A stretch of DNA of 64,000 bases from Chthonomonas sp. (GTDB lineage: Bacteria > Armatimonadota > Fimbriimonadia > Fimbriimonadales > Fimbriimonadaceae). Under the pieces are notes generated by a model. That model searched no databases. It had not been told where the DNA came from and saw only the letters and a list, made by a program, of their open reading frames with translations. The position numbers and the translations under genes are program-made. The stretch covers positions 620,001 to 684,000 of the forward strand of contig JAEURQ010000002.1 in assembly GCA_016788425.1 (NCBI GenBank). Direction: 5' to 3'. Shown in pieces: positions 1 through 64,000 of the stretch; positions within the stretch are counted from its first letter, which is position 1; each line of letters begins with the position of its first letter.

Positions 1-61
1 AGACCCCCGAAATCAAAGCCGTTGCTACAAAAAAAGTGCGCTTCCAATTCGCCACAGTCAT
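1..61 (-). CDS. N-terminal fragment of a putative exported or membrane protein, cut by the window edge
   Basis: An ATG at 61 (minus strand) opens a frame with no stop to the left edge. The 20 visible residues start with a basic stretch (Asn-Trp-Lys-Arg) followed by a hydrophobic run, as in a signal peptide or first membrane helix. It lies 7 bases downstream of the zinc-peptide gene on the same strand and could be co-transcribed with it. Too little is visible to name it. A chance frame is possible because the stretch is so short. Confidence 0.35.
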   Translation of the reverse strand, partial: MTVANWKRTFFVATALISGV

Positions 62-68
62 AAGATAC

Positions 69-269
69 CTAGTCATTCGAAGAAGGTCCCGAAGGTGAGA
101 CGTCCGAAACCCCGACTTCGTACTCAAAAATTGAATAGCAGAGCGGGCAGCCGTAGAGTCCAGTACGAACCCAGTCGGCTTCGGTCCATCCACAAAAAGG
201 ACAATCCCCGCGCGATTCTCGCTCCCCACGAAGGGCGTCGAGAAATCGCACAGGGATTTCTGGGGTCAT
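69..269 (-). CDS. McsA-like zinc-finger mini-protein
   Basis: This 66-residue protein carries one treble-clef-like zinc site made of two CxxC pairs. Between and around them is the pattern C-P-x-C-G-x-T, T-G-x-x-G-C and C-Y-x-x-F, which matches the second zinc finger of McsA, the activator of protein arginine kinase McsB in Firmicutes. McsA proper is about 170-180 residues with a UvrB/UvrC-like tail. Here only the finger is present and there is no tail. Its ATG directly follows the TAG of ilvE (stop 270-272, start 269), so translation is probably coupled. No McsB or ClpC gene is visible. The zinc binding is a strong inference. A link to arginine phosphorylation is weak, and it may be a free-standing zinc ribbon of other function. 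Confidence 0.7.
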   Translation of the reverse strand: MTPEIPVRFLDALRGERESRGDCPFCGWTEADWVRTGLYGCPLCYSIFEYEVGVSDVSPSGPSSND

Positions 270-1166
270 CTAGCTCGCGTTGGCGGCTACTTTGTCAAAG
301 GCAACGCCGGTCACGCGGACCTTGGCGTAGGCTTCCATGAGCTTGCGGGTGATCGGGCCGGGCTTGCCGTCACCGATCTTGCGACCGTCCAGGCTCACCA
401 TCCCGATGATTTCGGCGGCGGTACCGGTCAGGAACGCTTCGTCGGCGGTGAAGATGTCAAACGGAGTCAGAACTTCTTCGACCATTTTGTAGCCGGCGGC
501 AACGGCCAATTCCATGGCCGTGTTGCGGGTGACGCCTTGCAGAATGCCGCAGCTGGGGTGCGGGGTGCGAACCTTGTTGCCTTGGATCAGGAAGATGTTG
601 TCGCCACTGCACTCGGCGATTTGGCCCATTTGATTCAGCATGAGCGCCTCGCCCGCGCCTTGGCGGTTGGCTTCCATCTTCGCCATGATGTTGCTTGCGT
701 ACTTGCCGATGCACTTCACACGCGGCTCAATGGTGTCCGGCGACATCACGCGGAAGCTGCTGGTGACCACGTCGAGCCCGGTGTCGTAGGCGCTCGGCGG
801 ATACAGCGCCAGCTCATTGACCATGATCATCACGTTCGGCTTGCGATTGATGTTCTTGGGGTCGAGGCCAAGGCCGGTGCCGCGGGTGACGTTTAGGCGA
901 ATGTAACCGTTGCTGATGTCGGCCTGCGCGCACATGTCCAGGATGATCGAGCGCAGTTCCGGCTGGGTGATCGTCATTTCGTAGCCGAAGTAAGCGATCC
1001 CATGATAAAGGCGGTCGAGGTGCTCGTCGAGCTTAAACACTCGCCGCGAGTAGATGCGGATCCCTTCGAAGATGCCATCGCCATAAAGGTGGGCGTGGTC
1101 TGCGGCACTGACGGTCGCTGTCTCCAAGGGCATGACATCCCCATTAAGCCAAACCAGTTTGGGCAT
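270..1166 (-). CDS. ilvE: Branched-chain amino acid aminotransferase
   Basis: A 298-residue class IV (fold type IV) PLP aminotransferase. It transfers the amino group between glutamate and the 2-keto acids of leucine, isoleucine and valine in the cytoplasm. The PLP lysine is Lys151 in the segment V-K-C-I-G-K-Y, aligned to the K-x-x-G-N-Y of the family. The downstream E-C-S-G-D-N-I-F and G-V-T-R motifs that hold the cofactor phosphate and substrate are present. Length is normal for IlvE. D-amino-acid transaminase and aminodeoxychorismate lyase share the fold, but the overall pattern favours IlvE. A TACAAT hexamer at 1173-1178 ends six bases before the ATG, so the mRNA is probably leaderless. 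The gene is divergent from the VanW gene. Confidence 0.92.
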   Translation of the reverse strand: MPKLVWLNGDVMPLETATVSAADHAHLYGDGIFEGIRIYSRRVFKLDEHLDRLYHGIAYFGYEMTITQPELRSIILDMCAQADISNGYIRLNVTRGTGLGLDPKNINRKPNVMIMVNELALYPPSAYDTGLDVVTSSFRVMSPDTIEPRVKCIGKYASNIMAKMEANRQGAGEALMLNQMGQIAECSGDNIFLIQGNKVRTPHPSCGILQGVTRNTAMELAVAAGYKMVEEVLTPFDIFTADEAFLTGTAAEIIGMVSLDGRKIGDGKPGPITRKLMEAYAKVRVTGVAFDKVAANAS

Positions 1167-1172
1167 AGTTAA

Positions 1173-1226
1173 ATTGTACCGTCCGAGGGACTTGTGCCCG
1201 TGCCCAAACGTTCAATCTTGTATAAT
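1173..1226. promoter_or_regulatory. Divergent -10 elements for ilvE and the VanW gene
   Basis: On the minus strand TACAAT (1173-1178) sits six bases before the ilvE ATG at 1166. On the plus strand TATAAT (1221-1226) sits 15 bases before the ATG at 1242. Neither has a convincing -35 match. The plus-strand -10 lies inside the longest reading frame (GTG at 1194), which argues that the frame really starts at 1242. Confidence 0.6.
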
Positions 1227-1241
1227 TTGTGGCAATCATTC

Positions 1242-2627
1242 ATGGGCTCTTCACGTTGCTTTCTCGCACTCTTCTTGGTGGCCGGTTCGGCCGTTGCTGC
1301 CTTCGCTCAGGCGAACGATCCGATTCTGCAGCCGGAAGTCACCATCGCCGGGCTCAATGTGGGTGGCCTGACGACCACCGAGGCGCGATACCAGCTTCGT
1401 TTGTGGTGGGATAACGAGCGACGCACGCTGTTCTCGCTGACCAACTCTCAGCTCAAAAAGCAACCCGAGGCGCGCAGTCTGACTTCGTGGGGGGTGGCTC
1501 TCGACGATGCCGCGACGCTGGCGGCGATGCCGAAGGAAGCGTTCTACAGCGAAACGGTGCCGACCGGCCCTCCGACCAAGCGCGATTTCGACGCAGTCTA
1601 CAAGTTCGACGCGGCCAAGATGGACAGCCTGCAACGCTTTATCGAAGCCCAACTTGGCACTGGCGGCGGCGACGCGCAGGTCGCCATTGTGGGCGGCAAA
1701 GTCGTGGTGAAGGGCGCTAAGCCCGCGCCGAAGTTTGACCGCAAAAAGACGCTGGACAACCTGATGGCGGCCTGGCGCAACGGCGACGCTCAAGCGCAAA
1801 TTGACATTGACGTTCCTGCAAGTTCGATCCCGGAAGGCGGGCTCGCTCTGGTGGAAATCTCGCGGTTTAGCACGCGATATCCGACCGGCCAAAAGAGCCG
1901 CAACAACAACTTGAGTCTGGCCAGCGGCAAGATTGACGGCCATGTACTGATGCCAGGCGAGGTGTTTAGCTTCAATGGCACCGTCGGCAAGCGAACGGTT
2001 CAGGCGGGTTTCAAGGAGGCTGGCGTGTACGTGAACGGTCGCCACGATACTGGCGTTGGGGGCGGCATCTGCCAGGTCAGCACGACGCTCTACAACGCTT
2101 CGCTGCTGGCCGATCTTGGGATCGTTCAGCGCCGCAACCACAGCATGCCGGTCGCGTATGTGCCGGTTGGTCGCGACGCGACCGTAAGCTGGGGATCGCT
2201 CGATCTCAAGCTCAAGAATCCGTACGATTTTCCGATCGCGTTCCGGCGGACGTTTGGCAAGGGCAGCCTCACCTTTATCATCTATGGTCAACCGACCAAT
2301 AAGACCGTAAAGATCACCTCGGGCAAGCGGTCGAGCTGGGCGGCGGGAAGCAAAACCGTGTTCGATTCGAGCCTCCGTCCGGGCTCGCGGCGGGTGGTTG
2401 AAAAGGGAAGTGCTGGTCACCGCGTGACTACCTATCGCCAGGTGTTTAGCGGCGGCAAGCTGGTGCGCACCGACAATTTGGGACTGAGCTATTATCCCGG
2501 CGGCCCCCGCATTATCGCGGTCGGACCGAAGCCGCGAAGCGCGCCGCGTCCAGCGACCATGCCCCTGGCTGCGCCGATGTCGGCTCCCACGCCGCCCGCC
2601 GTGATTCCGCAACGCCGTGGCGGCTAA
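1242..2627 (+). CDS. VanW family exported protein
   Basis: The mature protein follows a signal peptide (residues 1-24, hydrophobic core ending A-F-A-Q-A). An N-terminal segment resembles the peptidoglycan-binding domain often found before VanW domains. The VanW domain in the second half has its hallmarks: F-S-F-N, then G-G-G-I-C-Q-V-S-T-T-L-Y-N-A, then R-R-N-H-S and G-R-D-A-T-V. VanW proteins are cell-envelope proteins first seen in vancomycin-resistance clusters, and their biochemical role is still unclear. The Cys and the N-H-S motif may form an active site, as in L,D-transpeptidase-like folds, but this is unproven. The frame could open at GTG 1194, but a TATAAT at 1221-1226 and the signal peptide position favour ATG 1242. 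Its 3' end overlaps the next gene by 11 bases. Confidence 0.88.
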   Translation: MGSSRCFLALFLVAGSAVAAFAQANDPILQPEVTIAGLNVGGLTTTEARYQLRLWWDNERRTLFSLTNSQLKKQPEARSLTSWGVALDDAATLAAMPKEAFYSETVPTGPPTKRDFDAVYKFDAAKMDSLQRFIEAQLGTGGGDAQVAIVGGKVVVKGAKPAPKFDRKKTLDNLMAAWRNGDAQAQIDIDVPASSIPEGGLALVEISRFSTRYPTGQKSRNNNLSLASGKIDGHVLMPGEVFSFNGTVGKRTVQAGFKEAGVYVNGRHDTGVGGGICQVSTTLYNASLLADLGIVQRRNHSMPVAYVPVGRDATVSWGSLDLKLKNPYDFPIAFRRTFGKGSLTFIIYGQPTNKTVKITSGKRSSWAAGSKTVFDSSLRPGSRRVVEKGSAGHRVTTYRQVFSGGKLVRTDNLGLSYYPGGPRIIAVGPKPRSAPRPATMPLAAPMSAPTPPAVIPQRRGG

Positions 2628-4827
2628 GCTCGCGGTTGGACTGAGCCTTATTTTGGCGGGCTATCTGGCCCGCGCGGTCCCCGAGCGGATCGTCTCCAGC
2701 GTCCACAGCATCTCCGGTAAGGAGCGCGCCACCGAGTTTGTGACCGTCGATGGAGCGCATCGGCTGGAGATTCAGCGCGAGGGATCGCCAACCGAAACCA
2801 TTCGCGGCGGCCGCGAACCCTTGTTTATCCCGGCTGACAATGGTCCCGCATCCTTGTTGGTGTTTCGCATTGAGGACGGACCTTTGAGGTCGGTCGTGGT
2901 CCGCTACCTCTCCGATCAGCGGCAAACGGAGTACTCAGGCGCTCTGGGCTACGTGGAAGGCATCTCCTCACTTGCCATTCCGACCCCGGCCGGACTCGTC
3001 GGAATCAATCCGCGAACGCGCGAGACGGCGCTATTGCCGCTCGATGCTCGGATGATCTCCCGAGACTTTGCTACATACCAAAAGGACGGTAAGTGGGTCC
3101 TCCACCGGCTCGATTGGGCGGAATCTGGTGGCAAGAGCGAAACGCCTTTTCTCAGCGCAACTTGGGATGGCTGGATCACAGCCACGCACCTGAATGGGGC
3201 GCAGTTGGACCTGCCTGACGGCTTCTCGGTGGACCCCATGGTGCCCCTTCGCAAGGTAGGCGAGCGCACCATGTTTGGCATTCAGCGAATTGTTTCGGCG
3301 GGCGCGATCCATCACATGGCCACGGATGAACCCAACTACCCCTGGCGAGAACGGGCCGAGCGCTACTTGATGCTGAGCGACGGGTTCCAGATCGAGAACG
3401 GACCGTGGCGCGATCCGCAACTTGGCAAAAACTTTGCCGTGCTGGAAGAGGCGTTGGAACGCCCTTGGCCAAACGGGAACTATCGCCGCAAATTCTGGCG
3501 AGTAGACCTGCAAACGCACGACTATGTTGACCTCGGCTTGGAGGGCGTTTCGGCGGCTACAACGTTCGACGACGCGGCTCTCATGCGCACCTTAACCGGA
3601 TTTGCGAGGGTGAACCTATCGACGGGCGAACGCGTGAGTTGGCCGAGTGCGGGCGATCCTCGCATGAGGTTTGTATCGAATCACCGTGACGTGTTCGCGG
3701 TCGGTCGCGATGAGGTGGTTCGTTTGACCGAGTCGCCAGTGCGGTTGACCCAGCCCGGCCAGGCGATAAGATTTTCCGCGCTGCCGGGGCCAGGTGAGTA
3801 CGATTTCGATCAGTCGGTGTACTTCCGGGCCGAGCGCAGTGTCGGCGGGCAGGTCGGTCTGGCGTGGTGGGATGGCCACGCCTTGCACCTCGGCGATCTG
3901 AGCGCGACGATCGTGGCGCGACGCTCCCGCACCGGAACGGATTTCCTGCGTCAAGATTTCAACTCGCCGCCGGCGGTGGTGGAGTCCCCCGCCGCAAAAG
4001 CCCCGGTGCTGGTGACCTCGAATCGCGACGCCGCCGATGCGGCGGACCCGACCGTTCGGCGGAGTTTCCTCACAACCAAAGTTGGGGCGCAAACCGTGGC
4101 CGCCACTCTGCTTTCCCCCGACGACGTTGACGAGGAGCGCCCGCTCGTGATCCACATCTACGATCGTCAAGCCGGGCGCGGGTTTGAATTCACGCCGGTC
4201 GATGCGAATGACCCTTATTCCGCGCGCAATTGGCTTGCGCAGGGTTACCGAGTCCTGTTACCAGACCTCGCGTTCGAGGTCGGTCAGCCGGGGCCGTCGG
4301 TGGTGCGGAGCCTCCGGGCCTGGATCGCCGAGGTCCGGAAGTCCACCAAAGTCGGACGCATCGCGGTGGTGGGTCATAGTTGGGGCGGTTATGGCGCGCT
4401 CTTCGCCGCAACTCAGATGCCCGAGTTGCGGTGTGTCATTGCGGGTTCGCCGATCACCGACCTCACGTCGCTGTACTTCTCGAGCTATGCGGGCCAGGAG
4501 TCCAATGCGCCGATTGTCCAGATCGAGCAGGGCCGGATGGGCGTCTCGCCGGACCAAAACCCAGCCGCGTATCGCGCGAACTCGCCGCTCACCTTTATCA
4601 AGAACCTGAAGGTCCCGGTGCTGGCGGTGTTCGGCGACCGCGATGAGCTCGTGAATCCTACTCAGCACGAGATTCTAACCCACGCGCTGTGGCTGGCGGC
4701 CAAGCCGAGCCTCGTCATTCGCTATGCCAACGAAGGACATGAGATCGGATCGCCGGTGAATCGTCGAGATTTTGCGACACAACAGGCGGCTTGGCTCCGT
4801 AAACACCTATTGGGCGAAAGGTACTGA
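2617..4827 (+). CDS. Prolyl-oligopeptidase-like S9 family serine peptidase, exported
   Basis: A 736-residue protein with a hydrophobic N-terminus (signal peptide or anchor), a long beta-rich region that probably forms a propeller, and a C-terminal alpha/beta-hydrolase domain. The catalytic triad is visible: Ser588 in G-H-S-W-G-G, Asp676 in F-G-D-R-D-E-L-V, and His708 in E-G-H-E. This is the S9 arrangement, which cuts short peptides in the periplasm or outside the cell. It could also be an acylaminoacyl peptidase or a glycan esterase of the same fold. The GTG start at 2617 lies inside the end of the VanW gene in another frame, so translation is likely coupled. A tRNA on the other strand follows at 4878. 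Confidence 0.85.
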   Translation: MAAKLAVGLSLILAGYLARAVPERIVSSVHSISGKERATEFVTVDGAHRLEIQREGSPTETIRGGREPLFIPADNGPASLLVFRIEDGPLRSVVVRYLSDQRQTEYSGALGYVEGISSLAIPTPAGLVGINPRTRETALLPLDARMISRDFATYQKDGKWVLHRLDWAESGGKSETPFLSATWDGWITATHLNGAQLDLPDGFSVDPMVPLRKVGERTMFGIQRIVSAGAIHHMATDEPNYPWRERAERYLMLSDGFQIENGPWRDPQLGKNFAVLEEALERPWPNGNYRRKFWRVDLQTHDYVDLGLEGVSAATTFDDAALMRTLTGFARVNLSTGERVSWPSAGDPRMRFVSNHRDVFAVGRDEVVRLTESPVRLTQPGQAIRFSALPGPGEYDFDQSVYFRAERSVGGQVGLAWWDGHALHLGDLSATIVARRSRTGTDFLRQDFNSPPAVVESPAAKAPVLVTSNRDAADAADPTVRRSFLTTKVGAQTVAATLLSPDDVDEERPLVIHIYDRQAGRGFEFTPVDANDPYSARNWLAQGYRVLLPDLAFEVGQPGPSVVRSLRAWIAEVRKSTKVGRIAVVGHSWGGYGALFAATQMPELRCVIAGSPITDLTSLYFSSYAGQESNAPIVQIEQGRMGVSPDQNPAAYRANSPLTFIKNLKVPVLAVFGDRDELVNPTQHEILTHALWLAAKPSLVIRYANEGHEIGSPVNRRDFATQQAAWLRKHLLGERY

Positions 4828-4877
4828 TCTGTCACCTATGTCTCCGGTACAAAGACAGGGTTCGGAAAAGTGAAGAG

Positions 4878-4954
4878 TGGTAGCGACGGGCGGACTCGAA
4901 CCGCCGACCTAACGGGTATGAACCGTTTGCTCTAACCAACTGAGCTACGTCGCC
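4878..4954 (-). tRNA. tRNA-Met (CAT), elongator type
   Basis: A full cloverleaf of 77 bases with CCA encoded (4878-4880). The acceptor arm is GGCGACG / CGTCGCT. The D arm is TAGCTCAG..TTGGTTAGAGC, the anticodon stem is AACGG/CCGTT with loop TTCATAC, and the T arm contains GGTTCGAGTCC. The anticodon stem lacks the three G-C pairs of initiator tRNA, so this is elongator tRNA-Met. Isoleucine tRNA with lysidine is a less likely alternative. The first acceptor pair is G1-U72, a wobble pair that is unusual. Confidence 0.95.
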
Positions 4955-4969
4955 AAACGAGACTTTATT

Positions 4970-7186
4970 ATGGCCAAATTCCTGATTTCTTGCATACCGA
5001 TTCTCGGCTTGGTTGGTTGGCAATCCACGCCGAACGCGCGCACCGAAATCGCCTCGCTGGTGCAAGCCCGCAACGTCGGCGCTCTCCGGCGATTTAGCGG
5101 TCCGGAACTCGCCAAAGACCTACAGGCATTTGACTTTCTCAACCTCGGCGGCGTGTATGGCGGAGGCAGTCAAGGCTGGGCGGTGGTGTTTGTTCGCGAA
5201 CCGCTCAACGCCACGGAGTACGCGGTGGTCCACACACCGACCGGCATGGAGGACATCGGCTCGCAAGTGTTCGAGTTTCGCGAAGGCAAACTCGTGCGCA
5301 AGATTGCCGAGGCGGATCGGCAGGGCTTTCGCTTGGTGCATCACAACTTCGAAACCGTCGAGTTTCGGCCCGAGAAAATGGAGCTAACCGTGCGCGACCG
5401 CTTCCGCATGCGGCGCGAGAAGCCGAGTTCGGGAAGCACAATTCTGCGTCTGGGATCGCACCTAAAGGTAAGCGATCTGCGGACTTCCACCGGCAACAAA
5501 GTGCCGTTCGCGCAAGGCGGCGGGGTCGTCATCTTCCCGAGCCCAAGCGCCGACCAGCCCGAGCTAGTCATTGAGTACAGCGGCAAAATCAATCTGCCGT
5601 TCATTGGCGGCATGACGCGCCAAAACGAGATGAGCCTGGCCGGCGACATCTGGTACCCCACGCTCGGACGGTGGCCCGCCACGTACACCGCGAAGCTCAA
5701 GTTTCCGCGCGGATGGCGCGCCATTGCGCCCGGGGTCGCCGGTCCGGTGGTGCCGGGCGCGACTCAGGACGAGCAAACCTTCCGCATGGATGTGGCCAAC
5801 TGCTTTTTCAGCATGTCGGTGGGCCAGTACCGCTCGCGAAGCCTGAAGACGCCTGGGCTGGAGATTGAAACAGCCAGCGCCAACATGAGCGAGGCCGACA
5901 TGGACTTGCAAAACCGGGTCTCGGCGCCGGTGTTCGCGTATCTCGCCAAGTTCAAAAAGTATCCCTTTCCCAAGTTCACCTTCCTAGAAAGTCAGTGCAT
6001 GTTTGGCGGCGCGCTAGAGGCCTACAGCCACGCGACTTACGAGCAAAACTGGTTGCCCGACGAAGAGCCGCACGAGCCGGCGCACACCTGGTTCGGCGGC
6101 ATCGTGCCCAACACCTACTTGACCAGCCTTTGGAACGAGAGCTTCGCCTCGTGGTTTGAGACCCACTTTAAGCGGGAGAACGGCATGTGCCCGCCCGCCG
6201 AGGCGCGGCGCGCATTCATCGAGTTTCCGTACGCCGCGCAGAGTTTTGAGCGATTCCCGGTGGCGCGAGCGGGCTCAGAGCAGGGAACTGACGCCAGCGA
6301 CCTGGGCTACAACAAGGGCGCCTACGTGCTCCAAATGCTCGAAACCGTGATCGGTCCCGAGAAGGTGGTCGCCGCGATTCAAGAGTTCCTCCGCGCGCAT
6401 CCGGCGGGCGAACCCGCAGAGTGGCCTGACTTCGAGGCCGCCTGCGAGCGCGTCGTCGGCGAGGACCTTTCGTGGTTCTTCGACCAGTGGCTGCGGCGCG
6501 TCGGTTCGCCGCGGGTCAAGGTGCGTGATGCCACCTGGACGGCGGGGAAGTTGCGGGTTCGTTTCGACTGGGTTGGCGCGGGATATCGCATGCCGACCGA
6601 GGCGTTGCTGCGCTTTGATACTGGCCCGGAAATCGCGACTCGCGTCACGATTCCGGCGAGCGGCGATCTGATTATTCCCACGACGAGTAAGCCCAAACTG
6701 GTGGCGCTCGACCCCTACAATCGTCTGCTGCGGCATCGCGACCCCGGCGAAGTCCCGCAAAGCCTCAGCGGCCAAATCGGTCGGTTCAAGCGGTTTGTTG
6801 CGACCGGAATGTCGGCCACCGAAGAGGTGATGGGTGGCAAGCCGCGCATCGGGCAGCGCCTTACGAGCATCCCCAGCATTCTGAAAAACGTGTGCCTGAT
6901 GGTCCCCGCCACCGAGCCGCGCATTGCCAGTTATCTCCGGCAGGAAGGCGTGGCGGTGAAGGGAAGTAGCGTCACGTGGCGCGGCACCACGGTGGACATG
7001 AATCGCGGCGGCATGATTCTGCGGGTGCCCAAGGAGGATGGTTGGCTAATTATCGTCTGCGGCAAACCCAAGCTCGAAGCGCGCATGAACCAGGCCCAAT
7101 TTGCCTTGTTCGACGAGTTGGGCCGCGCCGTTCGCACGCGCACCGAGCCGCGAACCACGGGCGGACTCGCCGTCGCGGTGCGTTAG
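4970..7186 (+). CDS. Divergent M1-like zinc metallopeptidase, exported
   Basis: A 738-residue protein with an N-terminal signal peptide. The gluzincin motif is H368-E369-P-A-H372, followed by W-F-G-G and then W-N-E390-S-F-A. M1 aminopeptidases have HExxH-x18-E, but here only 17 residues separate the second His and the Glu. The exopeptidase loop G-A-M-E-N is altered to G-A-L-E-A, so binding of a free amino terminus may differ. A long C-terminal region follows. It probably acts on peptides outside the cytoplasm. The ATG starts 15 bases from the divergent tRNA-Met, with no clear Shine-Dalgarno sequence. The 3' end overlaps the convergent permease gene by 4 bases. Confidence 0.8.
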   Translation: MAKFLISCIPILGLVGWQSTPNARTEIASLVQARNVGALRRFSGPELAKDLQAFDFLNLGGVYGGGSQGWAVVFVREPLNATEYAVVHTPTGMEDIGSQVFEFREGKLVRKIAEADRQGFRLVHHNFETVEFRPEKMELTVRDRFRMRREKPSSGSTILRLGSHLKVSDLRTSTGNKVPFAQGGGVVIFPSPSADQPELVIEYSGKINLPFIGGMTRQNEMSLAGDIWYPTLGRWPATYTAKLKFPRGWRAIAPGVAGPVVPGATQDEQTFRMDVANCFFSMSVGQYRSRSLKTPGLEIETASANMSEADMDLQNRVSAPVFAYLAKFKKYPFPKFTFLESQCMFGGALEAYSHATYEQNWLPDEEPHEPAHTWFGGIVPNTYLTSLWNESFASWFETHFKRENGMCPPAEARRAFIEFPYAAQSFERFPVARAGSEQGTDASDLGYNKGAYVLQMLETVIGPEKVVAAIQEFLRAHPAGEPAEWPDFEAACERVVGEDLSWFFDQWLRRVGSPRVKVRDATWTAGKLRVRFDWVGAGYRMPTEALLRFDTGPEIATRVTIPASGDLIIPTTSKPKLVALDPYNRLLRHRDPGEVPQSLSGQIGRFKRFVATGMSATEEVMGGKPRIGQRLTSIPSILKNVCLMVPATEPRIASYLRQEGVAVKGSSVTWRGTTVDMNRGGMILRVPKEDGWLIIVCGKPKLEARMNQAQFALFDELGRAVRTRTEPRTTGGLAVAVR

Positions 7187-7986
7187 TTTTCTTTGCGTTG
7201 CGGGTCGAACTTGGCCTGCAGGCCGTCGCCCAGGAAGTTGAGCGCGAAGATGGTGAGACTGAGGATGAGACACGGCCAAATCAGCATCACCGGGTTGCTC
7301 GCCTTTTGCTGGTTGGCATCGCTGATCATGCTGCCCCAACTGGGCGTTGGCGGCTGAACCCCGATCCCGAGGAAGCTCAGCGCGCTCTCGGCGAGAATTG
7401 TCCCCGCGATCTCGACCATGAGCACCGCGAGGAGGCTGCCCCACAGGTGCGGGATGATGTGCCGGGTGACGGTGTAAAACTTCTTCGCGCCGAGCGCGTC
7501 GCTGGCCAGCACGAACTCGCGATCCTTAAGCGTCGCGGCCTGGGTTTTGACGAGCCGCACAATCGAGGGCCACGCCGTAATTGAGAGCGCGATGATGACG
7601 GGCCGAATCGAGGTGTCGCCCCAGATGCCGATGATGAGGATGGCGAGCAGGATATCCGGGAACGCGAACATCGTATCCGTGATGCGCAAGATGACGATTT
7701 GCACCCACTTGGGGCCGAAGACCGCGAGGATGCCGAGCGTGACGCCGAGCAGCAACGCGATGGCCTGCACGGTCAAACCAACGCCGAGCGAGATGCGAGC
7801 CCCGTAGGCGAGCCGCGCCAAGATGTCGTAGCCGGCTTGGTCGGTGCCCAACGGGAACGCGCCGCCAGGTGGCAAATTCACACCGCCGGCTTGACGATCG
7901 AACGGGCGCATCATCGGCACGACCACGGCAAAGATCGCCAGCAGAATCAGGTACAGCGCCGAAAATCGAGCGAGCCAGCGGGTCAT
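7183..7986 (-). CDS. ABC transporter permease, DppC/OppC type
   Basis: A 267-residue inner-membrane protein with about six hydrophobic segments. The binding-protein-dependent transport motif, which contacts the ATPase, is in the region E-F-V-L-A-S-D-A-L-G-A. It also has the D-G-L-Q-A-K-F-D-P-Q-R tail typical of the dipeptide/oligopeptide/nickel permease subunit C. With the neighbour DppB it would form the membrane channel of a peptide importer. Start and stop overlap with the upstream gene (TAATG at 7984-7988). Neither ATPase nor binding protein lies nearby, so these must be encoded elsewhere. Confidence 0.9.
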   Translation of the reverse strand: MTRWLARFSALYLILLAIFAVVVPMMRPFDRQAGGVNLPPGGAFPLGTDQAGYDILARLAYGARISLGVGLTVQAIALLLGVTLGILAVFGPKWVQIVILRITDTMFAFPDILLAILIIGIWGDTSIRPVIIALSITAWPSIVRLVKTQAATLKDREFVLASDALGAKKFYTVTRHIIPHLWGSLLAVLMVEIAGTILAESALSFLGIGVQPPTPSWGSMISDANQQKASNPVMLIWPCLILSLTIFALNFLGDGLQAKFDPQRKEN

Positions 7987-8936
7987 TAGACTTGCGACTC
8001 CCGGATGCGCGGGTCGAGAATCGGCTGGATGATATCCACGATCAGGTTGACCAAAACAAAGAGCGCGCCCGCCACGAGTGTGGTCGCCAAAATCATCGGC
8101 GTATCGCGGCGCTGGATCGCCTCGATTCCTTCGCGCCCAATGCCGGGGAGCTGGAACGCGGTCTCCAGGATAAACGAGCCCGTGAGCAAGAACCCGAACG
8201 ACGTGCCGATGGCCGTGATGACCGGCAGCAGCGAGTTACGCAAAATATGCCGAAACACGAGCCGAGGGCGGGGAACACCCTTGGCGATGGCCAGGTGAAT
8301 GTAATCTTGCGCGGCGGTATCAATGGTCGTGGCGCGCGAAAGTCGGGTGATGGTGGCCATGGGTCGCAGCGCCAAAATGCACACCGGCAACACCAAGTAG
8401 TAGAAGTCCGACGCCACGCGCTCGGGCGACCAACCGGTCGGGAGCTTGTCCCAGTGCACGGCAAACAAGTACACCAGCAGCGGCGCGAGCACAAAGTTGG
8501 GGGTGGTGACGCCAAACGTGCTGAGGCCGAGAATCACCTTGTCAACAACGCGGTCTTTCTTGAGTCCGGCCAGCGTGCCCAGCCCAATGCCAATGGCCGA
8601 GGCCAGCAGGATCGCCCACGCCGATATGCGCAGAGTCATGGGCAAGTTAGCCACGATCTTCTCGCTCACCGGTTGCTTGGTGCCGTGATACGACGTGCCG
8701 AGATCGCCGCGCACGACCTTACCCATGTAAAGCGCGTACTGCGTGAGCACGGGTTTATCCAGATTGAGCTGTCGCCGGATGGCTTGGTAGGCTTCGGGAG
8801 TCGCCTTTTCGCCGGCGATGATCCGGGCCGCGTCGCCGGGCGCCATGCTGGCCGCCATAAACGTTACGAAGCTGATCGCGATAAGGCTGATCAGCCCGTA
8901 AAGGAGGCGCAGGGCGATGGGGCGAAGGACGTTCAA
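7986..8936 (-). CDS. ABC transporter permease, DppB/OppB type
   Basis: A 316-residue permease with a hydrophobic N-terminus followed by the D-P-V-L-T-Q-Y-type periplasmic loop, G-D-L-G-T-S, and the family end motif (N-L-I-V-D-I-I-Q-P-I-L-D-P-R-I-R). It pairs with the DppC-type protein to form a peptide or nickel uptake channel. The only reasonable start is TTG at 8936. An ATG 11 bases upstream opens a four-codon reading frame whose TGA overlaps the TTG, which could couple translation. It lies 25 bases after the cyclophilin gene on the same strand and may be co-transcribed with it. Confidence 0.9.
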   Translation of the reverse strand: MNVLRPIALRLLYGLISLIAISFVTFMAASMAPGDAARIIAGEKATPEAYQAIRRQLNLDKPVLTQYALYMGKVVRGDLGTSYHGTKQPVSEKIVANLPMTLRISAWAILLASAIGIGLGTLAGLKKDRVVDKVILGLSTFGVTTPNFVLAPLLVYLFAVHWDKLPTGWSPERVASDFYYLVLPVCILALRPMATITRLSRATTIDTAAQDYIHLAIAKGVPRPRLVFRHILRNSLLPVITAIGTSFGFLLTGSFILETAFQLPGIGREGIEAIQRRDTPMILATTLVAGALFVLVNLIVDIIQPILDPRIRESQV

Positions 8937-8961
8937 GCGGCCTTCATCTTACCGCGAGGAC

Positions 8962-9507
8962 TTAGCCCCGGTTCAGGCTGACGCGCGTGATGACATCGCC
9001 TTCGGCGAGTTTCTCCAGAAGCTCTGCGCCCTTGGTGATCCGCCCGAAAACCGTGTATTTGCCATCGAGGAACCCGGCGTTGCCGAGCATGAAATAGAAC
9101 TGGCTATCCCCGACGAGCTTGCCGTTGGCATCGGCCTTCATGGCCAGGCCAACCGCACCCTTGGTGTGCTTCCAACCGGTTTCTTCGAAAGGTATGGCGG
9201 CACCCGTGCCACCCGATCCGATGGAATCGTCGGTCAGCGCGCGCGACTTGGTGAGCGGATCGCCCATTTGCGCGAGGAACGGGCGCGGCGAGCGCACCAC
9301 GCGGAAAATTTTCTGCCCGTTGTAAAAGCCCTTGTCGGCCAATGCTCCGATGTGAGCCGTCGCGAGGGGGGCTTTTTCGCTGAGTTCGATGACCACTTCG
9401 CCGCGATCCGCGATCTCGACGATCAGCATTTGCGGCTTGGGCGCGGCCCAACCGGCACCGACCAACGAGGCCAGACCAAGAGCCGAGATGAACTTGAGCG
9501 TTTGCAT
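8962..9507 (-). CDS. Cyclophilin-type peptidyl-prolyl isomerase, exported
   Basis: An approximately 181-residue protein with a signal peptide (hydrophobic run ending G-W-A-A-P) and a compact cyclophilin domain. It has the family features F-Y-N-G-Q-K-I-F-R-V, Q-M-G-D-P, S-Q-F-Y-F-M-L-G-N and F-G-R-I-T-K-G. The catalytic Arg in I-F-R-V-V and the Q-F-Y-F motif are kept. It would speed cis-trans isomerisation of proline peptide bonds during folding outside the cytoplasm. The start was set at ATG 9507 rather than 9549, because a minus-strand TATAAA (9514-9519) ends six bases before it and the signal peptide begins there. Confidence 0.87.
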   Translation of the reverse strand: MQTLKFISALGLASLVGAGWAAPKPQMLIVEIADRGEVVIELSEKAPLATAHIGALADKGFYNGQKIFRVVRSPRPFLAQMGDPLTKSRALTDDSIGSGGTGAAIPFEETGWKHTKGAVGLAMKADANGKLVGDSQFYFMLGNAGFLDGKYTVFGRITKGAELLEKLAEGDVITRVSLNRG

Positions 9508-9597
9508 TCCACATTTATAACGGTTGAAAGGTGAGAATGCTTCACCCATTGATCAAGAACCTTAAAGTAGAGATTTTTGGGGAAAACCCGACAATTA

Positions 9598-9709
9598 ACT
9601 CCGGGGCGTCACGTCCTGACCATGAGCGAAGTTGCCTGCTCGCAGGTATACTTGGTTCTTCGCCGGGACGGTAGCTTAGCGGCTGTCACCCAGGCACCTA
9701 AGGAAAACT
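9598..9709 (+). promoter_or_regulatory. Structured 5' leader of the NlpC/P60 gene (candidate riboswitch or attenuator)
   Basis: The 160 bases before the LysM-NlpC/P60 gene contain nested inverted repeats. GCGAAG (9625-9630) faces CTTCGC (9658-9663), with an inner CCTGC/GCAGG hairpin (9635-9646). Outside that, CGTCC (9612-9616) faces GGGACG (9665-9670). A further arm, GGTAGC with GGCTGTCACC, lies at 9670-9690. A clear SD (AAGGA, 9700-9704) precedes the ATG at 9710. Wall hydrolases of this type are often under c-di-AMP riboswitches, but I could not match that consensus. A TATACT at 9647-9652 could be a -10 and would shorten the leader to about 50 bases. Confidence 0.4.
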
Positions 9710-10927
9710 ATGATTAAACAAGTGACCTTGTGGGCCTGCTTGCTGTGCGCAAGTTTTAGCTTTGCTAAACAAACTCACGTAACGACGTCGGGGGAATCCC
9801 TGACGACCATTGCCAACGATCTCGGGCTGACCGTGGATATTCTGCGGACCGCCAACCCTGGCCTGGAGAACAACATTCTCGCCGCCGGGATTAAGATTGA
9901 GATCCCCGATTCGATTCAAGTCACCGTTGGGAAATACGACACCGACTGGATCATCGCCTCAAAATTCCGAATCACCACTGCCGAGCTGAAGAAGAGTAAT
10001 CCGGACGTGGACTTTTCTGACCTGAAGGAAGGCCAACTGCTGACCGTGCCGATTATCGTGCGCGCTGCCAGCAAGCCGGTTCCGGCCAGTTCGCCGATTA
10101 AGGCCGTGAAGACGGCTGTCGCCGCGGCCAAAACTCCTGCCGCGCCGACCAAAACCATGCGCGTGACGGGCGACACGGTGCGCGTTCGCGCCACCGCCAG
10201 CACCTCGGGACGCATCGTCGACACCGTTGACCAAGGCTCCATAGGCTTGATCATCGAGACCAAGTCGGGCTGGCACAAGCTCAAATTCACCAGCGGCCTG
10301 ATCGGATGGATCAAGGCCGATTTTCTTGCCTCAGGTTCGGCCAAGCCGGTCATCGCCAAGGCCGCTCCCAAAAAGGTCGCCAGCAAACTGCCCGACGTGC
10401 GCAACACTGAAGTTGCCTACGAAAGCGCCAGCAAGGCCGCCTCGCTCTTGGGCACGGCGCGCAGCTTCCTGGGAGTTCGCTATGTGTACGGCGGCACCAA
10501 CCGCTCGGGTATTGATTGCTCCGGGTTTGTTGGCGCGGTCTTCAAAAAGCACGGCATCAACCTGCCGCGCACGGCCGCCGCTCAGGCGGGTCGCGGAACC
10601 TATGTTTCGCGTGGCGGATTGAAGGCGGGCGACCTGATCTTCTTCCGCACGGGCCGCAGCTCGCGCATCAGCCACGTCGGCATCTATATCGGCAATGGCA
10701 ACATGATCCACGCCAGCTCGGGCAGCGGACGGGTACGCATTGATACGCTCAGCAAGAGCTACTATCAGCGCACCTACGCCACCGCTCGCCGCGTGGGCAA
10801 CTTCGGCGGCTCGGTTGACTTTAGTCAATACAAGCCGACGCCGGGTAGCGACATCGGCGTGAGCGAAGCCACGATCGAGGACATCGAGCCCAGCGAAACC
10901 GTGGGCACCGACGAGATCGGTCGGTAA
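9710..10927 (+). CDS. Cell-wall hydrolase: two LysM domains, SH3 domain, NlpC/P60 peptidase
   Basis: A 405-residue exported protein. A signal peptide (1-20) is followed by two LysM-like peptidoglycan-binding domains (about 22-65 and 72-115), a linker rich in Ala/Lys/Pro, a bacterial SH3 domain (about 148-207) and an NlpC/P60 domain (about 245-365). The catalytic residues are Cys270 in I-D-C-S-G-F, His322 in S-H-V-G-I-Y and His334 in M-I-H-A-S-S. Such enzymes cut D-gamma-glutamyl-diamino acid bonds in peptide stems. The C-terminal tail is acidic and of unknown function. Unlike many genes here it has a long structured leader and an SD sequence, and it ends at a strong terminator. Confidence 0.92.
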   Translation: MIKQVTLWACLLCASFSFAKQTHVTTSGESLTTIANDLGLTVDILRTANPGLENNILAAGIKIEIPDSIQVTVGKYDTDWIIASKFRITTAELKKSNPDVDFSDLKEGQLLTVPIIVRAASKPVPASSPIKAVKTAVAAAKTPAAPTKTMRVTGDTVRVRATASTSGRIVDTVDQGSIGLIIETKSGWHKLKFTSGLIGWIKADFLASGSAKPVIAKAAPKKVASKLPDVRNTEVAYESASKAASLLGTARSFLGVRYVYGGTNRSGIDCSGFVGAVFKKHGINLPRTAAAQAGRGTYVSRGGLKAGDLIFFRTGRSSRISHVGIYIGNGNMIHASSGSGRVRIDTLSKSYYQRTYATARRVGNFGGSVDFSQYKPTPGSDIGVSEATIEDIEPSETVGTDEIGR

Positions 10928-10935
10928 CAAATCTG

Positions 10936-10969
10936 GCCCCGCTTGCCCCTGGGTAGGCGGGGCTTTTTT
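10936..10969 (+). terminator. Rho-independent terminator
   Basis: GCCCCGC (10936-10942) pairs with GCGGGGC (10957-10963), with an inner CCC/GGG pairing, and is followed by six T (10964-10969). It lies nine bases after the stop of the NlpC/P60 gene. Confidence 0.9.
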
Positions 10970-10973
10970 GCGC

Positions 10974-11096
10974 CTTATCGGCGCGTGAACACGAACCGGC
11001 CCTCGTCGGATTTACCGTCGGGTTGGAAGTCGTTCTTCAGCAGAACCTTGGCCGAGGCGAGGTTTTCCGGATCGGTCTCGGCGGTGATGCCGCGCA
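10974..11096 (-). pseudogene. Duplicated 3' end of the neighbouring GNAT acetyltransferase gene
   Basis: This 123-base stretch is about 94% identical to 11099-11221, the end of the intact GNAT gene, at a spacing of exactly 125 bases. It still reads in frame for about 39 codons and ends with the same T-R-R-stop, with only a few changes (for example Lys to Glu twice). It has no start of its own. It is either the remnant of a second tandem acetyltransferase gene or a local tandem duplication. Confidence 0.85.
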
Positions 11097-11099
11097 GTC

Positions 11100-11582
11100 T
11101 TATCGCCGCGTGAACACGAACCGGCCCTCGTCGGATTTGCCGGCGGGTTGGAAGTCGTTCTTCAGCAGAACCTTGGCCGAGGCGAGGTTTTTCGGATCGG
11201 TTTTGGCGGTGATGACGCGCACCGTGGCGATGCTGAACAGCCAGTCGCAGAGCAGGCGCACGGCCTCGCTGGCCAGCCCGCGCCCGCGATACTCGGGCAC
11301 GATGCCGTAGCCGATTTCGACCGTGGTTCCGCTGAGCTGGATGGGGTCGTGGCTGGGCGATTTGGTGCCGATTTCGCCGATCATCTGCCGGTCGCCAACG
11401 TGGATGATCGCCCAGAATTCGAGCTCGGCCGGCATGTCGCTGTGGAGCATGTCGTGGAACTCAGGGTTGGGCCACTGCGGGTGGATCGGCACGCCGAGCT
11501 CGGCTTGCAGATCGGCGTGCACCCGCGCCAAGCCGAGGGTCACCGGCTCGAGGACCAGCTGGTTGCCGATGATGACGGACAT
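11100..11582 (-). CDS. GNAT family N-acetyltransferase
   Basis: A 160-residue protein of the RimJ/RimL-like acetyltransferase group. It contains E-I-G-Y-G-I-V-P-E-Y-R-G-R-G-L-A-S-E-A, which is the acetyl-CoA pyrophosphate-binding motif A (R-G-x-G-x-A), then T-D-P-x-N-L-A-S as motif B. It transfers an acetyl group to an unknown amine, perhaps an amino terminus or a small molecule. A minus-strand CATAAT (11589-11594) ends six bases before the ATG, so the mRNA is probably leaderless. The last 41 codons are duplicated just downstream (10974-11096). Confidence 0.88.
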   Translation of the reverse strand: MSVIIGNQLVLEPVTLGLARVHADLQAELGVPIHPQWPNPEFHDMLHSDMPAELEFWAIIHVGDRQMIGEIGTKSPSHDPIQLSGTTVEIGYGIVPEYRGRGLASEAVRLLCDWLFSIATVRVITAKTDPKNLASAKVLLKNDFQPAGKSDEGRFVFTRR

Positions 11583-11607
11583 GGGGAGATTATGGCCGCT
11601 CCCCCCT

Positions 11608-11635
11608 TGCGGGATTGTCGGCGACCGGTCATAAT
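11608..11635 (+). promoter_or_regulatory. Promoter of tRNA-Glu
   Basis: TTGCGG (11608-11613), a 16-base spacer and CATAAT (11630-11635) lie 11 bases before the first base of the mature tRNA. The GNAT promoter points the other way within the same 65-base gap. Confidence 0.6.
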
Positions 11636-11646
11636 TACAGGCAGTT

Positions 11647-11722
11647 GCTCCGGTCGTCTAGCGGTTAGGATGCCGCCCTTTCACGGCGGAGGTCGCGGGT
11701 TCGAATCCCGTCCGGAGTACCA
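11647..11722 (+). tRNA. tRNA-Glu (TTC)
   Basis: A complete cloverleaf with encoded CCA (11720-11722). The acceptor arm is GCTCCGG/CCGGAGT. The anticodon stem is CCGCC/GGCGG with loop CTTTCAC, so the anticodon is TTC. The T arm contains GGTTCGAATCC. The first acceptor pair is G1-U72, the same wobble as in the tRNA-Met of this window. Confidence 0.96.
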
Positions 11723-11835
11723 GCCGCTTTTGACCCTGTTGAATCCATCGGACCGGATGGGACACGAACTTGAATAGCCCCACCTGGTCGTTTGACCGGA
11801 CCGGTTCGCGCCAGGCTTATGGGTACGCTTCCGAC

Positions 11836-12771
11836 ATGAACGCACCGTTCTATGAACGGCCGATGGTTGCTCGGATCAGCCGGATTTTCGGCGATCCGCG
11901 ACCGCCTCGTAGAGTTACTCAAAAGCAGTTCGACGGAGAGCAAAAAGACCTGGCTAAAACTGCGGCCAAACCTTGGCATGAGATTGACCAGAGCGATTAC
12001 TGGCATTATTTGCTCGATCTTTGCTACGTCGACTTACAACAGGACCTGTTTGACTACCTGTTTCCCGCGTTCTTGATTCGATGGTGGGAAGGTCAACTGA
12101 CGCGGTTAGGGGGCCCCGCGTCTGAGTGTGATTTTTATCGAGCCATCGATCACGGCCAGGTGCTTGCCAAAATGATGAGCGAATCCAGGCGGCAGGAAGT
12201 TCTAGACTGGATGACCGATGCGTATATCGAGGGTGTCGATGCGTGGAGCGAGAATCTCTCCGTCGCATACAATCCACGAGGTCCAAATGATCTCCATGGC
12301 CCGCTGTGGAGTTTCAATGCGTTGGGGCAGTCAGTCCCCATTACACGAGCGATCTTGCAGCGACTCGGCGACGTTTCAACGATCGGGCGTGCGCAATGGT
12401 GGCTGGTCTTCGGCACTGGCATCATCTGGAGAGAGAACGACTGTCCAGCGGTGCCCGACTGGACTCCATATAGCGGAGGAGGAGGTGTTTACAACACGGG
12501 ATCGGAGGCCTCGATCTTCGACCATGGCTTCCTTCCCGAGAATCTAGAAGCGTTCGAAAGCTTCGTGGACTACGCCCGGTTGATGACCATGCTCGAACAA
12601 AGCGCGGATATCATCCCTTCGTTCCCTCATGGTGACTGGGCTCGGTTGGCTTGGGAGGAATGTTTGACATACCCTCAGCGCGTGGAGACGCGACTCGCGA
12701 ACTTGATCCACCTCCTCGGACTACCGGCTTTGGGCGGAGTTCACCGCAACTCTTTGGACACGGCCGACTAG
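11836..12771 (+). CDS. Conserved-looking protein of unknown function
   Basis: An approximately 311-residue soluble protein rich in Trp, Tyr and acidic residues, with no signal peptide and no membrane segment. Several aromatic blocks stand out (W-H-Y-L-L-D-L, L-F-P-A-F-L-I-R-W-W, F-G-T-G-I-I-W). I do not recognise a named family. An upstream in-frame ATG at 11770 exists, but TACGCT at 11824-11829 ends exactly six bases before ATG 11836, in line with the leaderless pattern, so 11836 was chosen. It follows tRNA-Glu and precedes the DUF1398-like gene by 30 bases. Confidence 0.65.
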   Translation: MNAPFYERPMVARISRIFGDPRPPRRVTQKQFDGEQKDLAKTAAKPWHEIDQSDYWHYLLDLCYVDLQQDLFDYLFPAFLIRWWEGQLTRLGGPASECDFYRAIDHGQVLAKMMSESRRQEVLDWMTDAYIEGVDAWSENLSVAYNPRGPNDLHGPLWSFNALGQSVPITRAILQRLGDVSTIGRAQWWLVFGTGIIWRENDCPAVPDWTPYSGGGGVYNTGSEASIFDHGFLPENLEAFESFVDYARLMTMLEQSADIIPSFPHGDWARLAWEECLTYPQRVETRLANLIHLLGLPALGGVHRNSLDTAD

Positions 12772-12801
12772 GCATCTCAGGTTATACTGCCACACAAGAC
12801 A

Positions 12802-13242
12802 ATGAGCATAGCCATCGACAACCTTCAATCTGCCTTTGCCCACGCCGAATCGATTCGACCGAAAGTTGGCGGGTTTCCCTATCTTGCCGAGGTCTTGCGC
12901 CAGGCGGGGGTGAGGCGAAACTTCTGGTACCTGCCTTCGTGCCAAAGCACCTTCATCACGAGAGGGGGCGCGGTCACGATCCAAGGGGAGCCGTTGGTGC
13001 AGGGCATGGTGGAGGTTCCCGACTTCGATCAGACGGCGCTCATTCGGGCTCTGCGCGCCGACCAGGCGGGCGAAACCACGTTCCCGGAATTCTTACTCGC
13101 GAGTTGGCAGGCGGGGGTGGTCCACTACGATGTGGATTTCGAGGCCCGGACCGTTTCTTACTATGGAGTGGACGGCGAAGTTTACGTGGAAGAGTATCCG
13201 GAGGTCCGCCTGACCCACGCTCAACTTGAGATAAGAACGTAG
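12802..13242 (+). CDS. DUF1398-like small protein
   Basis: A 146-residue protein with the pattern of the DUF1398/YbcV group. It has an N-terminal helix with F-P-Y-L-A-E-V-L-R-Q-A-G-V, a beta core with G-E-P-L-V-Q-G, and the late motif F-L-L-A-S-W-Q-A-G-V-V-H-Y-D-V-D-F, then Y-Y-G-V-D-G-E-x-Y-x-E-E-Y. The function of the group is unknown, although some members are encoded on phages. A TATACT at 12783-12788 lies 13 bases before the ATG. No SD sequence is present. Confidence 0.65.
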   Translation: MSIAIDNLQSAFAHAESIRPKVGGFPYLAEVLRQAGVRRNFWYLPSCQSTFITRGGAVTIQGEPLVQGMVEVPDFDQTALIRALRADQAGETTFPEFLLASWQAGVVHYDVDFEARTVSYYGVDGEVYVEEYPEVRLTHAQLEIRT

Positions 13243-13317
13243 CCCCCGGCGCCGCGACCTGAGAAACTGAGCAGTCGCCAGTCTCGCGAGCGTTCAGACC
13301 TCACTGCAGAGTCGGCT

Positions 13318-13464
13318 CTACACCGACAAGTAGACGAGAAGCTGCCTGCGGACAATCTTCCATCGCCGAACACCCCATCCAAGGCGTCGGGTCACATCGG
13401 TGAATTGTTGACCGTGTGTATCTGCGACCGTCTCCTCAAAAACCACCCGCCACCAGGATGTCAC
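13318..13464 (-). CDS. Possible 48-residue basic small protein or gene remnant
   Basis: In the 247-base gap between two genes, a GTG at 13464 opens 48 codons on the minus strand. They encode an Arg- and Trp-rich peptide with segments such as T-V-A-D-T-H-G and G-W-G-V-R-R-W-K. The composition looks protein-like, but there is no convincing start signal. It lies 25 bases downstream of the TrmB-type gene and may be the remnant of an acquired gene. Confidence 0.25.
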   Translation of the reverse strand: MTSWWRVVFEETVADTHGQQFTDVTRRLGWGVRRWKIVRRQLLVYLSV

Positions 13465-13489
13465 GTTAGGTCATGCGCGACCGAGCCAC

Positions 13490-14332
13490 TTAATGCAATC
13501 GAGGGTCGAAGTTGACTTCTTGCAGGCTTTTCATGCTCTTCCGCCACAGTTCCTCAAACCCCCGGGAAAGCGGTTCTGCCAACACCCTCGATTTCATCAT
13601 CACTGATCCGAAGCGGCGGTCCGCCAAGAAGGGGTTGTCGAGGCTAAGAATCACCGTCTCACCATCAATCACATGAAACGGGTGCCCGAGGAGACCAGCA
13701 TAGCGAACGCCCGTCGTCGAGCGGAGTTCGGCTCGATATTGCTTCAAAAACTTGATCAGCTCATTGGCATCGCGCGGGCCGAAACCAAACACAATTCGGT
13801 GCTCAATAGAGCAAGCTTCCAGGTTTTTCCTCACGGACTTCAAGATGTTCAACCCCCTTGAATCCGACTTTCGTATTGCTTCGATATCAGGCAGTTCCAT
13901 GTACGAAATGATCTCCGAAGACGCCGAGGCCAGGAGCGATAGATGGCGCTGCACGTGTTGCTGCGCGCCCAAGGCAACCTCAGCAAATGCAGAGGCGGGC
14001 TGATTTTCGCCCTGGGCTGCCTTAATCATGTCTACTAGCGTTTGTGACTGGGAGGCTACAGAATCTGCTTGTTCGCGGGCTATTTCGGAGATCTTAGCGA
14101 CTGCTTCTTCCACGGAGAGTGCGGCAAACTGCCTCGGGCGAGAACGCTGAATCGTGATCAGGCCGAGCTTGGCAAGTTTCTCCGTTGCAGAGTAGATCTT
14201 TGAGCTCGGCACCGCCCCTTCTTCGCAGAGAGTCGCGGCATCTGCGATTCCGCGCTTAAGAAGCGCAACAAATGTTTGACGCTCGTACTGCGTCAACCCT
14301 ATCCGTTCAAGCAATTCAAAATCTTTCGGCAA
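13490..14332 (-). CDS. TrmB-type transcriptional regulator
   Basis: A 280-residue protein. Residues about 5-80 form a winged helix like that of TrmB regulators (E-R-I-G-L-T-Q-Y-E-R-Q-T-F-V-A-L, then V-P-S-S-K-I-Y, then P-R-Q-F-A-A). A coiled-coil-like linker follows, and then a C-terminal phospholipase-D-like ligand domain with no obvious catalytic HKD. TrmB proteins usually sense sugars or other small molecules. The TTG start has a good SD (AAGGAG) four bases upstream. The gene faces the DinB/VOC/TfoX-N operon, and a perfect palindrome lies right at its start, so it probably controls both directions. Lower G+C than the surroundings suggests acquisition. Confidence 0.75.
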   Translation of the reverse strand: MPKDFELLERIGLTQYERQTFVALLKRGIADAATLCEEGAVPSSKIYSATEKLAKLGLITIQRSRPRQFAALSVEEAVAKISEIAREQADSVASQSQTLVDMIKAAQGENQPASAFAEVALGAQQHVQRHLSLLASASSEIISYMELPDIEAIRKSDSRGLNILKSVRKNLEACSIEHRIVFGFGPRDANELIKFLKQYRAELRSTTGVRYAGLLGHPFHVIDGETVILSLDNPFLADRRFGSVMMKSRVLAEPLSRGFEELWRKSMKSLQEVNFDPRLH

Positions 14333-14350
14333 ACTACTCCTTGTAGTAGT
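14333..14350. promoter_or_regulatory. Palindromic operator candidate between the TrmB-type gene and the DinB operon
   Basis: ACTACT (14333-14338) and AGTAGT (14345-14350) form a perfect inverted repeat with a six-base spacer. It covers the SD region of the regulator gene and sits about 25 bases upstream of the plus-strand -10 (TAATAT, 14376-14381). This is a natural site for autoregulation and for control of the divergent operon. Confidence 0.5.
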
Positions 14351-14388
14351 AGATTGTGATGTACTTCCACTGCGATAATATTGGAGTC

Positions 14389-14883
14389 ATGAATAATCAA
14401 GCATTTGATCCAAGAAAAGACGTAGTTGAGCGACTTGCATTTGCCCGTCAGTTGTTCGGAGCGGACATCCATGCCATGAGCAGTGATGATCTTGCCGCCA
14501 CCTGTGGCGGGCAATCCCGCTGTGGCTACGACTTCATTTTTGAAATGGTCGGCTTCTTCGACACATTCGGTGGCTTACTTAAGAACGGACCCTCCGACAT
14601 CGAAGGGCCGCAAGGCGGTTGGGTTCGCGCACCCAAGGAGTTCTGCGACAAGGCTTCGGCAGTCGCAGCAATGAACGCTTCCGCCGACAATTTTACTGAG
14701 GCTATCCTGGCCTACACAGGCGATTTCGTTGCGGATGTCTTCCCCTCGCCGGTCGGCCCATTCACTCCTCTTGGAATGGCAAACCTGGCAGTCTGGCATA
14801 CGATGTACCATTCAGGACAGCTCAACTACATCCAGACGGTCCGCGGCGACGTTGCTTTCAACTGGATTCCGGGGGATAACTAA
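14389..14883 (+). CDS. DinB-fold protein
   Basis: A 164-residue protein of the DinB/YfiT four-helix bundle superfamily. Members bind a metal through three His, and several act with low-molecular-weight thiols. The C-terminal H-T-M-Y-H-S-G-Q-L-N-Y pattern supplies two metal ligands of the H-x3-H-x-G-Q type. The start was placed at ATG 14389 because a TAATAT lies seven bases before it; the longer frame from 14356 would run through this promoter. It is the first gene of a three-gene cluster, with gaps of 3 and 2 bases to the next genes. Confidence 0.75.
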   Translation: MNNQAFDPRKDVVERLAFARQLFGADIHAMSSDDLAATCGGQSRCGYDFIFEMVGFFDTFGGLLKNGPSDIEGPQGGWVRAPKEFCDKASAVAAMNASADNFTEAILAYTGDFVADVFPSPVGPFTPLGMANLAVWHTMYHSGQLNYIQTVRGDVAFNWIPGDN

Positions 14884-14886
14884 GGC

Positions 14887-15282
14887 ATGCAAGCCTCCGT
14901 GATGCCCATCGTTTCAGTGAAGTCGGTGGACGACACCCGGAATTTCTATGTGGACAAGCTCGGTTTCGATCACCTTATGGCAGTTGTAGGGAACGACGGT
15001 CTTTTGGAGTTCTGTACAGTTTTACGAGAAGGCGGTCGACTGATGTTCAACCGTGCAACTACGGAGCAGAGCGGTATGCCTGCAACGCAGTTCTATTTTC
15101 AAGTGTCCGACGTCGGGGCCTATCGCGATGAACTCGTCTCTTCGGGACTGAATCCCTCGCCGCTCGAAGACATGTGGTGGGGTGATCGAGTGACGATCGT
15201 CGAGGACAACAACAATCTCAAACTCTGGTTCTATCAACAAGTCGGCGAAGTCAAGCCTCCGGAGGGCATGAAGATCGTCTAG
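14887..15282 (+). CDS. VOC (glyoxalase/bleomycin-resistance fold) protein
   Basis: A 131-residue single-module VOC protein. It opens with P-I-V-S-V-K-S-V-D-D-T-R-N-F-Y-V-D-K-L-G-F, the typical first beta-alpha unit, and has a second unit starting T-Q-F-Y-F-Q-V-S-D-V. Metal-ligand positions are hard to assign; a Glu near residue 40 and a Glu near residue 105 are candidates. It could be a small-molecule-binding or antibiotic-sequestering protein or a thiol-transferase-like enzyme. It begins 3 bases after the DinB gene and ends 2 bases before the TfoX-N gene, so one mRNA is very likely. Confidence 0.8.
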   Translation: MQASVMPIVSVKSVDDTRNFYVDKLGFDHLMAVVGNDGLLEFCTVLREGGRLMFNRATTEQSGMPATQFYFQVSDVGAYRDELVSSGLNPSPLEDMWWGDRVTIVEDNNNLKLWFYQQVGEVKPPEGMKIV

Positions 15283-15284
15283 CA

Positions 15285-15659
15285 ATGCCTTACAACACCG
15301 ACCTCGCTGATCGCCTTCGCCAAGTTCTTCAGCACCTTAATCTTAAGGCGGGAGAAGTACTTGGCGAGACTAAGATGTTTGGCGGACTTTGCTTCACGCT
15401 CAATGGAAAAATGCTCGTTGGCATCGACAAGGATCGACTCGTGGTGAGGTTAGGTGACGAAGACTTCGCGCGTGAGTCGCAGGCAGGTCGAGCGTTGCCG
15501 ATGGATTTGACGGGCCGACCACTCAGGAACTTTGCGTTTCTTTGTGAAGGCAGTTTCGAAACGGAAGCTGATGTCCTTAACTGGGCAGAAATGAGCGCGA
15601 GGTTTGTCCGCGAACACATGCTGAACAAATCAGCGAAGCAAGGTCGGAAGCGAAGGTAG
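15285..15659 (+). CDS. TfoX N-terminal domain protein
   Basis: A 124-residue protein matching the N-terminal domain of TfoX: T-K-M-F-G-G-L-C-F-T-L-N-G-K-M-L-V-G near the start, then R-L-V-V-R-L-G, and a closing D-V-L-N-W-A helix. Full TfoX controls natural competence in some Proteobacteria. Free-standing N-domains are widespread and of unknown function, and are often encoded beside DinB and VOC proteins as here. The basic tail (Lys/Arg rich) might bind nucleic acid. Confidence 0.85.
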   Translation: MPYNTDLADRLRQVLQHLNLKAGEVLGETKMFGGLCFTLNGKMLVGIDKDRLVVRLGDEDFARESQAGRALPMDLTGRPLRNFAFLCEGSFETEADVLNWAEMSARFVREHMLNKSAKQGRKRR

Positions 15660-15734
15660 ACCCCGGCGTGGACGGCGTTACGAGGAAGAATATCCGTGTT
15701 CTCGCTTGAGAGACGGTGAAGTTAAGCCCGGCGC

Positions 15735-16394
15735 TCAGCGAAAATCACAAATCTCGTCAAGGCTCTTGCGAGCGAGGTCGGGGACGGTGCAGTCATCCGC
15801 GGGATAACCCACTGGCAGCAGCACGAACGGCTTTTCGTTGGCGGGACGGCCGCAAATGTCGCGCAAGAACGTCATCGGCGCGGGGGTGTGGGTCAAGGTC
15901 GCCAGCCCCGCGCGGTGGAGGGCCTGGATGAGGAACCCGACCGCGATGCCGACCGACTCGGTCATGTAGTAATTCTTCCGCCGGGTTCCGTCCGCCAGAA
16001 CGTCATAGTCGCGGCGGAACACCACGATGAGCCACGGCGCGTCGGTGAGGTGGGCCTTGACGAAATCCGTTCCCAGGGGCAGCAACGCCTCGCGCCATTC
16101 GGGCGTGATGCGCCGCTCGTAGAATTCCTTCTCCTCCGCCTCGGCCGTTTCTCTTATCCTCTGCTTGGTGTCAATATCCGAAATCGCGACGAAGTGCCAC
16201 GGCTGCAAGTGGGCTCCGCTGGGCGCTGTGCCCGCCGTCATGATCGCCAGTTCGATGGTCTTTCGCGTCACTTCGCGCGAAGAAAACATGCGAATGGTCC
16301 GCCGCTCGTTCGCTTCTTCATAGATCGCCCGCATCCGAGCTTCGGATTCTTCGGCGCTGACGGGTTTGGAGCGGTAAGGGATCGCGTGATACAC
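15735..16394 (-). CDS. Iodotyrosine-deiodinase-like nitroreductase family flavoprotein
   Basis: A 219-residue FMN protein. It has R-R-T-I-R-M-F-S, then G-T-A-P-S-G-A-H-L-Q-P-W-H-F, which binds FMN. The active-site lid of iodotyrosine deiodinase is kept: Glu and Tyr four apart in E-E-K-E-F-Y-E-R-R, and the Lys in T-D-F-V-K-A-H-L. The end T-V-P-D-L-A-R-K-S-L-D also matches that branch rather than general nitroreductases. Bacterial homologues dehalogenate halotyrosines in the laboratory; the natural substrate is unknown. It starts with GTG at 16394, and a minus-strand TAAGTT (16401-16406) ends six bases before it, so the mRNA is probably leaderless. Confidence 0.85.
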   Translation of the reverse strand: MYHAIPYRSKPVSAEESEARMRAIYEEANERRTIRMFSSREVTRKTIELAIMTAGTAPSGAHLQPWHFVAISDIDTKQRIRETAEAEEKEFYERRITPEWREALLPLGTDFVKAHLTDAPWLIVVFRRDYDVLADGTRRKNYYMTESVGIAVGFLIQALHRAGLATLTHTPAPMTFLRDICGRPANEKPFVLLPVGYPADDCTVPDLARKSLDEICDFR

Positions 16395-16440
16395 GGATAG
16401 AACTTACCGCCATGTCGCCCAGCGCAGCTACCTCACTTCC

Positions 16441-17070
16441 TCAGGGGCGTCGCCGTCGCAAGAGGGCAGCGGCGCCAAGACCCAAGACGGCAAAGGTTCC
16501 TGGTTCGGGCACGGGCACCACGGAGACGTTATCCAAGAATCCGCCATGGAATGGCTGACCGACGAATCCGTCTTCAAATTGAAGAATCGAGCTTGACGAC
16601 GTTGCCGTGACGACGTACGACTTGGTCATCCAGTTCAGGTCATTTTGGGTGGTATCGGTTCCGTCAATAAGGTCAACGAACGATCCGCCAAAGGACACTC
16701 GCATCGAGTCGTCCGCGTTACCAGCCGCGACAAAGGGGTTCGCCGCGTAGCTGAACGACAAGGTGTATTGCTGACCGGCAACCGTCGCGAGGCTCTGGGA
16801 AATGGCACCGGAAAACCCGCTTTCGACCTCGGTGTATTGATTACCATCGGCTGCGACCCAAAACGGGGCGCGGGAGCCAATCCAAATCCACTGAGAGCCA
16901 CTCATTGTCCAGCCGGTCGCAACGGTTGAGTTGCGCGTGTACAAATAGAGTCCAGTACCATCGTCGAGAGTCGCGACAACATTGGGACTCTCAAACGACC
17001 CGTTGATCACCTGGGCCGAGCAAATGGCAGCGCACGAAAGATGCGCGAACAACAAGAAATTTTTCATCAT
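16441..17070 (-). CDS. PEP-CTERM exported protein
   Basis: A 209-residue protein with a signal peptide (1-19). The beta-rich body begins N-G-S-F-E-S-P, as in DUF642-like carbohydrate-binding proteins, and the sorting tail runs P-V-P-E-P-G, hydrophobic helix, R-R-R-R. An exosortase would cut at this tail during export. There is no exosortase gene in the window. A minus-strand TATCAT lies seven bases before the ATG and there is no SD. Its own role is unknown, probably at the cell surface or in the matrix. Confidence 0.88.
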   Translation of the reverse strand: MMKNFLLFAHLSCAAICSAQVINGSFESPNVVATLDDGTGLYLYTRNSTVATGWTMSGSQWIWIGSRAPFWVAADGNQYTEVESGFSGAISQSLATVAGQQYTLSFSYAANPFVAAGNADDSMRVSFGGSFVDLIDGTDTTQNDLNWMTKSYVVTATSSSSILQFEDGFVGQPFHGGFLDNVSVVPVPEPGTFAVLGLGAAALLRRRRP

Positions 17071-17149
17071 TTTTTGGATGATAAGTGATTTGGAGAGGGA
17101 GGCAGCCTAGCATTTATGCCGGTTTACGTCGTTGAGGGGCCACGCTGAG

Positions 17150-17914
17150 TCATAAGCTCTCAAAGCTGTGGCCGCCTTCCCAAGTGCCCGAGGAGCGCTC
17201 CACGCTGCACCGGGCGAAGGAACTCCGGGGGTTCCCGAATCCACCGTCGCGGTGACGTTGCAACATGTCGCGGTGTACGCCGGGGCCGTACATCGCGTCG
17301 CGCATTTCGGCAAAGCTATTCCAGATGGTCACGGTGAGGCCATCAAACTCGCCGCCATCCAAGAAAAAGGTCTGCTGAGAGAGGAGTCCGGCCGTGGACG
17401 ACATGGACATGCGGACGGCGCTGACGCCCTCGCCAAAGGCCGCGGCCGCCTTTTGCCAACCCTCAATCCGATCGAAACCGACGGTGATGAGCACTACGAA
17501 TCTGCCCGGGGGCACGCCCTCGGCCGAGCAGTTGTAGATGAGTCCGGGATTCTCGGGGGCAAGGTAGTTGACTTCGCCGATGTGCCTTGTCGGGAGCAGC
17601 ACTAAGCTGAAGGTTTCCTTGGCCGACTGCGTCCAGGGGCAAATCTCGGCGTGACGCTGATGCATCTCTGCGGCAGAATCCAGCGAATCGTGGAGGCCGA
17701 AGATCGCGAACGTGTAGCCGCTGCGCTCGCTCACCGGCGTGCTAGCGGCGCGCCCGTCGGCGCCGATCGCGCGAAACAGCGTTCCCGCAGGCGGCGGCCC
17801 CGCCCATTCGCCGGCAACCTGAACCGTGTCGAACCGAACCAGGGTCAACGAAACGTGCGTGGCAAGCATGTCCAAAGGTACCTGATCACCCTTGTCGGCT
17901 TTGCCAATTACCAA
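17150..17914 (-). CDS. Protein resembling spheroidene monooxygenase (CrtA-like)
   Basis: A 254-residue protein that seems to hold two ferredoxin-like (antibiotic-monooxygenase-type) units, about residues 20-110 and 130-240. The order of motifs (F-A-I-F-G-L-H, then W-T-Q-S-A-K-E-T-F, then F-V-V-L-I-T-V-G-F, then Q-Q-T-F-F-L-D-G, then T-V-T-I-W-N-S-F-A-E-M) is like that of CrtA-type proteins, which oxidise carotenoids. No carotenoid gene is nearby, so the assignment is loose. The TTG start at 17914 overlaps the stop of the DinB gene; an ATG at 17869 is a good alternative start. Confidence 0.45.
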   Translation of the reverse strand: MVIGKADKGDQVPLDMLATHVSLTLVRFDTVQVAGEWAGPPPAGTLFRAIGADGRAASTPVSERSGYTFAIFGLHDSLDSAAEMHQRHAEICPWTQSAKETFSLVLLPTRHIGEVNYLAPENPGLIYNCSAEGVPPGRFVVLITVGFDRIEGWQKAAAAFGEGVSAVRMSMSSTAGLLSQQTFFLDGGEFDGLTVTIWNSFAEMRDAMYGPGVHRDMLQRHRDGGFGNPRSSFARCSVERSSGTWEGGHSFESL

Positions 17915-18435
17915 GAAGGGAAGTCCTTACAATACGTCTCCCACAAGTCGCCCTCGGGCGCGGGGGGCGTTGAGGAGGGAGCGAGGATGGAGCGCTGAAG
18001 TTGAATCTGCCCGGCGTGATAATGGTCGTGATTTGTCACGGTGGCGATGAGCTTCCAGGCCGGCACCAATGAGCCGTCAAACCGCAGGTGATCGGCTTCA
18101 AAGTCCTCAACATCCGCCCACGAACTCATCCAGTAGGTGTGCGCCTCGTGTAGCCAACCCACCACGGCTTCGAGGTTCGGCCACAGGGAGTCGACCTTGG
18201 GAGAGAGTTCGCGCCATCGCACCTCGGTGTTGCGGAAGGCGACGCTGCCATAGATGATTTTGCCGTTGGCGACGTGGGCAATCTGGCTCAGAATCGAGCC
18301 CTCGGAGTGGAGGTACTGTTCCGGTTGCAACTCCACCGCGGCCCAGGCCAGGGGTTCGCTCAATCCCTCGATAGATTCCAGAAACGTGGACCAGGCCAGG
18401 TTGGCCAGTTCAATCAAGTGAGCGCGGTCGGTCAT
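17908..18435 (-). CDS. DinB-fold protein
   Basis: A 175-residue helical protein ending with N-H-D-H-Y-H-A-G-Q-I-Q, the metal-binding motif of the DinB superfamily. An earlier His (Q-I-A-H-V-A-N) is the likely third ligand. The frame could open at 18624, but a minus-strand TAAGAT lies seven bases before ATG 18435 and the DinB fold begins there. It overlaps the downstream CrtA-like gene by 7 bases. Substrate unknown; it is one of five DinB proteins in the window. Confidence 0.82.
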   Translation of the reverse strand: MTDRAHLIELANLAWSTFLESIEGLSEPLAWAAVELQPEQYLHSEGSILSQIAHVANGKIIYGSVAFRNTEVRWRELSPKVDSLWPNLEAVVGWLHEAHTYWMSSWADVEDFEADHLRFDGSLVPAWKLIATVTNHDHYHAGQIQLQRSILAPSSTPPAPEGDLWETYCKDFPSW

Positions 18436-18509
18436 GTTGGTTATCTTACAACGAAGCGAAGAACTGAATCTGCGTTGCCAATTGCGCGTCTTAGGCTCAT
18501 AATCAGGAT

Positions 18510-18692
18510 ATGGAATCCGTAACCCTCGTCTTTGAAGCAGCCGAGGAAGGTGGGTACTGCGCCTACGTTGCCGAGATTCCAGGTGTGAACTCGCAGGGCG
18601 AAACCCTCGCCGAGGCGAAGGCAATGGTCATCGAAGCTTTGAAAGAGATGTTGGCCTATCGGCGGGAAAAGGCGAAGCCCTTGTCTTCGTAA
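18510..18692 (+). CDS. HicB-like small protein, orphan
   Basis: A 60-residue protein with the partial RNase-H fold of HicB: L-V-F-E-A-A-E-E-G-G-Y-C-A-Y-V-A-E-I-P-G, then Q-G-E-T-L-A-E-A-K. HicB is the antitoxin of HicA mRNA-interferase systems, but no HicA frame lies in the 75 bases before or 40 bases after it. Orphan HicB domains are common. It has no separate DNA-binding tail. A CATAAT at 18498-18503 ends six bases before the ATG. Confidence 0.82.
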   Translation: MESVTLVFEAAEEGGYCAYVAEIPGVNSQGETLAEAKAMVIEALKEMLAYRREKAKPLSS

Positions 18693-18735
18693 GAAAGTGC
18701 CATTCCTGGCTCCTTGATAGAACTGCAGAGGTTTC

Positions 18736-20268
18736 GTGCCCGCGTGCCAAACTTATCTCGTCATGTTCCTTCTTCCCGCGCCGATGGCGCTGCCCATTGA
18801 TTACCACGTCACGCCCTCGGCCGACCTCAACACAGTCGTAGTAAGCATGACCATCCCCTGCGAAGGCGAGACGGTGGACATCGCGATGCCGGCTTGGTCG
18901 CCGGGCTACTACATTCTGGAGAACAACGCAGACGCGATCAAGAATGTCTCCGCGACCGCCGCCGATGGGCTGCCGCGCGCCGTGAGCAAGCCCCGCCCGG
19001 ACACCTGGCACATCGATACCCTCGGCGCAAAGTCGGTCGTCGTCAGTTACAGCCGGGCAATTTCGCACGAAACCGGCCGCATGGGAATCTTCAGCTCCGA
19101 CCCCGACACGATTCACTACGGCGGGCCCTCGATGTACATGTACGTGGTGGGTCGCAAGGAGACGAAGTGCAACCTCAGCTTCGCGCTCAGCAAGGATCAG
19201 CAACTCGCGGTTTCGCTGGAGCCGCGTCCGGAAGGCGGTTTTGAAGCGCCGAACTACGATGTACTGGCCGATTCGCCGGTGACCCTGGGTAAGTTCCGAA
19301 CGGCCAGTTATGTGTCGCGCGGGAAGGAGCACACGCTTGCCATTCGCGGGACGGCCCGCGATCGGCTGAACCTCGATCGCACGCTCAAAATGACCAAGTT
19401 CATCACCGAAAGCGCGACCCACTTTTTTGGGAGTGCGGCCCCCTACAAGCGCTACGTGTGGCACATTTGGGCTGGCGATTTGGGCGATGGCGCCGGAGGG
19501 TTAGAACACGCTTCTTCGAGCCAGGACTTTCTCTCGCTTGTGCAAGGGCCGGCGTCCATGCGGGGCCTCAGCCACGAATACTTCCACCTGTGGAACGTCA
19601 AACGCATCCGATCGGAGTCGCTCGGCCCGTTCGATTACACACGGCTTCCGCGCACTGGCTCGCTGTGGTGGCTGGAGGGCGTGACTGACTACTACGCCAG
19701 CCTCATTCCGCACCGATACGGATGGTACGGCGAGGCCGAGTATTTGGATGATCTTTCCGACCAGGTGAGCAGCGTGCGCTCGAACCCTAAGCGGCTGGAG
19801 GTGAGCCCGTTTGAGGGCGCTTTCCGGGTGGCCGACGCGGCCGACGGGCGTGGCAACAGCAACGGCTTTGGCGTAAATTACTATCCCACCGGCTGGCTTT
19901 TGGGCCTGCTCTTCGATGTTGAGATTCGGGCGCGCACCGGCGGCAAGCGGTCGCTCGATGATGTCGAACTCGCGCTTTGGAACATGTGCAAAGACGATCG
20001 CCCCGGCTTTGCCGAGAGCGAATTGCGACGCCAGATTGTGCGCTTCGGCGGAGTGGACATGGGGCCGATCTTCGACAAGTGGGTGATGACGCCCGGCGAA
20101 CTGCCAGTCGAGGACGTGTTGCGCCAAGTTGGGTTAGACGTGAAAACCGAGGGTAAGAAGGTTGTGGTGACCGAGGCGAAGTCGGCTTCGGCGGCGCAAG
20201 TGAAGCTGCGCGAGGGTTGGTATTGGGGCAAGCTCAAGCGCCCGAGCCGCTTAGTGGATGGAAGCTAA
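18736..20268 (+). CDS. M61-family glycyl-aminopeptidase-like metallopeptidase
   Basis: A 510-residue protein with an N-terminal beta domain (about 25-200) and a thermolysin-like catalytic domain. The zinc site is H280-E281-Y-F-H284, followed by W-N-V-K-R-I-R, as in the M61 family, and a later W-W-L-E-G-V-T-D-Y-Y that supplies the third ligand. Most M61 proteins carry a PDZ domain near the C-terminus; here the sequence is too short for a typical one. It cuts peptides, with a preference for Gly or Ala in known members. The N-terminus is hydrophobic, so it is probably exported. GTG 18736 has a fair SD (AGAGG); ATG 18763 is an alternative. Confidence 0.85.
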   Translation: MPACQTYLVMFLLPAPMALPIDYHVTPSADLNTVVVSMTIPCEGETVDIAMPAWSPGYYILENNADAIKNVSATAADGLPRAVSKPRPDTWHIDTLGAKSVVVSYSRAISHETGRMGIFSSDPDTIHYGGPSMYMYVVGRKETKCNLSFALSKDQQLAVSLEPRPEGGFEAPNYDVLADSPVTLGKFRTASYVSRGKEHTLAIRGTARDRLNLDRTLKMTKFITESATHFFGSAAPYKRYVWHIWAGDLGDGAGGLEHASSSQDFLSLVQGPASMRGLSHEYFHLWNVKRIRSESLGPFDYTRLPRTGSLWWLEGVTDYYASLIPHRYGWYGEAEYLDDLSDQVSSVRSNPKRLEVSPFEGAFRVADAADGRGNSNGFGVNYYPTGWLLGLLFDVEIRARTGGKRSLDDVELALWNMCKDDRPGFAESELRRQIVRFGGVDMGPIFDKWVMTPGELPVEDVLRQVGLDVKTEGKKVVVTEAKSASAAQVKLREGWYWGKLKRPSRLVDGS

Positions 20269-20323
20269 ATGCCCGAACGAGCAAATTGACGTTGCCTCGA
20301 CTCGGTACACCGCGGATTGAACC

Positions 20324-20875
20324 TTACCTGGCAGCTTCTTTCGGCGGCGAAACTGAGTCCGCGATGCGGCGACGAAACTCGTCTTCTAAGCCAGCTTTCT
20401 GAAGCGCTTCCCGGAACACAAGGTAGTAAACCATGCCATCCCGTAAGATCCAGCCATCCGCACTTTCAATGGCCGATTTCATCGCGTGCCAGGGGATAAC
20501 GATTTCAATGTCCAATGGGCTCAAAGCGGCGAGTCCGTTAGCACGTAGCTCCAAGGGTTTCTTCGGGACAGAGTGCAGCTGCTCGAAGTAAACGACACTG
20601 GTACTAATAGCTACGGTAACTAAAACGACGGCCGCACCGAAGCTTATGCTTAAGGCTGGCAAAAACATGGTGGAAAAACCTACATCATAGGACATCATCG
20701 TGGCGACGAAATCCGTCACAACCATGGAGCAGATCAGCAACATGATCCAGTAAAAAATAGCCCGCAATGTCCAGTAGGCCCACGACATTCGGTTCAACTT
20801 CCATCCCACCCTCTGCAACGTCTTGCCGGTGGCGGTGTTCTGGAACTGAAGTGTTGAAACAGGTTGATTGTCCAT
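20324..20875 (-). CDS. Membrane protein of unknown function
   Basis: A 183-residue protein with two strong hydrophobic segments (about 38-60 and 70-95) and a soluble C-terminal half (about 110-183) that contains W-H-A-M-K-S-A and a charged end. The pattern resembles two-helix proteins that resemble YcxB, but I see no diagnostic motif. Its G+C is lower than that of its neighbours, which hints at acquisition. It lies 10 bases downstream of the VOC gene on the same strand. Confidence 0.6.
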   Translation of the reverse strand: MDNQPVSTLQFQNTATGKTLQRVGWKLNRMSWAYWTLRAIFYWIMLLICSMVVTDFVATMMSYDVGFSTMFLPALSISFGAAVVLVTVAISTSVVYFEQLHSVPKKPLELRANGLAALSPLDIEIVIPWHAMKSAIESADGWILRDGMVYYLVFREALQKAGLEDEFRRRIADSVSPPKEAAR

Positions 20876-20885
20876 GGACGTTGCT

Positions 20886-21248
20886 TTAGTGCGACGAGAA
20901 CAGCTCGATGCAATTGCCGGAAGGGTCTTCGACGAGCACTTGGCGGCCTCCCGGGCCGGAGATGGGCTCGTTGCGGAACGTCGCCCCGCCTACCCTGAGT
21001 TTGTCCACTAACTCGTCGAAATTGTCCACCTCAAGCACGATGCGGTTCCAGCCGCCGGGTTCGGGTGTGCGCCCATCAGGCATCGGCTTTGCCGCCGAGG
21101 AGATCGGGCCGGCCAACCAAAGGCGTTCGTCGCCGAAGCTCATGATCGCCATTGCTGGCCCCCACTGCTCTTCCAAAATCATGCCAAGCTGGTCGCGATA
21201 AAACGCGACGCTCGCATCCACATCGTGCACCATGTATCGAGTCGCCAT
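20886..21248 (-). CDS. VOC (glyoxalase-fold) protein
   Basis: A 120-residue VOC module. It begins M-A-T-R-Y-M-V-H-D-V-D-A-S-V-A-F-Y-R-D-Q-L-G-M and ends with V-L-V-E-D-P-S-G-N-C-I-E-L-F, the classic final unit with a metal-ligand Glu. The frame is open to 21623, but the fold starts at ATG 21248, which has an AGGA at an acceptable distance. Substrate unknown; such proteins include dioxygenases, epimerases and resistance proteins. Confidence 0.85.
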   Translation of the reverse strand: MATRYMVHDVDASVAFYRDQLGMILEEQWGPAMAIMSFGDERLWLAGPISSAAKPMPDGRTPEPGGWNRIVLEVDNFDELVDKLRVGGATFRNEPISGPGGRQVLVEDPSGNCIELFSSH

Positions 21249-21308
21249 TCGTGAAATCCTTTCCCGAAGTGTAGTCGATTCCGCGGCATGGTTCGGTAAC
21301 ATGCGATC

Positions 21309-21584
21309 GTGACTTACGAAGAATTGATGCAGGTAGTTGCCGGTCTTGAAGGCGAGGTGTTGCAGACGAAGCGGGGAAACAAGTTCACCGTTGGCCAGCA
21401 TAGGAATTGCCTCGTGGTAACGCCTGCTTCCACTGGGCTCCCAAGAAATATTGCCAAGTCGGATGTCGTGAAGTTTGTAAAAACTTACAACGAATCCAGG
21501 AGTCTGCGGCCGGCAGACTACCAGGACGTCACCTACAACTCCTCGTACTATGTCGTGCTTGCGGCGATCTACGAGAAGGGTTAG
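21309..21584 (+). CDS. Small protein of unknown function
   Basis: A 91-residue soluble protein with no family I recognise. It begins M-T-Y-E-E-L-M and has a short beta-rich middle, G-N-K-F-T-V-G. The evidence that it is real is the start signal. TAACAT at 21297-21302 ends six bases before the GTG, the same signal as at the thioredoxin gene at 35987. It ends 5 bases before a convergent DinB gene. Confidence 0.6.
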   Translation: MTYEELMQVVAGLEGEVLQTKRGNKFTVGQHRNCLVVTPASTGLPRNIAKSDVVKFVKTYNESRSLRPADYQDVTYNSSYYVVLAAIYEKG

Positions 21585-21589
21585 GCGGT

Positions 21590-22072
21590 TTAGTCTAGAT
21601 AAATCTGCTGGTCGTCCCAGCATGTTTGCAGGTAATCAATCTGGCCGAGGTGGAGGGTGGCGTGCCAGCCGGGCAGGTTCATCAGCTGCCGCATCGAGAA
21701 CGAGCCACCTTGCCCCGCCAAAAGGTCCATCTCAACATCCTCGGGCGAAAGACCATCCAGGGCGGCGAGCACCTCGGCCGTGCCCGCGCGGAACACGCGC
21801 TCCATTTCTTCGCGGCTCGTGATGGCCATTTCCTCGGCCGCGCGCTCGGCTAGCCAGGCGTCAATGTCGTGCGGGTTCGGAAGTTGGCGGGTGCGGATCA
21901 TCTCGGCAAATCGCCCGGCGTAAAGCGCGGTGTGCGCCGCCACCCGCAACGCCGACTTCGCGCTCGGCGTGGGAGTGTAGTTCAAGCGGTCGTCGGGCAC
22001 GTGCGCAAAGTTGCGCAAGAATATGTCCATGTTGCTGACCGCCCGTTCTTTGGCGAGTTCAATCGGGTCCAT
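21590..22072 (-). CDS. DinB-fold protein
   Basis: A 160-residue helical protein with L-P-G-W-H-A-T-L-H-L-G-Q-I-D-Y near the end, giving the H-x3-H-x-G-Q metal site, and an earlier A-A-H-T-A-L-Y as a likely third ligand. Its first ten codons (M-D-P-I-E-L-A-K-E) are nearly identical in DNA to a short fragment at 25365-25392, on the far side of the sulfur module. Substrate unknown. Confidence 0.85.
   Translation of the reverse strand: MDPIELAKERAVSNMDIFLRNFAHVPDDRLNYTPTPSAKSALRVAAHTALYAGRFAEMIRTRQLPNPHDIDAWLAERAAEEMAITSREEMERVFRAGTAEVLAALDGLSPEDVEMDLLAGQGGSFSMRQLMNLPGWHATLHLGQIDYLQTCWDDQQIYLD
22045..22072 (-). repeat. 28-bp direct repeat, copy in the intact dinB
   Basis: This copy covers the start of the DinB gene (codons 1-9). 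It matches 25365-25392 at 27 of 28 positions, in the same orientation and 3,320 bases apart. The two copies bracket the sulfur module. Confidence 0.9.
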
Positions 22073-22115
22073 CACCCTGAATCATGCCACATGGTGTGCG
22101 TTCGGCCCCGTGACA

Positions 22116-23483
22116 CTATCCGGCAATAACGAGTGCGGGGCATTGTTTGGCAACGTCCCGTAGTCCACCTATTAGCTCGGCGACATTCGACAGTCCAGCT
22201 CTTTTCAAAATCGAGAGTGCGATGGGTGATCGAGCCCCGGACGCGCAGTGAACAACGATTTTTCGGTCTGTTGGTAGTTCGCCCACCCGCTGCGCTAAGT
22301 AGCCTAGTGGAATGTGGATGGAGCCGCGCACAAGAGACTGTTGCCGTTCATTGAGATTCCGAATATCAAGCATGACCTCAGTTCCGGTCAATTGCCCACA
22401 CGCGATGGTCGGCACCATTGAACCGCCTCCAGTTAGATTCGAGGCTTCCATCCACCCTGCCACAACATCCAGACCAATCGTGGCAAGGTCTCGAGCGGCG
22501 ACGTTCGCTTGCCGTTCAGACTCCGCGAGCAGGGTCACCGGGACCTCGTATTCGAGCAGCCAGCCAGCCCAGTTGGTGAGGCCGGTGCCGCTTGGGATAA
22601 CTAGGGATCCGGCATGGTAGTCCGATCTTGAAACATCTTTCTTCCGAACATCGACCAGCATCCCTTCGACTTCCATGAGTTGCGCTAGTTTCGGCATCCC
22701 GGTAAGGATCGGCGGGCCTGCTTTGTTTAGGCGCTTCATGGTTTTGAAGTAGGGCGGTGCGTCTGGTTGACCGCTTAACACGGTAGCAACAAATGTCTGT
22801 TCGTCAGAAGCCGAAAGCGCCCAGTTTGTTTCACGCTCATATCCCAAACTCGAAACGGGACTTCCACCAAGAGACTTCCCACAAGCTGACCCAGCACCGT
22901 GACCCGGCCAGATAAGAAGCGAATCTGGCAGGTCACGGAGTTTTTGAACTGAACGGAATAAGGAGCGAGCGCTTTCCTCCATTGTGCCGGCCATGTTGGC
23001 CACAAGCTCCAGCAAATCGGGCCGGCCAACATCACCAACAAAGAGGAAATCACCCGTGAACAAGGAGTGCGGCAGTTGCCCCGCGGGATTGTCCGTTAGC
23101 AAGAAGGACAGATGTTCTGGAGTGTGTCCCGAAGTATGAATCGCTTTCAGGGAGAGATTTCCGATCTGAATCACGAAGCCGTCGGTGATGAGTCGAGCGC
23201 CCTGTTCATCGGCAAAGTCGTACTTCCACTGGTCATCGCCCTCATCACTAAGGTACATGGTTGCACCTGTCGCGGCGGCAAGCTCGCGTGTCCCAGAAAC
23301 GAAGTCAGCATGAATATGGGTTTCGGTGACGGCCGTGATTCGCAGGTTATGCTGCGTAGCGGTCTTAAGATATTGAGCAATATCTCGGATCGGGTCAATG
23401 ACAATTGCTTCGCCAGTCTCCCCGCATGCAACTAGATAAGACGCCTGCGCAAGATTTTCGTCGTAGAAATGGCGGATGATCAC
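22116..23483 (-). CDS. Persulfide dioxygenase-sulfurtransferase, CstB-like
   Basis: A 455-residue fusion of three domains, in the order of Staphylococcus CstB. The first is a metallo-beta-lactamase-fold persulfide dioxygenase (about 1-230) with T-H-I-H-A-D-F, S-G-H-T, T-G-D-F-L-F and P-G-H-G. The second is a rhodanese-like domain without a Cys (about 255-345). The third is an active rhodanese with Cys413 in V-H-C-A-S-G-A-R. It converts glutathione- or other persulfides to sulfite and thiosulfate, in cytoplasmic sulfide detoxification. The start overlaps the upstream rhodanese gene by four bases (ATGA). It is the last gene of a four-gene unit led by a sigma factor. Confidence 0.9.
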   Translation of the reverse strand: MIIRHFYDENLAQASYLVACGETGEAIVIDPIRDIAQYLKTATQHNLRITAVTETHIHADFVSGTRELAAATGATMYLSDEGDDQWKYDFADEQGARLITDGFVIQIGNLSLKAIHTSGHTPEHLSFLLTDNPAGQLPHSLFTGDFLFVGDVGRPDLLELVANMAGTMEESARSLFRSVQKLRDLPDSLLIWPGHGAGSACGKSLGGSPVSSLGYERETNWALSASDEQTFVATVLSGQPDAPPYFKTMKRLNKAGPPILTGMPKLAQLMEVEGMLVDVRKKDVSRSDYHAGSLVIPSGTGLTNWAGWLLEYEVPVTLLAESERQANVAARDLATIGLDVVAGWMEASNLTGGGSMVPTIACGQLTGTEVMLDIRNLNERQQSLVRGSIHIPLGYLAQRVGELPTDRKIVVHCASGARSPIALSILKRAGLSNVAELIGGLRDVAKQCPALVIAG

Positions 23484-24061
23484 GCGCTTCGTACCTCAGA
23501 GGCCGTTCCTTGGCTTTTTGCAGATCGATTCCAGGGAAGCTTTGCTAACAAAAGGGCCATACCGCAGATGTTGGTGAGGCCTGCGAAGCAAAGCCCGGCG
23601 CCAATCGCCATCGTCAAGTAAACCCATCCAGGAGCGCTGGTGACGGTCATTACCGATCCGAGAAGGACCAGGAATCCTGCACCCAATCTCACTTGACGCT
23701 CGAGTGACCAGCGCGAGGAAGTCGAAGATACGACGGGACCGCCTGAGTCGATCCAGGACTTGGTGCCCCCTTGCACCAGCAGCAAGTCACCGTGATGCTG
23801 AGAAAGAATGTCGCAGGCGAGTTGGGCACGCGCACCCGATTGGCAAAGAATTGCGACTGGACCTGAGCTGAAATCCATGAGGCGGCCCTCCAGTTCCTCA
23901 AGCGGAACATTCAGTGCATGGGGAACGTGGCCGGCGGCATACTCTCCCGCGGATCGCACATCAATCAATTGCAAAGAGTCGTGGTTATCAAGGCGAGCCC
24001 GAAGCTCCATTGCGGTAATTATCTGGTGTCCCATGGTAAGGAAGAGGCGCGTGAATAACAT
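23480..24061 (-). CDS. Membrane-anchored rhodanese (rhodanese plus DUF2892)
   Basis: A 193-residue protein. Residues about 12-115 are a rhodanese domain with the active-site loop C-Q-S-G-A-R-A; the C-terminal part is a two-helix DUF2892 membrane segment, as in E. coli YgaP. It would move persulfide sulfur at the inner face of the membrane. The start could be ATG 24061 (7 bases after the TSUP stop) or ATG 24034 (M-G-H-Q); neither has an SD, so 24061 was kept for coupling. It fits between an exporter and the CstB-like enzyme in one operon. Confidence 0.88.
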   Translation of the reverse strand: MLFTRLFLTMGHQIITAMELRARLDNHDSLQLIDVRSAGEYAAGHVPHALNVPLEELEGRLMDFSSGPVAILCQSGARAQLACDILSQHHGDLLLVQGGTKSWIDSGGPVVSSTSSRWSLERQVRLGAGFLVLLGSVMTVTSAPGWVYLTMAIGAGLCFAGLTNICGMALLLAKLPWNRSAKSQGTASEVRSA

Positions 24062-24067
24062 AGTGAT

Positions 24068-24814
24068 TCAGGTCAATCGGAAAATCATGAGAGCTCCGAC
24101 GCTGATCACCAGGTAGGCGAATGCAACTCGAAGCGCTCTTACCGGTACAACGTGGCGGCTAGCTATCCCAACGGTCAGGCCAACGAGGGCTGCACTTGTC
24201 ACGGCCAGCAGGAAGGACCAGGGGATCGAACCGGAGAGCTCACTGGCAAATCCGGCTATTGATTGGAGGGCAATCACAAGGAGGGAAGTGGGAATTGCTT
24301 GCTCCATGGGCAAGTCCATCAACAGAGTGAGGACCGGCAGGATAAGGAAGCCGCCGCCCGCTCCGAGGGTGCCGCTGATCAGGCCAATCCCAAAGCCAAG
24401 TGTCAACACTTTGCCCGTCTTTGGGCCTTGGGATGATGGTGACGACGGTTTCCAAAGCATCTTGAACCCGACAAGGAGCATAAGAATCCCGAATCCCGCC
24501 AGGATCAATTGGTCCTTTGTCCACCAAAAAACCTGCGCCGGAAGGTTTGGAATGATCGCTTTTCTGGCGAGAACGGCCCCGGCCATTGAGGGCAGAGCGA
24601 GAAGGGTTGCCGCCTTCATTTGGGTTTGCCCTCGAACAACACCGGAGGTCGCACCAACCAGACTGGTAACTCCCACGATGAACAGTGAATTGCCAGTCGC
24701 CGAAGTAGCGCTTAGACCGAACAATCCGGTTAAGATCGGCACCGTAAGAATTCCTCCTCCTCCGCCGAACAGTCCGAGCAGTATGCCCATGGCAAAGATT
24801 GCGAACCACCCCAT
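24068..24814 (-). CDS. TSUP (TauE/SafE) family sulfite/organosulfur exporter
   Basis: A 248-residue membrane protein with seven to eight hydrophobic segments. It has two repeated family motifs, G-L-F-G-G-G-G-G-I-L-T-V-P near the start and G-T-L-G-A-G-G-G-F-L-I-L-P in the middle. TSUP proteins move sulfite, sulfoacetate or related anions. Downstream of it are the rhodanese and the persulfide dioxygenase, so export of the sulfite they make is likely. It starts 33 bases after the sigma gene with AAGGA three bases before the ATG. Confidence 0.88.
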   Translation of the reverse strand: MGWFAIFAMGILLGLFGGGGGILTVPILTGLFGLSATSATGNSLFIVGVTSLVGATSGVVRGQTQMKAATLLALPSMAGAVLARKAIIPNLPAQVFWWTKDQLILAGFGILMLLVGFKMLWKPSSPSSQGPKTGKVLTLGFGIGLISGTLGAGGGFLILPVLTLLMDLPMEQAIPTSLLVIALQSIAGFASELSGSIPWSFLLAVTSAALVGLTVGIASRHVVPVRALRVAFAYLVISVGALMIFRLT

Positions 24815-24847
24815 GTCCTTAGAGAGACGGCGTTTCCCGAAACTGAT

Positions 24848-25345
24848 TCAGGTACTGCAGATCGAAGTATCTAGAGACTGCCGGACGAGAACCCGAGCGC
24901 GAAGGAGTCGCGACTTGGCCGCGTTGTGCGTGATGCCAAGGTGCAATGCGGCCTCCACGACGGTTTGCTCTTCGAGTTCGCACGCCACGTAAATCTCCCT
25001 GTATATGGTGGGGAGTTGCTCAATCGCGTCCTTCACACAACCTTTGATAACCGCCGCGTCGAATTCGGATGCGTCATTCAATAAGTTGTGCTCCTCGGCG
25101 AACTCGAGAGCCGTGTGAATTTCTTTGTGGTGGCGCATGCGAGCGCAGACCCTAGCGCCGATGGTCCCTAGCCAGGTTCGAAAGCCCTCCTCGGATCGCA
25201 GTTGGTCATGGGCCTGAAAAGCCAACATCAGAGCCGTGGCGAGCGCATCCTCGGCATCCTCGCGATGGTTACAAACTCGAATCATCTGTCGATAGACTGC
25301 GTCTTTGTGACGATTGGCCAACGTCTCGAACGCCGACGCATTCAT
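24848..25345 (-). CDS. ECF-type RNA polymerase sigma factor, cysteine-rich
   Basis: A 165-residue sigma-70 family protein with region 2 (about 5-70, D-A-E-D-A-L-A-T-A-L) and region 4 (about 105-158, L-P-T-I-Y-R-E-I-Y, then A-A-L-H-L-G-I-T-H-N-A-A-K-S-R-L-L-R-A-R). It has five Cys: 25, 67, 103, 122 and 163, the last three residues from the end. No anti-sigma gene is adjacent. It heads the sulfur operon (TSUP, rhodanese, CstB-like), so it probably drives these genes in response to sulfide or persulfide. A 16-codon reading frame derived from a dinB start overlaps its ATG (ATGA). Confidence 0.85.
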   Translation of the reverse strand: MNASAFETLANRHKDAVYRQMIRVCNHREDAEDALATALMLAFQAHDQLRSEEGFRTWLGTIGARVCARMRHHKEIHTALEFAEEHNLLNDASEFDAAVIKGCVKDAIEQLPTIYREIYVACELEEQTVVEAALHLGITHNAAKSRLLRARVLVRQSLDTSICST

Positions 25346-25392
25346 CGGTATCCCTCTCGGTCTTGTTCTTTGGCGAGTTCAATCGGCTCCAT
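25342..25392 (-). pseudogene. 16-codon fragment of a dinB start, fused upstream of the sigma gene
   Basis: ATG at 25392 opens M-E-P-I-E-L-A-K-E-Q and six further codons, with a TGA at 25342-25344 that overlaps the ATG of the sigma gene. The first nine codons match the intact DinB gene start at 22072. It may be a broken dinB or now act as a leader peptide that couples translation to the sigma gene. Confidence 0.75.
25365..25392 (-). repeat. 28-bp direct repeat, copy upstream of the sigma gene
   Basis: It matches 22045-22072 at 27 of 28 bases, same orientation. The similarity ends abruptly on both sides. Confidence 0.9.
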
Positions 25393-25474
25393 AAACGCCA
25401 TTTTCCCCGAGCTAGGCGCGCCCGCGCCATGCGGTGGTCGGCGGCTTCAAGTGCCCGATAACCTCCCGATAAAC

Positions 25475-25822
25475 TTAGTCTAGTTCGAGAGTGACGGTGG
25501 CCAGGTGCCGCGATGCTTGGGGCCGTAAGTAGGCATCGTTGGAACGACATAGCCCCCAGCCATACAGCGTTTGCGTCTGGCCTGTGGCGGTGATCACGGT
25601 GACAAAGCAACGCCCCGAGATGATCGCGCTGCACCCCTTTTTCCCGTACGAAAACCCGACTCTGGCCAGCCGCGAAATGCCGTAGCGCACGACCTTTTGC
25701 TCGCCAAGGCAAACATTTCCAAGGCCCTCGTGAACCTCAAACGTTCCCGGCATAGCCGCGAAGGCCGCGAGGATCGCAAGCAACCCTCCGACAACCACCG
25801 CGACCCAGAATTTGATTGACAT
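25475..25822 (-). CDS. Small exported or membrane-anchored protein, unknown function
   Basis: A 115-residue protein with an N-terminal hydrophobic helix (about 5-23) and a beta-rich outer part with four Cys, at least two of which could pair. Middle segments such as Q-K-V-V-R-Y-G and T-V-I-T-A-T-G are beta-like. No family recognised. It lies 30 bases from the PEP-CTERM gene upstream on the same strand and may share its mRNA. Confidence 0.6.
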   Translation of the reverse strand: MSIKFWVAVVVGGLLAILAAFAAMPGTFEVHEGLGNVCLGEQKVVRYGISRLARVGFSYGKKGCSAIISGRCFVTVITATGQTQTLYGWGLCRSNDAYLRPQASRHLATVTLELD

Positions 25823-25852
25823 CGTCAAAACCTCAATCCTGGTGTACAGCGG

Positions 25853-26608
25853 TTACGGAGTAAACGTGCGCGACGACGCCCGGATTCCTTTTCGCAAGAC
25901 CGCAACCATGGCCAGCCCCAACGCAGCGAGCCCGGCCGGCTCCGGAACGACGGTGTACTCCAGCCGCGGTTTCGGGGTGGTTGGTGCGACCGCGCCGGTT
26001 GGGTCCGTGAACGAGAACAGCAGTTGGTCGGTCAGCGGCGGATGGCCAGCGAGCGTGGTTAGTCGGCCAGTCGCGGCCCACTTGCCCGTTCCCAGCCGAG
26101 CCTCGTTGAGCTTGATGAGGGCGGCTCCGCTGAGCGTGAGCACCAGATCGGTGCCCATCGAATCCACCGAGACGGTGGTCAGCGTATACGGCATTCCCGT
26201 GCCGAAGGTGCTCCACATCATGGCCGCCACGGAGGTCGGAATTACCGGCGTGGAGATGTCATCGGCAGTGAACGGCGTGTCTGTCACCAAGTAGTCCTCG
26301 GTCGGGTCCGGGCTGATGTAGCCGAAGCCTCCGTCCGGCGGAAACTTTGGGACATAGAGCTTGAGCTTGGCCGAGACGATCGGTCCGGCTGCGCCGGAAA
26401 CATCAAAGAGAAAGAAGTTGCGCCGCTCGGGAATGATCGTCGAGCCGATGAACGTGTTGCCGACCGCATGATTCTGGAACCCGGGGCTGTTGCTCTTAGT
26501 CCCGTCAGCGAAAAACACCCCGGTGAGATAGGAATCGATCTCCACCGCCCGGGCAGGTACGGCCGCCAGCGCGATCGCCCCCACGCAAAGAACCTGAAGC
26601 TTCTTCAT
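25853..26608 (-). CDS. PEP-CTERM exported protein
   Basis: A 251-residue protein with a signal peptide (1-21), a beta-rich body resembling surface-adhesin or DNRLRE-like domains (F-L-F-D-V-S, then S-A-K-L-K-L-Y), and a C-terminal sorting region, V-V-P-E-P-A-G-L-A-A-L-G-L. The tail after the helix is longer than usual and carries basic residues. A minus-strand TATAAT lies eight bases before the ATG, with no SD, so it is close to leaderless. Its neighbour across a 150-base gap is another PEP-CTERM gene. Confidence 0.85.
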   Translation of the reverse strand: MKKLQVLCVGAIALAAVPARAVEIDSYLTGVFFADGTKSNSPGFQNHAVGNTFIGSTIIPERRNFFLFDVSGAAGPIVSAKLKLYVPKFPPDGGFGYISPDPTEDYLVTDTPFTADDISTPVIPTSVAAMMWSTFGTGMPYTLTTVSVDSMGTDLVLTLSGAALIKLNEARLGTGKWAATGRLTTLAGHPPLTDQLLFSFTDPTGAVAPTTPKPRLEYTVVPEPAGLAALGLAMVAVLRKGIRASSRTFTP

Positions 26609-26759
26609 CAATGGCGATTATAAGAGATCATTCGCCGAATGACATGCCCCGTATGAAAACCTGGTAATCCGACCCCGCAAAATTGGCATCTAGCAACTTT
26701 CTCGGGCAAAAGTGAAACATTTCTTAACAAAAGGCTCTCAAAGGTTTCGGGAGAAAGAA

Positions 26760-27419
26760 ATGAACTTTCACAAAATTATTGTCGCCGCGGCGTGCGCCGC
26801 ACCGGCCATGGGTTTGGCCCAAATCAGCATTTACGACGCCTCTTACCGGCTGGAGGCCGACGCTCGATCCGGGGCTTCGTTCGATACCCACACCGCATTC
26901 CTCAACAACATGGGGCCGGTGCAGGGCTTCGGCCAGCAGATCGACTCCTTCGCTAACCAAGCCTCGAGCAATGTGCATACCTTTGCCAGCGCCGCCTGGA
27001 ACTGCAGCCCGACGACATTGAGTCTGTCCTTGGTGGCGTGCTGGGTTTCCGTGGACAACGGGGCCGGGAATAGCGGGCACATGATGAGCCGTGCCACCTT
27101 GGGCATTGATGTTCCGAGCGTACATGCCGTCACGACGATGGCCCAATTCGATCCGCCGAATTCGTTCACCGAAATCGACATGCTGGTGGGGACGACCTGG
27201 GTGCTGCACGTCAGCCGGACGCAGATTCAGAACTATTCGGGCTTCTGGATGCCTGGCAGCTACCGGTTGCGCTCGCAGCGGCTCTATGACCGCACCGGGA
27301 ATTCCACCGGCTGCGTGCCGTATTCCTTTGGTCTAACGGCAACGCCCGTGCCCGAGCCGGGCGGGTTGCTCGCCTTGGGCTTGGGTGGCCTTGCGCTTCT
27401 CCGTCGCAAACGCGCTTAA
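26760..27419 (+). CDS. PEP-CTERM exported protein
   Basis: A 219-residue protein: signal peptide (1-20), a beta-rich body of unknown fold, and a textbook C-terminal signal, P-V-P-E-P-G-G-L-L-A-L-G-L-G-G, then R-R-K-R. The start is ATG 26760, not the in-frame ATG 26712, because the signal peptide begins there and GGGAG precedes it at a good distance. Function unknown; a matrix or surface role is likely. Confidence 0.87.
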   Translation: MNFHKIIVAAACAAPAMGLAQISIYDASYRLEADARSGASFDTHTAFLNNMGPVQGFGQQIDSFANQASSNVHTFASAAWNCSPTTLSLSLVACWVSVDNGAGNSGHMMSRATLGIDVPSVHAVTTMAQFDPPNSFTEIDMLVGTTWVLHVSRTQIQNYSGFWMPGSYRLRSQRLYDRTGNSTGCVPYSFGLTATPVPEPGGLLALGLGGLALLRRKRA

Positions 27420-27512
27420 GCGTGCTGCGGAGATCTTGCCGTCGCGGTATGGAACGAGCGAGGACTCGAAACGATCCGGGGATGCTGAACGTCACATCTT
27501 CTACGCACTGAT

Positions 27513-27992
27513 ATGAAAAAAGCCAGCATCCTCGCCACCATCACCCTCGCCCTTTCGCTCCTCCTCATGTGGGGGTTTGCGGCGGCCGATGACGCCCCGC
27601 TCGACGCCAAGAAACTGCGCGAGATGTTGGGTCAACTTGGGCACACCGTGAAGGACCTCAATACCGAGGTCGGCAAGGAGAAGTATTCGGTCGATTTCAA
27701 AACCGAAAGCCTCAACATTCCTCTGGGGTTCGAGATCAGCCCGAGCAAGAGCTTCGTGTGGATGACGGTGAACCTGGGGCCGGCGCCCAAAACCGGCGAC
27801 GACATGACGCTGCAACTGCTGAAGCAGAACGCGAAAGTCCAGCCCACGTTCTTTTACATCACCGATGGCGGCTCGCTGATGGCGGCCATGGCAATTGACA
27901 ACCGCGCAATCTCGAACGCTGTTCTTAAGGCCCGTTCGGAGAAGATCACCGCCGACGTCGACAAAACCCGCAGCGTCTGGCAAAAGAGTTAA
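27513..27992 (+). CDS. Exported protein of unknown function
   Basis: A 159-residue protein with a signal peptide or anchor (about 1-25) and a soluble alpha/beta part of about 130 residues. The body (L-R-E-M-L-G-Q-L-G, then Y-S-V-D-F, then T-V-N-L-G, and a long C-terminal helix) is arranged like YbjN or type III chaperone-like folds, but without a clear signature. No close operon partner. Confidence 0.6.
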   Translation: MKKASILATITLALSLLLMWGFAAADDAPLDAKKLREMLGQLGHTVKDLNTEVGKEKYSVDFKTESLNIPLGFEISPSKSFVWMTVNLGPAPKTGDDMTLQLLKQNAKVQPTFFYITDGGSLMAAMAIDNRAISNAVLKARSEKITADVDKTRSVWQKS

Positions 27993-28026
27993 CCACGGCC
28001 ACGCTAGCGCGTGGTAAGACTCGGGC

Positions 28027-28497
28027 ATGCATCCGCTGCAGCTACTGATTCAAGCCATGGACACCGCTCATTGGGAGTTGGGCGAAGCATTTAAGGGCAT
28101 GCCCAACGCCGACCTGTGGCGACGGCCCCACCCGAACCTGTGGAGCGTCGGTGAAATCGCCAGCCACATCGCTTACGGAGAGGACCACAACATCGCCGGC
28201 GGAAAGGTTGGCGGACGCTTTGCCGAAGCGCATCAGCGATATTATCAGGGCCCGCTGGACGAGCCGCTGGTGCTGCCCATGACGGCCAGCGAAGTATACG
28301 AAGAGGTGAAGCGAGTGCACCGCGCCGTCATGGCCGAGTTCGCCGCGATGAACCCCGATCCCGAGGCGATTAATCCGACTCGGCCCGACTGGACCTGGCG
28401 CCAAACCTTGGAATACATGGCGTTCCACGTTGCCTACCACACGGGCCAAATCTACTCAGCGCGCCACATCATGGGGCACGAAACCGAAGACAACTAG
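28027..28497 (+). CDS. DinB-fold protein
   Basis: A 156-residue protein of the DinB superfamily. Its metal site is visible: H near residue 46 in I-A-S-H-I-A-Y, and the C-terminal A-F-H-V-A-Y-H-T-G-Q-I. Such proteins include thiol transferases and maleylpyruvate isomerase-like enzymes; the substrate here is unknown. Its 3' end overlaps the convergent DUF4256 gene by 4 bases. Confidence 0.87.
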   Translation: MHPLQLLIQAMDTAHWELGEAFKGMPNADLWRRPHPNLWSVGEIASHIAYGEDHNIAGGKVGGRFAEAHQRYYQGPLDEPLVLPMTASEVYEEVKRVHRAVMAEFAAMNPDPEAINPTRPDWTWRQTLEYMAFHVAYHTGQIYSARHIMGHETEDN

Positions 28498-29003
28498 TCG
28501 AGGTCAATGGCCGCGCGGAATCCGCGCGCGCCATAGTAGGACTGCGCTCCGTTGTGATAGATGAACACCCGGCCGAAGCGGCGGTCACCAAAAATCGCGC
28601 CGCCCAAAACGCGCATCTCGGCCTCGGACTGGAGCCAGCTCGACGTCTTGAGGTCAAACTCGCCGTGCATCTGGAGTTCGATGTATTCGCCCTCGGCTAG
28701 CAGCCTCACGCCCATCTCGGCGGCCATGTCAATGGCGGTGGTTTTCGGCGGGTGGTCTTTGCGCGATTCGAGCCCTTCGCGGTCGTAGCAGCAACTGCGG
28801 CGGCCGGTCGGGCTTTCGGCTGAGCAGTCCACCACTGAGTGTTGGCCCGATCGCCAGCGAACGACATCGGGCTCGCCGCCGCTCGCTTCCATGTGCGCAA
28901 TTGCATCCCAATGCGGCTCCAGCAGGGCCGCTGCGTCGGCCCAACTCAGGCCCGCATGGCGGCTCATATTCTTCTCAAAGCGCTCGCGAAACTTTTCAAT
29001 CAC
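28494..29003 (-). CDS. DUF4256 family protein
   Basis: A 169-residue protein that matches the whole of DUF4256. Recognisable parts are R-H-x-G-L-S-W, then M-E-A-S-G-G-E-P-D-V-V, then D-C-S-A-E-S-P-x-G-R-R-S, then C-Y-D-R-E, then F-D-L-K-T-S-S-W, and F-I-Y-H-N-G-A-Q-S-Y-Y at the end. The family is widely distributed, and its function is unknown. It starts with GTG 29003, and a minus-strand TAGCCT (29010-29015) ends six bases before it. It is divergent from the fur gene. Confidence 0.85.
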   Translation of the reverse strand: MIEKFRERFEKNMSRHAGLSWADAAALLEPHWDAIAHMEASGGEPDVVRWRSGQHSVVDCSAESPTGRRSCCYDREGLESRKDHPPKTTAIDMAAEMGVRLLAEGEYIELQMHGEFDLKTSSWLQSEAEMRVLGGAIFGDRRFGRVFIYHNGAQSYYGARGFRAAIDLD

Positions 29004-29066
29004 GATCCAAGGCTACCTGGGGAAAAGTATCTGTACTCAGTCCACAAAACCAGATAGACTAGCCGT

Positions 29067-29489
29067 ATGCACGCCGATGTGGAGTCCCGACTCCGCCACG
29101 CAAACCTTCGCCTCACGGCCCCGCGCCAGGTGGTGCTGCAGGTGGTGGAAGGTGAAGGCAAGCATCAGGATGCGGAGTTTATCGTGCGCGCGGCCCGCGT
29201 CAGGTTGGCGAAGATCTCACGTCAGGCGGTGTACAACAACCTCAACGCTTTGGTCGCGGCGGGAATTCTACGCCGGATCGAACCGGCCGGGCGGCCCGCT
29301 CTGTATGAAACCAGAGTAGGTGATAACCATCACCACCTCATCTGCCGGACCTGCCACGCCACGGTGGATATTGATTGCGCCGTCGGGGCGGCTCCGTGTC
29401 TGCAACCCAACCTTTCTCATGGCTTCGTCATTGACGAGGCCGAAGTCGTCTACTGGGGGATCTGCCCCCACTGTCAGTCCAAGTCCTAA
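29067..29489 (+). CDS. Fur/PerR family metal-dependent regulator
   Basis: A 140-residue repressor. Residues about 8-85 form the winged helix (T-A-P-R-Q-V-V-L-Q, then S-R-Q-A-V-Y-N-N-L-N-A-L). The dimer domain holds H-H-H-L-I-C-R-T-C, with a second CxxC pair (C-P-H-C) at the end for the structural zinc. It lies 9 bases before katG in the same direction, so it probably represses katG and itself, and is relieved by peroxide or low metal (FurA/PerR style). Binding-site residues alone do not tell Fur from PerR. A TAGACT at 29055-29060 ends six bases before the ATG. Confidence 0.9.
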   Translation: MHADVESRLRHANLRLTAPRQVVLQVVEGEGKHQDAEFIVRAARVRLAKISRQAVYNNLNALVAAGILRRIEPAGRPALYETRVGDNHHHLICRTCHATVDIDCAVGAAPCLQPNLSHGFVIDEAEVVYWGICPHCQSKS

Positions 29490-31697
<2,208 letters not shown>

Positions 31698-31784
31698 AAG
31701 GTCGCGAATCTGCCGGAGGGATGATGAAAATTCCCTCGGCTATACTGAGATCACAGGGCCGCGGTCTCGCGTCCCGCAACTCCT

Positions 31785-32846
31785 ATGTTTGAAGTCAAGG
31801 CTTACGCTGCCCAATCAAGTTCTTCACCTCTCGATCAAACCAGCATCCCGCGCCGCGCGAATGCGGACGACGATGTTCAGATCGAAATTCTCTTTTGCGG
31901 CATCTGCCACAGCGACCTGCACACCGCGCGCGACGAGTGGAATGCGATCATGCCCACCGTTTATCCCTGTGTTCCAGGCCACGAAATCGTGGGCAAGGTC
32001 ACGAGCGTGGGCGCGGGCGTCACCAAGTTTAAGGTCGGCGACACCGTTGGCGTCGGCTGCCTCGTGGACTCCGATGGGACGTGTCCCAACTGCGCCGATG
32101 GCTTCGAACAGTTCTGCCCGAACGGCACCTTTACCTACAACGGAGCCGATCGTCATGGCACGGCGCCGGTGACGTACGGCGGCTACTCCGAGTCGATCGT
32201 GGTCAAAGAGAGCTTTGTTCTCAGCATTCCGGAGAATCTGGACCTCGCCGGAGCCGCGCCGCTACTCTGCGCGGGCATCACCACGTACTCGCCGCTCAAG
32301 CGGGCCGGAGTCAAGCCGGGCATGCGCGTCGGCGTCGTCGGCCTTGGCGGACTTGGTCACATGGGCGTGAAACTCGCCAAGGCCATGGGCGCGCACGTCA
32401 CGGTGTTCAGCACTAGCCCCAGCAAAATCGACGACGCCAAGCGACTCGGCGCGGATGAGGTGGTCATTTCGACCGATCGCGAAGCCATGGCCGCTAAGGC
32501 TTGGTCCTACGACTTTATTCTCGACTGCGTGAGCGCCGAGCACGACATCAACACTTATGTGGCGTTGCTCACGCGCGGCGGCAACATGACCTTGGTCGGC
32601 GCGCCGCCCAACCCCATGCCTCTCTCCTCGTTTGCGCTGCTTTTTGGCAACAAATCCGTGGGCGGTTCGCTCATCGGTGGCCTCGCCGAAACGCAGGAGA
32701 TGCTCGATTTCTGCGGCAAGCACAACATCGTCAGCGACGTCGAAGTCATCCGCATGCAGGATGTGAACGAGGCTTACGAGCGCATGCTACGCGCCGATGT
32801 GAAGTACCGCTTCTGCATCGATATGGCTTCGCTCAAACAAGCCTAA
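31785..32846 (+). CDS. Zinc-dependent NADP alcohol dehydrogenase, YahK/cinnamyl type
   Basis: A 353-residue medium-chain dehydrogenase that reduces aldehydes. Catalytic zinc ligands are in C-G-I-C-H-S-D-L and P-G-H-E-I-V-G; the nucleotide fold has G-L-G-G-L-G-H-M-G. The structural zinc loop is V-D-S-D-G-T-C-P-N-C, then F-C, so one of the usual four Cys is replaced by Asp. An acidic ligand there occurs in some other members and may still bind zinc. A TATACT at about 31740 suggests a 30-40 base leader with no clear SD. Confidence 0.9.
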   Translation: MFEVKAYAAQSSSSPLDQTSIPRRANADDDVQIEILFCGICHSDLHTARDEWNAIMPTVYPCVPGHEIVGKVTSVGAGVTKFKVGDTVGVGCLVDSDGTCPNCADGFEQFCPNGTFTYNGADRHGTAPVTYGGYSESIVVKESFVLSIPENLDLAGAAPLLCAGITTYSPLKRAGVKPGMRVGVVGLGGLGHMGVKLAKAMGAHVTVFSTSPSKIDDAKRLGADEVVISTDREAMAAKAWSYDFILDCVSAEHDINTYVALLTRGGNMTLVGAPPNPMPLSSFALLFGNKSVGGSLIGGLAETQEMLDFCGKHNIVSDVEVIRMQDVNEAYERMLRADVKYRFCIDMASLKQA

Positions 32847-32855
32847 CGCCAACAA

Positions 32856-32888
32856 AAAGCGGCCCGCTCATGTAGAGCGGGCCGCTTT
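32856..32888. terminator. Bidirectional rho-independent terminator
   Basis: A perfect 14-bp stem (32856-32869 with 32875-32888) and a five-base loop. The arms begin with AAA and end with TTT, so it works for both the dehydrogenase (plus) and the convergent subtilase (minus). Confidence 0.92.
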
Positions 32889-32908
32889 CTTGTGTCTACC
32901 AGTTCGAC

Positions 32909-35902
32909 TTAGTTGTCGCCGACCAGGTCGAAGTTCGTCGCCAACAGCGTGTAGTCGGCGATGTCGATGATGCCATCGAAGTTCAGGTCGGCCATCGCGT
33001 TCCAGTTACCCGAGCTCGGTACGGCATCGAAGGCCGCAGCGAGCGCCGAGTAGTCGGCGATGTCGATGATGTTGTCATCCGAGATGTCCGCCGTCTTCAG
33101 CGCCGGGTTTTGCCCGCTGAGACCGCCTGCGCCCACCACACGGTTCGTCAGAACCCGTCGCAGAGTGCGGTCGCCGCTGTAGGCCACGTCGTACGTACCC
33201 ACCGGAACGCTCGCCGAGTAAGACCCGCCGGCGCCCAGAGTAACGGTTGACGTGTAGAGCACGGTTTGCGTGCCGGGCGAGCGGAACTGAATGACCACCT
33301 GCTTGCCAACCGGGTTGGCCAGGCCTTGCCAGCTCACAGCGCCCGCATAGGCAACGGTGCCGCCAATCGGTTCGCAAGGTTCGCCGACGAAGGTCAGGTC
33401 ATCAATGTAGACGCCGTCACGCACCACGCTCACGTCGGTCGTCAAGCGGAACTTCAACTTGATGTTCGAGCCCGAGACCACCGAGGCGGTGTAACCGTTC
33501 CACGACTCGGCTACGCCGGTGAAGGCGGCCCCTTCAGTCCACGAAGCGCCGTTATCCGACGAAGAGAGGACATGCAGGTAGTCGTAGTTGTTTTCCAGGT
33601 TCATCCACATCTTGAACTGAGCCTGCGGGTTGATCATGTTTGGAAGCGAGGTCTGACCGTTCTGCGTGAGGTCAATGCTGAGATCGTTCACGTAGTCGCC
33701 AGCCGGACTGTCGTGCCAACTGTTGCCCGGCGAAACGAATCGCGTGCCGACCGTCGCCCAAGGCGCATCCCCCGTAAAGGTCGCACTGCCGTCGAAGTTG
33801 TCACCCGGAGCCGTCACGTAGTTCAGCAAAGTGAGGTCGTCAATGTAAACGCCATCCCGCACGATGCTGGTGTCGGTGTCGAGACGGAACCGCAGTTGCA
33901 CGGTTTGCCCAACATAGCCCGCGAGGCTGTACGAAACGGTGTGCCAGTCCGATCGAGTGCCATTGAGGCGACCCAGCGAGGTCCAGTTGGTACCGTCCGT
34001 CGAAACTTCGGTGTACAGGTAGTCGTAGTTGCTTTCCAGGTCGTACTTCGTGGAGAACGACAGTGCGATCGGCGTTGTCACCGTAATCGGCGCGGTCTTG
34101 CGCAGAACGATGTCGATGTTGTCGAGGTAGTCGCCCGCCGGCGAGTCGGTCCAGCTCTTCACACCGGAGTTGGCCGTCGAGGAGATTCCCCACGGACCCG
34201 ATTCCACCGTCATGGTCGCCGCGCCTTCGAAGTCGTCGGTGCTGGTCGGCGCAATCGTCGTGTACGGACCGGCCGTCACGATGCCCGAAGGATTCCCGAC
34301 GTTATCGAGTGCCTTCACCGCGATGTAATAGGTCTTTCCGGCGGAGAGACCAGTGAGGCTGATGTCCTGCGTTTGACCGCTCGCCACCGGAGCCGGGCTG
34401 GAAACCCGAGTGGCGGCATTGAAGTTGCCCGCGTTGATTGGCGAAGAGCTCACACGAAGATCGTAGGCGGCAGCGGTACCAACCGCGCCGTCATCACCCG
34501 AGGCCGTGATTTGACCCATAAACGCGCTATAACCGCGCTTGGTCATCGAGAGGCCGCTGGGCGTACCCGGGGCGACGGTGTCGTTGTCCATCGAGTTGTA
34601 AACGTTCAGGCGTCCGCTCACCACGCGGCCCGACAGGGCGGCGGTGGAGACCGCGCCATTCATCAGGCGAAGCTTGAGCGCCGAATAGCTGGCGGTGGGG
34701 AAGTAAGCCTTCAGCAGAGCCGCGGCGCCCGCCACGTGCGGGGTCGCCATCGAGGTTCCGCTAAACGATGCGTAGCCGTTGCCGGGGACCGTGCTAACAA
34801 CATCGGAGCCCGGTGCGGCGATGTCAACCGAAGTTGCGCCGTAGCTGGAGAAGCTGCTCAGTTGATCGTCCTTCGTAATCGAGGCGACCGCGACCACGTT
34901 CGCAACATCGTAGTTGCTCGGGTAGTTGGCGGTGGTGTCGTTGTTAGACGCGGAGTTGCCCGCCGCGGCGACAAAGAGAATGTCGGCCTGCTCGGCACGT
35001 TGGATGGCTTCCAGCAGGAGTTGGCTAAAGCCGCCGCCACCCCACGAGTTGCTCATGATGTTGGCGCCGCGAACGCGTGCGTAGTCCACCGAGAGAATCG
35101 CGTTCGAAGTCGAGCCGGAACCGCCCGCACTCAGGAACTTCGCGGCGAAAATGCTGACGTTCCAGTTGACCCCAACGACTCCGATGCCGTTGTTGCCCTT
35201 GCCGCCGATGGTGCCGCTGCAGTGGGTGCCGTGGTCGTTGTCGTCCATCGGGTCGCCATCGCTGTTGACAAAGTCGTAGCCGTAAACGTCGTCCACGTAG
35301 CCGTTGCCGTCGTCATCCACGCCGTTGCCGGGGATTTCGCCGGGGTTGGCATAGGAGTTTCCGGCCAGGTCCTGGTGCGTGTAGTCAAGGCCAGTGTCAA
35401 TGACGCACACCTTTACGGCGCTGCTACCAGTGGTCAGATCCCAAGCCTGCTCGGCGCTGATGTCCGCATCGGGAGCGGCGGTATCTTTGAGACCCCAGAG
35501 TACGTTGAGTTGCGGGTCGTTCGGCGTCAGGTTGGTGCTGACCAAGTAGTCCGGCTCGGCGACGCGCACGATCGGCTCGCCCTTAATGCGGCTAATCAAC
35601 TGAATGGCATCCACGCCAGCCGGGACGATCAGACGAGAGAAATAGGGGTTGAGGGCGGTTTGATCTTCTCGCAGCCCGTACTTCGCGAGCACGGCTTGGC
35701 GGGCGTTGCCTCGCGATTGGCCATGGAACGCCACCAAAATACGGCTGGCGTCATAAGAAGGAAGTCCGTAATCGTTCTTGGGGAGCTGCGTCGTCAGACG
35801 ATCGATCATCTTGACGAAGGAATTGCCTTGGCTCGAGGGTGTGATTTGACTGAAACTCACCGCCGCGGTGAGAACAAGCAGCGATGTTAGCTTGGCTTTC
35901 AT
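32909..35902 (-). CDS. Secreted subtilisin-like serine peptidase with MAM-like repeats and a dockerin-like end
   Basis: A 997-residue protein. After a signal peptide (1-19) and a propeptide, the S8 domain (about 140-430) has the triad Asp in V-I-D-T-G, His in H-G-T-H-C-S-G and Ser in G-T-S-M-A-T-P-H. An Asp/Gly/Asn-rich insert before the His is probably a calcium site. A fibronectin-III-like domain follows, then two similar beta modules of about 150 residues that share S-W-x-D-S-P-A-G-D-Y and V-R-D-G-V-Y-I-D-D-L-T. The end is a small beta domain plus two dockerin-like loops (D-I-S-D-D-N-I-I-D-I-A-D-Y and D-L-N-F-D-G-I-I-D-I-A-D-Y). It degrades extracellular proteins. Confidence 0.93.
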   Translation of the reverse strand: MKAKLTSLLVLTAAVSFSQITPSSQGNSFVKMIDRLTTQLPKNDYGLPSYDASRILVAFHGQSRGNARQAVLAKYGLREDQTALNPYFSRLIVPAGVDAIQLISRIKGEPIVRVAEPDYLVSTNLTPNDPQLNVLWGLKDTAAPDADISAEQAWDLTTGSSAVKVCVIDTGLDYTHQDLAGNSYANPGEIPGNGVDDDGNGYVDDVYGYDFVNSDGDPMDDNDHGTHCSGTIGGKGNNGIGVVGVNWNVSIFAAKFLSAGGSGSTSNAILSVDYARVRGANIMSNSWGGGGFSQLLLEAIQRAEQADILFVAAAGNSASNNDTTANYPSNYDVANVVAVASITKDDQLSSFSSYGATSVDIAAPGSDVVSTVPGNGYASFSGTSMATPHVAGAAALLKAYFPTASYSALKLRLMNGAVSTAALSGRVVSGRLNVYNSMDNDTVAPGTPSGLSMTKRGYSAFMGQITASGDDGAVGTAAAYDLRVSSSPINAGNFNAATRVSSPAPVASGQTQDISLTGLSAGKTYYIAVKALDNVGNPSGIVTAGPYTTIAPTSTDDFEGAATMTVESGPWGISSTANSGVKSWTDSPAGDYLDNIDIVLRKTAPITVTTPIALSFSTKYDLESNYDYLYTEVSTDGTNWTSLGRLNGTRSDWHTVSYSLAGYVGQTVQLRFRLDTDTSIVRDGVYIDDLTLLNYVTAPGDNFDGSATFTGDAPWATVGTRFVSPGNSWHDSPAGDYVNDLSIDLTQNGQTSLPNMINPQAQFKMWMNLENNYDYLHVLSSSDNGASWTEGAAFTGVAESWNGYTASVVSGSNIKLKFRLTTDVSVVRDGVYIDDLTFVGEPCEPIGGTVAYAGAVSWQGLANPVGKQVVIQFRSPGTQTVLYTSTVTLGAGGSYSASVPVGTYDVAYSGDRTLRRVLTNRVVGAGGLSGQNPALKTADISDDNIIDIADYSALAAAFDAVPSSGNWNAMADLNFDGIIDIADYTLLATNFDLVGDN

Positions 35903-35986
35903 AGGAATTCAGACGGGCTCGCGAGCCGCGTTAGTTCTAGTGTATCGCCGGATTCCTGTAAAACAAGAGTTTGGTAACATGCGCGT

Positions 35987-36517
35987 ATGAAACGCCTGTT
36001 TTCTCTCGCGATCATGCTGGCCGTGGCTCCGGCCTTCGCCCAAACTCCCACCGCCGCTCAGGTAATCGACGCGGCAAAAGTCAGCGCCAAAAAGAGCGGC
36101 AAGAACATCTTGGTGATCTTCCACGCCAGTTGGTGTGGCTGGTGCCACAAGCTGGACGACTTCCTCACGAAGACTGACGAAGGCAAGCTGGTGGGCAAGG
36201 GACTGGAGATTGTTCACCTCACGGTTCTGGAATCCGAAAGGCACAAGGCGGATGAGAACGCCGGCGGCGTGGACATGATGAAGGCGTGGGGCGGCGAAAA
36301 GGCTGGTCTGCCGTTCATGGCGATTCTGGATGCGAAGGGCAAGTTGGTGATCAACAGCCTGATGAAGAAGGACGAGCAGGGTTCCAACACCGGTTACCCG
36401 GCCGCCGCGACCGAGGTCGCGCACTTCATTACGATGCTGGAAAAAGGCGCCAAGAAAATCAGCGCCGACGAGCGCGGCAAGATTGGGGCTTGGCTCACCG
36501 CCAACGCGCCGAAGTAA
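35987..36517 (+). CDS. Exported thioredoxin-fold protein
   Basis: A 176-residue protein with a signal peptide (1-19) and a thioredoxin fold. The redox site is W-C50-G-W-C53, in the setting F-H-A-S-W-C-G-W-C-H-K-L-D, with cis-Pro in G-L-P-F. It resembles thioredoxin_7/DUF255-like oxidoreductases rather than classical TlpA. It would reduce or form disulfides in the periplasm. TAACAT at 35975-35980 ends six bases before the ATG. A terminator follows. Confidence 0.88.
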   Translation: MKRLFSLAIMLAVAPAFAQTPTAAQVIDAAKVSAKKSGKNILVIFHASWCGWCHKLDDFLTKTDEGKLVGKGLEIVHLTVLESERHKADENAGGVDMMKAWGGEKAGLPFMAILDAKGKLVINSLMKKDEQGSNTGYPAAATEVAHFITMLEKGAKKISADERGKIGAWLTANAPK

Positions 36518-36535
36518 CGAGACCGGCAAACAAGT

Positions 36536-36567
36536 AAAGGGGCGAAACCAATCGGTTTCGCCCCTTT
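36536..36567. terminator. Bidirectional rho-independent terminator
   Basis: A 14-bp stem, 36536-36549 with 36554-36567, and a four-base loop. It starts with AAA and ends with TTTT and lies between the convergent thioredoxin and rpsD genes. Confidence 0.92.
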
Positions 36568-36590
36568 TGCTGTCTTGTTCTCGACTCGTC

Positions 36591-37199
36591 TTAGCGAGCG
36601 TAGAATTCGACGACGGCGCTTTCCTTGAAGAACTTCGGGAAGTCTTCGCGCTCGGGCAGAGCCACGACTTGAGCCGACATGTTGGCCACGTCAACGTCAA
36701 AGTACGGCGGCACCGCGGCGCCTTCGTAGTGGTTCATGCGAGCAATCTTCTTGCTCTGATCGCGATCGCGGACGGCGACCTTGTCACCCACCTTCAGTTG
36801 GTAGCTCGCGATGTTCACGATCTTGCCGTTGACGGTGATGTGGCAGTGGCTCACCATTTGGCGGGCTTGGAAAATGGTGGTGGCGTAGCCGAGCTTCCAC
36901 ACGGCGGTGGCCAGGCGAAGTTCCAGCAAGCGCAGGAAGTTCAGCGAGGTGTTGCCGTGCATCTTGGCGGCGCGCTCAAACGTGCGGTGGAATTGCTTCT
37001 CCAGCATGTTGTAGTAGCGTCGGATGACTTGCTTGGCGAGAAGTTGCTCACCGTATTCCGACGTTCGGCGCTCGCGTTGCTGCGGGCCATGTTGACCCAG
37101 CGGATACGGACGCTTGTTGCTGGGGCACTTTGCGTTACCCCAGATGTTGAAGCCGACTTTGCGGCAGATATCTGTTTTTCTTCCTCGATAGGTTGCCAT
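36591..37199 (-). CDS. rpsD: 30S ribosomal protein S4
   Basis: A 202-residue protein from the ATG at 37199. It contains the S4 N-domain (K-x-D-I-C-R-K-V-G, then K-R-P-Y-P-L-G-Q-H-G) and the S4 RNA-binding module (L-E-L-R-L-A-T-A-V-W-K-L-G, then A-R-Q-M-V-S-H-C-H-I-T-V-N-G). S4 nucleates assembly of the small subunit and, in some bacteria, represses its own mRNA. The gene stands alone here, not in the alpha operon. A strong hairpin lies just before the start. Confidence 0.97.
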   Translation of the reverse strand: MATYRGRKTDICRKVGFNIWGNAKCPSNKRPYPLGQHGPQQRERRTSEYGEQLLAKQVIRRYYNMLEKQFHRTFERAAKMHGNTSLNFLRLLELRLATAVWKLGYATTIFQARQMVSHCHITVNGKIVNIASYQLKVGDKVAVRDRDQSKKIARMNHYEGAAVPPYFDVDVANMSAQVVALPEREDFPKFFKESAVVEFYAR

Positions 37200-37204
37200 G
37201 TTAT

Positions 37205-37240
37205 AAGTTCCAATGAGTGCGGTTCTCATTCGGGAACCTT
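37205..37240 (-). promoter_or_regulatory. Hairpin in the rpsD leader, candidate S4 autoregulatory site
   Basis: On the minus strand GTTCC (37237-37233) and AATGAG (37230-37225) pair with CTCATT (37217-37212) and GGAAC (37211-37207), with a two-base bulge and a seven-base loop. Extra pairs may extend it to 37205-37240. The hairpin ends five bases before the ATG, and no SD is visible. Confidence 0.5.
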
Positions 37241-37313
37241 AGGATTCTCACGCGCCCAGCAGCCAACTTTGCGCGTTCCCTTTATCCGCAGAACTTCCTT
37301 TATACCCGAAAAC

Positions 37314-37949
37314 CTACAACTTTCCATTAAGGCCGATGCGCAGCATCTCATCAAAAGCCGCGGGCGGCATTGGTTTCGGTTCGCCGAGTTGGCGCGCGTA
37401 GAAAATCACTTGCGCTACGCGCTCTAAGGTTTCCATCCGGTAGAGCGCGTCCATGAGCGAGTTGCCCATCACCACCGCGCCGTGATTCGCAAGCAGAAAC
37501 GTCTTGTGATCGTCGCAATAGCGCTCCAGCGCGTCGGGTACTTCGTTGGTGCCGGGCATGCCAAACGGAACCGTGGCCACGCTGCCGAGCACAATCGCGG
37601 CCTCGGGCAGCAGATCATCCGGAATCTCCTCACCGGCTAAGGCAAAGGCCGTCGCGATCGGCGGATGGGCATGAACCACGGCCATGCAGTCCTTGCGCAC
37701 GGCGTACATGCGAAGGTGCATCTTGATTTCGCTGCTGGGCTGGCCGCCATCTTGCGGCTCGCCGTGGTTGTCAATCACCACGAGGTCGCCGGGCTTAAGA
37801 TGCCCTTTCGACACCCCGCTAGGTGTGCAAAGAATGCGCTGCGGCGAAATGCGGGCACTGAGGTTGCCCTCGGCGCCGCCCACCAGCCCGCCGTGCCAAA
37901 GTCGCCGCCCGACATCGCACATGAGGGCCCGCAGTTCTAGTTCGCTCAC
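37314..37949 (-). CDS. Class II aldolase/adducin domain protein
   Basis: A 211-residue protein of the FucA/AraD type. Zinc ligands are the two His of V-V-H-A-H-P-P and a third in L-L-A-N-H-G-A-V-V; the phosphate-binding G-G-A-E-G-N-L-S and T-P-S-G-V-S-K-G loops are present. It could be a fuculose- or rhamnulose-phosphate aldolase, a ribulose-phosphate epimerase or methylthioribulose-phosphate dehydratase. The neighbour across a 48-base gap is a GH95-like (fucosidase) gene, which favours a deoxysugar phosphate. The start is GTG 37949, with GATAAT eight bases before it. Confidence 0.85.
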   Translation of the reverse strand: MSELELRALMCDVGRRLWHGGLVGGAEGNLSARISPQRILCTPSGVSKGHLKPGDLVVIDNHGEPQDGGQPSSEIKMHLRMYAVRKDCMAVVHAHPPIATAFALAGEEIPDDLLPEAAIVLGSVATVPFGMPGTNEVPDALERYCDDHKTFLLANHGAVVMGNSLMDALYRMETLERVAQVIFYARQLGEPKPMPPAAFDEMLRIGLNGKL

Positions 37950-37997
37950 AACCCCCCATTATCCCGGTCTGACCCGCGCGACGGTGTAGGATGAGGC

Positions 37998-40118
37998 ATG
38001 CATCAATTGTTATTGGCGGTTGCCTTGGCCGGGGGCTCGGCCCATGCCGATCGGGTCATCCACCGCGCGGGCCCAATCCGCACTTGGGATGAGGGCGTGC
38101 CGCTGGGCAATGGGCTGGTCGGTGGATTGCTGTGGGGCGAGGAGGGCGTGCTTCGCCTCAGTTTGGATCGCGGCGACCTTTGGGATCTGCGCCCCGCGCC
38201 GGGTACGGACGATAAGGATTTCAACTACGCGGCGATGAAGCGGCTCGTGGCCGCGGGAAATCAAGCTGAATTGGATCGGCTGTTCGACGGTCCGTACAAC
38301 CATCCGTATCCCACCAAAATCCCCGCCGGGCGCGTCGAGTTTAGGCTGCCCGGACGCCCCGAGTCGTTTGACCTGAACCTGGACCGCGCGACCGGCACGG
38401 TGAATTGGGCCGGCGGCACGGTGCGAGCGCTCATCGCCGACGCGATTTTGCTGGACTTTCAGGGCTTGCCGGTGGAGCCAGTTCTCCAGCCGCCGAAGTC
38501 CGTTGCCAAACTGGGCTACGAATTGGCCCGCGTTGAATCAACAGAAGGGGCGACTTGGTTCACCCAAAAGTGCGCGGAAGGCTTGGAGTTCACGGTTTAT
38601 GTGGCCCGCACCAAGTCGTTGGTTGCCGTCAAGATCGGCCGCAGATTGGCCGAGGCACGACGCGGCGCAGAGGCCTCGCTTCGTAAGGGTTGGGCGGCGA
38701 CCGCCCGAGACCACGAGAAGTGGTGGTCGAAGTTTTGGGCGCAAAGCTCGGTGACGATTCCGGACGCCAAACTCCAAACGCACTACGATTTGGTGAAGTA
38801 TTTCTATGGCGCGGCCAGCCGCAAAGGCTCGCCGCCGATGCCGCTGCAAGGAGTGTGGACCGCCGACGAGGGCAACTTGCCGCCGTGGAAAGGCGACTAC
38901 CACAACGACCTCAACACGCAGATGACTTACCTGGCGTATCCCACAGCGGGGCTGTGGGACTCGGGGCTCAGTTGGATCGAGTACAACTGGCGGCTGTTGC
39001 CGACTTATAAGGCGTTCGCGCGGAGCTTCTATGCCGTTAATGGCGCGGTGATACCGGGCGTGATGACGCTCGACGGGAAGCCGCTGGCGGGGTGGGGCAT
39101 GTATGCGCTTTCGCCGACGAACGGTGCGTGGATCGCGCACCAGTTCGATCAGCACTGGCGCTACACCGGCGACCCCAACTTTCTGCGGAACCGAGCGTAT
39201 CCCTTCTGTCGCGAAATCGGGACCGCCCTGGCCGGGCTCCTGCGACCCGACGGCACCCTGCCGCTTTCCAGTTCGCCGGAGATTCATGACAACTCGCTGC
39301 GAGCCTGGTTGAAGCCGAATTCCAACTACGACGGCATGCTCATGCAGTGGCTGTTTGGGGCGTTGGCCGACATGACCACCGAGCTGAAACTCACGCAAGA
39401 GGCAAACAAGTGGCGGGCGTTGGCGGCGCGGATTCCGGCGTGGTCGCGCGACCCCGAAGATAGCGGTTTGGCGTTTAGCGAAGGCGAACTTTACCGCGAT
39501 TCGCATCGGCACTTTAGCCACGCGCTCGGCTTGTATCCGCTCAACACGCTCGCCCCCGACACCAACATGGTAAGCGCCACACTGGAGCGCATGAAGAAAC
39601 ACGGCACGGCGTGGTGGACCGGCTATTCGTTCGCGTGGTTCTCGGCCATGCTGGCGCGCTGCAATCGGTCCGACGAGGCGCTCAAACAATTGCAGGACTA
39701 CGAGCGGGCGTTCATTCTGCCCAACGGTTTCCATGTGAATGGCGACCAGACCAAGAGCGGGCTTTCCAACTTTCAGTACCGACCGTTTACGCTAGAAGGA
39801 AACTTTATCGCGATGCAAGCGGTGCACGAAATGTTGATCCGCAGCGAAGGCGGCGTGGTCACTGTGTTTCCGGCGATGCCAAGCCAGTGGCGCGACGCTT
39901 CGTTCCGGGCCCTGCGGGCGCACGGCGGCTTCATTGTTGATGCTACACGGCGAGATGGAACTGTCACGTCCATCCGCGTGAGGGCAACGCAAGACAAGGT
40001 TCTACGCCTGACGAACCCGTGGCCGGGCCACAAGGTTAAGTGGAGCCGCCCCGTGGAGCACAAGGGCAGCCTGATTGAGGTGAGGCTCAAACCGGGCGAA
40101 TCAATCAGCGCTCGTTGA
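37998..40118 (+). CDS. GH95-like glycoside hydrolase (alpha-fucosidase type), exported
   Basis: A 706-residue protein with a short signal peptide. Its N-terminal beta domain (W-D-E-G-V-P-L-G-N-G-L-V-G-G, then L-S-L-D-R-G-D-L-W) and the (alpha/alpha)6 barrel (about 260-620; P-P-W-K-G-D-Y-H-N-D-L-N, then H-F-S-H-A-L-G-L-Y-P-L) are those of GH95 alpha-L-fucosidases and their uncharacterised relatives. The catalytic acid and the two Asn of GH95 cannot be fixed without an alignment. TAGGAT lies five bases before the ATG. Its 3' end overlaps the convergent MFS gene by 18 bases. Confidence 0.8.
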   Translation: MHQLLLAVALAGGSAHADRVIHRAGPIRTWDEGVPLGNGLVGGLLWGEEGVLRLSLDRGDLWDLRPAPGTDDKDFNYAAMKRLVAAGNQAELDRLFDGPYNHPYPTKIPAGRVEFRLPGRPESFDLNLDRATGTVNWAGGTVRALIADAILLDFQGLPVEPVLQPPKSVAKLGYELARVESTEGATWFTQKCAEGLEFTVYVARTKSLVAVKIGRRLAEARRGAEASLRKGWAATARDHEKWWSKFWAQSSVTIPDAKLQTHYDLVKYFYGAASRKGSPPMPLQGVWTADEGNLPPWKGDYHNDLNTQMTYLAYPTAGLWDSGLSWIEYNWRLLPTYKAFARSFYAVNGAVIPGVMTLDGKPLAGWGMYALSPTNGAWIAHQFDQHWRYTGDPNFLRNRAYPFCREIGTALAGLLRPDGTLPLSSSPEIHDNSLRAWLKPNSNYDGMLMQWLFGALADMTTELKLTQEANKWRALAARIPAWSRDPEDSGLAFSEGELYRDSHRHFSHALGLYPLNTLAPDTNMVSATLERMKKHGTAWWTGYSFAWFSAMLARCNRSDEALKQLQDYERAFILPNGFHVNGDQTKSGLSNFQYRPFTLEGNFIAMQAVHEMLIRSEGGVVTVFPAMPSQWRDASFRALRAHGGFIVDATRRDGTVTSIRVRATQDKVLRLTNPWPGHKVKWSRPVEHKGSLIEVRLKPGESISAR

Positions 40119-41324
40119 AGCAGGGGCACTACTCACGCTAAAACTCAAAGCGATCACTCCCGCGAGGCACACAAGCCCGGCGGCAATGTAGGGGTAGCTG
40201 GGGTCGAGGCTGAACAGCTGGGTGCCGACGGCTGGCGCGACGAGAAAGCCGAAGCCTCGCGAACCTTGAAACAGGCCGAACAACTCGCCGTGGCGCGCTT
40301 TCGGCACTAAGTCGCTCGCGGCCATGTTGACAATCGGCGTGCTCATGGCATTGCCGAGCGCGAACAACGTAGACGCCACCACGAGCACGACCAGCGACGG
40401 CGCGAACGGCATGAGCACAAGGCCCGCGCCTTGAAACAGAAAGCACAGCTGCAGGAAGGCGCGATAGCTGAGCCGCTTGCGGAGCCACATGAGCAGCCAC
40501 GTTTGGCAGCCGAGAGCGACGAGCGCCTCGTAGCTGAAGAGAAACCCAAAGTGCTTTTCGTCGAGCCCGAGCGTGTGCTGAATGAGCAGGCCAAACGTGC
40601 CTTCGAGCAATGCCAGTGCAAACCACGCGACCATCGCCGTGATGGCGAGCACCCGTAACTGTGGCACCTCGCGGAATAGTACGATGCCGAACGGATTGCG
40701 TTTGCGCTGGGTGACGACTTCGGGCTTATCTTTCGCGAGCACCATAAACCCGGCGATGATCCCGGCAAGGCACAAGCCCCCGGCGAGCAAACCGAGTCCT
40801 TGGCGTCCGATGAGGCTTGGCATGAGGCCGCCCACGGCCGGTCCACAAAGAAGTCCTGCGGTCATTGCCGCGCTAAAGTGGCTGATCGCCCGGTCGCGCT
40901 CCTCATCGCTCACCAGATTGGTCAGCAGGGCGTTGCCGACGGCGACGTTGGCCGCTCCGATTCCGGCGAGAATCCGGCAAACGAACATCAGGCTCAGGTG
41001 GTCGGCAAAGGCATACAGCAGCATGGCCACGCAGCTAAAGCCGGTGCAAAGCAGGAAGATGTTGCGCCGCCCGACGCGGTCGCTGAGCGAACTCCAGATC
41101 GGGGAGAACACAGTTTGCGAGGCAAACATGCTGCTCATCAGCGCGCCTAGCACCCAGCCATCCGCGCCGAGCGACTTGGCCCGAAACTGGACGTCAGGGA
41201 TGAGCATGGTGAAGCCCACCATATCCAGAAAAACGATCGCCAAAATCACGGCTTTGGCTCTCTGGACTTGCTTGGGCGTCACGCCAAGACTGTACCGCGC
41301 AGGTTCAACTCGATGCCATTTCAA
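40101..41324 (-). CDS. Major facilitator superfamily transporter
   Basis: A 407-residue protein with twelve hydrophobic segments. It has the loop motif S-D-R-V-G-R-R (between helices 2 and 3, MFS motif A), motif C-like G-P-A-V-G-G in helix 5, and a long central loop. The pattern is that of drug-proton antiporters of the TetA/Bmr type. The substrate is unknown. The start is probably TTG 41324; the ATG at 41319 is out of frame. Confidence 0.87.
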   Translation of the reverse strand: MKWHRVEPARYSLGVTPKQVQRAKAVILAIVFLDMVGFTMLIPDVQFRAKSLGADGWVLGALMSSMFASQTVFSPIWSSLSDRVGRRNIFLLCTGFSCVAMLLYAFADHLSLMFVCRILAGIGAANVAVGNALLTNLVSDEERDRAISHFSAAMTAGLLCGPAVGGLMPSLIGRQGLGLLAGGLCLAGIIAGFMVLAKDKPEVVTQRKRNPFGIVLFREVPQLRVLAITAMVAWFALALLEGTFGLLIQHTLGLDEKHFGFLFSYEALVALGCQTWLLMWLRKRLSYRAFLQLCFLFQGAGLVLMPFAPSLVVLVVASTLFALGNAMSTPIVNMAASDLVPKARHGELFGLFQGSRGFGFLVAPAVGTQLFSLDPSYPYIAAGLVCLAGVIALSFSVSSAPASTSAD

Positions 41325-41365
41325 GAGTTTTGCAACGATTTAGCGGAGATTTAGCGATGGCCTGA

Positions 41366-41405
41366 TATAACCATAAGTGCTTCGGCAAATTGAAATACAA
41401 AGGAG
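41366..41405 (+). promoter_or_regulatory. Promoter -10 and Shine-Dalgarno of a PEP-CTERM gene
   Basis: TATAAC (41366-41371) gives a predicted start of transcription near 41378, and AAAGGAG (41399-41405) lies seven bases before ATG 41413. This is a normal leadered arrangement. Confidence 0.6.
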
Positions 41406-41412
41406 TTAAATG

Positions 41413-42453
41413 ATGAAATTTAATCGCTCTCTCGGCTTACTTGTCGTCTTCTGCGTTGGTTCTGCATGGGCCCAATCGAAGATCGGCATTGACAGTTTCA
41501 CTGGGAATCTCAGCGTGAACGGCTCGCCATACGGCGGCGGCGAATTGACTTGGGGTGATCAACTGAGTTTAGGTGCAAATGAAAGCAGCTCGTCCGCGGT
41601 TCTCAAACCCGGCACGCAGGCAGAATTTGACGCGTATCGCTCGATGCTCAAGTTCTCGGCCAGTTCGGTTGCGGCCGATTATATGTTGCCTAGCGACCGC
41701 TTGGGTGGAATGAGCGCGGCAGCCAGCATGGAATCGCGTGTCTTTGGCACTTGGAATAACGACTGCATGACCAACTCGGATTCGCATCGATTCGGCATGA
41801 GCTTGGAAGAGTTCAACGGCGACGATGCTTCGATTGATGTGGACATCCAAGAGGCTCCGAAGCCGTCGATCTCGGGGACAACGGGTAGCTTCACTGTAGG
41901 TGGTTTGGATGGCTCGGCCGTGGACCTTGATCCTCGAGTCGGATTCATCAAGATTGACAAGTCGGTAACGCCGAGCTTTGCCATGACCTTTGCAACGCCG
42001 GATATCTCATTCACGCGACCGGATCTCATGTGGGCCGATGGAACGTCGCAGGCCTCCATTTTCCACGACACTTCGTGGAATGGCGCTTGGGCATTTTTCG
42101 AGCAGACTTCGGGCGGTTCAAGCACCCACATCTTCTCCGCCGACAGCCTGGATCGATATCACTGGATGCCCGGCGATGGCGCTGGCACGATCTCCCGCTC
42201 GTCTTACGCTGACGTCCTTAATATGGACTTCTCACAGATGGCGGTCGGAACTTACAGTGTAAAGCACTGGTCAATCGGCTGGTGGGGCATTGGCAACACT
42301 GAAGAAAGCGATTGGAATTGTGCGTTCGGCGGAATCACTCAAGAGATCGTTGAAACGAATATCCAGATCGTTCCCGAGCCGTCGTCCTTTGCGGTTATCG
42401 CCCTCGGTGCAGGCATGTTCCTTCGTCTGCGCCGAGCGAAAGCTCGGAACTGA
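41413..42453 (+). CDS. PEP-CTERM exported protein
   Basis: A 346-residue protein with a signal peptide (1-20, ending A-W-A-Q), a body rich in Ser, Gly and Asp with no recognised domain, and a C-terminal V-P-E-P-S-S-F-A-V-I-A-L-G, then R-L-R-R. Two ATG codons stand side by side (41410 and 41413); the second has the better SD spacing. It has a strong SD, which suggests high translation. Confidence 0.86.
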   Translation: MKFNRSLGLLVVFCVGSAWAQSKIGIDSFTGNLSVNGSPYGGGELTWGDQLSLGANESSSSAVLKPGTQAEFDAYRSMLKFSASSVAADYMLPSDRLGGMSAAASMESRVFGTWNNDCMTNSDSHRFGMSLEEFNGDDASIDVDIQEAPKPSISGTTGSFTVGGLDGSAVDLDPRVGFIKIDKSVTPSFAMTFATPDISFTRPDLMWADGTSQASIFHDTSWNGAWAFFEQTSGGSSTHIFSADSLDRYHWMPGDGAGTISRSSYADVLNMDFSQMAVGTYSVKHWSIGWWGIGNTEESDWNCAFGGITQEIVETNIQIVPEPSSFAVIALGAGMFLRLRRAKARN

Positions 42454-42510
42454 GAGAGAATGGGGCCTTGCGCGAGCCGGGCCCTCCCTCCCCTTGGTTA
42501 AACTGGCACA

Positions 42511-43194
42511 ATGAGTGCCGGTCTTCCGCCAATCCCAATACTCGATGAGGATTGGTCCTCTAGGCCGCCCATTGTGGAATGCAATCAGCCCTTGGTTGAG
42601 TTGCCCTCCGCAGGGCGGCTTTTTGCGGTCAGCATGTATTGTGTGGCTGGCCTCCCTGGGGCAACTGAGGCCGTCCTGGTTCGCGAGGAAGTACAGCGTC
42701 GTTTGGCTGTGGCGGTCGAGGCTTTGCCACATGAGATTGGTTTGAGAGTGAGCGACGGCTACCGCCCTCTGGTGGTGCAACAAGCCCTATGGGACGAAAT
42801 GATGGCAACCACGCGTCGCCTGAACCCTGAGTGGAGCGGCGAACAGCTGCTGGCGCAAACCCGGAGATTTGTCGCGAGTCCGGAGTTCAACCCTGTCCAA
42901 CCCCCGCCTCACTTGACCGGCGGTGCCGTCGATGTGTCGCTCATTTGCTTGGCCACCGGCGAACCCGTGGACGTAGGTACCTCTATGGATGACGCGCACG
43001 ACCTTTCCTTGACCAGCGCCTTGGAACGCGAGCCGCTTGGCGAGCCGGGCCGCATGCGCCGCGTGCTGTATCACGCCATGATCGGCGCCGGCTTCGTCAA
43101 CTACCCCAACGAGTGGTGGCACTACGAGTACGGCACCATCCGCTGGGCCAAGCAAACGGGCGCGCCGTGCGCTATCTACGGAGGCTTGCAATGA
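42511..43194 (+). CDS. M15 family D-Ala-D-Ala dipeptidase (VanX/DdpX-like)
   Basis: A 227-residue zinc dipeptidase. The zinc site is P-H-L-T-G-G-A-V-D-V-S (His and Asp), and the late E-W-W-H-Y-E-Y-G supplies the catalytic Glu and third ligand. The Arg of S-D-G-Y-R-P helps stabilise the transition state. It cuts D-alanyl-D-alanine, for wall recycling or resistance. TAAACT at 42499-42504 ends six bases before the ATG. Its stop overlaps the next start by ATGA, an unexpected coupling with an amidinotransferase. Confidence 0.9.
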   Translation: MSAGLPPIPILDEDWSSRPPIVECNQPLVELPSAGRLFAVSMYCVAGLPGATEAVLVREEVQRRLAVAVEALPHEIGLRVSDGYRPLVVQQALWDEMMATTRRLNPEWSGEQLLAQTRRFVASPEFNPVQPPPHLTGGAVDVSLICLATGEPVDVGTSMDDAHDLSLTSALEREPLGEPGRMRRVLYHAMIGAGFVNYPNEWWHYEYGTIRWAKQTGAPCAIYGGLQ

Positions 43195-44054
43195 CTCGCT
43201 CGCACGTGTTGATGGTCCGCCCCGACCACTTTTCGGTGAACCCCGAAACGGCGGCGACCAACGTGTTTCAGCGCCCGGTTGTGGGCGATATCGCCGAGCT
43301 CGCTTGCGCGGAGTTTGACAATGCAGTTGCGATGCTAAGCGAGGCGGGTGTCGAAGTGACGGTGCTGCCCGGTCTGCCGGACGCGCCCGACGCCGTCTTC
43401 CCGAATAACTGGATCAGCTTCCACGAGGATTTTGTCGTCGTGTATCCGATGCTCAACGCGAGTCGCCGTCGCGAGCGCCGGGTCGGCGCGCTCGCATCGT
43501 TGATCGGCAATCGCCGCATCATTGATCTGACTCAGTTTGAGGCGGATGGTCAAGCCCTGGAGGGCACGGGCAGCCTGGTGCTCGACCAAAAGAACAACCT
43601 CGCGTACGCTTGCTTAGGGCCGCGCACGCACCCGGCGCCCTTGGCCGAATGGTCCCGCCAAACCGGCATCAAGGTCATCGAGTTCGAAGCCGAGCTCGAT
43701 GGCAAGCCGGTGTATCACACCAACGTGATCATGGCGATCGGCGAAGACGAGGCGCTCATGTGGCACGGCTGCGGCGACGATGTCCGAGCCGGACTCGCCT
43801 CAACCGGTCACCGCATTGTGGAGCTTTCGGATGACGAGGTCCGGGGTTTCGCCGGCAACGCTATGGAATTGCAAGGTCACGAGCGCGCCTGGTGGATGTC
43901 GGCGACGGCACGAGCCGCGCTCACGGAAACACTGCAGCAGCCCATCTACTCGCCCGCCATCGCGACGATTGAAGCCTCAGGCGGCTCGCTTCGCTGCATG
44001 ATGTGCGAGGTAATTAGCGCAACGAACAGTTCTGCGAGACAGGTCCTAGGCTGA
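43191..44054 (+). CDS. Amidinotransferase-fold guanidine-modifying enzyme (CtlX-like)
   Basis: A 287-residue pentein-fold enzyme. Active-site features are F-P-N-N-W-I-S-F-H near residue 68, E-G-T-G-S-L-V-L-D, H-T-N-V-I-M-A-I (His), and the catalytic Cys in G-G-S-L-R-C-M-M-C-E near the C-terminus. It resembles the ctlX group, which acts in arginine/citrulline metabolism. It could deiminate arginine or a related guanidine compound. The start overlaps the stop of the dipeptidase gene by one base pair of ATGA. The 3' end overlaps the convergent gene by 9 bases. Confidence 0.85.
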   Translation: MTRSHVLMVRPDHFSVNPETAATNVFQRPVVGDIAELACAEFDNAVAMLSEAGVEVTVLPGLPDAPDAVFPNNWISFHEDFVVVYPMLNASRRRERRVGALASLIGNRRIIDLTQFEADGQALEGTGSLVLDQKNNLAYACLGPRTHPAPLAEWSRQTGIKVIEFEAELDGKPVYHTNVIMAIGEDEALMWHGCGDDVRAGLASTGHRIVELSDDEVRGFAGNAMELQGHERAWWMSATARAALTETLQQPIYSPAIATIEASGGSLRCMMCEVISATNSSARQVLG

Positions 44055-44795
44055 GCGCAAGGTTGCGGGGCTCAACCCGTCATACAGGAGTTCTAAGCCG
44101 TCGGCAGTTGGAAGGAAGACGCGATCGTGGCGGCCCCAAAGACCAACAGGCCATGGACTCAGTGCTCGCGGATTTAGGATAATATCCAGCCGTGGCTTCC
44201 AAGGGTCCTGATGTCGAATCAACTCATATGCCTTTAAGAACAAATCGACGGCATGCAGGCACTCATCCATGGTTTTGGCATTTCTGTCTAAAATTGAATC
44301 TAGGTCATGCTCAAAAATGCCGACTTGGGCAATTCGTAAGATTGATAGTGCAGAGATGCTTTGGTTCTCTGTATGGTCATTGAACCTCCAATGTTCATGC
44401 GACCTGTCGTTTAGTACTCTTGCTATGAGATGTGGGTACAGGACGGCTTCGCCGCGCCAAACTGCAAACACCAACATGTTAGGATGCTGACTGGCAGAAG
44501 ACAATTGCTCACTTTTCTTCTTAATTTTCCTCTTCAGCATCTCAAGAGCGGGGGCATCCTTAACAATCATGACGCCCTCTCTAATGAGCCTCTCGGCATA
44601 CTCGTCATCTTTTGCTTGTGTCGAGTGGTCGCGATCAGTGACTTCCCAAGTTGCCCTGATTCCGCGATGGTCCCAAGCTGAGAAATCCGGACGCTTGTTT
44701 CCAGACAATACTTCGTACCTAACATCGAGGCTCCCCTGCAACTCTTGCAAGTAATCCCAGACAAATGGTTCTGAGTTTTTTAGCTTTTTTGCCAT
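44046..44795 (-). CDS. Low-G+C protein, possible PD-(D/E)XK-type nuclease
   Basis: A 249-residue soluble protein, noticeably more A+T-rich than its neighbours. Residues about 30-55 read G-N-K-R-P-D-F-S-A-W, then A-T-W-E-V-T-D. This spacing of D and E-x-T recalls the PD-(D/E)XK core, though a Lys after the Glu is missing (Val-Thr instead). The rest is helical and has no known domain. It may be a recent arrival. It lies 47 bases downstream of nadE on the same strand. Confidence 0.55.
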   Translation of the reverse strand: MAKKLKNSEPFVWDYLQELQGSLDVRYEVLSGNKRPDFSAWDHRGIRATWEVTDRDHSTQAKDDEYAERLIREGVMIVKDAPALEMLKRKIKKKSEQLSSASQHPNMLVFAVWRGEAVLYPHLIARVLNDRSHEHWRFNDHTENQSISALSILRIAQVGIFEHDLDSILDRNAKTMDECLHAVDLFLKAYELIRHQDPWKPRLDIILNPRALSPWPVGLWGRHDRVFLPTADGLELLYDGLSPATLRSA

Positions 44796-44842
44796 TCAAA
44801 AACCAAGACGTGGACAGCGCACAAGCGGATGCAAAGGATTGT

Positions 44843-45706
44843 CTAGTAATCCACGGGACGCAGATAGTAGTCGTTGATGCTCGTGTCCGTGAGCATCGCG
44901 ACCGTCGGCAAATGCCGCTTCCAGTGCGTGCCATCCACGCGCCGCCAGACAAGCTGGACCTCGGCATCGGGGAAGCCAAGACCAACCAACCCGGCGCGGT
45001 CATAGCCTTGCAGTAGGTAATGCAGAATCAGGTCGGCGCGGGCGTAGCTGATGCCGAAATCACCCTCATCCGTTTGCCCCGGAACTAGGTCCGCCGAGGC
45101 GGGTTTGTCCACAATCACCTCGGGCACGCCCAACTCGCGGGCGATGTCCCAAACTTGGGACTTGAGCAAGTCGCCCAGCGGATTGATCGGCGGGCTATCG
45201 TCGGCGTGCCAAGTAAAGTAGCCAAACAGCCGCTCAGTTTTGTTGCCCGTGCCAATTGGAAGGCCGCCGATGGCCGCGCTCTGATCAAACAAAATATTGG
45301 CGCGGCATCGCGCGCAAACATTGCCGATGCGCGTGGCGGAAACCTCGCCGCCGAGCTGGGTCAGGTAGCCATCCACCATGTCCGTAATCGGGATCGTCAT
45401 TGGTTTGAGGCCGAGGTCGTCAATGACCAGCTGCGCGTGGTCCAGTGAGTTTTGCGAACTGATTTTGTACGGCATGCGCACGACGAGTGTGTTTTCGGGA
45501 CCGAACGCCCGCGCGCAAAGGTAGGCGACCGCTGCGGAATCCACGCCGCCCGACAGACCCAGCACGGCTCGGTGAATGTTGCGCCGCACCTTGCACTCGT
45601 GCACCAAAAACCGCACCAGCCAATCCACGACGAGGGGCGGATTGATCGCCAGCACCTCGGCGGTGGGGGCCGCTTTTTTCGGCGCGCGGACAATCGGGAC
45701 GCTCAT
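44843..45706 (-). CDS. nadE: Ammonia-dependent NAD synthetase
   Basis: A 287-residue enzyme, single-domain and close to the ammonia-type length. The ATP pyrophosphatase loop is L-S-G-G-V-D-S-A-A-V; other family features are G-T-G-N-K-T-E-R-L-F-G-Y-F-T and K-P-A-S-A-D-L-x-P-G-Q-T-D-E. It makes NAD from deamido-NAD, ATP and ammonia in the cytoplasm. No glutaminase domain is present. A minus-strand TAGACT at 45713-45718 ends six bases before the ATG. It is divergent from the lipM-like gene across only 30 bases. Confidence 0.95.
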   Translation of the reverse strand: MSVPIVRAPKKAAPTAEVLAINPPLVVDWLVRFLVHECKVRRNIHRAVLGLSGGVDSAAVAYLCARAFGPENTLVVRMPYKISSQNSLDHAQLVIDDLGLKPMTIPITDMVDGYLTQLGGEVSATRIGNVCARCRANILFDQSAAIGGLPIGTGNKTERLFGYFTWHADDSPPINPLGDLLKSQVWDIARELGVPEVIVDKPASADLVPGQTDEGDFGISYARADLILHYLLQGYDRAGLVGLGFPDAEVQLVWRRVDGTHWKRHLPTVAMLTDTSINDYYLRPVDY

Positions 45707-45712
45707 GCTTCT

Positions 45713-45730
45713 AGTCTACGCGAGTAAGCT
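45713..45730. promoter_or_regulatory. Paired divergent -10 elements in a 30-base gap
   Basis: The 30 bases between two divergent start codons (45707-45736) hold TAGACT on the minus strand (45713-45718) and TAAGCT on the plus strand (45725-45730). Each ends six bases before its ATG. The upstream (-35) region of each promoter must lie inside the other gene. Confidence 0.6.
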
Positions 45731-45736
45731 AGCGGC

Positions 45737-46387
45737 ATGCCATTTCTCTCGCCGGAAGGTGAGTTTAATATGAACGAAGACCGCCGGTTACTCGCCGCGG
45801 CCGAGGCGGGTCAGCCGGGTTGGCGAGTCTACAGTTGGGCTGAGCCTTGCGTGACCCTGGGGCTGAGTCAGCGGCCGGAGCGCGATCTGTTGCCCGAAGC
45901 GGAGATTGGTTTCGCGCCTCGACCGACCGGCGGTCGCGCCGTGCTCCACGGTCACGATATTACGGTGGGGCTCGCGTTTCCGCTTCTCTTGCTGGGCTTA
46001 AGCACCGGCGAGCGGAGCGTGGCGCGGGTCTATCGGGCGGCGATCGCGCCGATGGTGGTCGCTCTGCGAGCGGCGGGGATTGACGCGATGTTCGGCGATG
46101 ATCGCCCGAGTGTGCTCACCGGCGGACGCAGCAGCGACTGCTTCAGTCTGCTCAGCGGCAACGACGTGATCAATGCCGTCACTGGCACTAAGCTCGGCGG
46201 ATGCGCCCTGAAGGTCACCGAAACCGCCGTGCTCGTGCAGGCAAGTTTGCCGGTCAGAATGCCGCAGATCAACACGCAAAAGGTGTTCCGGCTCCCGGCG
46301 GCGGTCTACCCGACCGATATTCCGCGGGAGCTTTTTGAACAGGCGTTAGGCCAGGCTTGCCAGCAGACGGTGATGGCGCATGCTTGA
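45737..46387 (+). CDS. Lipoate/octanoate transferase family protein (LipM/LplA-like)
   Basis: A 216-residue protein of the biotin/lipoate ligase fold. It has R-P-T-G-G-R-A-V-L-H-G-H-D-I-T, the family's binding loop, then D-C-F-S-L-L-S and G-T-K-L-G-G-C-A-L-K, which place a Cys and a Lys as in LipM octanoyltransferase (the Cys would carry the acyl group). It moves octanoate or lipoate to carrier proteins. An exact choice between LipM and LplA cannot be made by eye. It overlaps the RbsA-type gene by 8 bases. TAAGCT at 45725-45730 ends six bases before the ATG. Confidence 0.8.
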   Translation: MPFLSPEGEFNMNEDRRLLAAAEAGQPGWRVYSWAEPCVTLGLSQRPERDLLPEAEIGFAPRPTGGRAVLHGHDITVGLAFPLLLLGLSTGERSVARVYRAAIAPMVVALRAAGIDAMFGDDRPSVLTGGRSSDCFSLLSGNDVINAVTGTKLGGCALKVTETAVLVQASLPVRMPQINTQKVFRLPAAVYPTDIPRELFEQALGQACQQTVMAHA

Positions 46388-47798
46388 GGCGCGGCAGGTC
46401 AGCAAAAGCTACCCCGGCGTGCGCGCGCTGGCCGATGTTTCGCTGGCGGTTGCGCCGGGCGAGTGCGTTGCGCTGATCGGCGAAAATGGGGCGGGGAAGT
46501 CTACGCTCATCCGCTCGCTGAGCGGAATCGAGAATCCCGATTCCGGGCAGGTCGCGACGTCGGGGCCCATCGCAGTGATCTTCCAGGAGCTCACAGCCAT
46601 TCCCGACCTGGATGTGGCGAGCAACATTTATCTGGGCCACGAGCCTAAGCGCGGCCCGATCATTGATCAGGCCAAGCTGCACGCCGATGCCGCCGCCGTA
46701 CTTGCGCGAATCGGGAGCAGCATCGCGCCGACCACGATGATGCGTGACCTCTCGGTGGCGAGTCAGCAGATGGTGGAGATCGCCAAAGCGATCGCGCGGC
46801 AAGCGAAGTTCGTGATCATGGACGAACCGACTTCCAGCCTGAGCGCGGGTGAAACCGATGCCCTGCTGAGCCTGGTTCAGGAACTCAAAGCGAGCGGTGT
46901 CGGAGTGCTGTACGTGTCGCACCGTCTCGGCGAGATCATGCGCATCGCCGATCGCGTGGTGGCCCTGCGCGACGGGAAAAACGCAGGCGAACTCACCGCC
47001 GCGGAGATGACCATCGAGACCATGGTGCAGATGATGGTCGGTCGCGAACTGGCCGCGTACGAACCCAAAGCGCACTCGCCGGGCGCAACTCGCCTGCAGG
47101 TCACCGGTCTTCGCACCAAGGCAAATCCTGAGCGCGAGATTACGTTTTGCGTGGCTGCGGGAGAGGTTGTTTGTTTGGCCGGGCTGGTGGGCGCGGGCCG
47201 CACGGAAGTCGTGGAAGCTCTCGCCGGGGTTCAAAAGCCGCGCGGCGGTTCGGTGCAGGTGGATGGACGCGAGGTGCCGCTCAACAACGTGCGCGCCGCC
47301 ATCGGCGCCGGCATCTGCCTGGTGCCGGAAGATCGGCGTCAAAGCGGGCTGCTCACCGAGCTTTCTGTGCTAGAGAACTTTGCCTTGCCGAATCGCCATG
47401 CGGCCCGCCTGGATACCCAGCGCGAGCAAGAACTCGCCACAAGCCTCGTCGAAAAAATGAGCGTCAAAACCTCGACTACGAGCACGGCAGTTAGGACGCT
47501 GAGCGGTGGTAATCAGCAGAAAATCGTCATCGGCAAGTGGTTGCCGCATCAGCCCAAGGTACTCATTCTCGACGAGCCGACGCGCGGCATCGACGTGGGT
47601 TCCAAGGCCGAGATTTACGACCTCATTCAGAACCTGGTGGAGCAGGGCATGGCGTGTCTTGTCGTGAGCAGCGACATGGAAGAGGTCCTGCGCCTGGGCG
47701 ATCGCATTTTGGTGATGTCGGAGGGCCGCTTGTCTGGCGAACTCAGCCGCACCGAAGCCACCGAGGAAGCGATTATGGCCTTGGCCGCTCCGGTTTAA
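46380..47798 (+). CDS. Sugar ABC transporter ATPase, RbsA/MglA type
   Basis: A 472-residue protein with two ATPase halves. The first has Walker A G-E-N-G-A-G-K-S-T, signature L-S-V-A-S-Q-Q and Walker B F-V-I-M-D-E-P. The second half has a degenerate P-loop (G-L-V-G-A-G-R-T-E), as in RbsA, and signature L-S-G-G-N-Q-Q-K. It would power import of ribose, galactose or a nucleoside. No permease or binding protein lies next to it, and it overlaps a lipoate-type gene by 8 bases. It ends in a 4-base overlap with a convergent gene. Confidence 0.92.
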   Translation: MLEARQVSKSYPGVRALADVSLAVAPGECVALIGENGAGKSTLIRSLSGIENPDSGQVATSGPIAVIFQELTAIPDLDVASNIYLGHEPKRGPIIDQAKLHADAAAVLARIGSSIAPTTMMRDLSVASQQMVEIAKAIARQAKFVIMDEPTSSLSAGETDALLSLVQELKASGVGVLYVSHRLGEIMRIADRVVALRDGKNAGELTAAEMTIETMVQMMVGRELAAYEPKAHSPGATRLQVTGLRTKANPEREITFCVAAGEVVCLAGLVGAGRTEVVEALAGVQKPRGGSVQVDGREVPLNNVRAAIGAGICLVPEDRRQSGLLTELSVLENFALPNRHAARLDTQREQELATSLVEKMSVKTSTTSTAVRTLSGGNQQKIVIGKWLPHQPKVLILDEPTRGIDVGSKAEIYDLIQNLVEQGMACLVVSSDMEEVLRLGDRILVMSEGRLSGELSRTEATEEAIMALAAPV

Positions 47799-48625
47799 CG
47801 GCGCTGGCTTTCGATCAGTAACTCAGCTAGGTGGCGTGGATGCGTCATGTGCGCCATCGGCGTGATGCCGTTGTAGCTCCAGACGAACCAGCGACCCTTT
47901 TGGTAAGTGCGCAGGAGCGCGAACTCCTCGGTGGAGGCCGTCTCCTCGCGCATGGTGCCGCCGCTCTTCTCGACCAGCCCTCGCGCCACTTCCCACGTGC
48001 CGGCGTAGGTCTCGGGCGTAATCTGGGTCGTGGTCATAATCACCGTCATTTTCCCGGCGATGGCCGGCTGCACGATTGGGTCCCAAATGCTGAGGTGCGC
48101 CGGAAGCGGCTTGCGCTCGGTGGTCACCGCCGGATCAAGCGACCCGTACAGCGAATCGGCGAGAATCACAGTTTTTAGTTGGCTGGCAAGGGCCGGGTCC
48201 TGGATGAGGTTGCGCACCGCGCCAAACCCCGCGCTGAAACTGGTGATGCCCCACTGCTGCGTGGGCTTGCCAAGGGCGGCGTCAATCTGCTCTCGCCACG
48301 CGCGGAAGCTACCGATCTCGGTGAACGGCTTGCCATACACGGTGGAGCCTTGGCCGAAGTTGCAGATCACCACCGGCGTGCGCCACTTGGCGCGTTGGTA
48401 TTCGGAAACCACAAACCACGGCGCGGAGTGAAAGTGAATCCAGACTTCGGGCTTGCGGGGAGCCCGGTACCCGTCGGGCACAAAGAGGGTCGCTTTTAGG
48501 TCGCCGACGTTGAGCTCGGTGACTTTGCCGCCCGTGATTTCGGTCGGCGGCCCGATCTGTCGCTCGCGCATGATCGGCGGGGTGGGGCCAGCGGCGATCG
48601 CCGCGAGGCAAAGCAAAGGGCTCAT
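47795..48625 (-). CDS. Exported alpha/beta-hydrolase-like protein
   Basis: A 276-residue protein from ATG 48625, which overlaps the stop of the upstream DinB gene (ATGA). It has a signal peptide (about 1-16) and a hydrolase-like core: W-I-H-F-H-S-A-P-W, then T-S-F-S-A-G-F-G as a nucleophile elbow (S-x-S-x-G), and a late W-S-Y-N-G. A catalytic His near the end (M-A-H-M-T-H-P) is likely. Substrate unknown; an esterase-like activity is a guess. Confidence 0.7.
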   Translation of the reverse strand: MSPLLCLAAIAAGPTPPIMRERQIGPPTEITGGKVTELNVGDLKATLFVPDGYRAPRKPEVWIHFHSAPWFVVSEYQRAKWRTPVVICNFGQGSTVYGKPFTEIGSFRAWREQIDAALGKPTQQWGITSFSAGFGAVRNLIQDPALASQLKTVILADSLYGSLDPAVTTERKPLPAHLSIWDPIVQPAIAGKMTVIMTTTQITPETYAGTWEVARGLVEKSGGTMREETASTEEFALLRTYQKGRWFVWSYNGITPMAHMTHPRHLAELLIESQRR

Positions 48626-49101
48626 TTCGGGAATCCCGGCGCGCCCATGATCAGATACGCCTGGCCGTGGTGGTAGCCCGGGTGAAACGCCATGCGCGCC
48701 ATCGCGCCGGTGCCGGTGATGACCGGGCCCAGGGCACTGGTGAGCTGCACATCGCGGATGCTCGCCTCGGCGGCGAAGAGTTCGCGGGCGGCTTTTTCGC
48801 CCATCACGAGCGCCTGTAGCACGAGCTCGGGCGTGATCTCCGCATCCGGGTAAGGGAAGGGCAGATCGTTCACCGAACCCTCGGTTGCGCATCGCGCGAC
48901 CTTGGCCTCGAACTCGTCAAGCTCCTTGCCCAGGCACTGGGCGGTAAACCACACTTCCACGCCAGCCACATGAATCGCCATCTGCCCGATCGTGAGCGCG
49001 TCATCGTGGAGCTTAAAGTTCAGTTGAGCCTGGTTCAATGCCTCCACCGAACTGGCAAACCGCCCCCGGCTGATGTTGTAGGATTCTTCAAAATCGAGCA
49101 T
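48622..49101 (-). CDS. DinB-fold protein
   Basis: A 159-residue DinB superfamily member with His in M-A-I-H-V-A-G and H-P-G-Y-H-H-G-Q at the C-terminus. A minus-strand TAAACT (49108-49113) ends six bases before the ATG, so the mRNA should be leaderless. It is coupled to the downstream hydrolase-like gene (ATGA), which hints at a joint role. Its 5' side faces the lipoprotein pair. Confidence 0.85.
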   Translation of the reverse strand: MLDFEESYNISRGRFASSVEALNQAQLNFKLHDDALTIGQMAIHVAGVEVWFTAQCLGKELDEFEAKVARCATEGSVNDLPFPYPDAEITPELVLQALVMGEKAARELFAAEASIRDVQLTSALGPVITGTGAMARMAFHPGYHHGQAYLIMGAPGFPK

Positions 49102-49107
49102 AGCGGC

Positions 49108-49135
49108 AGTTTACACTCGCAACTTGGCATATAAT
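49108..49135. promoter_or_regulatory. Divergent -10 elements, DinB gene and lipoprotein gene
   Basis: The minus-strand TAAACT (49108-49113) and the plus-strand TATAAT (49130-49135) each end six bases before their ATG. TTTACA (49110-49115) is a possible plus-strand -35, but at a short spacing. Confidence 0.6.
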
Positions 49136-49141
49136 TGCGTT

Positions 49142-50413
49142 ATGCGATTGCGCTTCTTGACACCATGGCTCCTTATTGTGGCGGGCTGCGGAGGCGGTGG
49201 GGGCACCTCCGCAAAGTCGCCCGTATTGGACGCTTTCCACAGCACGTTTAAACCGTATCTGGCGCAAGATTTGTGGACCGAAACCGAGATAGGCGACGCT
49301 GGCACATGGCTAGCAGTACCCGCCATTTACGCTGCGCGCACGAACAACGGCGAAATCATGGCCGAGTATCGCAAGTTCTTCGATCGAATGCTCGATTCAA
49401 TCACCGAACTTCCGAGCTCCGATGTGCATCGCATTCAGTTTGCCTACCTTATCGCCGTTTTCATCGGTGAAGCCCATCGGCATGGGCTTGATGCCTCGAT
49501 TCCGCCGAAACTTCCCGAGTTTGCAGCCCGCGAATTCAAGCGCTTGTGGAATGAAAAGCCGGCCTGGCAGTGGGTTGGCCCGGGGTTCCCAGGCGGGATT
49601 CAAGAAAAGGTGAATTGGAAGTTGGCCGCGGGTCCAACTTCGCCAAGCTACTTGCGTGTGATCAACGACGACGAGATGCTCACCATGTGCACGGCCGCCG
49701 AACTTGTCAAGTTCGCACGGGAGACGGGCAAACTCGGAAGTTTTCTCGCCGACCTCGAAACGGCCACCGAACTCGGGGTGGCCACAGTCAAAGTAAGAGG
49801 CGAGGATACAAGTGAGGGCGGTTGGCTCTTTAATCGCGGTCTTTGGTATGACCACCAGGATTTCGAGTACAGCTCTTACACAACGCCGCCCGATCCGTAC
49901 GGCTACCAAAATGGACGACGAGCAAATGTTGCCGAGCCAATCTCCAATTCTATGCGCCTAGGTGCCTGGCTTCAATCTCTCCAGCACGGCGCACAGGATT
50001 CCGAGGATGTGTCCGAACTGCGCAGGATTCGCGGGCGAATGGCCTGGCAAATTCTCAATCGAGTCGCGAAAAAGAATCCGACCAACCCTAATGTTCGCCT
50101 CGCATTTACGAATTACATGGATGGGCACAATGGCTATTACCAGTACCGTTCCAACTCGCAGCCAGGGTTTGAACCATCTGCGCTCAGCGGGACGCCGTTC
50201 ATGGGTTGGTGGGGAATGTTAGGTGGCAGTTCGATCGGCGCGATGTATGACGAAATGGCAAGCATGTTCCCCCTCAGTTCCCGCGAATTCTATCTTTACA
50301 GCATCGAAACAAACCAGTATCGCAACCCTGCTGTGCGCGATCCGGCTAGCTTTTATAGCGGTTTGCGTTGGATGGTCTGCAAAATGGCGGCGGAAATCGC
50401 CGTTCGCGAGTAG
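49142..50413 (+). CDS. Lipoprotein of unknown function, copy A of a tandem pair
   Basis: A 423-residue protein with a lipoprotein signal: L-L-I-V-A-G-C with Cys16. The G-rich linker after it is followed by a helical body. It is clearly related to the next gene along its whole length. Shared blocks include V-H-R-I-Q-F-A-Y, A-R-E-F-K-R-x-W-N-E, G-G-W-L-F-N-R-G, N-Y-M-D-G-H-N-G, and S-G-T-P-x-x-G-W-W-G near the end. Many Trp, Asp and Glu suggest an (alpha/alpha) barrel that could act on glycans, but I recognise no family. TATAAT at 49130-49135 ends six bases before ATG 49142, which is why the in-frame TTG 49124 was not used. Confidence 0.75.
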   Translation: MRLRFLTPWLLIVAGCGGGGGTSAKSPVLDAFHSTFKPYLAQDLWTETEIGDAGTWLAVPAIYAARTNNGEIMAEYRKFFDRMLDSITELPSSDVHRIQFAYLIAVFIGEAHRHGLDASIPPKLPEFAAREFKRLWNEKPAWQWVGPGFPGGIQEKVNWKLAAGPTSPSYLRVINDDEMLTMCTAAELVKFARETGKLGSFLADLETATELGVATVKVRGEDTSEGGWLFNRGLWYDHQDFEYSSYTTPPDPYGYQNGRRANVAEPISNSMRLGAWLQSLQHGAQDSEDVSELRRIRGRMAWQILNRVAKKNPTNPNVRLAFTNYMDGHNGYYQYRSNSQPGFEPSALSGTPFMGWWGMLGGSSIGAMYDEMASMFPLSSREFYLYSIETNQYRNPAVRDPASFYSGLRWMVCKMAAEIAVRE

Positions 50414-50421
50414 GCACCATT

Positions 50422-50449
50422 TTGGTTTTGCGCAGAAATGGCTTATAAT
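50422..50449 (+). promoter_or_regulatory. Promoter of lipoprotein B (leaderless)
   Basis: TTGGTT (50422-50427), a 16-base spacer and TATAAT (50444-50449), which ends six bases before ATG 50456. It begins only 9 bases after the stop of copy A. Confidence 0.7.
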
Positions 50450-50455
50450 CACACC

Positions 50456-51739
50456 ATGAAGTTACGCCACTTGACACCATTTCTCCTTCTTGCCGCCGGC
50501 TGCGGCGGAGGAGGTAGCAAGTCGGTGGACTCGCAGGTGAACGACACCTTCCGCAGTGTGGCCCAGCCGTACTTGGCCGGTGATCTTTGGTCTGAGGCGG
50601 AGTGCTACGACGCGGGTGTCTGGTTGCCGGTGCCGGTGATGTACGCCGCGCGCACCAAGAATGCCCCGATGATGGCGGCGTTCCGAGGCTTCTTCGATCG
50701 CATGCTGGATGCCGTTTCCGAATTGCCGAGTCAGTACGACTTGCACCGCATTCAGTTTGCCTACTGTATGGCGCTCTACATCGGCGAGGCTCAGCGCAAC
50801 GGACTTGGTTCACTGATCCCGCCCCGCCTACCGGAGTTTGTTGGCCGCGAGTTTAAGCGCATGTGGAACGAGATTCCAGCTTGGCAATGGGACACCGAAC
50901 CATTTCCCGGTGGCGTTGAGGAAAAGGTGAACTGGAAGCTGGGGCCCAGAGGAATCGACAACTATTACTATGCAATTAATGATGACGAAATGTTCACGAT
51001 GTGTACGGCGGCCGAACTTCTCAGCTACGCCCGTGCCACGGGCAATCTGACCGAACTTACGCCCGACTTGTTTGCGGCCACGGCGCTGGGCGTCCGCGTG
51101 GTGAAAGAACGGGGTGAGCGCACCAGCGAAGGGGGATGGTTGTTCAATCGCGGAGTTTGGACTTTACACAAGGACTATGCGTACGCGGGCTACACAACAA
51201 CCGAGCCCGTAGAAAACCTGCCAATGCGTCGGCCGAATATAGCCGAAGATTCTTCGCACTCAAATCGCTGGGGAGCATGGCTGCACTCGTTAGAGGTAGG
51301 CACCTACCGCTCCGCGGAAGCGGCCGCTATGCGTGAAGTTCGAGGTCGGCTTGCCTGGCAAATCCTCAACCGTGTGGTATTGTTCACTCGCTCCACGGAC
51401 GAGGTGAACCCACTTCGCGTTGAGTTTGCCAACTACATGGACGGCCATAACGGGTTTTATGGCTGGAAGTTTACAGGCAACGGGGGCACCGGCTATCGAC
51501 CTTCCGAACTCAGCGGAACGCCGTACATCGGCTGGTGGGGCGCGGTCGGCGGATCGGGAATCAGCGATCTTTACCGCGTGATGGCGGATCAATTCCCGCT
51601 GACCACCCAGGAGTTGGATCTGTATAGCTACGAAACGGCGCGCTATCGCAACCCGCGGATCACCGACCCGGCGAGCTACCAGAACGGCTTCCGGTGGATG
51701 CTTTGCGAGATGGCCGCGCAACTAGCCGCTGGCCAATAA
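50456..51739 (+). CDS. Lipoprotein of unknown function, copy B of a tandem pair
   Basis: A 427-residue protein paralogous to copy A, with its own lipobox (L-L-A-A-G-C, Cys16). It keeps the shared blocks (V-H-R-I-Q-F-A-Y as L-H-R-I-Q-F-A-Y, G-G-W-L-F-N-R-G, Y-M-D-G-H-N-G, G-W-W-G). It has its own TATAAT promoter although copy A ends just 42 bases earlier, so the two can be regulated apart. The 3' end overlaps a convergent DUF2993-like gene by 18 bases. Role unknown. Confidence 0.75.
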   Translation: MKLRHLTPFLLLAAGCGGGGSKSVDSQVNDTFRSVAQPYLAGDLWSEAECYDAGVWLPVPVMYAARTKNAPMMAAFRGFFDRMLDAVSELPSQYDLHRIQFAYCMALYIGEAQRNGLGSLIPPRLPEFVGREFKRMWNEIPAWQWDTEPFPGGVEEKVNWKLGPRGIDNYYYAINDDEMFTMCTAAELLSYARATGNLTELTPDLFAATALGVRVVKERGERTSEGGWLFNRGVWTLHKDYAYAGYTTTEPVENLPMRRPNIAEDSSHSNRWGAWLHSLEVGTYRSAEAAAMREVRGRLAWQILNRVVLFTRSTDEVNPLRVEFANYMDGHNGFYGWKFTGNGGTGYRPSELSGTPYIGWWGAVGGSGISDLYRVMADQFPLTTQELDLYSYETARYRNPRITDPASYQNGFRWMLCEMAAQLAAGQ

Positions 51740-52240
51740 CTCGGCCTGAAGGCGCACCTGGCCATCGGCCAGTTGCACGTCGGTGAACCGGAGCGCGATC
51801 GGCAAGTCGCTGGCTTGCAGAATCGGGTTCACGTCGTCAATGTACTTTTCGAGCATGCCGCGGACCGGGCCGCCGGGCTCGACATCGTGTAGCCGAATCT
51901 CCAGCCGCGATTCGTCCACGATTTCCAGCCGGCAATACGCGTTGACGCTAATCGGGAACACGACTACAACCTTGGCCGCGATCTTAAGCAGTCCGTCGCC
52001 GATGTATACGTCGGCTTCCTTCACCGCGCTCGGCAGTTGTGGGCGAAGGTAGCTGGCGATGCTGGCCTCGCTCACAATAGCGAAGGCATCTTGGGCGCCG
52101 ATGGCGGCGATCTTGCCGTTGTCCAAGTTCACCACCGGCTCGGTGGCGCGCACCGAAATTTCGTCAACCACCAATCCGAACGGCAGCGTCACACCTTGAC
52201 ACGAAAGTTGAAACTGGTTGAACTTGAGGTCTGAACTCAT
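51722..52240 (-). CDS. DUF2993 (LmeA)-like lipid-binding protein
   Basis: A 172-residue beta/alpha protein. The pattern of beta strands (G-L-V-V-D-E-I-S-V-R-A, then D-V-Y-I-G-D-G-L-L-K-I-A-A-K-V-V-V-V, then L-R-F-T-D-V-Q-L-A-D-G-Q-V-R-L-Q-A) is that of DUF2993/LmeA proteins, which bind lipids in actinobacterial envelopes. There is no signal peptide from the ATG at 52240, which is odd for this group. The longer open frame (to 52468) runs over the divergent gene's promoter and was rejected. Confidence 0.65.
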   Translation of the reverse strand: MSSDLKFNQFQLSCQGVTLPFGLVVDEISVRATEPVVNLDNGKIAAIGAQDAFAIVSEASIASYLRPQLPSAVKEADVYIGDGLLKIAAKVVVVFPISVNAYCRLEIVDESRLEIRLHDVEPGGPVRGMLEKYIDDVNPILQASDLPIALRFTDVQLADGQVRLQAELLASG

Positions 52241-52268
52241 CGTGAATCCCGGGGGTAATGTACCTGTT

Positions 52269-53705
52269 ATGGTAAGCCTCAGCGTTGCCGCCTTACTTAT
52301 GTCATCGTCTCTCGTCGCCCCTCCGGTTCCGCAAGAGTTCCGCGGAGTGTGGGTCGCCACCGTCGATAATATCGATTGGCCGAGCAAGCGAACGCTGTCC
52401 ACCGCCCAGCAAAAGGCCGAGCTCGACGGCATCATCCAGCGCTGCGCTGAGCTCAATCTCAACGCCATCGTCTTTCAAATTCGCCCGAGTGCGGATTCGC
52501 TGTACAAAAGTAAGCTCGAACCGTGGTCGGAATATCTCACGGGGCAAACCGGAAAGGCGCCGAGCCCGGCTTGGGACCCGCTGGAATACATCATTGACAA
52601 AGCCCACGATTGCGGCATTGAGGTGCACGCGTGGTTTAATCCGTATCGCGCCAAACACCCCGCCGCCAAGGGCGACGTGTCCAGCGACCATATCGTGAAG
52701 ACGCACCCGAAGTCGGCCCCGAAATATGGCCGCTACAACTGGATGATCCCGACCGACCCGTTCGTGCAAAAGCGCAGCCGGGACGTGTTTATGGACGCCG
52801 TGCGACGCTACGACCTCGATGGCATTCACATTGACGACTACTTCTATCCCTATGCCGAAAAAGGCCCGGACGGCAAAAACCTGCCGTTTCCCGACGAAGG
52901 GTTTTACAAGACGTACCGCGACAAGGGCGGCAAGCTCTCGGTCGGCGATTGGCGCCGCAAGGCGGTAGATGACTTTGTGCGGGATGTCTATCTTGAACTG
53001 AAGCGCACCAAGCGCTGGGTGAAATTTGGCATCAGCCCCTTCGGCATTTGGCGACCCGGATTTCCGGCGGGAACCACCGCCGGCATTGACCAGTACGACG
53101 CGCTTTATGCCGACTGCAAGAAGTGGTTCAACGAGGGCTGGCTCGACTACATGACGCCGCAACTCTATTGGCCGATCGCGCAAAAGGCGCAAGCCTACAC
53201 CGCGCTTTTGGATTGGTGGAAGGGCGAGAACACGAAGGGCCGTCACCTGTGGCCGGGCAACTACACTGGTCGCGTGATGGAGACCTGGGAGCCCAAGGAA
53301 GTCCTGGATCAGATCGCCGAAACTCGCGCCCGGGTCGAGCAATCGGGCAACGTGCACTTTAGCATGAAGGTGTTTATGCGCAACTCTAAGGGGCTGAACG
53401 ATTTGTTGCTCGCCGGGCCGTACGCGGAAAAGGCTGTGGTGCCGCCGAGCCCGTGGCTGGGCGACGCGCAGCCGGCCGCCCCGACCGTGCGGACTTCGGG
53501 CAACACGTTGCGCCTGGTGCCGATGAGCGGAGCGCGATTCTGGGTGATCGCCAGCGAAAACGGGGACGTGATTAAGGTTGCCTCGGCAAAAATGTCCGAA
53601 ATTGTCCTCAAGCCATCGGAATTGGGCGCTCTTCCGATAGAATCTATGAAGGTCTGCGCCACTAGCCTCACTGGAGTGCTTGGCTATTGGGCCGATGTGA
53701 AATGA
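52269..53705 (+). CDS. GHL10-family (DUF187-like) glycoside-hydrolase-like protein, first of two
   Basis: A 478-residue exported protein: signal peptide (1-16), then a TIM-barrel domain opening with R-G-V-W-V-A-T-V-D-N-I-D-W-P. Family features are F-Q-I-R-P-S-A-D-S-L-Y, H-A-W-F-N-P-Y-R-A, D-G-I-H-I-D-D-Y-F-Y-P-Y and Y-M-T-P-Q-L-Y-W. A C-terminal beta domain of about 100 residues ends it. GHL10 proteins are thought to act on peptidoglycan or exopolysaccharide. The frame is open from 52218, but a TAATGT seven bases before ATG 52269 and the signal peptide set the start. It overlaps its paralogue by four bases (ATGA). Confidence 0.88.
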   Translation: MVSLSVAALLMSSSLVAPPVPQEFRGVWVATVDNIDWPSKRTLSTAQQKAELDGIIQRCAELNLNAIVFQIRPSADSLYKSKLEPWSEYLTGQTGKAPSPAWDPLEYIIDKAHDCGIEVHAWFNPYRAKHPAAKGDVSSDHIVKTHPKSAPKYGRYNWMIPTDPFVQKRSRDVFMDAVRRYDLDGIHIDDYFYPYAEKGPDGKNLPFPDEGFYKTYRDKGGKLSVGDWRRKAVDDFVRDVYLELKRTKRWVKFGISPFGIWRPGFPAGTTAGIDQYDALYADCKKWFNEGWLDYMTPQLYWPIAQKAQAYTALLDWWKGENTKGRHLWPGNYTGRVMETWEPKEVLDQIAETRARVEQSGNVHFSMKVFMRNSKGLNDLLLAGPYAEKAVVPPSPWLGDAQPAAPTVRTSGNTLRLVPMSGARFWVIASENGDVIKVASAKMSEIVLKPSELGALPIESMKVCATSLTGVLGYWADVK

Positions 53706-55276
53706 AAGGTCTGGGGATTCTCGCTGGTTTAAGTTGTGTGGCGACCGCCGTCGCGCAAACGGAGTTTGGTCCGAGCCTCGATAGCCTGCTCAACCCGCCC
53801 TTGCCGCGCCGCGAAATGCGTGCTGCGTGGGTGGCGACCGTATGGAACATCGACTGGCCGACCACGGCCACCGCGGCGCAGGCGACGCAGCGCACGCAAG
53901 CCGACACGATTCTGAACCACGCGCAAACCCTCAAGATGAACGCCGTGTTCTTGCAGGTGCGCAGCGCCGCCGACGCGATGTACGTCTCGGGCATTGAGCC
54001 CTGGAGCAAGTGGCTGACCAACACCATGGGCACGGCGCCGAATCCGGTGTGGGACCCGCTTTCCTACTGGCTGGCCGGCGCTCGCTCGCGCGGCATTCAA
54101 TTGTACGTTTGGCTCAACCCCTACCGGGCGTTGCCCACTGGAGTGACGGCGGCGTCCAGCCACATTAGCGTAACGCGGCCCGACCTCATGGCGCTGTTTA
54201 GCGGCGACAAGTTTTTCGATCCGGGCAAGGTTGATTCGCGGACGCGAATCCGGACCGTCATTAGCGACCTGGTGACTCGTTACGACATTGATGGCGTCGT
54301 GTTCGACGACTACTTCTACCCGTACCCTGAGGCGGGCGAGACCTTCCCCGATAGCGCGACGTACTCGGCCTACCAGGCGGCGGGTGGCACGCTTTCGCTG
54401 GCCAACTGGCGGCGCAACAATGTGGACACGCTGGTTCAAGAAGTCGGCGTGGACATCAAGGCGATTAAGCCGGGCGTGAAGTTCGGCATCGGGCCGTTCG
54501 GCATCTGGAAGCCGGGCAACCCTTCCGGCGTGACTGGCCTAAGTGCCTACGACGACATCTACGCCGACTCGCGCAAATGGCTCCAACTCGGCTGGGTGGA
54601 CTTCCTGGCGCCGCAGCTGTATTGGAAGATATCCAGCACCGGCCAGCCTTACAGCGCGCTCCTCAACTGGTGGACTCAGCAGAACCTGATGAGCCGCCAC
54701 GTGTACGCCTCGAACGCCGCGTACAAGGTCGCCGACGGCACCACCTCCGCTTGGGTGACACAAGAGATTCTCGACCAGATTGATGTGACCCGCAACACCG
54801 CGGGCGCGACCGGCAACGTGTTCTACAATTTCAAGGTGTTCCGCGACAACCGCGACAACCTGCGCACGAACCTAGCCGCTGGGCAATACGCTCAGCCGGC
54901 GATTATTCCGAGCGCGCCGTGGATTGATAATCTCGCGCCGTTTACGCCCGCCCTCACCTACACGTACAACCGAACAACCAAAACGCACCAAGCGTCGTGG
55001 GTCGCGCAAGGAAGCGAGGCGGCGCAATGGTACGTCATCGCGGCGTGCGAAAACAACGCGTGGTCGCACCAGGTAGTGCCCAGCACCACGCTCACGTGGT
55101 CGCGCGCGCTGAAGCTCAACAACCGCGCGTTGCAGGCGTTCGCCGTGTGCGCGGTGGATCGCCAGGGCAATGCCAGCAGCTACGTGGGCAAGGTCTTCGA
55201 TGCCTCGGTGGTTACGTCAGGCTTTGGTGTGGAGAATGCGGTTGCGCATCCGAATGGAGCGGTAATTCAACCCTAA
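53702..55276 (+). CDS. GHL10-family glycoside-hydrolase-like protein, second of two
   Basis: A 524-residue exported paralogue of the gene before it. After the signal peptide (1-20) come R-A-A-W-V-A-T-V-W-N-I-D-W-P, L-Q-V-R-S-A-A-D-A-M-Y, Y-V-W-L-N-P-Y-R-A, D-G-V-V-F-D-D-Y-F-Y-P-Y and F-L-A-P-Q-L-Y-W, in the same order. A longer C-terminal domain follows. Two acidic residues of the D-D-Y-F-Y-P motif are good candidates for catalysis. Coupled to the first copy by ATGA. Its last 65 bases overlap the end of the convergent histidine kinase gene. Confidence 0.88.
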   Translation: MKGLGILAGLSCVATAVAQTEFGPSLDSLLNPPLPRREMRAAWVATVWNIDWPTTATAAQATQRTQADTILNHAQTLKMNAVFLQVRSAADAMYVSGIEPWSKWLTNTMGTAPNPVWDPLSYWLAGARSRGIQLYVWLNPYRALPTGVTAASSHISVTRPDLMALFSGDKFFDPGKVDSRTRIRTVISDLVTRYDIDGVVFDDYFYPYPEAGETFPDSATYSAYQAAGGTLSLANWRRNNVDTLVQEVGVDIKAIKPGVKFGIGPFGIWKPGNPSGVTGLSAYDDIYADSRKWLQLGWVDFLAPQLYWKISSTGQPYSALLNWWTQQNLMSRHVYASNAAYKVADGTTSAWVTQEILDQIDVTRNTAGATGNVFYNFKVFRDNRDNLRTNLAAGQYAQPAIIPSAPWIDNLAPFTPALTYTYNRTTKTHQASWVAQGSEAAQWYVIAACENNAWSHQVVPSTTLTWSRALKLNNRALQAFAVCAVDRQGNASSYVGKVFDASVVTSGFGVENAVAHPNGAVIQP

Positions 55277-56408
55277 AGGTTGACCCCAAGCCGAGGATGG
55301 AATCCACCGCGACGTGGCCTCCGTGTTGCTCCACGATGTGCTTGACGATGCTCAGCCCAAGACCCGTGCCGCCGCTGTCGCGGCTGCGGCCCTTGTCCAC
55401 TCGATAGAAGCGTTCGAACACGCGGGTTTGATCTTCCTGCGGAATGCCGATGCCGGTATCGCGCACTGTGAGTCGCGCCATGCCTTCGACCGCCGTGAGG
55501 CGCACCTGCACCGACCCGCGCACGGTGTACTTAATCGCGTTCTCGACAAGGTTGATGAGCACCTGCGTAAGCTGGTCCTGATTGGCGCTGACCATACACG
55601 GCTCGACTTCGGAGGTGAGTTCGAGTGCCTTGCTGGAGGCCAGACTGCGCGTCTGCTCAACCACTTGCCGCACCACTTGGTCCAGGGAAACAGCTTCCTT
55701 GGTCACCGGTGTGGTCTCGGCGTGCGCCAATGTCAGAAGGTCGGTCGTGATCGCGGTGAGGCGGTCAACCTCGCCGATGATACGCGGAAGGTAGTTTGCG
55801 CCAAGCTCGATCAGCTCGTCTTGCGGGCTATCGCTGAGTGTTTCGGTGAGCGCGCGGATGGTCGTGAGCGGCGTGCGGAGCTCATGCGAAACGTTGGCGA
55901 CGAAATCTTGGCGCACCCGCTCCAAGTGGCGCAGCCGCGAGATATCGTAAAGCGAAACAAACAGCCGGTTCGGGTCGTTTTTGTCCGGCCAAATTTGGAT
56001 GATGGCGCTGACCTCGTCGGGGAGCCGGAGGGTGAGTTCGGTCTCGACCTGCCCCTCGGCGTCAATCGCATCTTGGAGTAGCTGATTCACCTCGGCGCTC
56101 AGGGCGATGCTCGTCAGCGAGCGACGCTCCATGTCGGGGATGCGAAAAAGCTCGGTCGCCGCGCGGTTGGCAAAGGAGATCGTGCCCTTTTGATCGCAGA
56201 TGAGCAGCGCCACGCTGAGACCGTCGGCCACCGCCCCGACAATGCGCCGGTTGGTGCGCAGCTGCCGCTCTAGCCACGCGACCTTGTTGTTGTTGGCCGC
56301 GAGCTCTTTGTTGCGCTGGCGCAACCGCACCAGGGCCCAAACGCAACCGACAACTCCGCCTACGGCGAGAACCGCGAGGATGGCGATGAGGAGTCGTTCG
56401 GAGCGCAA
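55212..56408 (-). CDS. Sensor histidine kinase (PhoR/WalK-like)
   Basis: A 398-residue kinase with one N-terminal membrane helix (about 5-28), a PAS domain (about 55-155), a HisKA dimerisation domain with phospho-acceptor His175 in V-S-H-E-L-R-T-P-L, and a HATPase domain with N-x-x-x-N-A-I-K-Y, D-T-G-I-G-I and G-G-T-G-L-G-L boxes. The short outer part suggests it senses a membrane or cytoplasmic cue. No response regulator gene is adjacent. The start is TTG 56408. It overlaps the end of the GHL10 gene by 65 bases. Confidence 0.92.
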   Translation of the reverse strand: MRSERLLIAILAVLAVGGVVGCVWALVRLRQRNKELAANNNKVAWLERQLRTNRRIVGAVADGLSVALLICDQKGTISFANRAATELFRIPDMERRSLTSIALSAEVNQLLQDAIDAEGQVETELTLRLPDEVSAIIQIWPDKNDPNRLFVSLYDISRLRHLERVRQDFVANVSHELRTPLTTIRALTETLSDSPQDELIELGANYLPRIIGEVDRLTAITTDLLTLAHAETTPVTKEAVSLDQVVRQVVEQTRSLASSKALELTSEVEPCMVSANQDQLTQVLINLVENAIKYTVRGSVQVRLTAVEGMARLTVRDTGIGIPQEDQTRVFERFYRVDKGRSRDSGGTGLGLSIVKHIVEQHGGHVAVDSILGLGSTFRVELPLHSDAQPHSPHQSLT

Positions 56409-56436
56409 ATTCGATTAGTATTGTACGATAAGGGGC

Positions 56437-56778
56437 ATGAAGCGTGTCGAAGCCTTTGTCCGCCCCAATAGTTTGGAGGCGATTAAAGACGCTCTTGAGG
56501 CCGCCGGGATCGTGGGCATGAGCGTGGAGCAGGTGCGCGGTTTTGGCCGCCAGCAGGGCCGCACCGACAAGTATCGCGGGAGCACCTACGCCCTGAACTT
56601 GCTGCCAAAGGTCAAGATTGACGTGGTGGTGAGCGACGAAGACCTCGAAGCAACCATCGAGGCGATCGCGACCACGGCTCAGACCGGGGAAATCGGCGAC
56701 GGCAAAATTTTCGTCACCGAGGTGTTGGAGGCGGTTCGTATTCGAACGGGGGAGCGCGGAGAATCCGCGCTCCAATAA
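56437..56778 (+). CDS. glnB: Nitrogen regulatory protein PII
   Basis: A 113-residue PII signal protein, the normal length. Tyr51, the site of uridylylation, is in the T-loop (K-Y-R-G-S-T-Y-A-L). The B-loop is T-G-E-I-G-D-G-K-I-F and the C-terminal R-I-R-T-G-E-R-G matches ATP-binding residues. It reports nitrogen and energy status to enzymes and transporters. A GlnD gene lies 5.5 kb away. No amtB is next to it. A TACGAT lies seven bases before the ATG. Confidence 0.96.
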   Translation: MKRVEAFVRPNSLEAIKDALEAAGIVGMSVEQVRGFGRQQGRTDKYRGSTYALNLLPKVKIDVVVSDEDLEATIEAIATTAQTGEIGDGKIFVTEVLEAVRIRTGERGESALQ

Positions 56779-56784
56779 GTTGGC

Positions 56785-57939
56785 TTACTTGCCGTAGGCG
56801 AGGGCGACGACCTTTTGGGCCGCTTCTTGCATGGTGCTCGCGCCGACGATGGGCGAGTCCTCGAGAATCTTGAGCGCCTCTTCCGCCGCGGTGCCTTCCA
56901 CGCGGGCGACCACCGGCACCTTGACGTTCAGCGTGCTGAGCGCCTCCATGATGCCCTTGGCGACTTCGTCGCCGCGCGTGATGCCGCCGAAAATGTTGAG
57001 CAACAGGCCCTTGATGTTCGGGTTCATCATCACAATCTCAACGCAGGATCGCACCCGGTCGGCCTTCGCGCCGCCACCCACGTCCAGGAAGTTGGCGGGC
57101 TTGCCCCCAGCGGCGTTGACTTCGTCGAGAGAGCACATGACGAGGCCCGCGCCGTTGCCGATGATGCCGATGTCGCCGCCCAGGTTGACGTAGGCGATGC
57201 CGCGGCGCGAGGCCTCGGCTTCAATCGGGTCTTCGGCGGCATCGTCCTTGGTGGCGTCGTATTCGGGATAGCGGAACAATGCGTTTTCGTCGATGCTCAC
57301 CTTGGCGTCGGCAGCGAGGACGCGGCCATCGGGAGTGAGCGCGACGGGGTTGATCTCAATGAGGTCGGCATCGGTCTCTTGGTAGGCCTTCACGAGCTTG
57401 AGAATCATTTGCACCAGTTGGCCCTGGGCCGGCTTGGGGATGCCCGCGGCGATAACAGCGGCGCGCGCGTGATACGGCTCGATGCCCCAGGCAGGATCAA
57501 CATCCACCTTGACAATCTTCTCCGGCGAGTGCTCGGCGACTTCTTCGATCTCCATGCCGCCTTCGCGGCTGAGCATCACGATAATTTTGCCAGCCGCGCG
57601 GTCGAGCAACACCGAAAGGTAGTACTCCTCGGCGATGTCAATTTGCTCGGCGACGAGCACCTTCTCGACGATCATGCCGTCGGGATTTTGAATACTGATG
57701 AGGCGCTTGCCAATGAGCTCCTTGGTGAAGTCCGCGGCCGCTTGCGAATCTTGGAAAAGCTTGACGCCACCGGCCTTACCGCGACCGCCCATCAGGACCT
57801 GCGCTTTGACAACCACCTTGCCGCCAAACTCGTCGGCAATACGCTTGGCTTCAGCCGGATCGGAGGTTACTGATCCGCCGGGAACGGCGACTCCGTAGCG
57901 CGCAAGAAGGTCTTTCGATTGGTATTCGTGAAGCTTCAT
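56785..57939 (-). CDS. sucC: Succinyl-CoA ligase (ADP-forming) subunit beta
   Basis: A 384-residue protein from ATG 57939 (M-K-L-H-E-Y-Q-S-K-D-L-L). It has the ATP-grasp domain (K-A-Q-V-L-M-G-G-R-G-K-A-G-G-V) and the end domain with L-L-N-I-F-G-G-I-T-R. It makes ATP and succinate from succinyl-CoA in the citric acid cycle, with the alpha subunit SucD. No sucD is next to it; the neighbour is convergent glnB. A minus-strand TATCCT lies ten bases before the ATG. Confidence 0.96.
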   Translation of the reverse strand: MKLHEYQSKDLLARYGVAVPGGSVTSDPAEAKRIADEFGGKVVVKAQVLMGGRGKAGGVKLFQDSQAAADFTKELIGKRLISIQNPDGMIVEKVLVAEQIDIAEEYYLSVLLDRAAGKIIVMLSREGGMEIEEVAEHSPEKIVKVDVDPAWGIEPYHARAAVIAAGIPKPAQGQLVQMILKLVKAYQETDADLIEINPVALTPDGRVLAADAKVSIDENALFRYPEYDATKDDAAEDPIEAEASRRGIAYVNLGGDIGIIGNGAGLVMCSLDEVNAAGGKPANFLDVGGGAKADRVRSCVEIVMMNPNIKGLLLNIFGGITRGDEVAKGIMEALSTLNVKVPVVARVEGTAAEEALKILEDSPIVGASTMQEAAQKVVALAYGK

Positions 57940-57968
57940 TTGAGGCTCTAGGATACCCGCCAACAGCA

Positions 57969-57996
57969 AAGTGGCCCGCCTTGCGGCGGGCCACTT
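57969..57996 (-). terminator. Rho-independent terminator of the dockerin-type gene
   Basis: A 12-bp stem (57969-57980 with 57985-57996) and a four-base loop, lying downstream of the dockerin-type gene and followed on the minus strand by a short T-rich run. It separates that gene from sucC. Confidence 0.85.
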
Positions 57997-58017
57997 CTTG
58001 AGGTTTCGGGTCCGATC

Positions 58018-59214
58018 TTAGAGCGTTACGCCGATTGCTTCTGCGTCGCCGATTGCGTCGAAGGCAGCGGCCAGCACCGAGTAGTCGGCAATGTCAACCA
58101 CGCCATCGCCGTTAAGGTCGGCGGCAGCATCCCAGTTGGCCGACGATTGGTTGCCGTTGCCTGGGTCGCTGTCTTCGTCCAACAGGGCGTCGAAGGCTGC
58201 GGCCAATTGCGAGTAGTCCCCAATGTCCACCAGGTCGTCGCTGTTCACGTCGCCGTTGGTCAGTGTCGCGTTTTGGCCCGAGATGGCCGCACCGGTCACG
58301 TTGATGGCACCGATCTTCTTGGAGAGCCAGGTGCCAGCCTTGATGTACAGATCGTAGTTACCGTTGGCAACTGCGGTGTTACCCTTCCAATTACCGACTG
58401 CGTCCGGTACCGCGAAGAAGTCATCAACAAGAGCTCCGGTGGCCGGATTGACTACGCCAACGTGCATGAACCAGAAGTCCGGCGTCAGCGTCCAGTCGGC
58501 GAGAGTAACGGTGCCCGAGATCTTCGTGAGACCAGCAGCGGCGCCAGTCATGCTTTCGATCTTGAAATTATCTTGGAAGGCTCGAGCGGGCGAGTTCGGC
58601 GTGAAGTACTTGGCTTGCACCAGGTCAACGTCGTTGAAATCGGTTTGGTCAATGCTAATGCCAGCGCCGATGTACTGGTTGTTCAAGCGGCAACGAGCCA
58701 TCATCGAGTCGAAGTCCACGACGGTTTCGACCTTATTCCATTGATCGAGCGGGGCGGTTTGCGGCAGGTAGAAACCGATGCCTTGCAGACCGATGATCGA
58801 GATTTCGCCAAGGGCGGAGTCAACGCGCATGGAACCAACAAAGTCCACCGCGAAGGTGTACATGTCGAGGCCCGCCGTGAATTCATCGAGGTTCAGAGTC
58901 GAACCGGCTTCGATGTACTGGTCAACGCTACCGACTACGACCTTGTCGCTTGATGTCGTCGAGTCGAAGGGAGTGTCCACCCAGGCGTAGGCACCAGCAA
59001 CGGCCCAATCGCGCGAGGCCGACTTGCCGGGGTTGCCACGAACGCTGCTCGCCTTAATGCCCGAGCCGGTCGTGAACCAGGTAAAGCCACCCGGTGCCGA
59101 GAGGCCGCTCAGCGAGCTGCCCGCCGTATAAGTCTCAAACGTGTCTTGGAACAAGACGGCTGCGTTAGCAGCCGCGGCCGATGCGGCCAAAGCAAGAATT
59201 GCAATTTTCTTCAT
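58018..59214 (-). CDS. Secreted protein with a dockerin-like C-terminus
   Basis: A 398-residue protein from ATG 59214: signal peptide (1-21, ending A-N-A-A), a beta-sandwich body of about 240 residues that looks like a concanavalin/LamG-type fold, then the shared C-terminal module. That module is a short beta domain (about 270-330), then A-I-S-G-Q-N-A-T-L, then two calcium-loop repeats (D-V-N-S-D-D-L-V-D-I-G-D-Y and D-L-N-G-D-G-V-V-D-I-A-D-Y), each followed by L-A-A-A-F-D-A. The same module ends the subtilase at 32909. No cohesin is in the window. Its leader has a strong SD inside a hairpin. Confidence 0.85.
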   Translation of the reverse strand: MKKIAILALAASAAAANAAVLFQDTFETYTAGSSLSGLSAPGGFTWFTTGSGIKASSVRGNPGKSASRDWAVAGAYAWVDTPFDSTTSSDKVVVGSVDQYIEAGSTLNLDEFTAGLDMYTFAVDFVGSMRVDSALGEISIIGLQGIGFYLPQTAPLDQWNKVETVVDFDSMMARCRLNNQYIGAGISIDQTDFNDVDLVQAKYFTPNSPARAFQDNFKIESMTGAAAGLTKISGTVTLADWTLTPDFWFMHVGVVNPATGALVDDFFAVPDAVGNWKGNTAVANGNYDLYIKAGTWLSKKIGAINVTGAAISGQNATLTNGDVNSDDLVDIGDYSQLAAAFDALLDEDSDPGNGNQSSANWDAAADLNGDGVVDIADYSVLAAAFDAIGDAEAIGVTL

Positions 59215-59221
59215 AGAAGTA

Positions 59222-59252
59222 CTCCTCTCCTGAGAGGAGGGACAAAGGTCCC
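59222..59252 (-). promoter_or_regulatory. Double hairpin that covers the Shine-Dalgarno of the dockerin-type gene
   Basis: On the minus strand GGGAC-CTTT-GTCCC (59252-59239) is followed by CTCCTCT-CAGG-AGAGGAG (59239-59222), sharing one base. The right arm of the second hairpin is the SD (GGAGAGGAG), and the ATG is eight bases further on. Folding would hide the SD. Confidence 0.55.
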
Positions 59253-59369
59253 ATACCCTCAAGTGTACGTTAGATAGAGCGAATTTCCAAGTCGTTTGTT
59301 CAGTTTTCTGCCTCGGTTGGTGAAATCTTACGCAATTCTTACGAGTTTGCCGGGAAGTAGACTTCTGCA

Positions 59370-61238
59370 ATGCCCCGCCCGCTTGTCTCTGGAAACGGTG
59401 GATTCTTGGTCATGTCGGACCAAACCGCCACGATTCGCGACCTTTTCTACCCGTGGGTCGGGCTCTACAATCACCTCGCGGGAGGCCGCATCCGGTTTGG
59501 AATCTGGTCCGATGGTCAGTTCGCCTGGCTGGACGGACCTGGTTGGACTCAGGAAATCCGCGCCGAGCGCGGCGATCTTGCGCACGCCGGGTTGGGCATC
59601 CGGCTGACGTTTGAGGACGACGTGCACGCCGAAGAGCCGGTCTTCCGCCGCCGCTGGAAGTTGACCAACGACGGTGACGAGCGGGAGTTCCGCTTCTTCG
59701 TCGCGCCCGATCTGCGCATCGCCGAATCGGATATTGGCGACACCGCGATGGTGTACCCGGAGCTCCAGGCGATGGTCCACTTTAAGCGCGACATGTGGTT
59801 CGCCTTTCACGCCGCGACTCCGCAAGGCGGCATGGCGCGGTGGAGTACCGGCTACAAGCAGTTTAAGGAGTTCGTGGGCACTTGGCTTGACGCGGAAGAC
59901 GGCGAACTGAGCGGCAAGCCGATTGAGCAAGGATCAGTGGACTCCGTATTTGCAGTTCACTTTCGCGTTGGCAGCGGCCAGCAGGAGTCCATTGATTTTC
60001 GCATCGTCGCCGGAATGAATCGAGAGGACATGGTTGCTCGATTCAATGGCGTGGGGCTGGACTGGGTCCGCGAGCCGCTACCCGCGCTCGAAGGTACTGA
60101 CGATCTGGGCGTGGACCTGGCCGACTTTGTCCAGGAATCCTTGCGCCTCGTTTTGACGCAGTGCGACGAACTGGGTGCGATTCTGGCCGCCAACGATGGC
60201 GACATCTTGTTGGAGAATCGCGCGACCTACAGCTACTGCTGGCCGCGCGACGGCGCCTACGTCGCGGCGACGCTCGTGCGCGCCGGCCAGTTTGAGGTGG
60301 CCAAACGGTACTTCGAGTTCTGCGCGCCGCTCTTGACGCCGGAGCAGCCGGTGTTTCACCAGAAGTACGGCCCCGACGGCACGGTCGGCGCGACCTGGCA
60401 CCCGTACATCGTGGATGGCGAGCCCGTGCTGCCATTCCAGCAAGACGAAACGAGCCTGACCATCTGGGCGCTCGGAGTGTACGCCGCCGCCCAGCCCGAC
60501 GACCCCTTACTGCCCGAGTTCTTCCTGCATTTGGTCGAGAGGCCCATGGAGTTCATGCTCGACTACGTGGATTGTGATGGCTTGCCGCAGCCGAGTTGGG
60601 ACCTCTGGGAAGAGCGGCGAGGCGTCCACGCGCACACCGTCGCCGCGACGGTCGCAGGTTTCCGCGCGGCGGCAACGATGGCCGAGCGGTGGGGAAGCGA
60701 GGAGCAGGTTTCGGCATGGCGAGCCGCCGCCGATCGCATGCTCACCGCGTGGAACGAGCACGGCTGGAACGCGGAGCGATCGTGCTACTTCCGGATGCTG
60801 ACGCCCACCGCCGACGGCTACGCTGGCGACGCCACGCTGGATAGTGCGATATTGGCGTTTGACGATCTCGGCCTCGCCGCCGAGATGCCGAACTTTGAGA
60901 AGGCCTTTCTCACCTTGCAAGACGGCCTCCGGGTGCGGACTCCGGTGGATGGCTACGCCCGATACGAGAAGGATTACTATTTCCGGCAGACCGAAGACGC
61001 TCCCGGCAACCCTTGGATCATCTGCACGATGTGGGTGGCTCGGGCCGAGGCTCGCCGAGGCAATTGGGCGGCGGCGGAAGATTGGCTCCGCTGGGCGCAG
61101 AAGTGGGCGCACCCGAGTGGAGTCCTGAGTGAGCAACTGCACCCGCTGACGGGCCAACCGCTTTCGGTCAGCCCGCTCACGTGGTCGCACGCTGAGGTGC
61201 TGGAGACGGCCCTGTTAGTACTTCGCCGGGACGAGTAA
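59370..61238 (+). CDS. GH15 family glucoamylase/glucan hydrolase
   Basis: A 622-residue protein with no signal peptide. The N-terminal beta domain (about 1-240) is followed by the (alpha/alpha)6 barrel. Catalytic residues by family position are the acid in L-W-E414-E-R-R and the base E588 in L-S-E-Q-L-H-P; the substrate loop is Y-S-Y-C-W-P-R-D-G-A-Y. It releases glucose from alpha-glucans or acts on trehalose, probably in the cytoplasm. TAGACT at 59358-59363 ends six bases before the ATG. The 3' end overlaps the convergent TrkA gene by 24 bases. Confidence 0.92.
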   Translation: MPRPLVSGNGGFLVMSDQTATIRDLFYPWVGLYNHLAGGRIRFGIWSDGQFAWLDGPGWTQEIRAERGDLAHAGLGIRLTFEDDVHAEEPVFRRRWKLTNDGDEREFRFFVAPDLRIAESDIGDTAMVYPELQAMVHFKRDMWFAFHAATPQGGMARWSTGYKQFKEFVGTWLDAEDGELSGKPIEQGSVDSVFAVHFRVGSGQQESIDFRIVAGMNREDMVARFNGVGLDWVREPLPALEGTDDLGVDLADFVQESLRLVLTQCDELGAILAANDGDILLENRATYSYCWPRDGAYVAATLVRAGQFEVAKRYFEFCAPLLTPEQPVFHQKYGPDGTVGATWHPYIVDGEPVLPFQQDETSLTIWALGVYAAAQPDDPLLPEFFLHLVERPMEFMLDYVDCDGLPQPSWDLWEERRGVHAHTVAATVAGFRAAATMAERWGSEEQVSAWRAAADRMLTAWNEHGWNAERSCYFRMLTPTADGYAGDATLDSAILAFDDLGLAAEMPNFEKAFLTLQDGLRVRTPVDGYARYEKDYYFRQTEDAPGNPWIICTMWVARAEARRGNWAAAEDWLRWAQKWAHPSGVLSEQLHPLTGQPLSVSPLTWSHAEVLETALLVLRRDE

Positions 61239-61883
61239 GTTGCGGAGCTGGTCGGCGCCTTCCACGGGTACCAACGCCACCACGGTGTCGTCTTCTTGCA
61301 GTTGGGTTTCGCCGCTGACGAGGACGCCCTGGTCGGCCCGGAGCAGATACACGACGTTGGTGCCATTCGGCAGTCCCAACTCGCGAACGCGCTTGCCGAT
61401 CGCCGGGGACCGGTGGCTTAAGTGCGCCTCGATAATCTCAATATTGCCCTTGTTGAGCGCGCCAAGCGGGATGAGTTCGTCCGCCGTGATCTGTTGCTCC
61501 ACGAGGTTAAAGATGATGCTGGTCGCCGAGACGACATCGTCAATGCCGATCTGCTCAAAGAATTTGGTGTGGCTGGGGTCGTTCACGCGGGCAACGACGC
61601 GCTTGACGTTCCAAAACGCCTTCGCCATTTGGCAGACAACCATGTTGTCTTCGTCTTCGCCGGTCACCGCGACCACCACATCGGCGCGGCCGAAGCCGGC
61701 TTGCTTTTGCACGCTGACTTCGCAACCGTCCCCGAGAAAAACGAGTTCATCGCCGAGCGCGCTGGAAAGTCGCTGGGCTTGCTTGGGCATCTTTTCCAGC
61801 ACGAGCACCTCGTGATCGTGCGCCATGAGCTTTTTGGCCAGGTGGAGCCCGACGTTGCCACCGCCAACAATGATCAGATACAT
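61215..61883 (-). CDS. TrkA/KtrA-type potassium channel regulator, full length
   Basis: A 222-residue protein with a Rossmann RCK-N domain (G-G-G-N-V-G-L-H-L, then E-K at the end of strand 2) and an RCK-C domain (about 135-215). It gates a Trk/Ktr potassium uptake channel in response to nucleotides, and possibly c-di-AMP. Its start overlaps the stop of the previous TrkA-type gene (TAATG). The membrane subunit is not in the window; the gene may lie elsewhere. Confidence 0.92.
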   Translation of the reverse strand: MYLIIVGGGNVGLHLAKKLMAHDHEVLVLEKMPKQAQRLSSALGDELVFLGDGCEVSVQKQAGFGRADVVVAVTGEDEDNMVVCQMAKAFWNVKRVVARVNDPSHTKFFEQIGIDDVVSATSIIFNLVEQQITADELIPLGALNKGNIEIIEAHLSHRSPAIGKRVRELGLPNGTNVVYLLRADQGVLVSGETQLQEDDTVVALVPVEGADQLRNLLVPAKY

Positions 61884-62332
61884 TAGAGCGCCATCTCCTT
61901 AGGAAGCTGGTTGTATTCCTCAATCGGCTTATACTCGTCGCCGTTGGTCATGTCTACCATCATGCCGGCCAGCAGCAGCGCCGGAGTCAAACAAACATAG
62001 CCAAGCTTACGATAGGCTTCCGCGCGGTGCATGTCCGCGACTCGCATGACCACACGCTCCACGTTGAACGTCATGCGCGCCATTTGACCCGCCATAAGGT
62101 TGGTGTTGTCGCCGCGAGTAAGGGCAAAAAACATGTCCGCGTTTTTAATTCCGGCCTTCTCGAGCGTGTCCATGTCCAAGCCGCTCCCGAGCACAACCTT
62201 GCAACTGTGTTTGTAGCCTAACCGCGAAAGGGCTTCGGGATTCTGTTCGACTACGGTGACCTGGTGGGTCTTGGAAAGCTGTTGGGCGAGGACGGCGCCG
62301 GTTCTGCCGCAGCCGAAGATGATGATGTTCAT
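61883..62332 (-). CDS. TrkA-N domain protein
   Basis: A 149-residue protein with only the RCK-N domain (I-F-G-C-G-R-T-G-A-V-L-A-Q). The RCK-C domain is missing. With the neighbour it resembles a full TrkA split into two proteins, as in some Trk systems with paired subunits. It could regulate the same channel. Overlaps the GlnD gene by 4 bases (ATGA) and the next TrkA gene by 1. Confidence 0.88.
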   Translation of the reverse strand: MNIIIFGCGRTGAVLAQQLSKTHQVTVVEQNPEALSRLGYKHSCKVVLGSGLDMDTLEKAGIKNADMFFALTRGDNTNLMAGQMARMTFNVERVVMRVADMHRAEAYRKLGYVCLTPALLLAGMMVDMTNGDEYKPIEEYNQLPKEMAL

Positions 62333-64000
62333 ACGTCCAGGCTGATTATACTAGCGGCACCGAACGCCCGGGCGACATCTGCCTCGCGAATGGGACCTTC
62401 GCTTGGGTTTTCCACGTAGAACGCAGCCACCGCGTGGTCCGCCCATTGTCCGACGCGAGCGGCCAAAATCTCCCAGCCCGCTCCCGCGATGGCCCGCGAA
62501 ATGCGGTACGCCATGCCTCGACCTTGCGGCGCCCGGACATCCAGGATCGCCGGCTCGCCGGGTTTCAGCGTGACCTTCAGCACCTTTTGCACAAGGTTTG
62601 GGTCTTTGCCCTTGCTTTGCATGAGGATATCAAGCGGCAGTTGTCCACTCAACACCTTGCGTAGCGAGTTTTCGACTTGCGTGGCGATGCCGCTCGGCAC
62701 TTGCCTCCCCGCGTGGCAGATGCTCAGCGTGTCGATGGCGACATGCTGCGGCCATTGAGCGGTCGCCGCCCGCACGCCCACCAGTTGCAAGTCGTAGGCG
62801 TAGATTACGCCCAGCGCGTCGGACAGCAGACCGCGATAGTCGGGCGCGCAGATGGTGAGGTCCGTCACCTGGCGCTCTTCGTCGGCGACAAGGCGAATCT
62901 GGGGCTCGTCGCGGGTGGTCATCCGCGCCATGTGATAGTGCTCGCGAATGGTGGTCGAAGGCGTGGTGAGCACGTAGTGGGCGGGCAGCGCCTCGACATA
63001 ACGCTCGAGTTCCGCTTCAGGAACGTCGGCGCGCATGGCGCGCAGAAGCTCGCGGCGACGACTGCTGGGTTCGGGGGTCGGCGAAAATCCTTCCAAAAGG
63101 TGGGCTCGGGTCGCCGCGTAGAGGTCTTGCAGGCTCGTTTCCTGCAGGTTTGTCCAGAGTTCCGAATTCACGGCTTGGATGTCGGCCACGGTAAGCAAGG
63201 TCAGCATGGCCAGACGCGCCGGGGTTTGCACGAGTTCGGCAAACTCGGCGACGGTCTCGGGGTGCTGAATGTCGCGCGAGCGCACGGTGTGCGCCATGGC
63301 CAAGTGATGCCGCACCAACCATTGCACGTCGGCGACGGAGGCCGCGTCCATCGCCCATCGCTCGCCGACGCGGGTGGCAATCTCTGCGCCGACCTCGCTG
63401 TGCGAGCGCTCGGGATCGATCTTGCCCACGTCATGGAGCAGCACGGCGATGGTGAGCGTTGTCGGCGTGGTCACGTCGTCCCAAAGGCTCTGCCAAAAGC
63501 CATCGGTTTGGCGCATGTGCTCCAGCAATTCCAACGCCTGCATGGTGTGCTCAAAGACGCTATAGCGGTGGGTCGAATCGCGCGGAAGCAGCGTGCGGCA
63601 AGCCTGGAGCTCGGGCAGAATGGTTTGTAGCAAGTGACAGCGTTCCCACACGCGCACCACCTGCGGGCCAAATTGGAGCGCCTCGCGGAGCTCGCGCCAA
63701 TCACAGACCGGGCTCGCGCTGGCCTCAATGGGCTCGATGCGAAGACCGAGCTGATCGCCGAGCGCCACGCCATAGGCGGCTTCGGAAATGCGGGGGCTGC
63801 CCGAGATGCGAACGTCGCCTCGGATCGCCATCACGTGCCGCGTCAGCGTATAGCGATCCTCGCGAACGCGGCTGAGCGCATCGTCTTCCAATGCGGCGAG
63901 CTCGCGCTGAGCGTCGAGCAACTCGCTCATCATGCCGAAGAGTTCACGGCCGAGCAGGTCGGCGATGCGCGCCGCTTTGGGCCGAGCGAGCACGTTGTGG
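62329..64000 (-). CDS. glnD: [Protein-PII] uridylyltransferase, C-terminal part (cut by the window edge)
   Basis: The frame is open to the right edge. The visible 557 residues hold the GlnE/GlnD helical linker, an HD domain with A-V-L-L-H-D-V-G-K-I-D and S-H-S-E-V-G-A (uridylyl-removing activity), and two ACT domains (about 370-460 and 480-554) that sense glutamine. The N-terminal nucleotidyltransferase domain would lie beyond 64000. GlnD uridylylates PII at Tyr51 when nitrogen is short. PII is at 56437. Its neighbours downstream are two TrkA-type genes with overlapping starts, so potassium and nitrogen control may share an mRNA. Confidence 0.92.
   Translation of the reverse strand, partial: HNVLARPKAARIADLLGRELFGMMSELLDAQRELAALEDDALSRVREDRYTLTRHVMAIRGDVRISGSPRISEAAYGVALGDQLGLRIEPIEASASPVCDWRELREALQFGPQVVRVWERCHLLQTILPELQACRTLLPRDSTHRYSVFEHTMQALELLEHMRQTDGFWQSLWDDVTTPTTLTIAVLLHDVGKIDPERSHSEVGAEIATRVGERWAMDAASVADVQWLVRHHLAMAHTVRSRDIQHPETVAEFAELVQTPARLAMLTLLTVADIQAVNSELWTNLQETSLQDLYAATRAHLLEGFSPTPEPSSRRRELLRAMRADVPEAELERYVEALPAHYVLTTPSTTIREHYHMARMTTRDEPQIRLVADEERQVTDLTICAPDYRGLLSDALGVIYAYDLQLVGVRAATAQWPQHVAIDTLSICHAGRQVPSGIATQVENSLRKVLSGQLPLDILMQSKGKDPNLVQKVLKVTLKPGEPAILDVRAPQGRGMAYRISRAIAGAGWEILAARVGQWADHAVAAFYVENPSEGPIREADVARAFGAASIISLDV

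Follow-up and report, generated by a model that had tools for sequence, protein, structure and literature searches.

Small accessory operons controlled by a regulator of their own, encoded divergently, are a known kind of system. In the accessible part of its description, SiwR of Mycobacterium smegmatis binds a 19-bp imperfect palindrome in EMSA and activates a divergent DinB_2 (dinS) operon under genotoxic stress (H2O2 or zeocin) (PMC10693628). According to the available text of a study on archaeal TrmB proteins, their sites are TACT-N3-AGTA or TACT-N7-8-GAGTA, and the family contains both activators and repressors (PMC4158304). OxsR, a TrmB-domain protein, is described in an excerpt of the corresponding report as sensing oxidants via one cysteine, C24 (PMC9426492). 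BstA-type enzymes carry a third histidine, and in the portion available on Bacillus subtilis BstA the triad consists of H67, H160, and H164 (PMC5815605).

We analyzed a locus in which a TrmB-type regulator is combined with DinB, VOC, and TfoX_N proteins, a combination that was not found in the open-access literature searched. The same literature yielded no operon joining TfoX, DinB, and glyoxalase genes; among papers linking two of the TfoX, VOC, and DinB families, it gave only unrelated ones, as judged by their titles and the beginnings of their abstracts. It contained no paper on DUF7436, the C-terminal domain matched in the regulator, or on a regulon associating TrmB with adenosylhomocysteinase. 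Proteins of the DinB, VOC, and TfoX_N types are widespread, mostly without a clear role, and this cassette would tie all three to one switch. The cassette lies in the window, the whole stretch of 64,000 nucleotides of Chthonomonas sp. DNA that was analyzed, and comprises the following features.

13490-14332, minus strand: TrmB-type transcription regulator, 280 aa, TTG start (PF01978 and DUF7436 matches; three orthologues)
14333-14350, no strand: perfect palindrome ACTACT-N6-AGTAGT of the earlier note, ACTACTCCTTGTAGTAGT (exact match)
14334-14352, no strand: predicted operator, 19-bp imperfect palindrome CTACTCC-TTGTA-GTAGTAG (ungapped, conserved in 4/4 cassettes)
14339-14344, minus strand: probable Shine-Dalgarno sequence AAGGAG of the regulator, inside the operator (by eye from the sequence)
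14376-14381, plus strand: TAATAT, a possible, weak -10-like hexamer of the operon, 23 bases past the operator (by eye)
14383-14386, plus strand: GGAG, probable Shine-Dalgarno sequence of the DinB gene (by eye)
14389-14883, plus strand: DinB_2 superfamily four-helix protein, 164 aa (Pfam, AF2 model, DR0053 structural match)
14887-15282, plus strand: VOC/glyoxalase-fold protein, 131 aa (Pfam PF00903; solved relatives 4hc5 and TioX 3itw)
15285-15659, plus strand: stand-alone TfoX_N domain protein, 124 aa (Pfam PF04993)

Gene order and distribution of the cassette

The regulator is divergent from the DinB_2/VOC/TfoX_N operon (14389-15659), whose genes are separated by 3 and 2 bases. The intergenic gap measures 56 bp given a DinB start at the ATG of position 14389, which is the most likely one as it lies behind a GGAG. 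These coordinates, strands, and short gaps agree with those of an earlier note on this DNA, and the Pfam families of all four proteins score above the curated cut-offs. The lower G+C content that the note had reported was also recovered: 13490-15659 has 53.1%, the remainder of the window 60.2%, and every 2170-bp stretch of the window sampled in 50-base steps is above the value of the cassette.

We searched 201 genomes, that is, the genome of the window (G000) and 200 relatives, among which 84 (G001-G084) are other members of its family. Full-length relatives of the regulator are encoded by G016 (73% identity), G082 (63%), and G017 (50%), and weaker matches, with 27-29% identity, by five more genomes, all outside the family. 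The divergent TrmB/DinB-VOC-TfoX_N unit is present in G000, G016, G082, and G017. Of the 84 family members sampled besides the window's own genome, 3 thus have it; they belong to three genera, none of them that of the window. It is absent from G001 (87% complete), which alone represents the window's genus in the remainder of the sample. Gene order, orientation, and the site in the gap are kept in all four carriers, as expected from the self-contained unit with a dedicated regulator that had been proposed.

The surroundings of the cassette differ among carriers. In the window, it is flanked by genes for a DUF1398 protein and a nitroreductase, in G016 by a sub-threshold DUF1801 match, and in G082 by a DUF2461 gene; DUF1398 had no match in 7/7 other genomes tested. 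Its patchy distribution, its differing flanks, and its low G+C content in the window suggest that the cassette has probably been moved laterally, and repeated loss may be an alternative. In the three other carriers, the G+C contents of cassette and locus are 59.9/61.5, 54.0/55.9, and 53.4/54.6%, the cassette being 1 to 2 points lower; this small difference counts against lateral movement.

A wider species scan with the single regulator sequence gave no match. Using an alignment of regulators, we retrieved three loci, one on an uncultured Fimbriimonas contig and two in distant Thermoplasmata; TACT-N1..14-AGTA was not found in the stretch preceding the two Thermoplasmata matches. Because exact matches to short peptide patterns are the entry point of the two scans, a lack of matches beyond the family carries little weight. 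Plasmid searches returned no match for the VOC protein and two distant ones for the TfoX_N protein.

The predicted operator

The perfect palindrome ACTACT-N6-AGTAGT described in the earlier note is present exactly at 14333-14350, but the conserved register is the neighboring one at 14334-14352. With up to two mismatches, the ACTACTCCTTGTAGTAGT pattern has three matches in the window, one of them overlapping the exact one, where shuffles lead one to expect 0.31. When at most one mismatch is allowed, ACTACT-N6-AGTAGT occurs at one place in the 2.67-Mb genome, and its letter-reversed control has 23 matches per strand. The outer A at 14333 is not conserved in the relatives. An ungapped comparison of the four gaps, in which the left columns take in the first codons of the regulators, reveals a common CTACT[CA]C-N5-GTAGT[AT]G (CTACTMC-N5-GTAGTWG) followed by AnT. 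Within this block, 14 of 22 columns are identical in 4/4 cassettes, against 1 of 36 outside it (Fisher p 3.9e-7, the columns being taken as independent and the block having been chosen after looking). As this ungapped site is common to all four cassettes, the operator is likely the register adjoining the palindrome first described.

Three other formulations of the site were set aside. The register ACTACT-N6-AGTAGT and a gapped reading, CTACT-N9-AGTAG, which places G017 off by 3 bases, were both dropped in favor of the ungapped alignment, which fits all four cassettes. CTACT-N9-AGTAGWTT with up to two mismatches is too loose, with 14 to 69 matches per genome, below its letter-reversed control in every genome; with 0 mismatches, the matches in G000, G016, and G082 are at the cassette only, among the matches listed. 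TACT-N9-AGTA is present in 3/4 cassettes, the right arm being AGTT in the fourth.

Each of the four carriers has the CTACTNCNNNNNGTAGTNG pattern at a single place, invariably the cassette gap, and six relatives devoid of the cassette (G001, G004, G018, G041, G060, and G075) have it nowhere; its letter-reversed control gives 0 to 14 matches per genome. CTACT-N3..12-AGTAG is likewise absent from the loci fetched for two DinB relatives without the regulator, in G004 and G018. This distribution is as expected of an operator dedicated to one local regulator. The check that the earlier note had called for, conservation of the palindrome between orthologous regulators and operons, was run and passed: the site lies in the gap of 4/4 pairs. 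That the TrmB-type protein and this site form a dedicated pair, the protein binding the DNA, is therefore very probable, although the conservation partly reflects shared ancestry, as there are only four cassettes, all from one family. The operator holds CTCCTT, which reads AAGGAG on the regulator strand. This overlap with the probable ribosome-binding site may be the reason why the left arm is CTACTCC and not the symmetric CTACTAC found in G082.

Related half-sites precede other TrmB-domain genes of the phylum. Among the best 30 TrmB loci of the 201 genomes, a set that does not comprise those of the carriers G082 and G017, 12, including that of the window, have ACYAC-N2..7-GTRGT within 150 bases before the HTH match, although several of these are close relatives and not independent. 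In 200 shuffles, the mean was 0.04 and the largest number was 2. Ten of the 12 loci adjoin ahcY, recognized by the adenosylhomocysteinase motif WAEMEMPVL, and such genes matched Pfam AdoHcyase in 4/4 tested. The motif is missing in the 18 other loci, all kept in the count. Fourteen of these, from the bacterial family of the window, represent another TrmB subfamily, two (G261 and G219) are weak HTH matches, one (G169) has a degenerate CACCACTGATCAGGGGTGTC, and the carrier G016 fails because its left arm is CTACTCC. From the 12 of 30 loci against the shuffled mean, the half-site seems to characterize a group of regulators. The archaeal TACT/AGTA half-site may thus have a bacterial counterpart in ACYAC-N-GTRGT.

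The regulator and the operon proteins

The regulator carries a winged HTH of PF01978 at residues 8-75 (54.2 bits for a cut-off of 25.6, E 1.3e-14) and a C-terminal DUF7436 match at residues 119-266 (E 1.3e-9). Neither the TrmB sugar-binding/effector domain PF11495 nor a WYL domain was matched at E up to 1, and the NCBIfam TrmB equivalogs remain far below cut-off (at best 44.6 of 650 bits). Its predicted model is of low confidence (pLDDT 58.5). A cysteine of the HTH, C36, is invariant in 4/4 regulators.

The DinB protein matches PF12867 (DinB_2) with 29.6 bits for a cut-off of 24.8 (E 1e-6), and its AF2 model is confident (pLDDT 89.7). The closest structure is DR0053 (6iz2; Z 17.0, rmsd 2.2 over 143 residues), followed by ClbS (6anr, Z 15.2), a mycothiol S-transferase (8f5v, Z 12.8), and BstA (5wk0, Z 11.4); for helical bundles, values of Z below about 13 can be unspecific. 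A search of solved structures with a five-sequence DinB profile gave no match. The modeled four-helix fold is clear, and to this extent the description of the protein as thiol-enzyme-like is borne out. It is only partly right, however: helix 2 (residues 46-66) of the window protein has no histidine, and the first of the three metal-site histidines would be expected there. H137 and H141 are invariant in 23/23 DinB sequences, as are D48 and E52 of helix 2, and E52 falls opposite a Glu when weak profile alignments are made with DR0053 and BH3987 (E 0.1 and 0.55). BshC (PF10079) was found in 0 of 8 genomes, including G000, with positive controls in B. subtilis, Thermus, and Deinobacterium. Thiol transfer from bacillithiol, considered as a candidate activity, is accordingly disfavored.

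The VOC protein belongs to PF00903 (Glyoxalase, E 3.5e-9). In profile searches, its best solved relative is 4hc5, an unassigned glyoxalase/bleomycin-resistance-like protein, followed by 'Protein tioX' (3itw, E 8.8e-5), TioX being a thiocoraline-binding protein. There is also a weak match to a zorbamycin-binding protein (5cj3, E 0.051). By sequence, the protein resembles drug-binding VOC proteins only weakly. The 124-aa TfoX_N protein matches PF04993 (E 1.2e-9) and has no meaningful solved relative by sequence (best E 0.9).

Control, possible function, and known systems

We consider it reasonably likely that the locus is a self-regulated, probably mobile accessory cassette operating as follows. 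The TrmB-type protein would be a dedicated local regulator, binding as a dimer to the single 19-bp site CTACTMC-N5-GTAGTWG. As the operator overlaps the ribosome-binding site of the regulator and immediately precedes the operon's probable -35 region, it could govern both the synthesis of the regulator and the DinB-VOC-TfoX_N operon. The protein would repress its own gene and the operon until its C-terminal DUF7436 domain meets a signal. A promoter scan gave 0 promoter-like sites, where shuffles expect 1.3; with no consensus promoter found, whether the regulator represses or activates is conjectural. We lean toward repression as somewhat more likely than activation, although SiwR, the closest precedent, is an activator. 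The three operon proteins might jointly handle a small molecule, toxic or reactive in nature, which DinB would modify chemically and VOC would bind or modify, with TfoX_N in an accessory role. Such a detoxification role, suggested by the relatives ClbS, TioX, and the S-transferases, is plausible while falling somewhat short of probable. The missing histidine in helix 2 of the DinB protein, the lack of a BshC match, and the low scores of the VOC protein with bleomycin-binding models weigh against it.

A SiwR-like activator that turns on the operon in oxidative or genotoxic stress would make the cassette a damage response and not a resistance to a single compound. This is rather unlikely in our estimation, although the accessible description of SiwR reports the same layout and activation on H2O2 or zeocin (PMC10693628), the TrmB family includes activators as well as repressors in the text available (PMC4158304), and the invariant C36 recalls the single oxidant-sensing cysteine in the excerpt on OxsR (PMC9426492). 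On the other side, an operator that overlaps the ribosome-binding site of the regulator itself is in keeping with autorepression, the regulator has no WYL match, and any equivalence of C36 to C24 is putative.

It is about equally unlikely that the regulator controls three genes with unrelated roles, gathered in an accessory-gene island without any joint pathway. DinB matches are indeed found in 115/201 genomes, with relatives outside the cassette in G004 (70%) and G018 (39%), TfoX_N relatives occur in 15/201 genomes, G016 having three such relatives, and DUF2461 and the sub-threshold DUF1801 match adjoin the cassette in other carriers. Yet order, orientation, and site are constant in the four carriers despite these differing flanks, and VOC relatives at E 1e-8 are restricted to the same four genomes (4/201), G017 having a second one, 30% identical, outside the cassette. 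A chance palindrome without any role would be compatible with its short length, its overlap with the ribosome-binding site, and an internal AGT repeat giving rise to several palindromic registers; conservation in 4/4 cassettes between hardly conserved flanks, a single place per carrier, and absence from six non-carriers make this extremely improbable.

A more specific form of the proposed detoxification, which we regard as quite doubtful, is a transferable chemical-defense cassette: DinB, with an acidic-His-His site, would modify one toxic metabolite, VOC would sequester it, TfoX_N would assist in clearing it, and a TrmB-type repressor would sense it through its DUF7436 domain. If this is true, stand-alone TfoX_N and DUF7436 would each gain a function, and both operator and ligand would be defined for a TrmB-type regulator from bacteria. 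More generally, the tie of the three genes to one switch with a predicted 19-bp operator would allow the inducer to be sought with a simple reporter.

Several features distinguish the cassette proteins from described relatives. BstA, a bacillithiol S-transferase, has three histidines in the part of its report available, whereas the window DinB protein combines H137 and H141 with D48/E52 in helix 2 (PMC5815605). The window VOC protein scores far below the NCBIfam cut-offs for bleomycin- or zorbamycin-binding proteins (20.4 of 275 and 18.5 of 140 bits for the ble/BLMA models). TfoX/Sxy competence regulators have N- and C-terminal domains; only TfoX_N was matched here at E up to 1.

With the archaeal TrmB family, as presented in the accessible text, the regulator shares the PF01978 winged HTH and TACT/AGTA half-sites, and autoregulation has been reported or proposed for some members (PMC4158304). 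In its spacing, the window's TACT-N9-AGTA fits the range of TACT-N7-8-GAGTA, the Halobacterium motif, but it lacks the G before AGTA (PMC4158304). Unlike archaeal TrmB, the window regulator has no match to the TrmB sugar-binding domain and its operon no sugar genes, and the single site per carrier genome suggests a local, not a global, regulon.

SiwR is a WYL-domain activator, whereas the window regulator joins a TrmB-type HTH to DUF7436 (PMC10693628). The second gene in M. smegmatis encodes a DUF664 protein, in place of the VOC protein of the window, and TfoX_N goes unmentioned for the SiwR locus in the available part of the report; a glyoxalase-like gene is present at this locus in some Actinobacteria (PMC10693628). 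Both systems have a dedicated regulator divergent from an operon starting with a DinB_2 gene, a gap of roughly 60 bp, and a 19-bp imperfect palindrome (PMC10693628). SiwR is thus a close architectural precedent for the window cassette.

Neighbors of the cassette and of its TfoX_N gene

The surroundings of the cassette (TrmB-type regulator and divergent DinB_2, VOC, and TfoX_N operon) hold a second DinB-like protein, about 2.2 kb to its right and below the Pfam threshold. On the left lies a DUF1398 gene, whose 3' end is partly repeated on the right side.

17908-18441, minus strand: DinB-like protein (Pfam DinB_2, 19.8 bits against a cut-off of 24.8)
13165-13251 and 15652-15696: DUF1398 3'-end repeat, matching across the cassette

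The stronger match agrees at 29 of 36 bases (E = 5e-5) and an additional one at 15 of 17 (E = 0.09). This repeat is perhaps an insertion scar, or the remnant of a second DUF1398 gene. Elsewhere, DUF2461 genes adjoin TfoX_N genes in two genomes, G082, which carries the cassette, and G075, which lacks it.

L012:11870-12484 and L051:878-1501: DUF2461 genes

A second TrmB subfamily

GFTALESEIY-type TrmB proteins form a second subfamily within the window's own bacterial family.

L083-L097 without L086: GFTALESEIY-type loci, upstream regions inspected

Their upstream regions lack the ACYAC palindrome; 7 of the 14 loci show TAGTAG within 90 bases ahead of the HTH match, as judged by eye and without a control.

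TrmB-type regulators beside ahcY

Among the best 30 TrmB loci of the phylum, 12 bear the palindrome, some being close relatives, and in 10 of these ahcY (adenosylhomocysteinase) lies directly downstream of the TrmB-type HTH regulator.

L015, L016, L017, L018, L102-L107: ahcY-adjoining loci, other genomes of the phylum

There, ACYAC-N4-GTRGT precedes the regulator, and Pfam agrees with the AdoHcyase identity of the neighbor, recognized by the motif WAEMEMPVL, in all four cases tested. A search of open-access papers for a TrmB regulon with adenosylhomocysteinase gave no match. This arrangement suggests that S-adenosylhomocysteine turnover is under a bacterial TrmB-type regulator.

Follow-up and report, generated by a model that had tools for sequence, protein, structure and literature searches.

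A putative ECF sigma factor for reactive-sulfur stress, with conserved cysteines and a candidate promoter class of its own, in Armatimonadota

The closest described systems are those of CstR, a DUF156 protein that controls CstA/CstB/SQR operons, and of SqrR/BigR, which belong to the ArsR family; all of these are DNA-binding repressors. To our knowledge, and in the literature that we searched, the known regulators of reactive sulfur are all repressors or DNA-binding proteins (CstR, SqrR/BigR, FisR, MarR, PerR and OxyR). A search for a sigma factor associated with a persulfide dioxygenase or with CstR returned no ECF-controlled case, and no report of a reactive-sulfur-controlled ECF was found in the literature searched, whose scope left out many subscription papers. 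CstR is described as persulfide-sensing (PMC5016687). Among ECF sigma factors, SigK of M. tuberculosis (ECF18/19) carries a redox-active cysteine pair, C133-C183, and works with RskA, oxidation stabilising the inactive complex (PMC7509140). CorE and CorE2 (former ECF44, ECF238) bind metals with a Cys-rich domain at the C-terminus and with a CxC situated in the linker, and SigC (ECF36) is an ECF without anti-sigma factor for which a self-occlusion between sigma2 and sigma4 has been proposed (PMC8999054). In the SigR-RsrA couple, sensing falls to RsrA, a zinc anti-sigma factor (PMC4960319).

The window analysed here is a stretch of 64,000 nucleotides (G000:C2:620001-684000) from the 2.67-Mb genome G000 of a Chthonomonas sp., which was compared with genomes of other Fimbriimonadaceae and of other Armatimonadetes (the families f2, f5, f10, f13, f19, f27 and f28). 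As the original prediction had proposed, an ECF sigma factor gene comes first in the operon. In this tight same-strand cluster it is followed by a TauE gene, a gene for a rhodanese with a YgaP-like transmembrane part (RhdTM) and a gene for a metallo-beta-lactamase (MBL) and rhodanese fusion (PDO):

24848-25345, minus strand: ECF sigma factor of 165 aa with regions 2 and 4 and without C-terminal extension (Pfam and fold matches to ECF sigma factors)
24823-24850, minus strand: candidate promoter motif 1, TGAATC-N18-CTCT, 8 nt upstream of the start codon of TauE and overlapping the stop codon of the sigma gene
24068-24814, minus strand: TauE/SafE family sulfur-anion transporter, 248 aa (PF01925, 4e-37)
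24043-24070, minus strand: candidate promoter motif 2, TGAATC-N18-CTCT, 8 nt upstream of the likely start codon of RhdTM and overlapping the stop codon of TauE
23480-24034 (ORF 23480-24061), minus strand: RhdTM, rhodanese and YgaP-like transmembrane protein (Pfam; start re-read from homologues and motif)
22116-23483, minus strand: MBL persulfide dioxygenase-rhodanese fusion (PDO), CstB-like (Pfam), overlapping the RhdTM gene by 4 nt

The assignment of the first gene is substantiated by Sigma70_r2 (3e-8) and Sigma70_r4_2 (5.5e-11) matches, both above the curated cut-offs; PF04542 and PF08281, with a linker between them, are the only domains of the protein, and its best PDB fold matches are ECFs. 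Region 2.2 contains a DAED motif (D30, A31, E32 and D33), at which ECF43 differs, and in the orthologue alignment A1 the residues D30, A31 and D33 are invariant and E32 almost so. Over its entire length, the PDO protein aligns with MBL-rhodanese proteins of known structure (3tp9, 4e-117; 3r2u, 3e-107); with an MBL domain and, after it, rhodanese domain(s), it has the CstB-type layout and is a predicted CstB-type persulfide dioxygenase-rhodanese. For RhdTM, the ATG at 24034 is probably the true start rather than that at 24061, since the latter would place promoter motif 2 inside the gene. The codon usage score of this open reading frame (23480-24061) is low in comparison with its neighbours, and it is perhaps an acquired gene.

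Like the CstR and SqrR/BigR systems, the set of genes associated here and in relatives comprises PDO-rhodanese, rhodanese/TusA, TauE, SQR and YeeE-like genes, with a proposed Cys-based sensing of reactive sulfur; unlike these repressors, the candidate regulator is an activating sigma factor that has its own class of promoter, in a genome devoid of DUF156. The resemblance to SigR lies in a thiol-stress regulon driven by an ECF, thioredoxin included, but the sensor there is RsrA and not the sigma factor. As with CorE/CorE2, the sigma factor has no apparent anti-sigma factor, CorE being controlled through its own Cys; in contrast to them, it ends two residues after C163, without a Cys-rich domain, and has no CxC in the linker. 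SigC differs in that neither a Cys switch nor a sulfur regulon figures in its description.

Orthologues of the sigma factor, defined at E <= 1e-20, were found in 62 of the 85 Fimbriimonadaceae genomes, and the family was extended to other families by profile search. The sigma gene adjoins TauE, RhdTM or PDO genes in Fimbriimonadaceae, in two f5 genomes and in f10, f13, f27 and f28, in several gene orders (sigma-TauE-RhdTM-PDO, sigma-RhdTM-PDO, sigma-RhdTM-PDO-TauE, sigma-TauE-PDO-RhdTM, RhdTM-PDO-sigma and convergent). The retention of the same partners through repeated rearrangement argues for a functional link between the sigma factor and the sulfur genes. Some other orthologues adjoin a convergent RND pump, followed by thioredoxin in two loci (L057 and L058). 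This RND operon, which encodes an HlyD-type adaptor and a multidrug-like RND permease, faces the sigma gene in convergent orientation in five genomes (L055, L057, L063, L064 and L097-L139), and its adaptor gene carries the TGAATC/CTCT motif in about a dozen loci of the family; an export of sulfur compounds is possible.

We propose that TGAATC-N18-CTCT is a likely ECF promoter class, comprising a -35 and a -10 element. Its consensus, TGAATCcTTTt and then TGnCTCT, has an ECF-like arrangement and usually lies 7-14 nt before the TauE or RhdTM start codon. Genome-wide counts, which were obtained by pattern searches, gave only five exact-N18 matches in the window genome, two of them in this cluster, and those clearly at gene starts are the ones of TauE and RhdTM only. 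Within 120-nt upstream regions of the family, the motif was found before 14 of 33 TauE genes under strict matching (22 under loose matching) and before 32 of 55 RhdTM genes (40 under loose matching), the shuffled-sequence means being 0.02-0.04 for strict and about 0.5 for loose matches. The corresponding regions of PDO genes contained no strict match (0/42) and one loose match. We considered whether TGAATC is the mere context of the sigma stop codon and rejected this explanation, since the motif also stands before RhdTM genes that are not preceded by a sigma gene (L055, L059 and L067), including RhdTM genes at a distance from sigma, and in other families precedes SQR and TusA genes. For the motif before RhdTM in genomes with versus without the sigma factor, the counts were 39/49 versus 2/5, a weak difference (Fisher p = 0.08) which reaches p = 0.013 when two incomplete sigma-less genomes are left out (G085 and G086, where the RhdTM motif is present and no sigma match was obtained).

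The motif also delineates a wider candidate regulon in the relatives. With the pattern TGAATCNNTTN{13,15}CTCT, the 62 sigma-containing genomes of the family yielded 113 matches versus 22 for the reversed control, and the 23 genomes without the sigma factor yielded 15 versus 5. Matches at promoter positions, all of them in sigma-containing genomes, precede RhdTM, TauE, HlyD-type pump adaptors, thioredoxins, an SQR, an OsmC, a peroxiredoxin and outer-membrane efflux genes. In 54 genomes from outside the family, the strict consensus had 29 matches and the reversed control none. It was present in 13/17 sigma-containing f2, f10 and f13 genomes versus 1/28 genomes without the sigma factor (Fisher 4e-7), or in 13/26 versus 1/28 when all sigma-containing genomes were counted (Fisher 1e-4), these p-values being only indicative because the two sets were chosen by score and genomes of the same family are not independent. 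In f10 and f13, the sigma gene adjoins TauE-RhdTM-PDO and the motif is present. Variants of the motif were also seen in f10 (L298 and L299) before genes for secreted-looking proteins near the sigma and sulfur genes, one of which has a C-terminal YHS/TRASH-like domain. The f2 relative of the sigma factor is not beside sulfur genes, and four SQR genes of f2, located by protein similarity independently of the motif, are immediately preceded by it or by a variant that differs in one base; no motif was found at the SQR of G001, which has the sigma factor. The targets in f2 are SQR, TusA, rhodanese-MBL and YeeE-type sulfur transport genes, the kinds of gene of which reactive-sulfur regulons consist; a Blh-like gene also counts among the targets of the motif. 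The strict motif was found in 0/9 of the f19, f27 and f28 genomes with weaker sigma matches: the f19 relatives have C25 and C67 and are not beside sulfur genes, and those of f27 and f28 are beside PDO genes, yet lack the strict motif. The motif thus occurs across much of the phylum Armatimonadota, and from synteny and motif together, which make strong comparative evidence, the sigma factor very probably controls the sulfur regulon, acting from promoters within the cluster. The composition of this regulon makes reactive sulfur a likely stimulus.

A broader function, in which the sigma factor would be a general regulator of thiol, electrophile or metal stress and the sulfur genes only a part of its regulon, is in our view improbable. 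The RND-pump adaptor, thioredoxin, OsmC and peroxiredoxin genes behind the motif in relatives, and the YHS/TRASH-like domain in f10, are compatible with it. Against it, the clear gene-start motifs of the window genome are confined to TauE and RhdTM, the common denominator over four families is sulfur oxidation and transfer, and the RND pump scores higher with multidrug than with CusA-type models.

Returning to a sigma factor dedicated to reactive sulfur, its own expression appears to be independent of the motif, which was found in 0/70 of the 120-nt regions upstream of sigma genes; autoregulation was rejected on this ground. The suggestion that the sigma factor activates its own operon is therefore upheld for the downstream genes, which carry the motif, and not for the sigma gene itself. 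Upstream of the sigma genes, a TAnnnT box of housekeeping type lies near the start codon in 19/63 regions versus 7.5 in shuffled sequences, and no shared regulatory motif was seen there beyond this excess. Given that its gene lacks the motif and that about a third of the genes have TAnnnT boxes, the sigma factor is probably present before the stress and controlled after its synthesis. ECFs regulated at the level of transcription are known (PMC8999054), and it can be imagined that the sigma factor is constitutively active, the operon being regulated through transcription of the sigma gene by some further regulator; we hold this to be very improbable, as nothing but the TAnnnT excess was seen in the upstream regions and the conservation of the cysteines would be left unexplained.

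Control after synthesis raises the question of a partner. The absence of an adjacent anti-sigma factor or repressor, which had been pointed out in the original prediction, is borne out: none lies beside the sigma gene, and what stands upstream of it varies among orthologues. A CstR gene elsewhere, which had been named as potential counter-evidence, is also missing, PF02583 (DUF156/CstR) having no match in the whole window genome, although such a gene is present in 16/37 genomes searched; control of this operon by CstR is accordingly rejected for this genome. The only conserved neighbours of the orthologues are the sulfur genes or the RND pump and thioredoxin, with no adjacent RskA-type gene, and no conserved anti-sigma gene was found beside the sigma gene in about 32 orthologous neighbourhoods, despite many rearrangements. 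Since there is neither an adjacent anti-sigma gene nor a CstR in the genome, control through the sigma factor's own thiols would be the simplest model. The main rival to it is an anti-sigma factor or adaptor encoded elsewhere, which would hold the sigma factor over the same regulon and promoter, the cysteines being structural or serving that interaction, as in SigK-RskA. Most ECFs work through such a partner, the C133-C183 disulfide of SigK modulates the binding of RskA (PMC7509140), and of the four zf-HC2 anti-sigma-type domains in the whole genome, none of them near the sigma gene, the one in the protein at C1:119922 (a 553-aa open frame) is unpaired with any ECF match found. Set against the much-rearranged neighbourhoods, in which no such gene has been kept beside the sigma gene, we regard this partner as rather unlikely.

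Own-thiol control directs attention to the cysteines. The five cysteines reported for the sigma factor are present in the open reading frame, whose ECF nature Pfam supports, and the one said to lie near the end is the third residue from the C-terminus:

25271-25273, minus strand: Cys25 codon, where sigma2 helix 1 ends, directly ahead of the DAED of region 2.2, invariant
25145-25147, minus strand: Cys67 codon, in the third helix of sigma2, invariant within the family, though common among ECFs at large
25037-25039, minus strand: Cys103 codon, first sigma4 helix
24980-24982, minus strand: Cys122 codon, closest clade only
24857-24859, minus strand: Cys163 codon, third residue from the C-terminus

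A lack of conservation, which would have counted against sensing, was not observed for C25 and C67, each present in 63/63 family orthologues and in all 14 distant relatives sampled (~30-40% identity). The original expectation holds for four of the five cysteines, C103 (53/63) and C163 (55/63) being also strongly conserved, and fails for C122 (19/63). In a background set of 32 further ECFs, taken from this order and genome, the counts were 1/32 for C25, 21/32 for C67, 0/32 for C103, 0/32 for C163 and 0/32 for C25 and C67 together. An apparent C25/C67 pair in a paralogue of the same genome (L007) was discarded as an alignment error, a second alignment placing V at position 25. Only C25 is both diagnostic and universal, because C67 is common in ECFs and C103 and C163 are partly missing, including from some PDO-linked orthologues (L303, L307 and L308). 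By these alignments, C25/C67 is the lasting pair and the sigma4 cysteines C103/C163 are a later addition. In the genus g30, seven orthologues (L028, L207, L211, L212, L220, L227 and L228) lack C103, retain C163 and have gained a second C-terminal Cys that makes a CxxC, with four Cys in total; this swap of C103 for CxxC was probably a single event. The AlphaFold model (pLDDT 87, pTM 0.45) would place C25, at the end of helix 1, and C67, late in helix 3, at the same end of the sigma2 bundle and beside DAED, a geometry deduced from helix order alone. In SigK, whose two Cys lie close to the beginning of sigma4 and close to the C-terminus, the pair is placed similarly to C103/C163, a likeness of approximate position; the A1 profile spans residues 42-203 of the SigK chain 4nqw_A. 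Unlike in SigK, there is no adjacent RskA-type gene here and the universal pair is C25/C67.

We propose that the protein is an ECF sigma factor dedicated to reactive-sulfur stress (sulfide/persulfide). Its gene would be transcribed independently of TGAATC-N18-CTCT, and the protein would direct RNA polymerase to two such promoters, one before TauE and one before the RhdTM-PDO pair, and in relatives also to promoters before SQR, TusA, YeeE, thioredoxin and RND-pump genes. Its activity would be set by its own thiols, with the C25/C67 pair in sigma2 lying beside the core-polymerase-binding region and C103/C163 in sigma4 reinforcing this control in Fimbriimonadaceae; persulfidation, polysulfide bridging or the loss of a bound metal could switch it on. 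Taken as a whole, with the regulon and control by own thiols, we slightly favour this explanation. For direct sensing by the sigma factor's own cysteines, as originally suggested and most plausibly by C25/C67 in view of their conservation, the chances appear about even. Somewhat more tentatively, this may be the first ECF family to sense reactive sulfur itself, C25/C67 (with C103/C163 in one lineage) being persulfidated, bridged or stripped of metal without any anti-sigma factor.

One phylum appears to run such sulfur genes by a sigma factor that has a promoter class to itself. Were this protein the sensor as well, it would constitute a compact one-protein persulfide switch that is free of anti-sigma factor and could serve as a biosensor part; it would also offer a clean test case of the control of a sigma factor by its own thiols. 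Even without direct sensing, the motif offers a predictable and testable regulon in an understudied phylum.

By reading of the window outside the cluster, two divergent genes at 25853-27419 encode products with C-terminal PEP-CTERM-like sorting signals, and at 29067-31697 a Fur/PerR-like regulator gene lies directly upstream of a katG-like catalase-peroxidase gene.
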